From a virus: a stretch of 41,863 nt of DNA. A model generated the notes under the pieces. It worked only from the letters and a program-made list of their open reading frames with translations, did no database searches and was not told the DNA's origin. Both the position numbers and the translations under genes were made by a program. How positions within the stretch are numbered: position 1 is the first letter of the stretch; the number at the start of each line of letters is the position of its first letter. The DNA is taken from the IMG/VR virus record IMGVR_UViG_3300031576_000134, positions 1-41,863 of that record; one strand, written 5' to 3'. Below are positions 1-41,863 of the stretch, piece by piece.

Positions 1-121
1 AGTAGAGTCCCTTATCGCCGACCCGAACACGAACTATCGCAAGGCAGTCTGGGGAGCAGGCAGTCCTACGGTAGAAGACGACGCAGACGAGGAGGAGATG
101 GAGAATGCCTGGAGTCAATAA
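1..121 (+). CDS. terL: terminase large subunit, C-terminal end (partial copy)
   Basis: Codons from base 2 encode the last 39 residues of the large terminase, ending at TAA 119-121. They are identical to the end of the full-length gene at 40323-41828. This is the right-hand end of the genome reappearing at the left end, so it is a consequence of circular permutation or assembly overlap and not a second gene. The tail is acidic, with an Asp/Glu run before the last few residues. Its end overlaps the next gene, which starts at 105. Confidence 0.9.
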   Translation, partial: VESLIADPNTNYRKAVWGAGSPTVEDDADEEEMENAWSQ

Positions 122-156
122 GGAGCCGATCGCCTTGGCGAAGCTCGACATGCAGA
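1..156. repeat. terminal direct repeat, left copy
   Basis: Bases 1-156 match 41708-41863 at every position except base 122 (G here, T at 41829). The repeat joins the two ends in frame through the terminase gene, which shows that the unit genome is circular or circularly permuted and about 41,707 bp long. The length does not by itself separate real terminal redundancy from an assembler overlap. Confidence 0.95.
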
Positions 157-440
157 TCCTTGCCATAAACAAGGCGAAGTACCCGAACGGAAGCCAGTAC
201 GCCGGCATCGAGTTCAGCTGCCCGCTCGAGAACAATCGCAGCACGAAGGTCCGCGTCTGGTTCAAGAACCCGCCCGATGGCAACGAGCCGCACGCCGAGG
301 CGAAGCACACGCTGATCACCGAGTCGGCCGTCGAGGACCAGACGATGTCGAAGCTCTCCATCAAGGAGGAGATCGACCTCGGTCCGCGTCTCGGCGGCAA
401 GTACCGGATCACCGACGGGAGCATCGCCGCTCTCGGCTAG
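105..440 (+). CDS. hypothetical protein downstream of terminase
   Basis: This 111-residue protein is not one I recognise. It begins MPGVNKEPIALAK, has no transmembrane segment or signal peptide, and looks like a small soluble mixed-fold protein. The ATG at 105 follows GGAGGAG by 7 nt, a strong ribosome site placed inside the end of the terminase gene, so the two overlap by 17 bases and are probably translated together. The next gene starts at the base after its stop codon. The position between terminase and portal suggests a small virion or assembly protein, but nothing in the sequence shows a function. The second copy of its start (41812) has Asn instead of Lys at residue 6. Confidence 0.75.
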   Translation: MPGVNKEPIALAKLDMQILAINKAKYPNGSQYAGIEFSCPLENNRSTKVRVWFKNPPDGNEPHAEAKHTLITESAVEDQTMSKLSIKEEIDLGPRLGGKYRITDGSIAALG

Positions 441-1250
441 ATGCCATCGGTCTCGCAGCGCAACCGGACCGTCGACGCGCGGTCTCGGGCAATGGAGCAA
501 GCTCTCTTGCGCTGGATGGTCCGCGCAGGGACGGTGAACGCGAGGGAAGCCTCCGCTCACCGTACTCTGAGCGACAAGCTCGAGAAGGCTCTCGGCGCTG
601 AATTGCGAGATCTCATCCTCGCATTCGGTCTCAGGCAGACGATCGATGCAGCCAATCGATCTGGTGCCGAGATCGTAGGCGCTCGCGTCGTGCCTCCAGG
701 TCTCTACGCCGACGCGGTAGCGGGCAAGCCCGTGAAGATCAAATACTTCCAGCGCTACATCGATGGGATCGAGGTACGGACGCGCTCGATCATGACCGAG
801 ACTCGCGACCTCATCCGCGATGAAGTCAAGCGCATTATGGCTGACGCGCAGTCCGAAGATCCACGACCGAGTGCAGGAGAAATTGCGAGGCGCATCCGCA
901 CCACCATCATGGCGCCTGACCCTCGCAATCGCGCGTACGTGTTCTCGCCAGAGCGTGCTGCTGTCATCGCGCGTACCGAACTTGGGCAGGCCGAGAACAC
1001 TGGGACGTTCGGCGGATATCAGCTGACGGGCGTGAAGCGAATCGAATGGCTTGCGGTCACCGCTGATCGGAAGTCTGGGGAGCGCCGTCATTGGGAGATG
1101 GACGGCGTGCAGATCAATATCGGTGACAAGTTCGTCCTTCCCAGCGGGGCTCAGCTCCGGTACCCTGGCGACCCAAGCGGTCCGATCTCTGAAACTGTGC
1201 AATGCCGGTGTACGATGAAGCCCGTCGCTCCGCCGAGGAAGAAGGAATAG
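441..1250 (+). CDS. phage head morphogenesis protein (Mu F / SPP1 gp7-like)
   Basis: The 269-residue product has the hallmark C-terminus of minor head proteins of the Mu gpF/SPP1 gp7 group: an IARTE motif near residue 177, a basic-aromatic middle, then a VQCRCT motif near the end in the place of the usual NCRC. Proteins of this group are bound to the portal or capsid interior and are needed for head assembly or early ejection steps. The first half is helical and has no obvious motif. The start codon directly follows the stop of the previous gene, and the portal gene starts 3 bases after its stop, so head gene order is typical although F usually follows portal. A GCAAGctctCTTGC palindrome lies inside the gene at 497-510. 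Confidence 0.75.
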   Translation: MPSVSQRNRTVDARSRAMEQALLRWMVRAGTVNAREASAHRTLSDKLEKALGAELRDLILAFGLRQTIDAANRSGAEIVGARVVPPGLYADAVAGKPVKIKYFQRYIDGIEVRTRSIMTETRDLIRDEVKRIMADAQSEDPRPSAGEIARRIRTTIMAPDPRNRAYVFSPERAAVIARTELGQAENTGTFGGYQLTGVKRIEWLAVTADRKSGERRHWEMDGVQINIGDKFVLPSGAQLRYPGDPSGPISETVQCRCTMKPVAPPRKKE

Positions 1251-1253
1251 TCG

Positions 1254-2612
1254 ATGGCAGAGCCGATTCTCACAGTCGCTGGCACCACGGGCCTCAAGCA
1301 GTGGTCGGGCTACGTCGACGAAGAGCAGCACAAGGACCTCAAGGGTGGACAGGGAGCACGCGTCTTCTCGGAGATGGGATCGAACGATCCCGTCTGCCAC
1401 GCGTACTTGCTCGCGCTCGAGATGCTCTGCAGGCAGGTGCCATTCACATTCAACGCTGTCGACAAACGTCCAGAGGCCAAGCAGGTCGCGGACTTCGTGA
1501 CGTCGTGCTGGGAGGATATGGAGAGCACGCCGACCGAGGCGATCAGCGAGATCATCTCGTTCGCGCAGTACGGTTGGTCGCTGTGCGAGACCAACTACAA
1601 GATCCGACGGGGTAAGTCGCCGTTCGGCCAGTTCAACTCGCGCTACAACGACGGCAAGATCGGATGGCGCGATCACTCGATCCGCTCGCAGGACAGCTTG
1701 CAGTGGTGGGACTTCGCAGATAACGGTCGCGTGCTCGCGATGTGGCAGAGCGCAGCGCCGGACTTCAGGCTGCGCAAGATCCCGATCGACAAGTCGCTGC
1801 TGTTCCGTGTCCGTACGCGGAAGAACAACCCGGAGGGCATCTCGCTCATCCGCGGTGCGTACGTCCCGTACTACTTCGTGAAGCGCCTGCGCGAGATCGA
1901 GGCCATTGGCGTCGAGCGCGACCTCGCGGGCTTGCCGGTCATGCAGCTGCCCGTCGAGTTCATGCGCGCACGACCGACAGCAGATCAGCTGCGTACGCGT
2001 CAGGCATACGAGAAGCTCGTGAGCCGTGTCCGTATGGACCGATACCACGGGCTCGTCATTCCGTCGGAGACGATGCCTGACGGTACACAGTCCGGATATA
2101 AGCTCAGCCTGCTGACCTCCGGAGGCCGACGTCCGGTCGACGTGAACGAGATCATCAAGCGATACGAGTCCCGGATCCTCGTCAGCGTGCTCGCAGAGTT
2201 GCTGCTGCTCGGCATGGACAAGGTCGGGTCGTGGGCGCTGAGCGATAGCAAGACCGAGATGCTCGCGCTCTCATTGAACGCGATTCTCAGCTCGATCACC
2301 GACGTGTTCAATCGACACGCGATCCCGAGACTCTGCAGGCTGAACAACATCCCCGAGGAGTTGTTCCCGGTCATGGCGCACGGAGAGATCGAGCGTCCGG
2401 ATGTTCAGCAATTCGGCGCTGCTCTCGCGCAGCTGATCAGCGCTGGTGCGCTGGTACCGGATGACTCGCTCGAGACCTTCATCCGCGAGACGTTCGGCCT
2501 GCCGGTCAAGGACGCCGGTGCTCCCGAGGCCGGTCAGAGGCCGACGGTGCCGGAGCTTCAGAAGCGAAGCTGGTTCGCCAAGACATGGAGCCGATTGCGC
2601 CGCGCTGCCTGA
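1254..2612 (+). CDS. portal protein (DUF935 / Mu gp29-like)
   Basis: The 452-residue protein fits the DUF935-type portal family: a mixed N-terminal region, a central stem with the motif ISFAQYGWSLCE near residue 105, a long middle with IPIDKSLLFRVR, and a helical C-terminal part with LLLGMDKVGSWALSDSKTE followed by a long helix. Portals form the dodecameric ring at one capsid vertex through which DNA is packaged and ejected. Length and the position between terminase and the protease gene support the call. The ATG at 1254 follows AAGGA by about 7 nt. The gene is followed by an 89-bp gap with two palindromic motif copies. Confidence 0.8.
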   Translation: MAEPILTVAGTTGLKQWSGYVDEEQHKDLKGGQGARVFSEMGSNDPVCHAYLLALEMLCRQVPFTFNAVDKRPEAKQVADFVTSCWEDMESTPTEAISEIISFAQYGWSLCETNYKIRRGKSPFGQFNSRYNDGKIGWRDHSIRSQDSLQWWDFADNGRVLAMWQSAAPDFRLRKIPIDKSLLFRVRTRKNNPEGISLIRGAYVPYYFVKRLREIEAIGVERDLAGLPVMQLPVEFMRARPTADQLRTRQAYEKLVSRVRMDRYHGLVIPSETMPDGTQSGYKLSLLTSGGRRPVDVNEIIKRYESRILVSVLAELLLLGMDKVGSWALSDSKTEMLALSLNAILSSITDVFNRHAIPRLCRLNNIPEELFPVMAHGEIERPDVQQFGAALAQLISAGALVPDDSLETFIRETFGLPVKDAGAPEAGQRPTVPELQKRSWFAKTWSRLRRAA

Positions 2613-2617
2613 TTTGC

Positions 2618-2649
2618 GCAATTCAACTTGCACTGGCAAGTTAGCTTAC
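2618..2649. promoter_or_regulatory. tandem pair of the dispersed palindrome between portal and protease genes
   Basis: GCAATTCAACTTGC at 2618-2631 is an exact GCAA-N6-TTGC site. GCAAGTTAGCTTAC at 2636-2649 matches it except for one base. Their centres are 18 bp apart. They occupy the only gap between the portal gene and the next gene, which has no visible Shine-Dalgarno sequence, so binding here could block read-through or local initiation. Confidence 0.6.
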
Positions 2650-2701
2650 GTGATCGGAGATTTGACGACGGCGCAGGGCTTGTGGTTCCCTCTCCCACCA
2701 G

Positions 2702-4138
2702 TTGCCCTACGCGAGCATCGATGCACTTCCAGAGGAAGTGCGAACAGGGCTGCCTCCCTTGGCGCAGCACCTGTTCAAGCGCGTAGCGAACAGCGCTCTC
2801 GCCGCAGGTGCCTCGGATGTGGAAGCTCTCGCGACTGCGTGGGCTGGTCTCTATAACGCAGGCTGGGAGAAGACCGAGAAGGGCGAATATGCTCAGGTCG
2901 TCAAGCAGCGCGTGAAGTTCGCGAAGCGTGCAGCAGGCGACACCAGCGACATCCGCCAGGTCTCGATCACCGCGCCGATCACGCATTTCGAGAAGCGTGA
3001 CGACGGCTCGCTCAAGGTGTTCGGCTGGGGCTCGGTCGTCATCGACAAGGATGGCAACGTCGTCGTCGATCACGACGAGGACATCATCGAAGCCTCCGAG
3101 ATCGAGAAGGCATCGTACAACTTCGTTAAGACGAGCGGCACAGCGAACGGGATGCACGAGGGTCCCGACGTCGGCTCGCTCATCGAGTGCGTCGCGTTCA
3201 CGCCGGAGAAGCGCGTCGCGATGGGACTCGACGGCTCGGGACCGACCGGCATGTGGGTCGGCTTCGACGTCTTCGATAAGGGAGCCATCCAGAAGGTTCG
3301 CAGCGGCGAGTGGACGGAGTTCTCGATCGAGGGTGAGGCTCACCGACACATCGAGCCCGGGATTGCGAAGCAGCGCGCGAAGCTGCGTGATCTCGTTATC
3401 AACAAGATCGCGCTCGTCGATAGCGGTGCCGGACGCGGAGTCACGGTCCAACTCGTGAAGGGAATCAAGATGAACCTCAAGCAGCTGATGGAGAAGATCC
3501 GCAAGGCACTCGCGCTCAAGAAGAAGGAAGGCGAAGGCCAGGATCCCGGCGCGATGCTCGACGCCATCCTCGGCAAGCTCTCGCCCGAGGAGCGCACGAT
3601 CGTCGAGATGGCGATGCAGGCCGCGGCCGGTTCCGGCATGCCGCCTCCGACGGAGCCCACGCCGGTCGACGAGCCGCTGCCCGAGGACATGCCCGAGGAG
3701 CAGAGGAAGTCCATCCAGAAGGCGCGGCAGGACGCGGCCGACGCGCGTGCCGAGGTGCAGAAGCTCCGGAACGAGAAGGACCGCGAGGGCTTCGTGAAGT
3801 TCGCGAAGAACAAGCTCCCGATGATCTCCGGCATGAGCAGCGAGGAGATGGGCGAGGTGCTGCACGTCGCGAAGGGACGCCTCAGCGAGGCGCTCTACGA
3901 CAAGCTCACCAACACGCTCGTCTCGACGAACAAGGCGCTCGAGGAGAGCAAGGTCTTCGGCGAGGAGGGAAGCTCCGGCGAACCTGCTCCCGACAGCGGC
4001 GAGGGCGAGATCCGGGCGCTCGCGCAGAAGATGATGAAGGAGGACCCGAACCTCAACGAGGCCAAGGCCTACCAGAAGGCGATGAAGTATCCGGAGGGAC
4101 GGCAGGCGATGAAGAAGCACCTGCGCCCCGACGCGTAG
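2702..4138 (+). CDS. ChaB-domain / XkdF-like prohead protease with scaffold tail
   Basis: The 478-residue protein has three parts. Residues 1-60 resemble ChaB (LPEEVRTGLPPLAQHLFKR, then AAWAGLYNAGW-type helices). Residues about 80-255 look like the XkdF-type phage serine protease: FGWGSVVIDKDG, an HDED segment, a GMHEG motif and WTEFSIEGEAHR. Residues 255-478 are Lys/Glu/Ala-rich and helical, as expected of a scaffold domain cleaved during head maturation. Only a TTG (2702) gives the family-typical MPY start, because the frame closes at TGA 2663 and there is no ATG or GTG between. No clear ribosome site precedes it. It is followed by a structured gap and then the decoration and capsid genes. 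Confidence 0.7.
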   Translation: MPYASIDALPEEVRTGLPPLAQHLFKRVANSALAAGASDVEALATAWAGLYNAGWEKTEKGEYAQVVKQRVKFAKRAAGDTSDIRQVSITAPITHFEKRDDGSLKVFGWGSVVIDKDGNVVVDHDEDIIEASEIEKASYNFVKTSGTANGMHEGPDVGSLIECVAFTPEKRVAMGLDGSGPTGMWVGFDVFDKGAIQKVRSGEWTEFSIEGEAHRHIEPGIAKQRAKLRDLVINKIALVDSGAGRGVTVQLVKGIKMNLKQLMEKIRKALALKKKEGEGQDPGAMLDAILGKLSPEERTIVEMAMQAAAGSGMPPPTEPTPVDEPLPEDMPEEQRKSIQKARQDAADARAEVQKLRNEKDREGFVKFAKNKLPMISGMSSEEMGEVLHVAKGRLSEALYDKLTNTLVSTNKALEESKVFGEEGSSGEPAPDSGEGEIRALAQKMMKEDPNLNEAKAYQKAMKYPEGRQAMKKHLRPDA

Positions 4139-4174
4139 GTCGCGCGAAGCCAGTCGTCAGACGTCTGCTCCTTG

Positions 4175-4224
4175 GTGGGAGCCGAGACCCCAGGCGTGCT
4201 CGCTGGGGTCTTGCCATTAGGAGC
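4175..4224 (+). ncRNA. conserved intergenic hairpin module, copy 1
   Basis: The module reads GGGAGCCGAGA, a hairpin, then GCCATTAGGAGCGC. The stem AGACCCCAG (4183-4191) pairs with CTGGGGTCT (4201-4209), extendable to 11 pairs with one G-U; the loop is 9 nt. The same flanks surround a different but equally perfect stem at 5044-5092. It ends 37 nt before the ATG of the decoration gene. No U-run follows, so an RNA stabiliser or processing site is as likely as a terminator. Confidence 0.65.
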
Positions 4225-4261
4225 GCACGAGCGCTGCTAGCACCGAGGGAGAACTAAGACC

Positions 4262-5020
4262 ATGTCGCACTACCTGCCATCGCTCGATGACGGCTCCAAG
4301 CTCTCGAACGGTGATCTCACCGCCGCAGCCAACCTCTACAAGCTGGTGAAGCTGAACTCCTCGACGAAGGTCATCCTCGCGTCGGCGGGAACCGACGTGA
4401 TCTACGGGTCGCTCTACAACGACCCGAACACCAACGACCCGTGTCGAGTCGCGGTGCTCGGACCGATGGTGAAGGTGCAGGCCGGCACCACCATCAGCGA
4501 GAACGACCCGATCACCAGCGACAGCGCCGGCAAGGCCGCGGTCGCGGTGCCGGGCGACTACGTCGTCGGTCGCGCGAACGTCGACGCGGTCGACGGCGAC
4601 ATCTTCGAGATCCGGATGACGCACGAAGGGACGCTCGCCGCGGCGAACCCGACGGCGAAGCCGGTGAAGGTGTCCTTCCACTTCAACCTCGCTGACATCG
4701 CGAACGGCAACATCGTCAGCTCATACCTGCCCGGGTTCGCCGGCACGGTCGAGCGGATGAGCGCGACCGTCACCAATCCCGCGACGACCGCGGCGAAGCT
4801 GACGACGCTCAACCCGGAGATCGCGGGAACCGACGTGACCGGAGGCGTGCTCGCGCTGACCAGCGCGAACATGACGCCGATCGGCGCGACGGTGGAGAGC
4901 ACCGCGACGACCGCGGCGAAGACCTTCACCGCGGTGCAGACGATCGACATCGAGGCGTCGTCGACCACGGCGTTCGTCGAGGGCGAGATCGATCTGATCC
5001 TCCACCTGAACGCGCTGTAG
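4262..5020 (+). CDS. probable head decoration protein (DUF2190-like N-terminus)
   Basis: The 252-residue product lies directly before the major capsid gene. Residues 20-125 have the small beta-rich pattern of phage DUF2190-type decoration proteins (alternating V, G and D, with a GKAAVAVPGDYVVGRA stretch). Residues 130-252 are Thr/Ala-rich beta sequence that may form an outer domain. There are no signal peptides or cysteine clusters. GGGAG lies 10 nt before the ATG. The gene sits between two copies of a conserved hairpin module, which suggests it is produced at high level like the capsid. Identity as decoration protein is inferred from position, size and composition. Confidence 0.6.
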   Translation: MSHYLPSLDDGSKLSNGDLTAAANLYKLVKLNSSTKVILASAGTDVIYGSLYNDPNTNDPCRVAVLGPMVKVQAGTTISENDPITSDSAGKAAVAVPGDYVVGRANVDAVDGDIFEIRMTHEGTLAAANPTAKPVKVSFHFNLADIANGNIVSSYLPGFAGTVERMSATVTNPATTAAKLTTLNPEIAGTDVTGGVLALTSANMTPIGATVESTATTAAKTFTAVQTIDIEASSTTAFVEGEIDLILHLNAL

Positions 5021-5043
5021 TGCGCGGTCAGCTGCTCCGATGA

Positions 5044-5092
5044 GGGAGCCGAGAGCCTGGGCAACTCGCCAGGCTCTCGCCATTAGGAGCGC
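5044..5092 (+). ncRNA. conserved intergenic hairpin module, copy 2
   Basis: GGGAGCCGAGA (5044-5054) and GCCATTAGGAGCGC (5079-5092) match copy 1 exactly, while the stem between them is different: CGAGAGCCTGG (5050-5060) pairs with CCAGGCTCTCG (5069-5079), 11 pairs, with an 8-nt loop. Conserved flanks around a stem that keeps pairing despite base changes are the signature of a functional RNA. It lies 35 nt before the major capsid ATG. Confidence 0.65.
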
Positions 5093-5127
5093 GTCGAGCG
5101 CACGCAAAGGCAAAGGGAGACAATCAG

Positions 5128-6114
5128 ATGCCGCAGCCAACCAGGCGCCAAGTCCACGTCGATCGACCGCTCTCCGCGTTGTCCATCGCGCTCATGCAGG
5201 ACAACTCCGAGCGAGTGTCCGACAGCTTCTTCCCGGTCGTGAAGGTCGACAAGCGCTCGGACACGTACTACACGTACGACACCGGCGAGCTCTTCCGCAC
5301 CGACGCCGAGGAGCGCGCTCCCGGAACTCCGGCGGTGCGCCGAGGCTGGAAGATCTCGACCGACACGTACACGTGCAAGCGGTACGACGTCGCGGTCCCG
5401 ATCGACGACGAGACGGACGAGAACGCCGACGAAGTCCTCAACATGTACGAGGACGCGGTGCAGGTGATCACGCAGGATCTCGCGATCAAGCGCGACGTGA
5501 TCTGGGCGACCAAGTACTTCGCCACGGGCATCTGGACCACGGATGACGACGGCGTCGCTTCCGGTCCGTCCGGCACGCAGTTCCTCCGCTTCGACGCGTC
5601 GAACAGCACGCCGATCGAGGTCATCCGCTCGAGGCTCTCGACGGTGCAGGCCCTCACCGGCAAGCGCCCGAACAAGATGCTCGTCGGGCGCGCGGTGTTC
5701 GAGGTCCTCATGGATCACTCGACCATCCTCGATCGTCTCGCGACGACCGGGCTCAAGGTCGCGAACGCGCAGACCCTCGCGCAGATCCTCGACCTCGAGG
5801 AGGTGAAGGTCGCGGACACGCTCCGCAACACCGCGAAGGAAGGTCAGACCAAGTCGATGTCGCGCGTGTTCGGCAAGCACATCCTGCTCGCCTACGTGCC
5901 GAAGGCTCCGGGCAAGAAGATCGCGAGCGCGGGCTACACGTTCTCGTGGAAGAAGTTCGACAAGACGATCCCGGGAGCGGGTTCGCTCGCCGCGGCGGTG
6001 AAGCGCTGGCGCGACGAGAACATCGAGTCCGACGTGATCGAGGGCTCGATGTACTTCGACCACAAGGTCATCTCCGCCGACCTCGGCGCGTTCCTCGAGA
6101 ACTGCATCTCGTAG
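5128..6114 (+). CDS. major capsid protein
   Basis: The 328-residue protein is the best major capsid candidate: correct place (after protease and decoration genes, before connectors) and HK97-type features, namely a helical N-terminus, an extended E-loop-like region around residues 40-70, TYTCKRYDVAVPIDDE, an amphipathic spine helix with VITQDLAIKRDVIWATKYF (120-140), GKRPNKMLVGRAVFEVL (about 175-192) and a beta-rich end. Lambda gpE-like and related capsids of similar size show this pattern. AGGGAG precedes the ATG by 8 nt, an efficient start. A conserved hairpin module lies upstream, and an inverted repeat lies downstream that buries the next ribosome site, consistent with much higher output of this gene than its neighbour. 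Confidence 0.8.
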   Translation: MPQPTRRQVHVDRPLSALSIALMQDNSERVSDSFFPVVKVDKRSDTYYTYDTGELFRTDAEERAPGTPAVRRGWKISTDTYTCKRYDVAVPIDDETDENADEVLNMYEDAVQVITQDLAIKRDVIWATKYFATGIWTTDDDGVASGPSGTQFLRFDASNSTPIEVIRSRLSTVQALTGKRPNKMLVGRAVFEVLMDHSTILDRLATTGLKVANAQTLAQILDLEEVKVADTLRNTAKEGQTKSMSRVFGKHILLAYVPKAPGKKIASAGYTFSWKKFDKTIPGAGSLAAAVKRWRDENIESDVIEGSMYFDHKVISADLGAFLENCIS

Positions 6115-6158
6115 GCCTGGCCCTGGCTGACGGGCTCTGGAACTGCTGTAGCGCGTAG

Positions 6159-6198
6159 CTCCTCCAGATCGAGATCGGTCGATCGCGCTCTGGAGGAG
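6159..6198 (+). promoter_or_regulatory. inverted repeat burying the ribosome site of the next gene
   Basis: CTCCTCCAGA (6159-6168) pairs perfectly with TCTGGAGGAG (6189-6198), which contains the Shine-Dalgarno sequence 3 nt before the ATG at 6202. A smaller TCGA/TCGA stem can form in the 20-nt loop. The hairpin could end capsid transcription or lower translation of the following gene. The same 10-bp arms recur at 9609-9686. Confidence 0.6.
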
Positions 6199-6201
6199 TT
6201 C

Positions 6202-6870
6202 ATGGGTTACGTCGCAGGCAAGCAGATCAAGGTCAACGACAAGGTCTACGAGCGCGGAGATCCCGTGCCGGACGCGGAGAAGTCGTTCGGGCGGAACATC
6301 TACTCCGCGCTCGCGCACGGCCAGCTGATCCACATCCCCGACGGTCCGCTCGAGCCGCTCGGCCTGATGAAGCGAATGACCGGCGCACAGATCAAGGAGC
6401 TGGCCTCCGACCTCAAGATCAACATCGAGGGCCTCTCGAAGCTGGAGGCCATCGACAAGATCTGGGGAACGCGTCCGCAGCGTGCGACCACGAGCGAGGT
6501 TCCGCTCGAGAAGATGTGGCGCTACGAGCACAGCAGCCCGCGCCAGTACCTCGAGTACCTCTACGTCGTCGAGCCCGAGCACGAGAAGCTGCGCAAGCAC
6601 GGTGAGGAGTTCGGCGTCCCGACCGGCGATGACCCGTTCGACTTCATCGACGCGCTCCTGGTGAAGGCCGGCTACGAGCAGCCCAGCGATCCGAACCCGC
6701 AGCACCGGAAGGGCCTCGAGCAGCAGCGGAAGCGCCGCGAGCGCAGGGACGAGGCGGAGGCCGAGTCCAAGCGCGAAGCCCGGGAAGCCCGCAACGGGAG
6801 CCAGGACGAGCCCGAAGAGAAGGGCGATAGCGGTGCCGTGCCTCAGCCCGGAGCCGACGACGGGGAATGA
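6202..6870 (+). CDS. hypothetical protein after the capsid gene
   Basis: The 222-residue protein begins MGYVAGKQIKVNDKVYERGD, a small basic beta segment, followed by a globular part with IKELASDLKINIEGLSKLEAIDKIW, which has the look of a SAP/Rho-N-like helix-extended loop-helix nucleic-acid module. From residue about 150 onward it is very rich in Arg, Lys, Glu and Asp and is probably disordered. I do not recognise the family. The position between capsid and connector suggests a head completion or minor head protein. Its ribosome site GGAGGAG lies inside the right arm of an inverted repeat, so translation is probably held low or made conditional. The connector gene follows after 3 bases. Confidence 0.6.
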   Translation: MGYVAGKQIKVNDKVYERGDPVPDAEKSFGRNIYSALAHGQLIHIPDGPLEPLGLMKRMTGAQIKELASDLKINIEGLSKLEAIDKIWGTRPQRATTSEVPLEKMWRYEHSSPRQYLEYLYVVEPEHEKLRKHGEEFGVPTGDDPFDFIDALLVKAGYEQPSDPNPQHRKGLEQQRKRRERRDEAEAESKREAREARNGSQDEPEEKGDSGAVPQPGADDGE

Positions 6871-6873
6871 TCG

Positions 6874-7329
6874 GTGACCTGGAGCTACAGCACTGCGGAG
6901 ACCTCGGACAAAGATAAGGTCCGAGGCAAGATCGGTGATATCCAGGAGGATCGTCCGATTCTGTCGGACGAAGCCCTCCTGGCTCTCATTGGCGAGTATC
7001 CGGTCGGCGCTGTAGATCTGACGTCGGTCGCCATCAAGGCAGTCCGGCGAATCATCGCATCACGTGCTCGTAGCGTTGATCGCAGCGGCGCAGGTATCAA
7101 CACATCGAGAGGTCAGGAGTTCGATCACTGGGTGAAGCTGCTCGAGATCCTGATGGCGGATCGCAGCGAAAGCTCGGAGACCACGAACTTCGTGGGCGGC
7201 ATCTATCAGTCGCAGGATCTGGCCAACGACTCCGAGAGCGGACTCAAGCGTCCGGCGTTCAGCATCGGATACGACGATTTCGCAGGAGGCTCGCGCAGGA
7301 GCACGGACCCAGGCAGCGATTCTGAATGA
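6874..7329 (+). CDS. head-tail connector (gp6-like adaptor)
   Basis: The 151-residue product starts at GTG 6874 with MTWSYS and then has a KVRGKIGD segment and ILSDEALLALIGE, the pattern of HK97 gp6/SPP1 gp15-type adaptors: a short strand followed by a DKVR helix and an SDEE-like helix. These proteins form a ring under the portal that receives the tail. Position (first small gene after the capsid group, before an HK97 gp10-like gene) supports this. It overlaps the next gene by an ATGA. The C-terminal third is polar and probably flexible. Confidence 0.6.
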   Translation: MTWSYSTAETSDKDKVRGKIGDIQEDRPILSDEALLALIGEYPVGAVDLTSVAIKAVRRIIASRARSVDRSGAGINTSRGQEFDHWVKLLEILMADRSESSETTNFVGGIYQSQDLANDSESGLKRPAFSIGYDDFAGGSRRSTDPGSDSE

Positions 7330-7928
7330 GCATCGAGATCCGCAGAGAAGGCGCGAACATCGGCGCGCTGTTCGACCAGATTCGCTACGGCATGCCCGGA
7401 GCTTTGGCGAAGCTCGTCTTGCAGGGAGCGCAGGTCGCTGCTGGTGCAATCTCGAAGGAAGTCTACTCGTCATTTGACGTGAGGACCGGCGCTCTCGCTC
7501 GCTCATTCCGCGCGACGTTCCTCGGCAACGTCGACGGAGCGATCACCGCAACTGCGTCCTCGGATCTGATCTACGCTCGCGTCCAGGACGAGGGTGGAGA
7601 GGTGAAGCCTCGCGTCATGAGGACGCTCGCGGTGCCGATCCGGTCGGCGAACATCGCAGTTGGCAAGTGGCCGAGGCACTGGCCGAAGGGTGAGCTGAGG
7701 TTCATCCGTCGACCAGGCAAAGACCCGCTGCTCGCGACGGTGACTGGCAAGGGCAAGAACCAGAAGGTTCATCCGAAGTATGTGCTCAAGGAGAGCGTGC
7801 ACATCGTCGGTCAGAACTACGTGCAGAAGGCCGCTGACACGTCGCAAGATGAGATTGCTGAGATCCTTGGCGGAGGCGTCGAGCAGATCGTCGATCGTGC
7901 AGGAAAAACTGCATCGGGGAGGACCTGA
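7326..7928 (+). CDS. head-tail joining protein (HK97 gp10-like)
   Basis: The 200-residue protein follows the adaptor gene with a 4-base ATGA overlap and overlaps the next gene by one base. Its plan, an N-terminal helix with ALAKLVLQGAQVAAGAI, a TGALARSFRA motif, then YARVQDEGGEV and a long basic segment, is that of HK97 gp10/neck proteins, in which the TG-L-S and Y-QEFG motifs are conserved. Such proteins complete the neck and help attach the tail. I infer the role from motif pattern and order and not from close identity. Confidence 0.6.
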   Translation: MSIEIRREGANIGALFDQIRYGMPGALAKLVLQGAQVAAGAISKEVYSSFDVRTGALARSFRATFLGNVDGAITATASSDLIYARVQDEGGEVKPRVMRTLAVPIRSANIAVGKWPRHWPKGELRFIRRPGKDPLLATVTGKGKNQKVHPKYVLKESVHIVGQNYVQKAADTSQDEIAEILGGGVEQIVDRAGKTASGRT

Positions 7929-8419
7929 TGGGAACTCCTGCACGTGCGCTTATCCTCGACAACATCAAGACCACTCTTGCTGTAATTTCAATTGCAGGTG
8001 GATACAAGACCACTGTCACCAAGGTGGAACGCTACCTTCGCGACTGGGCTGATGTCGATCCGACCGAAATGCCGTGGATCGGGTTCTTCCCAGGAGCGGA
8101 GAGGCCCCAGCATCAGCCAGGCGAGATGCTGCGCATGGTCATGCCGATCATCGTCGTCGCTCATATCGAGACCGTCGTCGACGAAGATCTTGAGGTAGCG
8201 CATCGTGACCGAACGACGAAGATCTCAAATCTGGTCGACGACATCGTTGCGGCTCTGATGGTTGACATCCGTCGTGACTCGAACGCCTCGAGCACACGGT
8301 ATATCGCACCATCTCAAACGGACGAAGGTGTGCCTGATTACGTCAGCGATCGTGGCGGCGTGGTCTCTGCACAGATGAATTTCGAGATCGTCTACTTCCG
8401 GACGACAGGGAGAAGCTAG
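7928..8419 (+). CDS. probable tail terminator protein
   Basis: The 163-residue product sits between the neck gene and the tail tube gene, where siphophages carry the tail terminator. Its fold pattern, a leading helix, PWIGFFPGAE, then MVMPIIVVAHIE and a closing beta strand VVSAQMNFEIVYF, suits the gpU-like terminator family (alternating strands with a helix pair of about 140 residues). A near-perfect motif copy, GTAATTTCAATTGC, lies at 7982-7995. Translation is coupled to the upstream gene. Assignment is by order, length and strand pattern. Confidence 0.5.
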   Translation: MGTPARALILDNIKTTLAVISIAGGYKTTVTKVERYLRDWADVDPTEMPWIGFFPGAERPQHQPGEMLRMVMPIIVVAHIETVVDEDLEVAHRDRTTKISNLVDDIVAALMVDIRRDSNASSTRYIAPSQTDEGVPDYVSDRGGVVSAQMNFEIVYFRTTGRS

Positions 8420-8422
8420 AAT

Positions 8423-9601
8423 ATGGGAATCGCAGTACCTGACGCCCTCGGACGTGAACGACGCATGGCAGCGACGGCGGAAGTCACGTACGGGACTTTC
8501 GTGAAGCCGGCAACGACTTCGATGATGAAGGCGTTGATGAGCAAGTTCTCGTACAAGCAGGGTCGCAAGACTCGCGAGGACGCACGGCAGACACGCTCGC
8601 CGCAGCAGCGGATCACCGGCAAGAAGGAGTGCACCTGGTCGTCGGAGCACTACATCGCTCCGCGTGCAGCAGGCACGGCTCCCGACGTCGGTCCGATGCT
8701 CAAGCACGCGCTCGGCGTCGAGACGGTCAACGCGAGCACCAGCGTGGTCTACACACTGACGCGCACGCAAGGTCTCCAGGGTTCACTGAGCCTCGCGCAC
8801 GAGTTCTCCGAAGTCGTGATGGAGGCGCTCAAGGGAGCGTGGGTCCAGACCGTCAAGATCTCGATCTCCGGAGGCAACGAGCCTCGGATCTCGTTCGAGG
8901 GAGGCGCAGCCGACCACGTCCAGACCGGCTACTCGACTGCGGCGTCGATCAGCAACTCGAACACGGTCGTCGTCACCGCTGCTGACCAGGACCTGTTCGA
9001 GGTCGATTCCATCGTGGCGGTTGGTGCGCAGACCGATCGCAAGGTGACGGCGAAGACCGCGAACTCGCTCACGGTCGATGGTGCTGCGATCACCGCGACC
9101 ACACCGGTCGTGAAGCCGTGGATTCCGGCCGACACCTACGCGCTCGACGACTCCGGGAATACCGGTGGTGACGCGCTTGCCGAGATCGATGGGACGCTGA
9201 CGCTCACGGACTCCGGCAGCATCATCGCGGAGACAACGCCGAAGATCACGGCATTCGAGCTGAACATCACCAACAACTTCAAGCCCATCAACAATGAGGC
9301 CTTCCAGGACAAGGTCACCGACATCATCGAGGGCTATCGCTCAATCACCGGTTCGATCACCATCCGCGCTCGACGCGACTGGATCAAGCTCTGGGCGAGC
9401 AGGAAGCGCTTCGTGACGACGGACTTGTTCGTTCGCGTCGGACCGGCGTCGGGTCGTCGCATGGAGATCGACCTCAACCAGATCGAGATCGAGTTCGGCG
9501 ATCTCGACATCCCGCAGGAAGAGGAAGGGCTCTTCACTCTGCCGTTCCTCGCACTCGGCACGCTCGCGGGCGAGGACGAGTGCACGATCAGCTTCAAGTA
9601 A
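8423..9601 (+). CDS. major tail tube protein
   Basis: The 392-residue protein is the best tail tube candidate. The first 170 residues have the tube-protein look (AATAEVTYGTFVKP opening, ITGKKECTWSSEHYIAP, SLSLAHEF), a middle insertion of about 110 residues is Thr/Ala/Val rich and resembles an Ig-like outer domain, and the C-terminal part (ELNITNNFKPI, GYRSITGSITIRARRDW) returns to tube-like strands. It precedes the tail chaperone frameshift pair and the tape measure, as in nearly all siphophages. Downstream lies a structured leader that would limit read-through to the chaperones. AGGGAG stands about 11 nt before the ATG. Confidence 0.75.
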   Translation: MGIAVPDALGRERRMAATAEVTYGTFVKPATTSMMKALMSKFSYKQGRKTREDARQTRSPQQRITGKKECTWSSEHYIAPRAAGTAPDVGPMLKHALGVETVNASTSVVYTLTRTQGLQGSLSLAHEFSEVVMEALKGAWVQTVKISISGGNEPRISFEGGAADHVQTGYSTAASISNSNTVVVTAADQDLFEVDSIVAVGAQTDRKVTAKTANSLTVDGAAITATTPVVKPWIPADTYALDDSGNTGGDALAEIDGTLTLTDSGSIIAETTPKITAFELNITNNFKPINNEAFQDKVTDIIEGYRSITGSITIRARRDWIKLWASRKRFVTTDLFVRVGPASGRRMEIDLNQIEIEFGDLDIPQEEEGLFTLPFLALGTLAGEDECTISFK

Positions 9602-9608
9602 CAGCGAC

Positions 9609-9686
9609 CTCCTCCAGAGGCGGATGCGTCGGGCGACCGGGGCGATAACATCCGTGGGCAACCGGTCGCACTATTCTCTGGAGGAG
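9609..9686 (+). ncRNA. structured leader with pseudoknot and buried ribosome site
   Basis: Outer arms CTCCTCCAGA (9609-9618) and TCTGGAGGAG (9677-9686) are identical to those at 6159-6198 and again contain the Shine-Dalgarno sequence of the next gene (ATG 9695). Inside, CGGATG (9621-9626) pairs with CATCCG (9649-9654), and GCGACCGG (9633-9640) pairs with CCGGTCGC (9662-9669). These two perfect stems interleave, giving an H-type pseudoknot enclosed by the outer stem. It fills almost the whole gap between the tail tube and chaperone genes. Confidence 0.65.
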
Positions 9687-9694
9687 AACAGATC

Positions 9695-10132
9695 ATGGGT
9701 CGAGTAGCTCAAGTCATCAAGAAGAGGGAAGATGGGGAGTGGTATCGCCCGGACATCGGCGATAACCGCTCAGATCCGGAACCCTTCCGCGTCCGCCTGC
9801 TGCCGATGTCGGCGACGGATTTCAAGAAGTATCAGGAGAGTTCCGGCAATTTCACCGGAGGCAAGGTCAACTTCAACCGTCGCGCGTGGGAGATGTCGGA
9901 TCGCATCATCAGCGAGCGCGTGCTCGAAGTCGAGAACTATGCGGTACGCGACCCGGACACCGAGGTCGTCGTCTCGCCGAAGAACGGGCGGCAGCTCGTC
10001 GAGGCCTTGGCGAAGGCCGACCCGGTCGAGCGCGAGTCCGTCACCGACGACATCGTCGAGGCGCTGAAGGACAGCAGCAAGCTCCGCGATGGCCTCGTGG
10101 GAAACTCGAACTCGCGACCCGATTCGCCCTGA
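9695..10132 (+). CDS. tail assembly chaperone (gpG-like)
   Basis: The 145-residue product occupies the place of lambda gpG, between tail tube and tape measure. It has no close motif I recognise but is small, acidic-basic mixed and helical at the end, as usual. Its reading frame holds a canonical slippery heptamer GGGAAAC at 10099-10105 in the phase G GGA AAC, 27 bases before its TGA, and the -1 frame from there stays open to 10485. Most ribosomes should make this short form, which binds the tape measure during tail assembly. Its ribosome site is inside the structured leader at 9609-9686. Confidence 0.8.
   Translation: MGRVAQVIKKREDGEWYRPDIGDNRSDPEPFRVRLLPMSATDFKKYQESSGNFTGGKVNFNRRAWEMSDRIISERVLEVENYAVRDPDTEVVVSPKNGRQLVEALAKADPVERESVTDDIVEALKDSSKLRDGLVGNSNSRPDSP
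10099..10105 (+). promoter_or_regulatory. -1 programmed ribosomal frameshift site GGGAAAC
   Basis: GGGAAAC fits the X-XXY-YYZ rule in the zero frame of the chaperone gene (codons GGA AAC). After a one-base backward slip the codons become GGG AAA CTC GAA, which continue into the open frame ending at 10485. Confidence 0.85.
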
Positions 10133-10485
10133 GCGGTGATCGCGAGACGTGGTCCTGGGGATGCTCCGAATGCAAGGGCGACTCGAGCGGAGATGCGAAA
10201 CGTCGCGCTCGAGGATGCGAATCGGATGCGAACCTCGGATTCCTGTGGGCACAGCAACTGAAGCGGTGCCCATGGTCCGTCATCGAGGAGGAGGCATGGA
10301 TGCTCTTCCGATGGTGGGATCACTGGAAGATGTTCGGGATGCTGCCGTACGGGAGCGACTCGCTCGGCGAGGAGCCGTACTTCGTATTCCAGGCATTCGA
10401 GGTATGCGAGCGAGTTAGCCGAGAGGTAGAATCGAAGCGTCCACCTCCGATGATTGTGCTCAAGCAAGAGCAGAAGGGAAAGTAG
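10105..10485 (+). CDS. tail assembly chaperone, frameshift extension (gpT-like)
   Basis: This is the -1 frame part of the chaperone fusion (9695-10105 then 10105-10485), adding about 126 residues to the first 137 for a product of about 263. It has no start of its own with a ribosome site. It contains WSWGCSECKGD, ARGCESDANLGFLWAQQLKRC and a Trp-rich stretch around WMLFRWWDHWKMF. Minor amounts of the gpGT-like fusion are needed to link the tape measure to tube subunits in siphophages. The end lies 7 bases before the tape measure ATG. Confidence 0.8.
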   Translation, partial: LELATRFALSGDRETWSWGCSECKGDSSGDAKRRARGCESDANLGFLWAQQLKRCPWSVIEEEAWMLFRWWDHWKMFGMLPYGSDSLGEEPYFVFQAFEVCERVSREVESKRPPPMIVLKQEQKGK

Positions 10486-10492
10486 AACTCCG

Positions 10493-12214
10493 ATGGCTCG
10501 CGAAGTCCTGGTCGGCATCGTCGTTGCGGCGAAGGACTTCGCGAGCGGAGTCTTGGGTAAGATCCAAGGTGCAGGCAAGGCTACCGATAAGGGTGTTGCT
10601 GGTCTCGCATCCGGAATGCAGAAGTCATTCAAGATGATGGGTGCTGCTGCGGTCGGTCTAAACCAGGGACTCGAACTCCTGAAGAAGGGAGTGCACCTCG
10701 TTCAGGCGACGATCGGTCAGGCTGTCGTGAAGTCGCTGGAATATCGAGCAGCGAACGACGCCGGTCGGAAGGAAGTCGAGTCATTCGGTCGGAGCCTCGA
10801 CCAGATGCATGGACGTCTCGGCGACCAGCTGATGCCACTGATCACCGGCGTCACGTCGTCGATGAAGCCAATGCTCGCGCAGTTCGAGAAATGGCTAAAG
10901 GCCAACGAGAAGCTCATCCAGACTCGCATCATCGAGTGGGCGGAGAGACTCGCGAAGGGTCTCGTCAGCGGCGTGGCCTTCGCAGTGTCGACGGTCGTGA
11001 AAGCATGGCACGGCTGGCAGATGATCATCGAGACCGTAACCGCTGTCGCCAATAAGGGCTTCGCTCTGGTGCTCGACGGAGCGACCTCAGTCCTCGAGGG
11101 AATGGAGAAGATTGCCGAGTGGTCCGGCGCTACCGACGTCGCGAAATCTATCGGAGAGGTTCGCGCGACGCTGAGCTTGATGTCGAAGGACGCTGACGCG
11201 ATCGGTGACGAGGCTCTTGCACGCGCAGCACGCGAAGTCAACGCGATGGATGAGAACGTCGCAGCAATCAACCGAGTCCGAGATGCTTTCCATGAGGGTA
11301 TCGGCAAAATCGCAGTGAACGCCCTGAAGAAGGTCGACGTCGCTGTCCAGCATTCGTCGCAGTACGAGCACGATCTCGCTGCTGCTTGGCGTGCTCGGTT
11401 GAATGAGACGCGGAACTACGCGCTGGCCGCACGCAGCGCACTGCAGTCGATGACCGACGACCAACTCGAATACCAGGTAGCACTCGACAAGAAGAGGCAG
11501 GAGGACTTCGAGCGCTGGAAAGAATACCAGATGCAGCGAGTCGATGCGAACCGCGCAGCGAACGAGGAGATGCTCGCGAGTGTGCAGGGATGGGCCGGTC
11601 AGGCTTTCGACGCATTCAGGAGCGCGTTCGGTCAGGTCGGCGACATCATCAACGGCGAGGTCTATACCGCACTCGATGCGATGGGTGACGCAATCACAAG
11701 CATTGGCAAGATGATCCTCGACGAAGCTGCGAAGTTCGCTATCGCCAAAGGTATCGAGATGCTGTGGACCAAAATCGCAGCGTCGGCTTCGATTCAGGCA
11801 CACGCAGCGCAAGCTGCCGCAGCAGCCTTCGCGTCGATCTCGGCAATTCCGATCATCGGTCCAGGGTTGGCTCCGGCCGCTGCCGCCCAGGCGTACGCAG
11901 CGACTTTGGCCTTCGAGGGAGGTCTCGCGTTCGCTGAAGGTGGCCTCGTCCCTGGGCGCAAGGGGCAAGCCCAGCCAGCTACCGTCCACGGCGGTGAACT
12001 TATCATCCCGGAGCCTATGGTAACCTCCCTCCTGGAGGGTCGCTCTGCGCCTCAAGGGGGGTCACGTGCGGCTCCGGCCGGAGGCCCGAGCGGAGGTGGC
12101 GTGACCCTCCAGCTAGGCACGTTGGGACTCCCAGGACGGGCGGAGGCAGCACGGTGGATTCGGGATGTGTTCGCTCCGGTCTGGCGTGATGGCCAGAAGA
12201 ATGGCTGGTGGTAG
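10493..12214 (+). CDS. tape measure protein
   Basis: The 573-residue protein directly follows the chaperone pair. It is alpha-helical, with Ala-rich and Gly-rich stretches: residues 30-70 (GVAGLASGMQKSFKMMGAAA), a hydrophobic helix near 155-170 (GLVSGVAFAVSTVVKAWHG), a coiled-coil part around 280-360, and a hydrophobic segment at about 455-500 (AAAAFASISAIPIIGPGLAP). The C-terminal FAEGGLVPGR and GGELIIPE motifs are typical of tape measure proteins. Such proteins set tail length and help DNA pass the envelope. With about 0.15 nm per residue the tail would be near 80-90 nm, short for a siphophage. I chose ATG 10493 (MAREVLVG), since upstream in-frame codons overlap the chaperone. Confidence 0.8.
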   Translation: MAREVLVGIVVAAKDFASGVLGKIQGAGKATDKGVAGLASGMQKSFKMMGAAAVGLNQGLELLKKGVHLVQATIGQAVVKSLEYRAANDAGRKEVESFGRSLDQMHGRLGDQLMPLITGVTSSMKPMLAQFEKWLKANEKLIQTRIIEWAERLAKGLVSGVAFAVSTVVKAWHGWQMIIETVTAVANKGFALVLDGATSVLEGMEKIAEWSGATDVAKSIGEVRATLSLMSKDADAIGDEALARAAREVNAMDENVAAINRVRDAFHEGIGKIAVNALKKVDVAVQHSSQYEHDLAAAWRARLNETRNYALAARSALQSMTDDQLEYQVALDKKRQEDFERWKEYQMQRVDANRAANEEMLASVQGWAGQAFDAFRSAFGQVGDIINGEVYTALDAMGDAITSIGKMILDEAAKFAIAKGIEMLWTKIAASASIQAHAAQAAAAAFASISAIPIIGPGLAPAAAAQAYAATLAFEGGLAFAEGGLVPGRKGQAQPATVHGGELIIPEPMVTSLLEGRSAPQGGSRAAPAGGPSGGGVTLQLGTLGLPGRAEAARWIRDVFAPVWRDGQKNGWW

Positions 12215-12217
12215 GCA

Positions 12218-13168
12218 ATGGCCTGGTCATTCTCGAGCATCTCTGCCGCGGATCTGGCTTATCTGGCAGCGAACCGTCCGCTCGCAATTACCACGCAGGC
12301 TGTCGGTCCGTTCAGCGCCGTCGCACCTTATCAGTGGTCGATTGTCGCTGGCAGCTTCGCCGACGCAGATGTCAGCGACCCCGACTGGCCGACTCGACGC
12401 CTGAGCGACGGTCACGGCTATCTGCCGAGCAAGCCGAGCGCGAGCCTCTCTGGAATGTTCCGCGCCTGGGCAATGGTTCAGTGCAATACGAGCAAGCCGT
12501 TCGACTGCGCTGTTATCCTCGGCCACAATTTCGGTAGCCTCTGTGCAGCAGGCGTCCTTGTTACGCTCGAGGTTGCAGATAACGACACCTTCAGCACGAA
12601 CCTGTCGAAGGTCTATCAGTGGGGAAGCATCGGCGACTATATCACGACCAATCGTCGGTTGGTCTCGACATCGCTCGTGCCTCTTGGCGAATCCGGATCG
12701 AAGCTGCTGTCCGGCGTCGCGTACGCGCGTGTGAAGGTGCAGACATCTGACTCGTCGGATTTCCTCGAGCTTCCTCGGATCGGTGAGATCATCCTCGGTC
12801 GACGACGCCAGCTGCCGTTCGCCGGCCTGCACCCATACAACTACCGATCGATCCGCAGCACCGCGTTCGACTTCACGAGCAAGGGTGGAGTCACTACGCG
12901 CTATCCTGCTGCGCGAGGACAGAGCTACTTCAACCATCGGTTCAATCCTGCGTCTGCGTCGGACATTGCAATCTTCGATTCCATCTTCTCGGACTGCAGT
13001 CAGGGACAGCAGCCAATTGTGTGGATCGAGAAGCCGACTGCTGAGCCAACCGTCGCTCTGCATGGATTCATCGGCACGACGAAAGATAAGGTGCTCGTCG
13101 ACGCGTACGAGACTGAGTATCGTATCGACTTCGACGAGAATTCCCCATTCTACGAGACCGAGGTCTGA
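12218..13168 (+). CDS. distal tail or minor tail protein
   Basis: The 316-residue protein begins MAWSFSSISAADLAYLAANRPLA and is mostly beta-structured with scattered aromatic residues. It contains DCAVILGHNFGS and KDKVLVDAYETEYRIDFDE-type ends. It is placed between the tape measure and the large hub protein, where siphophages have the distal tail (Dit-like) protein. I do not recognise specific Dit motifs, so the role rests on order and size. It overlaps neither neighbour but lies 3 bases after the tape measure and directly before the hub gene (stop 13166-13168, GTG 13169). Confidence 0.55.
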   Translation: MAWSFSSISAADLAYLAANRPLAITTQAVGPFSAVAPYQWSIVAGSFADADVSDPDWPTRRLSDGHGYLPSKPSASLSGMFRAWAMVQCNTSKPFDCAVILGHNFGSLCAAGVLVTLEVADNDTFSTNLSKVYQWGSIGDYITTNRRLVSTSLVPLGESGSKLLSGVAYARVKVQTSDSSDFLELPRIGEIILGRRRQLPFAGLHPYNYRSIRSTAFDFTSKGGVTTRYPAARGQSYFNHRFNPASASDIAIFDSIFSDCSQGQQPIVWIEKPTAEPTVALHGFIGTTKDKVLVDAYETEYRIDFDENSPFYETEV

Positions 13169-15898
13169 GTGCTGAATCTGAGCACCAAATGGAAGGCAGC
13201 GATGGAGCGGTCTTCCGTGCCTCCGATCTATATCGTCCGCTTTGAGCCGAGCGGACCGACGGGGAAGGTGTTCTCTTACGTCACCGGTGAGGAAGTCCGG
13301 TTCGGTCTATCACCGTCGGTGTCGACCGTGTCGCCGATCGCGACGAAGGTGAATCCATATACGCGCGAGTGGTCGGTCGGTGCTCTGCAGCTGGACTTCA
13401 AAGATGATGGCGCAATTCGCGATCTGCTCATCTACCGATTCAAGGGAATGCAGGTTCGCATCCTCTTCGGGACCGATGGACTCGACGAGAGCGACTTCGT
13501 CCAGCGATTCGTAGGCTTCGTCGACGAACTCCAACCGCAACAGGGCGACGCGATCTCGGTGTCGCTCGCCGATGTCGGGTCTCTGCTGCGTGATCAGAAG
13601 GTCGTCGGCCAGTGGATCTCCGACCATCCGCTCAGCGTGGTGACCGACATCTATCGACTCGCTGGTATCGGCTTCGATCGATACGATGCCATGTCGCATC
13701 AGGCGTCGGTCTGGCCGAACATTGCGCACTATAACCTGAGCCGCTACGCGTCGCTGAACGCGGAAGATCTGCAGGACATGAAGGCCCTCGATCAGGGCCT
13801 GTCTGCGAAGGACGCAGTCGCCGAACTCGGCATGCTGATGGACGCATCGTTCCTTCCGCAGGAGGACGGCAAGGTCTATTGCAAGGTCTATAACAAGAAC
13901 GCTCCAGTCGTCAGACATTGGGGTCGCGATCAGATCCGCGACATGAAGCAGGAGAAGACCTGGGACGAGATCCACAACCGGGTGAAGCTCGAGTGGATGA
14001 AGGTCGGCGACACGTCGAAGTCGCTAGAACTGGAAGATCGTCTCGCGCAGCGCGCGTACGCACCGTTCGGAGCGTCGGCGCAGGTCTACGATGGGGACTC
14101 CGAGACTGAATGGCTGTGGCAGGCCACACGCCTCTATACCGGGATCGCGGCCTCCGGCGAGACATCGGTCACCATCGAGTATCCGTGCATTCGCGGCTTC
14201 GCCGGAGCGAACTTCGCACTCGGAGGTACGTTCGGCAACGCGACGGTGTCCGGACCTCTTGGTGTATTGTGGGGTGAGCGACCTGCGTACTTCCTCATCG
14301 ACGACGAGATCATACAGTTCGACGAGTTCACGTCGTATAGCCTCCGCCATGGAGTCATCAACCAGGGCAACCTCTCCGGCATCTGGAAGGGGACTTATCG
14401 GATAGCGCAGCGCGGCGTGCTCGGCACGACGCCAGCAATCCACTCAGCTCGGAGCATGGTCTACGACGTAACCATGCCTCTGAACATGCTACGCAATCGG
14501 CTCGACCGATTCGCGTACGGCATTCCGGTTATATCGGTGACGGTGCCGATCTCCGAGTTCGGAGTGCAGCTCCTCGACTTCGTGACGGTCGAGGACGACG
14601 TGTTCGCGCATTATAACGTCTATGCTCGAGGCGTCGACGCGACTGCGGCCTGGGAAGTTATCGGCAAGGAAGATACGCACGGCACCGACGGGTCGCACCA
14701 CATCAAATTCACGCTCGCGTTCGTGCGCGGCCTATTCCAGAAGCCGAAGAGCCCACTCATCAACATCAACATCCCGAACGACGATAAGCCGTTCACTGGG
14801 TGGAAGCCGCAGGCTACTGCAACCGAAGTCAACGGACTCACACAGCATAAGGTCAGCGGAGGCACGCTCACCAACCAGAGCGGTCTGACCGCGACGATGT
14901 CGCAGACGATCGTCGCCGGTGACGGCTACTACGCGAAGAAGCCCGCGACCGAGATGGTCTATCCGGCAAACAGCGACATCTGGGTGTCATGGGATACCTT
15001 CATCTCCGAGTGGGTGCTCGACGACGTCGCGAACGGCGCAGATAAGCCTGAGATGTCGATCTCGCAAGTTCCCATGCTGAAGATCGTCACCGATGGCACC
15101 TCCATCGTGTCGACGATCGATCTCAGCGGTACGAAGGAACCACAGACCACGGTCGGTGCCGGAGCGAAGCTCATCAAGGCTCACTCCGAGTATGGGCAAT
15201 CCGCGAAGGTCGACACGACCGCGGCGGTTCGCACGACCGATAACTCCTGGACGACGCTGAAGGAGATCGAACTCGAAGACCAATACTCCTATATCGTGCG
15301 CGCGAACATCATCGGTCGCAAGCTCAGTGGCGGAGACCGATTCGCATTTACGGTGTCGGCAGCTGCCTATCGCCAGGGTCTCGGTGCTGCCTTGGTGGGA
15401 GCGTTCGAGACCGAGCTAGTGCGTCGATCTGATGCCAACGCCGATGCGCAGATAACAGTTAGCGGCAATAGCCTGCTAGTTCAGGTGAAGGGTCAGAGCG
15501 GTCACCAGAACTATTGGGTCGCGGACATCAGCTACCACGCTGTCAGCACCGCGGAGGGAGATGATGTGCCTCAGAAGATTCACCTAATCACGAATCCGGT
15601 CAGCATGACCGGAACCGTCGAGACGAAGATCGGCTCGGTACGCCTCGCCAGCGGTACGCTCAATATCCTGCGAGCGCTCGTCGGCTGCGAGAACTCGGTG
15701 CACGCAGCAACTATCCGATTGCGGAAGCAGAGCGACGGCACATCGCTGACGACGGTCGGCGGCACTGCTGGAGTTCTCCAGGAGCAAACCACCTCCACCA
15801 TGGCAGTCGCGACCGAGGCCTGGTACGACGTGTTTCTGGTCAGCGACAACGCGAGCGGTGTCGCTCTCTGCTCTGGCCTCTATATCGAGTACCTGTAA
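13169..15898 (+). CDS. large tail hub / baseplate protein
   Basis: The 909-residue protein starts at GTG 13169, the base after the previous stop. The N-terminal 540 residues have a tail-hub (Tal/gp44-like) character: MLNLSTKWKAAMERSS, REWSVGALQLDFKDDG, VRILFGTDG, a DAVAELGMLMDASFLPQEDG segment and GIPVISVTVPISEFGVQLLDFVTV. Residues after about 590 are Thr/Ser-rich beta sequence (three short jelly-roll-like units), as expected of an attached carbohydrate-binding or fibre-docking region. I infer that it forms the tail tip under the distal tail ring. It contains one exact GCAAGgtctATTGC site at 13869. Confidence 0.65.
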   Translation: MLNLSTKWKAAMERSSVPPIYIVRFEPSGPTGKVFSYVTGEEVRFGLSPSVSTVSPIATKVNPYTREWSVGALQLDFKDDGAIRDLLIYRFKGMQVRILFGTDGLDESDFVQRFVGFVDELQPQQGDAISVSLADVGSLLRDQKVVGQWISDHPLSVVTDIYRLAGIGFDRYDAMSHQASVWPNIAHYNLSRYASLNAEDLQDMKALDQGLSAKDAVAELGMLMDASFLPQEDGKVYCKVYNKNAPVVRHWGRDQIRDMKQEKTWDEIHNRVKLEWMKVGDTSKSLELEDRLAQRAYAPFGASAQVYDGDSETEWLWQATRLYTGIAASGETSVTIEYPCIRGFAGANFALGGTFGNATVSGPLGVLWGERPAYFLIDDEIIQFDEFTSYSLRHGVINQGNLSGIWKGTYRIAQRGVLGTTPAIHSARSMVYDVTMPLNMLRNRLDRFAYGIPVISVTVPISEFGVQLLDFVTVEDDVFAHYNVYARGVDATAAWEVIGKEDTHGTDGSHHIKFTLAFVRGLFQKPKSPLININIPNDDKPFTGWKPQATATEVNGLTQHKVSGGTLTNQSGLTATMSQTIVAGDGYYAKKPATEMVYPANSDIWVSWDTFISEWVLDDVANGADKPEMSISQVPMLKIVTDGTSIVSTIDLSGTKEPQTTVGAGAKLIKAHSEYGQSAKVDTTAAVRTTDNSWTTLKEIELEDQYSYIVRANIIGRKLSGGDRFAFTVSAAAYRQGLGAALVGAFETELVRRSDANADAQITVSGNSLLVQVKGQSGHQNYWVADISYHAVSTAEGDDVPQKIHLITNPVSMTGTVETKIGSVRLASGTLNILRALVGCENSVHAATIRLRKQSDGTSLTTVGGTAGVLQEQTTSTMAVATEAWYDVFLVSDNASGVALCSGLYIEYL

Positions 15899-15907
15899 GG
15901 AGTCATT

Positions 15908-17578
15908 ATGGCAGCACGATACAGCCTCAAAGCCTACGACTCCGGCACCGCTGGGTGGGTACAATGGACCGCGACTGATCCGACTGCAACTCCGCTTGCA
16001 GGAGCGACAACTCCGAACTACACAGGATCTCTCAGCGCGAAGCATATCGTGCGCGTGCAGAGCGATGAGACCGCTGTGCGCGATGCGCTGTCACTCGCGG
16101 CCGGAGACATCGCTATCAACTCGCGGAAGATTACCGGCCTCGGAACTCCGGCAGCTAACACTGACGCAGCAACGAAAGACTACGCTGACGCAGTAGTGAC
16201 TGAATCCCGTGTGCTCGACAAGCTCAACGACAGCACAGCAGCGAAAGATGTCGGTGGTGGATCAATCACGAACGTAAACCTCGTGGATGGTCGCGACGTG
16301 AGCGTGGATGGTACGAAGCTGGACGGCATCGAATCTGGTGCGCAGGCAGTGACCGAAGCTCACGTGCTAGATAAGCTCAATGATAGTTCTGCGTCCAAGG
16401 ATATGGGCGGAGGCAACATCACGAACGTCGGCACAGTCGACGGCGTAGATGTGTCGGGCCTCGTCAGTGGACACGTGATCGAGGACGAAGGCACGCCGGT
16501 TACGCAGCGGAGCAACATCAACTTCACGGGCTCGAGTGTTTCGGTCAGCGACAGCGGCGGCAAGACCGTCGTCTCGATCAGCGGCGGTGCTCCGACCGAG
16601 GCAGATGTGCTTGACGTGCTCAACGACAGCACTGCGACGAAGGACATGGGCGGAGGCCCAGTCACGAACGTCAAGCGTCTGAATCTCGCAGATCAATCGA
16701 GCCAGCCGTCGAGCACGGACGGCACGCTCTGGCGCGAAGCGAACGGATCGTCCTACACGCACTATCTCCGCCATGTCCACAACGAGAGCGGCAGCGTGGA
16801 TGTGCCGATCGGGCCTTCGGTGAACATCCGCTGCGTGGGCAGCGGCACCGTCAACAAGGGTGACGTGGTGATCGTGACGCCGTCATCGGCGTACGACAGC
16901 GGATATCATGCGCCGGTGGTGCGTCGCTTCGCGATGGACTACGGAGACGACGCGATCGGCGCGGTACAGGGCGAGATGATCGGGATCGCGCTGATGAACA
17001 TGAGCAGTGGCGCACCCGGCTACGTGTGTTTCTTCGGCTATATGGACGGAATGGACACGAACTCGTGGGGACCGGACGGCGTCATGATCTTCGCGGACAT
17101 GAACAATCCCGGAGGCATCACCACGTCGTGGCAAGATGCATACGCGTCCGACGTTCACAATCGGAGCATCCTCTGCCTCGGGCATGTGGCGCGCACGAAC
17201 TCCTGGGCAGGCTTCATCATGCTCGCGCCGAAGTGGGTTCCCAAGTTCTACGAGTACTACCGGGACTGCTCGGACACGAACGGAGATAACTACCTATTCA
17301 ATAACAACGTCCCGTTCGACCTGATCGTGATCGATTCATGGGTCCGTGTGCGATCGAACTCCGGAGGCTCGACGGCGCAGGTTCGCGATGGCAGCTCGTC
17401 AGCGCTCTCCGACTCATTCGACACCGGCAGCAACGGGCTCAAGCGCGACACCGGGTCGGTCAACGCGCAGAGCCAGGCAGTCGCTCAGGGTGGATCAATC
17501 AAGCTGAATCGCTCACAACCATTCTCGGTTCAGCTGGAGGTCTGGGTGAAATGCCTACGAACCGCCTATCGTACCTGA
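15908..17578 (+). CDS. tail fibre / receptor-binding protein
   Basis: The 556-residue product has the common fibre motif GLGTPAANTDAATKDYAD (residues about 78-95), after which three copies of a VLDKLNDSTAAKDVGGG-type unit follow (starting near residues 102, 153 and 234). This region is likely a trimeric shaft. The C-terminal 300 residues are aromatic and Gly-rich (HYLRHVHNESG, GYVCFFGYMDG, FIMLAPKW), suitable for a globular receptor-binding head. GGAG precedes the ATG by about 6 nt. The 3-prime end overlaps the lipoprotein gene by 28 bases in another frame. Confidence 0.7.
   Translation: MAARYSLKAYDSGTAGWVQWTATDPTATPLAGATTPNYTGSLSAKHIVRVQSDETAVRDALSLAAGDIAINSRKITGLGTPAANTDAATKDYADAVVTESRVLDKLNDSTAAKDVGGGSITNVNLVDGRDVSVDGTKLDGIESGAQAVTEAHVLDKLNDSSASKDMGGGNITNVGTVDGVDVSGLVSGHVIEDEGTPVTQRSNINFTGSSVSVSDSGGKTVVSISGGAPTEADVLDVLNDSTATKDMGGGPVTNVKRLNLADQSSQPSSTDGTLWREANGSSYTHYLRHVHNESGSVDVPIGPSVNIRCVGSGTVNKGDVVIVTPSSAYDSGYHAPVVRRFAMDYGDDAIGAVQGEMIGIALMNMSSGAPGYVCFFGYMDGMDTNSWGPDGVMIFADMNNPGGITTSWQDAYASDVHNRSILCLGHVARTNSWAGFIMLAPKWVPKFYEYYRDCSDTNGDNYLFNNNVPFDLIVIDSWVRVRSNSGGSTAQVRDGSSSALSDSFDTGSNGLKRDTGSVNAQSQAVAQGGSIKLNRSQPFSVQLEVWVKCLRTAYRT
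16211..16275 (+). repeat. tail fibre repeat unit 1
   Basis: It encodes VLDKLNDSTAAKDVGGGSIT plus NV. It is the first of three related units in the fibre gene and lies 153 bases before the second. Confidence 0.7.
16364..16429 (+). repeat. tail fibre repeat unit 2
   Basis: It encodes VLDKLNDSSASKDMGGGNIT plus NV. Synonymous positions differ widely from unit 1, so the repeat is conserved at protein level. Confidence 0.7.
16607..16672 (+). repeat. tail fibre repeat unit 3
   Basis: It encodes VLDVLNDSTATKDMGGGPVT plus NV. It lies 243 bases after unit 2, with an inserted VTQRSNINFTGSSVSVSD-type segment between them. Confidence 0.7.
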
Positions 17579-17922
17579 TCCTTGGGGTCCTGATGGGCTG
17601 CGACCCGGACTTGCTGCACCAAGAGCCTCACGTTGCAGCGGACTGTGGGTCGGCCGGAGACGCCTCGGCACCTCAGGACGCACAGACGGAGGCCAAGGAC
17701 GCGGCCGGAGCGCCAGACGCAGGCTTCGCCCAGGATTCCGGGCCTCCGGAGGCCGTCTGCATGTTCCAGTGTCGGGGAATGGCTGGCCCTTACTGTGCCA
17801 ACGGGGTAGCTGTAGAGGATTGTTGGTCTCCGAACTGCGCCGCAATTCCACCTGCTGACTGCCTTGGTGGATGCTACATCATCCGAGGTCCGTCAGTTCC
17901 AACTACTCCGAGGTGCCAATGA
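17551..17922 (+). CDS. predicted lipoprotein with Asp/Ala linker and Cys-rich end
   Basis: The 123-residue protein starts MPTNRLSYLILGVLMGC, a short signal peptide ending in a lipobox-like LMGC with Cys17 as the lipidation site. Residues 30-70 form a disordered linker of Asp, Ala, Pro and Gly. The end has eight cysteines in about 50 residues, probably disulfide-bonded outside the cytoplasm. GGAGG lies 10 nt before ATG 17551, inside the fibre gene, and its stop overlaps the peptidase start (ATGA). Neighbours place it in the lysis group, so an outer-membrane lysis or superinfection-exclusion role is possible. The composition resembles surface lipoproteins of myxobacteria, a hint to the host. 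Confidence 0.65.
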   Translation: MPTNRLSYLILGVLMGCDPDLLHQEPHVAADCGSAGDASAPQDAQTEAKDAAGAPDAGFAQDSGPPEAVCMFQCRGMAGPYCANGVAVEDCWSPNCAAIPPADCLGGCYIIRGPSVPTTPRCQ

Positions 17923-18386
17923 GCAATTCCATCGACCATCTCTACGCTCCGATGCGACCGCTGATATCGGGCGTGCTCGCGAAGGCCAACGAACTGCTCA
18001 AGCAGAGGCAAGACAACTTGCGAGTCGTCGTCCACGATACTCATCGCAGCTGGGAGCAGCAGGCTGCGAACTACGCCAAGGGGCGGACGACTCCGGGCAA
18101 GATCGTCACGAACGCGAAGCCCCAGGAGTCTGCACACTGCATCCTCACGCAAGGCGGATTGCCTGCCTCTATGGCGGCAGATCTATGGGTCCTCACGCCG
18201 GACGGCAAGCTCGTGCGCGATGCGCACCCAGCCTGGGCAGTGATTCCTTTCGCGGCCTATCTCGTCGCAGGAGATCGGCTCGCGATGGGAGCCGCTTTCT
18301 CGTCGATCCGCGGCGGTGACTGGCCCCATCTGGAATGGAATGGCTGGATGTCGCTGGTCACGAATGGCCAGATCAAGGTAGGCTGA
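17919..18386 (+). CDS. endolysin, M15 (VanY/L-Ala-D-Glu type) peptidase
   Basis: The 155-residue protein fits small phage M15 peptidases, zinc enzymes that cut the peptide stems of peptidoglycan. Visible motifs are the helix HRSWEQQAANYAKGRTTPG (residues about 43-61), the zinc motif S-A-H followed by AADLW (in place of SxHxxGxAxD), and DWPHLEW near residue 138, giving the last zinc His. It has no signal peptide, so a holin or similar is needed for access. I chose ATG 17919, which overlaps the upstream stop as ATGA. Two exact palindromes lie inside it at 18008 and 18149. Confidence 0.75.
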   Translation: MSNSIDHLYAPMRPLISGVLAKANELLKQRQDNLRVVVHDTHRSWEQQAANYAKGRTTPGKIVTNAKPQESAHCILTQGGLPASMAADLWVLTPDGKLVRDAHPAWAVIPFAAYLVAGDRLAMGAAFSSIRGGDWPHLEWNGWMSLVTNGQIKVG

Positions 18387-18396
18387 GGAATTCCTT

Positions 18397-18939
18397 ATGG
18401 ATCCTGGCCTCGATGTTGCGAACACCCTCATCGGCCTATTCATAGGCGGTGGTGGTCTGACGCTCCTGGCCAAAGGCGTCAACTCGATCATCAAAGTTTA
18501 TCGCGACGAGAAGGAATCCGAGCGTAGAGAGCGCAAGGAACTTCGCGATGAGGAGAGAGCCAACAGGAACGACGAGAGGAGCGCTCGAGAGAAGGGGATC
18601 AGCGACGCGCGAGCCGAGAGGCAAGCCGGATACGAACTCCGGGAGCGCGAGATCCAAGCGATGACTGAGCTGACGATCGCGAACCGCGAGCAAAGCTCGG
18701 AAATCAGGAGAGCCATCGAACGCATCGATGCGCTCATAGTAGAGATCAGGGCAGAGCGGATGGAGTTCATCGCTGATCGCTCTCACAAGCACCGGATCGA
18801 AGAAGAGCGCGAGCGCTACAACGACACCGGCAGGCATCAAGTGCAATCAGTAGAGAGGGTGGACGACCCAGATCGCTCCGGTAGGTACAGGACGCAACCG
18901 CAGGTTGATGACCTGGAAGGGACAGGGACCAGAAGATGA
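18397..18939 (+). CDS. membrane-anchored coiled-coil protein (holin or inner spanin candidate)
   Basis: The 180-residue product has one hydrophobic segment at residues 8-30 (VANTLIGLFIGGGGLTLLAKG) followed by about 110 residues of charged heptad-rich helix (many Arg and Glu). This layout, an N-terminal membrane anchor and a long coiled coil, is that of inner-membrane spanins. A single-span holin is an alternative. The next gene overlaps it by ATGA and encodes a small lipoprotein, which supports a two-component spanin. The last 40 residues are polar and disordered. Confidence 0.55.
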   Translation: MDPGLDVANTLIGLFIGGGGLTLLAKGVNSIIKVYRDEKESERRERKELRDEERANRNDERSAREKGISDARAERQAGYELREREIQAMTELTIANREQSSEIRRAIERIDALIVEIRAERMEFIADRSHKHRIEEERERYNDTGRHQVQSVERVDDPDRSGRYRTQPQVDDLEGTGTRR

Positions 18940-19355
18940 GGATGATAATCTCATTGCTGATCGGCGCGATGATGTTCGCGTCGATCGCATGTAGCGCCTC
19001 GTGCGCCACCAATACGACCGTTCGGGACAAGAACGCCTACGCGCTGGATGTCGCGTATCACCAGGACATGGAGACGCGTGCAGGCGCGACGATCCTGCGC
19101 CGAGCTTCGTCGCTGCCTCCGGCCGAATGCCAAGCTGACGCGGAGTTGGGGCTCGTGCTCCTGCACCGCTCCAGCTACCATGCGGACATGAGCCGGTACC
19201 TGGGAGGTCTGACCGATAAGCAGCCCGGTGATCCGCCGATGATCCCGAACGTGAACACGATCTGCACGACGACGATCTCGATGCGCAAGCGCGTCACCAA
19301 CTCGAACAACGACTGGAAGCTAGCCGCGGTCGGCTGGGAAGGAGCGGCGCAATGA
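18936..19355 (+). CDS. small lipoprotein, outer spanin candidate
   Basis: The 139-residue product opens with MRMIISLLIGAMMFASIACS, a signal peptide with a lipobox-like SIAC (Cys19). The rest is soluble and contains three more cysteines. It overlaps the upstream coiled-coil gene by ATGA and the downstream gene also by ATGA. In Gram-negative phages the outer-membrane lipoprotein partner of the spanin complex is often encoded just after, or inside, the inner spanin gene, as here. That role is inferred; no sequence identity to a known spanin is claimed. Confidence 0.55.
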   Translation: MRMIISLLIGAMMFASIACSASCATNTTVRDKNAYALDVAYHQDMETRAGATILRRASSLPPAECQADAELGLVLLHRSSYHADMSRYLGGLTDKQPGDPPMIPNVNTICTTTISMRKRVTNSNNDWKLAAVGWEGAAQ

Positions 19356-19726
19356 ACGAGGACCTCATCCGCAAGATCCTCGAGGGCCTCGGCGACAAGG
19401 GAGTCGAGGAGCTGAACGCGCTGCTCCACTCGATGAAGCCGAGGAACGATCTCGAGAAGATGCTCCTCAAGCTCGCCATGAACGCGCTCGCGGCCGGAGA
19501 GCCCATGGCGCTCCAGGCGATAGAGAAGATCCTGAACGGCCTGGTGAACCCCGGCGCTCCCGATGGCCTCTCGACCGAAGGGCTGTCGCCGACGGAGGCC
19601 TCGGACCTCCTCGCTGCCGTCCAGAAGTCGGAGATGGGCGAGCGGCAGGCGGCATTCACGATGCTCGACACGATCGGCGTCGCGCTCGGGAAGCTCGGCG
19701 CGGCGTTCCTGCGAGGGCTGATCTGA
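19352..19726 (+). CDS. hypothetical protein in the lysis group
   Basis: The 124-residue protein begins MNEDLIRKILEGLGDKGVEE and is almost wholly helical. Its last 25 residues (TMLDTIGVALGKLGAAFLRGLI) are amphipathic or hydrophobic and could associate with the membrane, so a role as a small holin or its partner is possible. There is no signal peptide and no cysteine. It overlaps the upstream lipoprotein gene by ATGA and ends 1 base before the next start. Codon usage is more biased to C and G in third positions than in the tail genes. Confidence 0.5.
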   Translation: MNEDLIRKILEGLGDKGVEELNALLHSMKPRNDLEKMLLKLAMNALAAGEPMALQAIEKILNGLVNPGAPDGLSTEGLSPTEASDLLAAVQKSEMGERQAAFTMLDTIGVALGKLGAAFLRGLI

Positions 19727-19727
19727 C

Positions 19728-20075
19728 ATGGCCGCTGCAGCGACCGTGTCCCTGGTCGGAGTTATCAGCGGGTTGCTCTCCGGAACCCGGAACATGCAGC
19801 CTGCAGACAACACGAGCGCTGCAGCAGTCGGGAAGCACGAGAAGATCACGCTCTCGTCTGGAGCCAACACCATCACGCCACCATCAGGCGCGACGATGGT
19901 GCTGATCGTACCTCCGGTCGCGAACGCGCAGAACATGACCCTGAAGGGCGTGACCGGTGACACCGGCATCGCCCTGGCGAAGACTCAGTGGGTCCTGCTG
20001 TCGCTGCAGTCGGTCTCGTCATTCGTGATCACTGCTGGAGGCACGATCACGGACGTCGAGTTCAACTGGATCTAG
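19728..20075 (+). CDS. hypothetical virion-like protein, last gene of the rightward block
   Basis: The 115-residue product starts MAAAATVSLVGVISGLLSG, a small hydrophobic region not followed by a cleavage motif, and then is beta-rich: NTITPPSGATMVLIVPP, LKGVTGDTGIALAKTQW and a closing DVEFNWI. This is the look of small phage decoration or tail-attached domains, but I cannot name it. Its stop codon TAG shares CTAG with the stop of the convergent gene, so there is no space between the two opposing units. Confidence 0.5.
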   Translation: MAAAATVSLVGVISGLLSGTRNMQPADNTSAAAVGKHEKITLSSGANTITPPSGATMVLIVPPVANAQNMTLKGVTGDTGIALAKTQWVLLSLQSVSSFVITAGGTITDVEFNWI

Positions 20076-20365
20076 TCCTCGCGATTCCAGCGCGGCTCAC
20101 GCGCTAGGAGCGCTCGAGCAGCATCTCGTTCCTTCACAGCCAGGTCATAGAAAGCCTGGTCTACCTCATGCATCACTCCCGGAGTCCCGTGAGTTCGCAA
20201 TTCCTCATGCGAGTCCAGTAGCGCTCGCAATTCCTCTTGCAGTAGCCCCACGACCTGGAATGGCTTCCCGTCGGGACCTTCTCCGGTAATTGAGACCTTC
20301 GCCTTTCCCTTCGGGTTCTCGACAGCCTCGCGGAGTTCCGCGATGCGGGCTGGCGTGAGGATCAC
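20072..20365 (-). CDS. hypothetical protein, last gene of the leftward block
   Basis: The 97-residue product starts at GTG 20365 (MILTPARIAELREAVEN), with GAGG 5 nt upstream and a GTGA overlap with the previous stop. A longer in-frame reading exists but lacks this support. It has a small beta core around KVSITGEGPDGKPFQVVG and a long C-terminal helix. I do not recognise it. It holds an exact palindrome at 20227-20240 and a near copy at 20197-20210, 30 bp apart. Confidence 0.55.
   Translation of the reverse strand: MILTPARIAELREAVENPKGKAKVSITGEGPDGKPFQVVGLLQEELRALLDSHEELRTHGTPGVMHEVDQAFYDLAVKERDAARALLAREPRWNRED
20089..20105 (+). terminator. possible terminator hairpin past the rightward block
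   Basis: AGCGCG (20089-20094) and CGCGCT (20100-20105) form a perfect 6-bp stem with a GCTCA loop, 14 bases after the last rightward stop codon. No U-run follows, and it lies within the convergent gene. Confidence 0.3.
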
Positions 20366-20766
20366 AGCGGCCTCAGAACCGAGAATGCCTCGCAACCCGG
20401 ATTGAGGCAGTGCTTCTCTTGTTTGGGGTCTGCTGGATCGACGACCAGCGGCGCACGGCATTTCTGGCACCAGTGCATTGCGAACCCAGACTCGATGAGG
20501 TCGTCGAACAGCGACAGCGCGATGTCGAGCAGCTGGTCCATGTCCTGTCGCATCTCGCGCACACCGACCTGCACGCTGACGCCGTTCGTCGTCTTCGTGA
20601 ATGTGACCGGTCCGGACGCGGACTCCATCGCGACGTCGATCATCTCGCGCATCTGCTTGCGCTGCATGAGCGCACCGAACAGATCGAGCAGCATCTTCCG
20701 GCGCTCAGCGCGCTCAGCTCCAGGCACGTCGATCGGCTTCTGGACATTGTCTACGGTGACTTCCAT
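20362..20766 (-). CDS. zinc-ribbon protein next to dUTPase
   Basis: The 134-residue product has a helical first part (AERRKMLLDLFGALMQRKQ, REMRQDMDQLLDIALSLFDD) and a C-terminal zinc ribbon with CQKC and a second CLNPGC pair (residues about 100-130). GGGAG precedes the ATG by about 7 nt. It overlaps the next gene by GTGA and lies 3 bases after dUTPase, so it belongs to the nucleotide-metabolism operon. It may bind nucleic acid or act in transcription, but no specific function is visible. Confidence 0.55.
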   Translation of the reverse strand: MEVTVDNVQKPIDVPGAERAERRKMLLDLFGALMQRKQMREMIDVAMESASGPVTFTKTTNGVSVQVGVREMRQDMDQLLDIALSLFDDLIESGFAMHWCQKCRAPLVVDPADPKQEKHCLNPGCEAFSVLRPL

Positions 20767-20769
20767 AAC

Positions 20770-21201
20770 TTATCTCCCTGATGACCCGAATCCGTAATTG
20801 CCTCGATCGCTCTGTGGAAGCTCCGGCACCTCCTCGAAATCCATCTGCAGGACGCGATGTGGAACGAGTTGCGCGAGCCTCGTATCTTTCGGCACGACGA
20901 TTACGTCGTCGGACAGGCTGATGACCTGCACGAAGAGTTCGCCACGGAACCCCGGGTCGACCACCGCGCTGACGACTTGCAGATGATGCCGATGAATCGT
21001 GCTTGATCTCGGGAGGATGGCTCCCCAGATGTCGTTCGGTAGAGCCAGGTGCACACCGGTCCGGATATTCGTCGTCCTCTTCTGACGCCAATTCGGATTG
21101 ACGCAGGTCTCCTCGAGCGTATAGAGGTCATATCCAGCGTCGTGGTCGTAGTTCTTCGACGGACGCGTAGCTCCAGACAGGAGCTTCATCTGGACCTTCA
21201 T
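20770..21201 (-). CDS. dut: dUTP pyrophosphatase (trimeric dUTPase)
   Basis: The 143-residue protein carries the trimeric dUTPase motifs in order: AGYDLY (I), PRSST (II), VVDPGFRGEL (III), a QLV/RLAQLVPH region (IV) and a C-terminal RGNYGFGSSGR (V). It hydrolyses dUTP to dUMP, keeping uracil out of DNA and supplying dUMP. I chose ATG 21201 (MKVQMKLLSG), with GGAGG 5 nt upstream and the family-typical start. The frame stays open to an ATG at 21321, which would add 40 residues with four cysteines (MFRLNCGPACRNASECQRTG) but has no ribosome site. It lies between a zinc-ribbon gene and purZ. Confidence 0.9.
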   Translation of the reverse strand: MKVQMKLLSGATRPSKNYDHDAGYDLYTLEETCVNPNWRQKRTTNIRTGVHLALPNDIWGAILPRSSTIHRHHLQVVSAVVDPGFRGELFVQVISLSDDVIVVPKDTRLAQLVPHRVLQMDFEEVPELPQSDRGNYGFGSSGR

Positions 21202-21330
21202 CGGCGCCTCCACATCTGTGTCCGGTAGCGGCTCTAGCATCGATCGAGTAGCCATGCACAGCCCAGTGCGCTGGCACTCGCTCGCATTCCGGCATGCCGG
21301 CCCACAATTCAGACGGAACATCTTATTGGT

Positions 21331-22413
21331 TCATCGGAGGTTCAGTGTCGGCGCTCGGTCGATGCAGGTCCAGCCTTTGGCGGGGTCCCAGGCCGTGCCG
21401 ATCAGACGCACGAACACCGAGAATGTGGACTCGACGTAGTAGATGAACTGCTGCGCCTTCGGCGACAGCGATTCGAACTTCACCTTGCCCTCATCCTCTG
21501 GGGAGAGGTAGTCCATGAACGTCAGCGCGATCCACGCTGGATCATTCAGCCAGACTGCCTTCCGCATCAGCGGCTCATCCCACTCGCCGATGCGCCTGAT
21601 CTTCTTCGTCACAGTCGTCATCTCGACGACCTTCTTGCCGACGCGCTCGGACATGTTCTCCCATGTCAGCTCGCGGTGCATCGGTCCCGACGGTCCTGCG
21701 ACGCGGATCGGGTAGGTGCGCGCGACGAGCACGACGTCCGAGACCCATTGCGGAGGGAGGCCTGCGTCGGCAGCGAACTGCGCCGCGTTCGTGTCCTGCG
21801 TGGTGACGTGAGGCCAGGCGCCGTGGATCAGCGAGAGCCCACAGCCCTGCGTTCCCTCGAGCAAGGCACGCTTGCCGGAACTGACCATGTCCCGGACCAG
21901 GGTCGTCGAGTCCTCGACCCGGACCTTGAGACCTGCCAGTTCCGGGCAGTGCTGCGCCAGGCGGAAGCGCTCCGGGTCGCGCGAAAGCCGGTCAACGCGG
22001 GCTGCTCCGACTCCCTCTCCGGTCGACCCGATCCGGGCATGGAGAGCCCCGTCGACGCCTCCTTCGGCGGCGTGGTGGCGCTGCTCGAGGATACCGGCCG
22101 CGGAGTCGATCACCAACCTGTAGTTGAGGTCGTCGACCCCATCTCTGGTCAGCATGTCGATCTCGGCCTGGAGGATCTGGAGGTTGACGAGCGCACCGGG
22201 ACCGATCACCAGGAGGCAGTCGGGGTTCGTCCATGCGCAGGGGATGCTCTGCATCTTGTAGAGCTTGCTCTGGTGGACGAACGAGTGACCGGCGTTCGGT
22301 GCACCGGTGCGGATCGAGATATCGAAGTCCGCGGACATGTAGTGAGCTACGACGCCCTTGCCCTCAGATCCCAGCTGCGCTCCGACGAGAGCGACGACCT
22401 TACCGCGCTTCAT
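21331..22413 (-). CDS. purZ: PurZ, 2-aminoadenylosuccinate synthetase
   Basis: The 360-residue protein is an adenylosuccinate synthetase homologue: GAQLGSEGKG at residues 11-20, GAPNAGHSF near 37-45, EGTQGCGLSLIHG, and TTVTKKIRRIGEWDE. Canonical PurA has GDEGKGK with catalytic Asp; here it is Ser16, the change that defines PurZ of 2-aminoadenine (Z) phages. PurZ joins dGMP and aspartate to make a precursor that host PurB and kinases turn into dZTP. Length is close to known PurZ and shorter than PurA (about 430). ATG 22413 has GGAG 8 nt upstream and overlaps the polymerase stop as ATGA, so the two are coupled. Codons farther upstream in frame overlap the polymerase and are not used. Confidence 0.9.
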   Translation of the reverse strand: MKRGKVVALVGAQLGSEGKGVVAHYMSADFDISIRTGAPNAGHSFVHQSKLYKMQSIPCAWTNPDCLLVIGPGALVNLQILQAEIDMLTRDGVDDLNYRLVIDSAAGILEQRHHAAEGGVDGALHARIGSTGEGVGAARVDRLSRDPERFRLAQHCPELAGLKVRVEDSTTLVRDMVSSGKRALLEGTQGCGLSLIHGAWPHVTTQDTNAAQFAADAGLPPQWVSDVVLVARTYPIRVAGPSGPMHRELTWENMSERVGKKVVEMTTVTKKIRRIGEWDEPLMRKAVWLNDPAWIALTFMDYLSPEDEGKVKFESLSPKAQQFIYYVESTFSVFVRLIGTAWDPAKGWTCIDRAPTLNLR

Positions 22414-24107
22414 TCCGTGATCTCCACGACCTTCGCAGTTCCCCACGTCGGCCCAGCCTTGAAGTCGACCTTCATAGGGATAGAGCACCACGGCGTGTCC
22501 GTCATGATGCGGTTGATCTCTGGCAGCAGGCGACTGCGGTCGCCACGTTTCATCTGGAACAAGATGCTATCGTGCACCGGCAGCAGGATACGCAGTCCGA
22601 GTTCCTTACGCAACCGCGTCAGCGCGATGCGATTCATCTCGGCGACACCGCCTTGGATGAGGTTCGATGACGCCTTATGCGTCGGAGCCGTCGCAGTGTT
22701 GTAGTGTCGCAACCGACCAGTAAATAGGCGGATGTAGCCTCGTGATGCTGCCTGCGCTTCGGCCTGTCGATAGAGTGGTCGGAACCCTGGATAGTTGCGA
22801 TGATACTTGTCGAGGTAGCTCTTCGCTTGGCTGCGCGGGATGTGCAGGCGCTCCGATAGCGTAGCAGCACCGACGCCGTAGATGACGGAGAAGTTCAGCT
22901 GCTTCGCTGCGAAGCGTGGAATACCGATCTCCTGCGCAGTCTCGGAGTGCAGGTCAGCACCGCGGATGAGCTTGTCGCCCATCCTGGTCTCCTTGGCGTA
23001 GTGGCATGCGACGCGCAATTCGGCCTGCGAGTAGTCAGCCTCGCCGATCTCGTCCTCGTCGTTATCAGGACCGAAGACGTCCTTCACCTTCCAGATCTCG
23101 TTGGTAGCCTTCGGCACCGCTTGCAGCGGAGGCTTCTCGCAAGACAACCTGCTGGAGATCGTACCGATGAGATTGAGGTTCGGATGCAGGACCTCGTTCG
23201 CGTCCATCATCTCGAGGAACCGCCGATAATAGTTGGCGTTCACTCGATACCATGACCGGAATGCACGCAGCTCCGTGATACCGGGACGGTCTGGCATCAG
23301 CTCGAGGAATTCGCGAGCGGTGCTGGCGACGCCCAACCACTTCTGCACCTGCTTGGCGGAGTTGAGGTTGATCTTGTAGCCTGCGAGTTCTTCGATGATG
23401 GCTCGCATCTCTTCGACCTTGCGGTCGGCCTCCTCGATGTACTGCCTCATCAGGGGAGTGATGAGCTTCATCCCCTTGCATTCGATCTCGCTGACGATCA
23501 GCTGGTATTCGTTCACCTCCTGCCATATGTCGTAGATCTTCCAGGTCTTGAGATGTGGAATGTAGAAATCGCGGAGGCCGCGCGTGAGCCGTACGTCCTG
23601 GCACGCGTATGGAGCCACCTGTTCTGGCGGCAGCTTCCACATATGACCTTTGCCGAGGCCTCGCTCGAGCAGCAAGTCGTCGAGGTCCGCTGCCTCCTGT
23701 GAAGCGCCAGGACCGAGGTACTTGTCGCCGAGAGCCTTGAGCTTGAAGCTCGGCTCGTTCTCGTTCATGAGGTGAGCCTGACACTTCACCTCGTGGATAT
23801 GTGCTGGCAGAGGCACGCCATCCTGAATCATCGTCTGCATATCGAACGTGTAGTTGAAGCCGACGTAGTTCTTATCGGGTCGCGACAGTTCGCGCTGGAA
23901 GTCTGGGAACTTCTCCGGAGGCAAGTTGCCTTGCACGTGCCGGAATGGGAAGTAGTAGGCCTCGCTGTCAGCCTCGACCGCGATGCCGACCAGTCGATCA
24001 CCATTCCACGGACGAAGCCCTGTGGTCTCAGTATCGACGATCAATTCCTTGCATCGCGTGATGCGCTCCATCGCAGGAGCGTAGGCTTCCGGTGTATTGA
24101 CGAGCAT
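22410..24107 (-). CDS. dpoZ: family A DNA polymerase with 3'-5' exonuclease (DpoZ-like)
   Basis: The 565-residue protein has an exonuclease domain (VDTETTG with D25 and E27, NYTFD near 85, YACQD near 167) and a family A polymerase domain: motif A DYSQAELR near residue 358, motif B with KQLNFSVIYG near 400, motif C VHDS near 509. It lacks a 5'-3' exonuclease domain, like T7 and other phage polymerases. Direct coupling to purZ is the arrangement of DpoZ, the enzyme group of aminoadenine siphophages that favours dZTP. I infer DpoZ from context; family A membership is secure. GAGG precedes the ATG by 9 nt. Confidence 0.85.
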   Translation of the reverse strand: MLVNTPEAYAPAMERITRCKELIVDTETTGLRPWNGDRLVGIAVEADSEAYYFPFRHVQGNLPPEKFPDFQRELSRPDKNYVGFNYTFDMQTMIQDGVPLPAHIHEVKCQAHLMNENEPSFKLKALGDKYLGPGASQEAADLDDLLLERGLGKGHMWKLPPEQVAPYACQDVRLTRGLRDFYIPHLKTWKIYDIWQEVNEYQLIVSEIECKGMKLITPLMRQYIEEADRKVEEMRAIIEELAGYKINLNSAKQVQKWLGVASTAREFLELMPDRPGITELRAFRSWYRVNANYYRRFLEMMDANEVLHPNLNLIGTISSRLSCEKPPLQAVPKATNEIWKVKDVFGPDNDEDEIGEADYSQAELRVACHYAKETRMGDKLIRGADLHSETAQEIGIPRFAAKQLNFSVIYGVGAATLSERLHIPRSQAKSYLDKYHRNYPGFRPLYRQAEAQAASRGYIRLFTGRLRHYNTATAPTHKASSNLIQGGVAEMNRIALTRLRKELGLRILLPVHDSILFQMKRGDRSRLLPEINRIMTDTPWCSIPMKVDFKAGPTWGTAKVVEITE

Positions 24108-24110
24108 CGA

Positions 24111-24368
24111 TCAGAACCTCGTCGGGATGGTGATATCGCCGCACCATGGGCACTCGAGGTACTCGACACCCTGCAAGATCTCCGTCGAGATTGGGTGCAC
24201 GCAGCCGTTCGGGCAGAGCGGCTTCTTGCATCCAGCACAGATGCCGGGAGACTGCAGTCGCAGGAGATGGACCTCATCGGGCAGTGACATGCGCTCGCCC
24301 GGAGGTCCGGACTTCTGGATCTTGTCAGCGGTGACGCTGAGGCTCAGCAGGAATGAGGTCAGAGACAT
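24111..24368 (-). CDS. small zinc-finger protein upstream of the polymerase
   Basis: The 85-residue protein has a four-to-six-cysteine zinc-binding region: CAGCKKPLCPNGC (residues about 45-57) and CPWC near the end. The N-terminal half is helical and weakly hydrophobic. GGAGG lies 9 nt before ATG 24368; an upstream in-frame extension to 24602 is Arg-rich and looks like shadow coding. Its stop lies 3 bases before the polymerase start, so the two are co-translated. It could be a DNA-binding or polymerase accessory factor. Confidence 0.5.
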   Translation of the reverse strand: MSLTSFLLSLSVTADKIQKSGPPGERMSLPDEVHLLRLQSPGICAGCKKPLCPNGCVHPISTEILQGVEYLECPWCGDITIPTRF

Positions 24369-24737
24369 TCGTCGATCCCTCCAGAATCGAGCAACGGAAT
24401 AGCGAAGGAGTGCAGCAGGTCGCCGTCTAGGGCTCTCGCCCTTCCATGGGCCTTCTCGGAGGCGCCTCCCGTGCGTCGACGAATTGGACACTATGCCGCA
24501 TCGCCGTCGTCTGGGCATCCGAGCACGAGAACCTGCTGCACTCCTCCTCTCGGGCTTCCACCGATCTCCGAGCTTAGCGTACTCGTCGACGTCGTGCGCC
24601 ACCTATATCGCTACCGTCCACGGGCCAGAGACGATACGGTTCGATCGTCGCAACCTTGGTGTGTAGCTGGGTCACGCCTGCACGCTCTTACTAGGGCTCG
24701 ACCACGTCCCTACGGCACTTCGCGGTCTGACGAGCCA
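24369..24737. other. 369-bp gap without a convincing gene
   Basis: No frame on either strand shows a good ribosome site, family motif or codon pattern. There is a perfect 12-bp palindrome GGAGGCGCCTCC at 24458-24469 and a small GGGC/GCCC hairpin just before it. An isolated GGTTCGATC at 24638 looks like a tRNA T-loop but has no matching stems. It separates the SSB-like gene from the polymerase operon and may hold a terminator or an unrecognised small RNA. Confidence 0.4.
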
Positions 24738-25274
24738 TCAGAACGGGATGTCGCTGTCCTTGAACTTGCCCTCGAACATCTTGCCGGTCGACTCCGGATG
24801 CGGCAGCGCCTTCTTCACGCTCGAGCGCTTGACGTCCTGGTACTCGTCGTCGACGAGGTGGACGATGCACATGCGCCGGATCGCGTCGGCCTTCTTGAAC
24901 TTGGAGTTCTTCTCCTTGCCGGTGCTGAGGCCGAACGCGAGCAGCGTCTCGCGGAGCTTCCACATCGCGGCCGGAGTGATCGCGGTGTAGATGCGGAACT
25001 CGCGGCCGTTCAGCTTCTGATCACCGGGCTCGATCTTCATCTTGCCGCTCGCGTTACCGCCGACCTTCTGCGCGAGGTTGCCGGTGAGGCGCAGCTGCCA
25101 GACCCACATCGGGTTGCCGGCGTTGCTCTGCCCCTTGTCGAGGTCGGTGAGCACCGCCTCGTAGTACCCGGTCGGGAGGAGGAGTCCTCCGCCGTTGTCT
25201 TCGCCGAGATCGACGTCGAACTCGTCGTCGTCGTTCTCCTGCGGTGCTCCGAATGGATTGCTTGCGTCGACCAT
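24738..25274 (-). CDS. DUF669-like single-stranded DNA-binding protein
   Basis: The 178-residue protein has an acidic N-terminus, then LPTGYYEAVLTDLDKGQSN, MWVWQLRL and a beta-rich core, the pattern of DUF669 phage proteins, which act as single-strand DNA-binding partners of recombinases. The last residues, KFKDSDIPF, copy the acidic-hydrophobic SSB tail that docks repair proteins in bacteria. It lies 48 bp downstream of a Sak4-like gene, the usual partner. The ribosome site GGGAG is about 12 nt before the ATG, rather far. Confidence 0.7.
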   Translation of the reverse strand: MVDASNPFGAPQENDDDEFDVDLGEDNGGGLLLPTGYYEAVLTDLDKGQSNAGNPMWVWQLRLTGNLAQKVGGNASGKMKIEPGDQKLNGREFRIYTAITPAAMWKLRETLLAFGLSTGKEKNSKFKKADAIRRMCIVHLVDDEYQDVKRSSVKKALPHPESTGKMFEGKFKDSDIPF

Positions 25275-25322
25275 CTTCTGCGTGTTCTCCCTTGGGTTCT
25301 GTCAGCACTCCTAAGGCTGACG

Positions 25323-26141
25323 CTATTTGCTCGTGGCCTCGGCCTTGAGCAGGCGATCGTAGATCTCGGCGAGGTGCGGCTTCCCGGACGGCAGGTCGAC
25401 GCGCTCACCGAGCGCTGCCGCGAATGCCGGACCACGGGTCTTCGCCTTCCAGGCACCGCGCTCCTGCGTGAGCAGGCCGCGCTTGCCCTCGCCGTCCTGG
25501 AACAGGTACCAGACGAAGTCCATATACCCGCGCACGGACTCGTTCAGTTTCGCGGTGAAGCTCGGCAGCACCGCCTCGAGCTTGGGCTCGACTCCGCGAG
25601 CGACGCCCTTGGCGTAGACCTCCTTCGTCAGCGCCGTGATGATGACGTGATATGGCGCATCGCGGAACCAGCGGAACAGACGACGGAGGCGCGCGGTATC
25701 CTTGCCGTAGTCCTCCTGGTAGATGTCGTCGACCGAGAACTCCTCGCCGTCCTTCGGGGTCTTGCCCTTCTTGGTATCGCGCTGAATGCGCGAGCGCACT
25801 GCGGACTCGAGGCTCATCGTCTGCATCTCGGTGCCAGAGTCGATGATCACGGTCTTGATGCTCGCGTAGCGAGGATCTTTGTTGACGAGCGCCCAGAACG
25901 TGGCCTCGAGGTCCTCCGGCGAAGCGATGTCGACCTTGTGGACGCGGTCGCGTACCGACTTCTCGAGACCGAGGAAGCCTCCCTCGAAGTTCAGGAACAG
26001 CACCTCGCGCATGTCCGGATGCTCGACTGCGGTAGCAGCGAACGTCGTCTTCCCGACACCAGGAGGTCCGACGATCAGACCCTTGAACTTCAGGTTATCC
26101 TTCGTGATCGTCGCTGGTGTCGGTGCTGCAGCAGTGGCCAT
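25323..26141 (-). CDS. Sak4-like RecA-fold recombinase ATPase
   Basis: The 272-residue protein has Walker A GPPGVGKT near residue 25 and Walker B with TVIIDS near residue 96, in the layout of phage AAA_24/Sak4 proteins. These bind single-stranded DNA and promote annealing or strand exchange in cooperation with a phage SSB. I chose ATG 26141 (MATAAAPT) instead of the GTG three codons earlier because an extended promoter ends 7 nt upstream, predicting a leaderless start. The SSB-like gene follows, and this promoter heads the operon that carries the polymerase and purZ. Confidence 0.75.
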   Translation of the reverse strand: MATAAAPTPATITKDNLKFKGLIVGPPGVGKTTFAATAVEHPDMREVLFLNFEGGFLGLEKSVRDRVHKVDIASPEDLEATFWALVNKDPRYASIKTVIIDSGTEMQTMSLESAVRSRIQRDTKKGKTPKDGEEFSVDDIYQEDYGKDTARLRRLFRWFRDAPYHVIITALTKEVYAKGVARGVEPKLEAVLPSFTAKLNESVRGYMDFVWYLFQDGEGKRGLLTQERGAWKAKTRGPAFAAALGERVDLPSGKPHLAEIYDRLLKAEATSK

Positions 26142-26178
26142 CGAGATCACCCTATCACATCTCAGCTATCGGCGTCAA
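26142..26178 (-). promoter_or_regulatory. leaderless promoter of the Sak4-polymerase-purZ operon
   Basis: On the minus strand, TTGACG (26173-26178) is followed by an 18-nt spacer ending in TGA and the -10 TAGGGT (26149-26154). Seven bases separate the -10 from ATG 26141, so transcription should begin at or very near the A of the start codon. It lies in the end of the MazZ-like gene. Confidence 0.65.
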
Positions 26179-26869
26179 CTGAGTCGTTGCCGCTGTCGTC
26201 GAACCACATCATGAACAGCAAGCAGCAAACCGCATGCGCCAGATGAGGGAGTCCGGTCTCGGGGTCGCGACGCTCACCTGCAAGTCGGCTTGCAATGTGT
26301 CGCATCGCCGCAGACGCATAGCGGTCCTCCCACTCGACGATCTTCTTCCAGTTGTTCGGCGGGTACTTCTTCGCACCGTAGGTCAGCACGCGCACGACGT
26401 CACCGATCTGCTCCCACGGCAGCAGTGACCATCGGTCCTTACCTGCGTCGGCCTTCACGCCGTGCTGTGGAGGTCTCAGCACGCGCCCATCGGACAAGCG
26501 GAAGGAGTAACCATCAGGATCGATCGGCGGCAGCGATTGATTACGGACGTCGACGATTCCGATGCTCTCAACCTTCACGCTCTCGACGATCGGGAACATG
26601 GCAGCTGCGCTCGGCATCTTCGGGACATCGGTGTGCTCGATCGCGATCCTGGTCAGCTCCGGGTCGATGCGAACCTGGATACCGTTGGAGTCTACCTCCA
26701 CGACCTTCTCACAACCACGCACCGCGCATTCGACATACTGCGAGCCGCCCGGGGGAGGCGGAGACCGATGGCGACTGGTCGGGCTCTTCACGCAGTTCTG
26801 GATGTCCTCGGGGTTATCGTTGATATCCCATCGGTACGAGCAATACTCGCATTCCAGCAACACCTTCAT
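26162..26869 (-). CDS. mazZ: MazZ-like dGTP/dATP pyrophosphohydrolase
   Basis: The 235-residue product has a C-terminal domain (residues about 135-230) of the dATP/dGTP diphosphohydrolase type found in MazZ: KADAGKDRWSLLPW, VVRVLTYGAKKYPPNNW, AAMRHIASRLAGE, ETGLPHLAHAVCCLLFM. Such MazG-fold enzymes cleave dGTP to dGMP, the substrate PurZ needs, and reduce competing purines. The N-terminal 75 residues hold CEYC and CAVRGC pairs and may be a zinc module, an unusual addition. The ATG directly follows the upstream stop, and GAGGAG overlaps that stop. The domain also occurs in phages without Z-DNA, so the Z role rests on purZ. Confidence 0.7.
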   Translation of the reverse strand: MKVLLECEYCSYRWDINDNPEDIQNCVKSPTSRHRSPPPPGGSQYVECAVRGCEKVVEVDSNGIQVRIDPELTRIAIEHTDVPKMPSAAAMFPIVESVKVESIGIVDVRNQSLPPIDPDGYSFRLSDGRVLRPPQHGVKADAGKDRWSLLPWEQIGDVVRVLTYGAKKYPPNNWKKIVEWEDRYASAAMRHIASRLAGERRDPETGLPHLAHAVCCLLFMMWFDDSGNDSVDADS

Positions 26870-28075
26870 CTACTCCTCGAACTCCGCCGACAAGAGCACG
26901 GGGAGTCGGTCGTGTCCACGCAGGCGATACTGCGTCGCGAGGAGGAATTCGGTGTCTCCAGCACGAAGCTCGGTCATGCAGAATTCGCGGACGCGGCACA
27001 TGCCGCAGGTCATCGGATTCAGCGATCGGTAGGTTGCTGGGCTGCGCGCGAGGTTGATCGTCGCCTGCTCGGCATCTCTCCAGATGTTCTGCACTTCGGT
27101 CGCTGATCGATAGGACTTCGACCAGCGCCAGAACTCAACCTCGGACAGCTTGTCCTTCATGTCCTGGTATTCGAGCGGATTCAGACCGACGGCGAGCAGC
27201 GCGGCCTCGTAGGTCTCCCAGTCCGTCGCGCACGCTGCTCGGCTCATCGAGCCGTCTTTATTGCGCTTCGGTTGCTTCGGGAGTGCAGCGCGGATCTGGT
27301 GCTGCGCCGACCCACCGATGTTGCTCGCGAGGTCCGGCATCATCTGCGAGATCAGATGCTGATAGATTGCCATCTGGAGATTGAACTCCTCATGGCTCTC
27401 TGGTGTCATGGCTTCACGTACCTTGTGATCGATCAGCCAGACGTTGCCGTTCTCGATTTCGCGTGCAATCCAATCGACACGGCCGTTGAACGCGTTCCAG
27501 TCCGGAACCGGAACGGTGAACTGGAATTCGACCATCGGCTTGCCGCCGTGCACGATGGTCTCGAACCTGTGCCCAATATCTAGCTGCTTCATTGTGCGCG
27601 ACGTGATGCCGTAGGACTTCTCACGGATGTCGCTGAGGATCTCGTGCTCGTCCTCGCTGAACAGGTGCTCGAAGCCCTTGGTGATCTTCGCGTACCAACC
27701 TTCGATGGCCTGCTCGACAGATTGCTGGAGCAGCGCCGCAGCGAGGCCGGCATGCACCGCGATGCCGAGGTCGATCTTCGGCTTATCGAAGCGAGGCTCG
27801 AGGCCAAGGTCGTAGATGAGCACGTACGCGTGTCGGCAGCGCAGCCAGGTCGCGAGACGCGAGTACGACATCTCCTGCGCCCAGTCGCTCTGGAACTCGC
27901 GCAGCGTGATGCCGTAGTGCTCGAGCGCGATCTCGAGGTTGTCGAACGTCGGATCGCCGACGATGACGACACCGCGATCACCGCAAGTCACCTTGCCATC
28001 ATCATGAACCCAGAAGTAGAGAGGTCCACGAATCCATTCCTGCGGCCTATCGTATCGATGCGACGTGGTGGGCAT
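26870..28075 (-). CDS. PD-(D/E)XK nuclease, Cas4/RecB-like with Fe-S cysteines
   Basis: The 401-residue protein has a RecB/Cas4 nuclease pattern: SYSRLATWLRCRHAYVL near residue 80 with the first cysteine, GIAVHAGLAAAL, the catalytic WLIDHKV (D and K), QMAIYQHL, and a C-terminal CGMCRVREFC that supplies three more cysteines for a 4Fe-4S cluster. Such phage exonucleases process DNA ends for recombination with an SSB and annealing protein, here encoded downstream. ATG 28075 lies 7 nt after a -10 element, so it is probably a leaderless start. An exact palindrome lies at 27983. Confidence 0.75.
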   Translation of the reverse strand: MPTTSHRYDRPQEWIRGPLYFWVHDDGKVTCGDRGVVIVGDPTFDNLEIALEHYGITLREFQSDWAQEMSYSRLATWLRCRHAYVLIYDLGLEPRFDKPKIDLGIAVHAGLAAALLQQSVEQAIEGWYAKITKGFEHLFSEDEHEILSDIREKSYGITSRTMKQLDIGHRFETIVHGGKPMVEFQFTVPVPDWNAFNGRVDWIAREIENGNVWLIDHKVREAMTPESHEEFNLQMAIYQHLISQMMPDLASNIGGSAQHQIRAALPKQPKRNKDGSMSRAACATDWETYEAALLAVGLNPLEYQDMKDKLSEVEFWRWSKSYRSATEVQNIWRDAEQATINLARSPATYRSLNPMTCGMCRVREFCMTELRAGDTEFLLATQYRLRGHDRLPVLLSAEFEE

Positions 28076-28124
28076 GCGGCGCAGAGTAGCACCGCTCAGG
28101 CAGGACTGGCAAGTAGCTAGTTGC
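28076..28124 (-). promoter_or_regulatory. leaderless promoter with 16-bp operator on its -35 box
   Basis: TTGCCA (28107-28112), an 18-nt spacer ending in TGC and TACTCT (28083-28088) stand 7 nt before ATG 28075. The 16-bp palindrome GCAAC-TAGCTA-CTTGC (minus strand; 28109-28124) overlaps the -35 by four bases, as expected of a repressor or activator site. Confidence 0.6.
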
Positions 28125-28130
28125 GAACTG

Positions 28131-28262
28131 TTAGAACCAGTCTCGAACAGCCCAGAACCAGCAATATCGACTCTCGACCGGAGTCACCCCTGCGACAGCC
28201 ATATCGGACAGATAACATTGGTAGAGAGCTTCGCTCCGAATTGCGAGCAGCAACTGCTTCAC
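28131..28262 (-). CDS. small hypothetical protein coupled to the helicase gene
   Basis: This 43-codon frame starts at GTG 28262 inside the last codons of the helicase gene as a GTGA overlap. The helicase end carries AGGAGG 7 nt before it, an ideal ribosome site. The product begins MKQLLLAIRSEALYQCYLSD and ends ESRYCWFWAVRDWF, rich in aromatic residues at the end. I do not recognise it. The ribosome site and overlap are the evidence that it is real; the codons themselves are too few to judge. Confidence 0.5.
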   Translation of the reverse strand: MKQLLLAIRSEALYQCYLSDMAVAGVTPVESRYCWFWAVRDWF

Positions 28263-30370
28263 GACACTTCCTCCTTGAACAAGATCGGGAATCGATTGGC
28301 CAGCTGACGATGATAGCGCGAGAGCATCATCCACGCCAAGCGGAGGTGCTTCTCTTCCTTCATCCCGGTCGCGTCGACCCAGCGAGCGCACGCCGCGTCG
28401 GACTTCCCGAAGCCCTGTCCGTCCAGGGTCAGCGCGCCGTCGCAGACCGAGAGCATGCTGGCCATCGCCATTCGGATCGCGCGCACCGTCTCCTCGGTGA
28501 GCAGCCTGGATTCGACGCGATGCTGCTTGGCCTGCTCGCGCTCGAGCCAGCCGTCGACGCGCTCGGAGGCCTGCTCCTGGCGCTCGGAGGCCTGGGCCTG
28601 CTGTTCGGCCTCGATCGCGGCCTGACGCCGTGCTTCGGCGTCAGCGTCGGACTCCTCGTGGAACAAGGACGCGGTGACCTTCGGTGCCTCGGCCTTCACC
28701 CTGGTCTCGATCGCAGCCTGGAACAGCTTGATCTTCTCGGACAGGAGGTCCTGCACGTGAAGATCGAGCGGATGATTGGAGACCATGCGCATGATCTGGA
28801 TGGACGACGCGCGCTGACCGATGCGGCGCACCCGATCCTCGGCCTGGCTGTTCGCGGCCGGAGTCCAGTCGAGGTCAACGAAAAGGACGTTCGACGCATG
28901 CGTCAGCGTGAGCCCGAACCCGCCAGCGCGAATCGTCAGCCCGACGCCCAGCAGCTGCCCAGCCTGGAATTTCTCGACGATGGCCTGGCGATCGGCCGGT
29001 GCGGTGTCGCCGGTGATTACAGCCCAGCCCTCGCGGTCGGCGAGAGCGTCGATCGGTGCACGGTGCGCCGAGAACACGAGCAGCGGCGTAGCGGAGTCCT
29101 CGAACTGCTCGACCACCTCGAACATCGCCGGAATCCGGGACTCAGCCAGATCCGCACGGATCGAGGACATCTCGGTGAAGTCCGGCAGCCCACCGAAGTC
29201 ACCGGAGGTGATGCAGTCCTCCATCCAGTCGGCGTAGATCTCGTCCATGCGGATCGAGACTTCGTCACCGATGTTGTTGACGATGATCTCCTTGTAGATC
29301 TTCGAGGGCAGGTCAGGCATGACCTCTTCCTTCGTGCGGCGCATCATCACGCGGCGCAGGCGCTCCGGCACCTCGGGGTTCGGGCTGCCGAACTCCCAAC
29401 CCCACCGACCGCGATAGCCGTTGAAGCAGCGCACGAAGCCCATCCATCCACCGAACACCTCGCGAGCCATGCCACCAGCGGAGAGCAGGCCGTAGAGTTC
29501 CTGGGGCTTGTTCATGAGCGGCGTGCCGGTGAGGAACCAGGCTTTGCCGCACGCGTCGGCGAGACGCGTGATCCGCTTGCTGCGCTCGGCCTTCGGGTTC
29601 TTGACGGCTTGCGCCTCGTCGATGATCAGCGTGCAGTCCGAGTAGTCCTTGCCTTCGAGGTCGGTGAGCATCGGCGGCATGATGTCGTAGTTCAGGATGA
29701 CGATGGTCTTCGGCTCCGGCACCGCGAGTTCGCGCTGCTTCTTGGCGAGGACCTCGACCGCGAACTCCGGTCGCCAGCGCCGGATCTCGGCCTGCCAGTT
29801 ATACTTCAGGGAGTTCGGGCAGATAACGAACACACGCGCATCGTCGGCGAGAGCCATGAGCGCCTGCACGGTCTTGCCGAGACCCATGTCGTCGGCGAGC
29901 AGCGTGCGCTTCCTCGACGCGAGGAACTCGACGCCGCTGACCTGGAACGGGAACAGCGCCGCGGACATCGCGCGACCCGTGGCCTTCACCTGTGCCTCGG
30001 GCTTCGCGTAGACCTTCAGCTCGGGAGCGACGTCGAGTGCAAGCTGACTTGCGATCTCGAGGACGCGAGCGCGATTGGCGATCTCGAGGCTCACCGTCCA
30101 GTGCTTCTTCTCGGGGTTCCAGCGCGCACCAGGCATCGCGCGCACCAGGGCAAGGTTGTTCGGCTCGTACGGCATGATCAGCGACCCGTCGGCGAGCAGC
30201 ACGCGCTTCGCCGGACCGGTCTCGGCCTGGAGGCCCAGAGCGCGAGCACACGCTGCGCTTGTGCAGACGACTTTCCACGCTCCGAGCTTGGACTTGAACG
30301 CGAAATCTTCGCCTGCAGCGACCGGAACCTTGCAGTGCTCGCACTTGCCTGCGTACTTGTTCTGGAACAT
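28259..30370 (-). CDS. SNF2-family DNA helicase with N-terminal zinc finger
   Basis: The 703-residue protein starts with a zinc finger (KCEHCKVPVAAGEDF then CTSAAC, residues 9-40), followed by an SNF2-type helicase: Walker A DDMGLGKT near residue 163, LIIDEAQAVKN (motif II, DEAQ), FLTGTPLMN (III), and C-terminal motifs GVGLTIRAGGFGLTLT and DRVRRIGQ. SNF2 enzymes move on double-stranded DNA and remodel forks or protein-DNA complexes. The last 150 residues are charged helix. I chose ATG 30370, with AAGGAAG 8 nt upstream, over the GTG at 30379. A long hairpin holding a palindrome precedes the gene. Confidence 0.8.
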   Translation of the reverse strand: MFQNKYAGKCEHCKVPVAAGEDFAFKSKLGAWKVVCTSAACARALGLQAETGPAKRVLLADGSLIMPYEPNNLALVRAMPGARWNPEKKHWTVSLEIANRARVLEIASQLALDVAPELKVYAKPEAQVKATGRAMSAALFPFQVSGVEFLASRKRTLLADDMGLGKTVQALMALADDARVFVICPNSLKYNWQAEIRRWRPEFAVEVLAKKQRELAVPEPKTIVILNYDIMPPMLTDLEGKDYSDCTLIIDEAQAVKNPKAERSKRITRLADACGKAWFLTGTPLMNKPQELYGLLSAGGMAREVFGGWMGFVRCFNGYRGRWGWEFGSPNPEVPERLRRVMMRRTKEEVMPDLPSKIYKEIIVNNIGDEVSIRMDEIYADWMEDCITSGDFGGLPDFTEMSSIRADLAESRIPAMFEVVEQFEDSATPLLVFSAHRAPIDALADREGWAVITGDTAPADRQAIVEKFQAGQLLGVGLTIRAGGFGLTLTHASNVLFVDLDWTPAANSQAEDRVRRIGQRASSIQIMRMVSNHPLDLHVQDLLSEKIKLFQAAIETRVKAEAPKVTASLFHEESDADAEARRQAAIEAEQQAQASERQEQASERVDGWLEREQAKQHRVESRLLTEETVRAIRMAMASMLSVCDGALTLDGQGFGKSDAACARWVDATGMKEEKHLRLAWMMLSRYHRQLANRFPILFKEEVS

Positions 30371-30394
30371 CCTATCCACTTCCTTCCTGGGACG

Positions 30395-30439
30395 GGAGCC
30401 GAGGTGCAGGCTGCAAGTCAGCTTGCATACCTCGGCTCC
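30395..30439. terminator. long stem-loop with operator in the loop
   Basis: GGAGCCGAGGT (30395-30405) and ACCTCGGCTCC (30429-30439) are perfect 11-bp arms. The loop contains TGCAAG-TCAG-CTTGCA (30412-30427), itself a perfect palindrome with 6-bp arms. It lies between two leftward genes, after the gene at 30462 and before the helicase. No U-run follows on the minus strand. Confidence 0.45.
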
Positions 30440-30461
30440 GTTTCGTCGTGTCGAGGTTCAT

Positions 30462-31049
30462 CTACTCGCTGATCTTCGCCATGATCTCCTTCGTCATCCA
30501 CTTCGCCGACCGGAGGAACGTCATCGTCTCCGGGGTATTCGGGAACAGGCGCTTCTCGTCCTTGCCGCGCACGAACCGGAGGACGAGCGAGTGCAGGCGC
30601 GCATCGTGACCCTGCGAGAAGGAGCGCTTGGCGTTCGGCATCTGACCGCAACCGCAGAGGCATGCGACGGTGCTGACCTGCACGATCTTCTCCTTCTTCG
30701 CCTTCGGCGCGGGCTTCCGCTCGCGGATGACCTCCTCCTCGGAGACCGTGCCGTCCTCGAGCGTCGGGGCGTCGACGGACTTCTTGGCCTTCGCGGCCTG
30801 CTTCTCGCGGTGCAGCTCGAAGCTGCTCTTGCCCTCGTCGGGATCCTCGATCGGCTCGGCCTTCTTCGGCTTCGCGCCGAGGAGGTAGACACCGCCATTG
30901 GTCAGGTGCATCTGCCCGAGCTTGCAGAGGTTGTTGAGGACGCGCACGTCGTAGCCGAGGCTCTTCGCGTCCTTCTGCGCGACGCCCTTCGGATAGTGCT
31001 CGCTGACGTTGTCGAGGGTTGCTTGCTGTGCGGGAGTGAGGTTGGGCAT
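30462..31049 (-). CDS. hypothetical protein with CLCGCG zinc motif
   Basis: The 195-residue protein has an N-terminal winged-helix-like part (LTPAQQATLDNVSEHYP, DVRVLNNLCKLGQMHLTNGG), a Lys/Glu/Ala-rich linker, and a C-terminal CLCGCGQMPNAKRSFSQGHD motif, a Cys-Cys-Cys-His arrangement seen in several phage proteins of unknown role. It probably binds DNA or RNA. GGAG lies 9 nt before the ATG, and the stop of the small upstream gene overlaps this spacing. Confidence 0.55.
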   Translation of the reverse strand: MPNLTPAQQATLDNVSEHYPKGVAQKDAKSLGYDVRVLNNLCKLGQMHLTNGGVYLLGAKPKKAEPIEDPDEGKSSFELHREKQAAKAKKSVDAPTLEDGTVSEEEVIRERKPAPKAKKEKIVQVSTVACLCGCGQMPNAKRSFSQGHDARLHSLVLRFVRGKDEKRLFPNTPETMTFLRSAKWMTKEIMAKISE

Positions 31050-31050
31050 G

Positions 31051-31236
31051 TTAGTAGTCTCCGTTCGCCTTGCGGCGGTTGTCCTTGCAGATATCGTCGA
31101 TGCAGAGCACGAGAGCGGTATCCTTGCGCACGTAGGCCTGCTCCTTCTTGGTCAGCAGGTTCATGGCCTGCTCCCAGGAGGTCGGCTCGCCCTTGCGAAC
31201 CTTGGCGAGGACCCCGTCGATGCTGATCTCCTGCAT
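31051..31236 (-). CDS. small hypothetical protein, leaderless
   Basis: The 61-residue product begins MQEISIDGVLAKVRKGEP and is helical, with two cysteines (LCIDDIC). I do not recognise it. ATG 31236 was chosen because a promoter with TTGCGC, 17-nt spacer and TGG-TAAGGT ends 7 nt before it and there is no ribosome site. The next gene starts 1 base after its stop. Confidence 0.55.
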   Translation of the reverse strand: MQEISIDGVLAKVRKGEPTSWEQAMNLLTKKEQAYVRKDTALVLCIDDICKDNRRKANGDY

Positions 31237-31298
31237 GAGTGAAACCTTACCACATTCCCCTCGGAGGCGCAAGCCTGGAATTGCCTGCGCCTCCGAGG
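31237..31298 (-). promoter_or_regulatory. leaderless promoter overlapped by a 13-bp-arm hairpin and operator
   Basis: The minus strand has TTGCGC (31267-31272), 17 nt, TAAGGT (31244-31249) and 7 nt to ATG 31236. CCTCGGAGGCGCA (31259-31271) and TGCGCCTCCGAGG (31286-31298) form a perfect inverted repeat covering the -35, with GCAAGCCTGGAATTGC (31269-31284) in its centre. The hairpin also lies just downstream of the gene ending at 31306, so it may terminate that transcript. Confidence 0.6.
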
Positions 31299-31305
31299 TG
31301 GTCCC

Positions 31306-31677
31306 CTAGGCCTTCGGGAGCTTCGGTCCGACCCAACACAGCTGGTCGGCCTCCGCGCGCACCAGGCCGGTCCGGAGGAGGGTACCGCGCAGGATCTCCC
31401 AGTCCTGGAGGCTGAACCCGGCCTTCTCCATGAGGGCGGTGTAGAGGATGCCCTCGGGTGCGCTTCCGGCCTCACGGACGGTCTCGAGGACGGCCGCGGC
31501 GATCGCCAGGGCAGCCCGCAGCTGGGCCTCCTTGGTGGGCTTCTCGGGGCTCTTCGGGGCCTCCTGGGCCTCGGGTCGGGGCTTCCGGCCGCAGGCGCAG
31601 TTGATCGGCCGGACGGCGAACCGCAGGGCACAGTTCGGGTCGGCATGGGGGAGCGAGTTCATGGGGGTCTTCGGCAT
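31306..31677 (-). CDS. hypothetical protein, leaderless, divergent to 31777
   Basis: The 123-residue protein begins MPKTPMNSLPHADPNC and has a Cys/Arg-rich opening, a Glu/Lys/Pro linker (EAQEAPKSPEKPTKEAQ) and a helical C-terminal part with AIAAAVLETVREAG. It may hold a small winged helix. I do not recognise it. The -10 TAAAGT ends 6 nt before ATG 31677 with no ribosome site, so a leaderless message is likely. Confidence 0.55.
   Translation of the reverse strand: MPKTPMNSLPHADPNCALRFAVRPINCACGRKPRPEAQEAPKSPEKPTKEAQLRAALAIAAAVLETVREAGSAPEGILYTALMEKAGFSLQDWEILRGTLLRTGLVRAEADQLCWVGPKLPKA

Positions 31678-41863: not shown

What the first reader, a model, noticed from the sequence alone, without database searches (positions are those of the whole stretch)
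20770..26869. Probable Z-genome (2-aminoadenine) phage: purZ, DpoZ-like polymerase and MazZ together
Seen: the PurA homologue has GSEGKG, with Ser16 where PurA has the catalytic Asp; its gene overlaps a family A polymerase gene by ATGA; a dATP/dGTP diphosphohydrolase domain gene lies 2 genes upstream of the Sak4/SSB pair; dUTPase follows. Known: the Asp-to-Ser change and linkage to DpoZ define PurZ systems in siphophages such as PhiVC8. Inference: adenine in this phage DNA is replaced by diaminopurine, which would change its restriction behaviour, melting and regulator recognition.
Basis: partly seen in the sequence, partly recalled or inferred. Interest (0 to 1): 0.92.

Follow-up and report, generated by a model that had tools for sequence, protein, structure and literature searches.

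The report
Third lineage of Z-DNA phage genes
This uncultivated phage carries a compact gene set that very probably makes 2-aminoadenine and puts it into its DNA instead of adenine, but its key enzyme, its DNA polymerase and its nucleotide-clearing enzymes belong to an uncultivated lineage separate from the two Z-DNA phage lineages already described.

Summary
In detail: a Ser16 PurA homologue overlaps a family A polymerase gene by ATGA, a dUTPase-fold gene follows, and a DUF5664 gene lies upstream of Sak4. The Z-genome reading is well supported, but the labels need correcting.

(1) PurZ belongs to a third viral clade (99/97 support, known only from metagenomes), outside published PurZ and PurZ0. 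It has PurZ-type residues at 10 of 11 diagnostic positions and the GTP-type Asp301 of PurZ0.

(2) The polymerase is not a DpoZ: it keeps Tyr410 where DpoZ has Phe459, lacks the three insertions and sits in its own PolA clade. Yet close relatives always carry a PurA-family gene right after it. The invariant motif-6 Asn is Ser481 in this lineage, Gly548 in phiVC8-type DpoZ, and Asn in all PurZ-less controls.

(3) There is no MazZ (DUF550) and no DatZ. The supposed dUTPase carries a DutZ-type signature, so DutZ plus DUF5664 probably clear dATP and dGTP.

(4) Asp-to-Ser alone proves little: chromosomes of many phyla carry Ser/Gly paralogues in an RNase H–PurZ–DCD–kinase operon.

Verdict: new variant of a known kind. 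Base identity and polymerase preference remain unmeasured. An MT-A70 gene is the main odd note.

The parts
21331..22413 (-). purZ, third-lineage succino-2-aminodeoxyadenylate synthetase (Ser16; Asp301 predicts GTP as phosphate donor); ATGA overlap with polA
   Evidence: PF00709 2.4e-54, phrog_1211 3.8e-72; clade 99/97; 10 of 11 diagnostic columns PurZ-type; AF2 pLDDT 92, TM 0.83 to PurZ0 7vf6
22410..24107 (-). Family A DNA polymerase with 3'-5' exonuclease domain; candidate Z polymerase of a third lineage (Tyr410, Ser481)
   Evidence: PF00476 6e-61, PF01612 1.5e-10; tree; co-occurrence with PurZ; motif-6 site
20770..21321 (-). DutZ-type dUTPase-fold protein, predicted dATP/dGTP(/dUTP) diphosphohydrolase
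   Evidence: PF00692 4e-23; 40% identity to Ghobes DutZ, 4e-24; RSST plus hairpin shortened by 2 aa, as in the other PurZ-linked loci
26162..26869 (-). DUF5664 (PF18909) protein, predicted dATP/dGTP diphosphohydrolase; no DUF550/MazZ domain
   Evidence: PF18909 2.6e-30, phrog_801 8.6e-39; DUF5664 beside PurZ in sister phages
25323..26150 (-). Sak4-like recombinase, conserved member of the replication cassette
   Evidence: phrog_124 1.8e-33, PF13479 2e-20
24738..25274 (-). SSB-like protein of the cassette (identity inferred from position and conservation)
   Evidence: phrog_3724 4.9e-11, function unknown; conserved between Sak4 and Pol in the clade
24111..24602 (-). small ORF with CxxC pairs (zinc-ribbon-like) between SSB and polA; function unknown
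   Evidence: no Pfam or PHROG match
26870..28075 (-). PD-(D/E)XK nuclease of the cassette
   Evidence: PF12705 6.2e-16
28259..30379 (-). SNF2 helicase of the cassette
   Evidence: PF00176 3.4e-29
35030..36892 (-). PrimPol / AAA replication protein, conserved in the same phages
   Evidence: PF09250 4.9e-34; 40% homologues in many of the clade's loci

Best explanation
The genes form a third, uncultivated lineage of the phage 2-aminoadenine (Z) pathway. The DutZ-type protein and the DUF5664 protein split dATP and dGTP to monophosphates; this starves the pool of dATP and supplies dGMP (inferred from characterised relatives). PurZ, with Ser16 in place of the PurA catalytic Asp, joins aspartate to dGMP using GTP (predicted) to give succino-2-aminodeoxyadenylate. 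Host PurB and kinases convert that to dZTP; no phage PurB was found. The partner polymerase, with the PrimPol, copies the genome and places Z opposite T. Its selectivity, if any, would come from a route other than the Tyr-to-Phe change of known DpoZ; the Asn-to-Ser change at the terminal-pair-sensing motif-6 position (Ser481) is the candidate. Shown here: gene content, phylogeny, diagnostic residues, co-occurrence. Inferred: enzyme activities, polymerase preference, extent of adenine replacement.
For: PurZ lies inside the Ser/Gly superclade (100/100), in a viral clade of 21 rows at 99/97, with PurZ-type residues at 10 of 11 columns that separate PurZ and PurZ0 from PurA, and Asp301 as in PurZ0 and PurA. 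The model is confident and matches PurZ0 and PurZ crystal structures. Every polymerase at 36% identity or more to this one, on a contig with about 0.7 kb or more downstream, is followed within about 1.2 kb by a PurA-family gene (PurZ, or the divergent Asp form); polymerases under 30% almost never are. 27 of 30 clade loci carry DutZ and/or DUF5664 near PurZ. All PurZ-linked viral 'dUTPases' found carry RSS; RSS with a shortened hairpin was seen in no control. Motif-6 Asn is Ser in this lineage and Gly in phiVC8-type DpoZ, but Asn in all 31 PurZ-less records with usable flanks. Wayne DUF5664 and Ghobes DutZ hydrolyse dATP and dGTP in vitro (PMC12884076).
Against: PurZ scores 236 bits against the NCBIfam PurZ model, below its cut-off of 300. 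The polymerase lacks the DpoZ signatures. Known PurZ0-phage polymerases keep Asn at the motif-6 site, so that change is not required for Z use. No DatZ. An MT-A70 adenine methylase gene (33906-35033) is odd in a phage without adenine. No chemistry or enzyme assay exists for any member of this clade.
Confidence: 0.8

Rival explanations
1. dZTP is made, but the polymerase does not discriminate; Z content is set by the nucleotide pool alone and the genome holds a mixture of A and Z.
For: Polymerase keeps Tyr410 and lacks DpoZ insertions; no DatZ; MT-A70 gene present, with homologues in some other PurZ loci. S-2L is a precedent for a non-selective polymerase (PMC8065100).
Against: Two pool enzymes predicted to remove dATP are present. 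In S-2L, pool clearing with a non-selective polymerase goes with full replacement. The tight Pol-PurZ pairing and the Ser481 change suggest a specialised polymerase.
Confidence: 0.3
2. The gene is an ordinary PurA that boosts AMP/dATP supply during infection.
For: PurA fold; best TM-score is to archaeal PurA; Asp301 and GTP-type pocket as in PurA.
Against: Ser16 replaces the catalytic Asp; Thr266, Ile236, Arg232 and Ser130 are PurZ-type; phylogeny; the pool enzymes would destroy dATP.
Confidence: 0.04
3. The enzyme makes a different purine adduct, not dZ, as might be true for the divergent Asp-bearing sister group.
For: Sister phages with the same cassette carry a PurA-family protein with a remodelled aspartate loop, so the cassette can host other chemistries.
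Against: The window protein keeps the aspartate loop TTVTKK.RR and NAGH exactly as in PurZ and PurZ0.
Confidence: 0.05

Closest known systems
PurZ0 phages (Arthrobacter Wayne/Preamble, Gordonia Ghobes, Microbacterium Milani)
   Same: Ser at the catalytic site, Asp at the donor-base position (GTP type), DutZ-type dUTPase near purZ; DUF5664 in the Arthrobacter members; PolA next to or near purZ
   Different: PurZ in a separate clade (PurZ0 100/100 excludes it, though a sister relation is not rejected, AU p 0.38); polymerase not in DpoZ-1, Tyr not Phe; no DmtZ or PurB found
PurZ phages (Vibrio VP2/phiVC8, Acinetobacter SH-Ab 15497 type, cyanophage S-2L)
   Same: PurZ chemistry predicted; motif-6 Asn replaced in the polymerase (Gly548 in phiVC8 type, Ser481 here)
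   Different: No DatZ, no MazZ/DUF550; Asp301 rather than Asn/Gln; polymerase lacks Phe459 and the three insertions
Archaeal PurA (Pyrococcus horikoshii 5k7x)
   Same: Short PurA fold, TM 0.87, GTP-type pocket
   Different: Asp at the catalytic site, Gly at the Thr266 position, Thr at the Ile236 position
Chromosomal Ser/Gly PurA-like paralogues of bacteria and archaea
   Same: Ser or Gly at the catalytic site and most PurZ-type residues
   Different: NSGH instead of NAGH; lie in a conserved RNase H-PurZ-DCD-dNK operon, no polymerase

Membership tests
PurZ sensu lato (succino-2-aminodeoxyadenylate synthetase) | Ser in place of PurA catalytic Asp | tested here: met
   Ser16; all 21 clade members Ser. 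Not sufficient alone: chromosomal paralogues also Ser/Gly
PurZ sensu lato (succino-2-aminodeoxyadenylate synthetase) | Other PurZ-type residues (for example Thr266 in the Asp loop, Ile236, Arg232, Ser130) | tested here: met
   10 of 11 diagnostic columns
PurZ sensu lato (succino-2-aminodeoxyadenylate synthetase) | Curated NCBIfam PurZ cut-off (NF038379, 300 bits) | tested here: not met
   236 bits
PurZ sensu lato (succino-2-aminodeoxyadenylate synthetase) | dGMP + Asp activity | not testable with these tools
   needs assay
PurZ subclade (phiVC8/S-2L) | Phylogenetic placement; Asn/Gln at donor-base site | tested here: not met
   clade 97/98 excludes window (forcing them together AU p 0.098); Asp301
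PurZ0 subclade | Phylogenetic placement within PurZ0 | tested here: not met
   PurZ0 100/100 excludes window clade; sister relation not rejected
DpoZ polymerase | Phe at the Y766-equivalent (Phe459), the one change shared by both DpoZ clades (PMC8599892) | tested here: not met
   Tyr410; PurZ0 phage Hiyaa also has Tyr
DpoZ polymerase | phiVC8-type insertions 1-3 | tested here: not met
   absent
DpoZ polymerase | Placement in DpoZ-1 or DpoZ-2 | tested here: not met
   own PolA clade 100/97; NCBIfam DpoZ models far below cut-off
DpoZ polymerase | Preference for dZTP over dATP | not testable with these tools
   needs primer extension
MazZ | DUF550 / MazG-HisE domain | tested here: not met
   only DUF5664 found; MazZ tblastn best E 0.26
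DUF5664 dATP/dGTP hydrolase | PF18909 domain | tested here: met
   104.7 bits, cut-off 27
DutZ | Sequence signature RSS plus shortened uracil hairpin seen in most DutZ proteins | tested here: met
   RSST, gap 16
DutZ | Monophyly with published DutZ | tested here: inconclusive
   grouped with PurZ-linked dUTPases away from Ceto and most cellular Dut (98/90), inner order unresolved; one cellular row with a wrong ORF was in the set

The most novel reading that the evidence does not exclude
This is a third, independently assembled Z-DNA system whose polymerase recognises Z by changing the motif-6 asparagine that senses the terminal base pair (to Ser here, to Gly in phiVC8-type DpoZ), without the Tyr-to-Phe change thought to mark Z polymerases.
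Probability: 0.35. Interest if true: 0.72.

Novelty: new variant of a known kind. Interest (0 to 1): 0.56.

Why it matters
Published work recognises two Z-phage lineages, built from NCBI viruses only. This clade, seen only in metagenomes, adds a third with a different polymerase and a mixed pool-clearing set, which supports the view that Z-DNA was assembled several times. Comparing polymerases with the same cassette but with and without PurZ makes the open question of how a polymerase prefers Z over A directly testable at one residue. It also shows that the Asp-to-Ser change alone should not be used to call Z-phages.

Tried and rejected
DNA-level search for related phages in INPHARED: no match for 18000-24000. 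Solved-structure search of the DUF5664 protein: nothing useful. Search for DatZ, MazZ, DmtZ and PurB in the window: no credible match. dUTPase tree: too short to resolve DutZ monophyly, and one cellular Dut row (L205) was extracted from the wrong ORF and sits on a branch of length 10, so I rely on the motif instead. RSS alone as a DutZ marker was rejected: T5-like VSe12 and Streptomyces phage Belfort have RSS but a long hairpin, and Hiyaa has RSS with the long form. Forcing the window clade with PurZ0 or with PurZ is not significantly worse (AU p 0.38 and 0.098), so deep branching stays open. Host: terminase hits are mixed, mostly actinobacterial phages at about 40% identity, so no host is claimed.

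Full report
What was checked. The window is a single IMG/VR virus record of 41,863 bases. The minus-strand block 20770-30379 reads, in transcription order: SNF2 helicase, PD-(D/E)XK nuclease, DUF5664 protein, Sak4, an SSB-like protein, a small CxxC protein, PolA, PurZ, dUTPase-fold protein. The polymerase stop and purZ start share ATGA. Head, tail and terminase genes flank the block, so this is a tailed phage.

PurZ. The best isolate match is only about 36% identical and the DNA has no relative in INPHARED. Two alignment searches of viral contigs and one of genomes brought about 160 relatives. A careful tree of 90 rows places the protein in a Ser/Gly superclade (100/100) and there in a viral clade of 21 rows (99/97) separate from PurZ (97/98) and PurZ0 (100/100); the deeper order is unresolved, and a sister relation to PurZ0 is not rejected. 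At 11 columns that separate PurA from PurZ plus PurZ0, the window has the PurZ-type residue at 10; at the donor-base column it has Asp301 like PurZ0 and PurA, where PurZ has Asn or Gln. [quoted passage not shown] That PurZ0 uses GTP and PurZ ATP is from my own knowledge of the PurZ0 structure paper; PMC12884076 prints the reverse in one sentence, against its own introduction. The AF2 model (pLDDT 92) matches archaeal PurA (TM 0.87), PurZ0 7vf6 (0.83) and PurZ (0.78).

Ser16 is not enough. Ser or Gly at this site also occurs in short PurA paralogues on chromosomes of many phyla; several of the genomes checked also hold a normal long PurA. These paralogues differ from the phage proteins in having NSGH rather than NAGH.

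Polymerase. Both published DpoZ clades share one change, Phe459 for Tyr (PMC8599892). The window has Tyr410 at that column, as have its relatives; the three phiVC8-type insertions are absent; and the tree puts it in its own PolA clade (100/97). So it is not a DpoZ by the tested features. Its link to PurZ is nevertheless strong. Among contigs whose polymerase is at least 36% identical and which continue for about 0.7 kb or more, all carry a PurA-family gene within about 1.2 kb; three without it end 122-446 bases after the polymerase. Relatives at 33-35% with the same cassette (L246, L247, L251, L254) lack PurZ, and below 30% it is absent apart from PurZ0-type loci and a few others. Comparing the groups points to one site: motif 6, four residues before the QG, is Ser481 here and in all PurZ-linked members of the lineage, in the separate polymerases of L019 and L030 and in L250, and in the divergent group; it is Gly548 in phiVC8-type DpoZ; it is Asn in all 31 PurZ-less records with usable flanks and in PurZ0-phage polymerases. 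Several of the listed loci are the same contig fetched twice, so distinct contigs number about 26 with PurZ including the window. By alignment to the motif this is E. coli N845 (own placement), which has been proposed to sense the shape of the terminal base pair (PMC3347538). That this causes Z preference is a hypothesis.

Pool enzymes. The dUTPase-fold protein is 40% identical to Ghobes DutZ (4e-24). It has RSST instead of RSG, and a hairpin two residues shorter between that motif and the IID/VVD motif. All PurZ-linked viral copies found carry RSS, nearly all with the short hairpin; cellular Dut proteins and PurZ-less phages carry RSG, or RSS with a long hairpin, or RSK. Ghobes and Wayne DutZ and Wayne DUF5664 hydrolyse dATP and dGTP (PMC12884076). 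In 27 of 30 loci of the window clade DutZ and/or DUF5664 lies near PurZ; in L021, L023 and L041 DUF5664 stands right after PurZ where DutZ stands in others. MazZ (DUF550), DatZ, DmtZ and PurB were not found in the window.

Judgement. The Z-pathway reading is likely (0.8). The system works like known Z systems but is a separate lineage with a polymerase that fails the DpoZ tests. Complete replacement of adenine is less certain, given no DatZ, an untested polymerase and an MT-A70 gene (homologues in L021, L025, L064 and L239).

Noticed in passing
Genome loci L106-L174, for example L133:7891-12152, L110:7958-12715, L107:8410-12175: Chromosomal Ser/Gly PurZ-like paralogues sit in a conserved operon in bacteria and archaea of many phyla: RNase_H_2 nuclease, PurZ-like, DCD-like (dCTP deaminase fold), deoxynucleoside kinase. 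No PADLOC system matches well and a literature search found nothing. Possibly a cellular 2-aminopurine deoxynucleotide or defence pathway.
   Followed up: partly
L235, L238, L239, L240, L241, L245, L249, L252: Sister phages with the same cassette and a related polymerase carry a PurA-family protein that keeps catalytic Asp and His but has NAEH for NAGH, Glu for an aspartate-loop Arg (R273E) and a rebuilt aspartate loop. It may join something other than aspartate to a purine, that is, make another modified base.
   Followed up: partly
window 33906-35033 (-): MT-A70 family adenine methyltransferase in a phage predicted to lack adenine; homologues at 28-34% in L021, L025, L064 and L239. It might act on Z, or argue for residual adenine.
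   Followed up: partly
L246, L247, L251, L254: Same SNF2-PDDEXK-Sak4-Pol cassette without any PurZ; natural controls for what changes when PurZ is present.
   Followed up: partly
L098, L100, L101, L102, L103, L105, L115, L168: PurZ-like Ser proteins in Patescibacteria and DPANN assemblies, several branching among viral sequences; possibly viruses of these ultrasmall cells binned with the host.
   Followed up: no
L005 (Streptomyces phage Hiyaa): An isolate PurZ0 phage whose DNA polymerase I keeps Tyr at the Phe459 site and whose dUTPase has RSS with a long hairpin, so neither mark is universal among PurZ phages.
   Followed up: no
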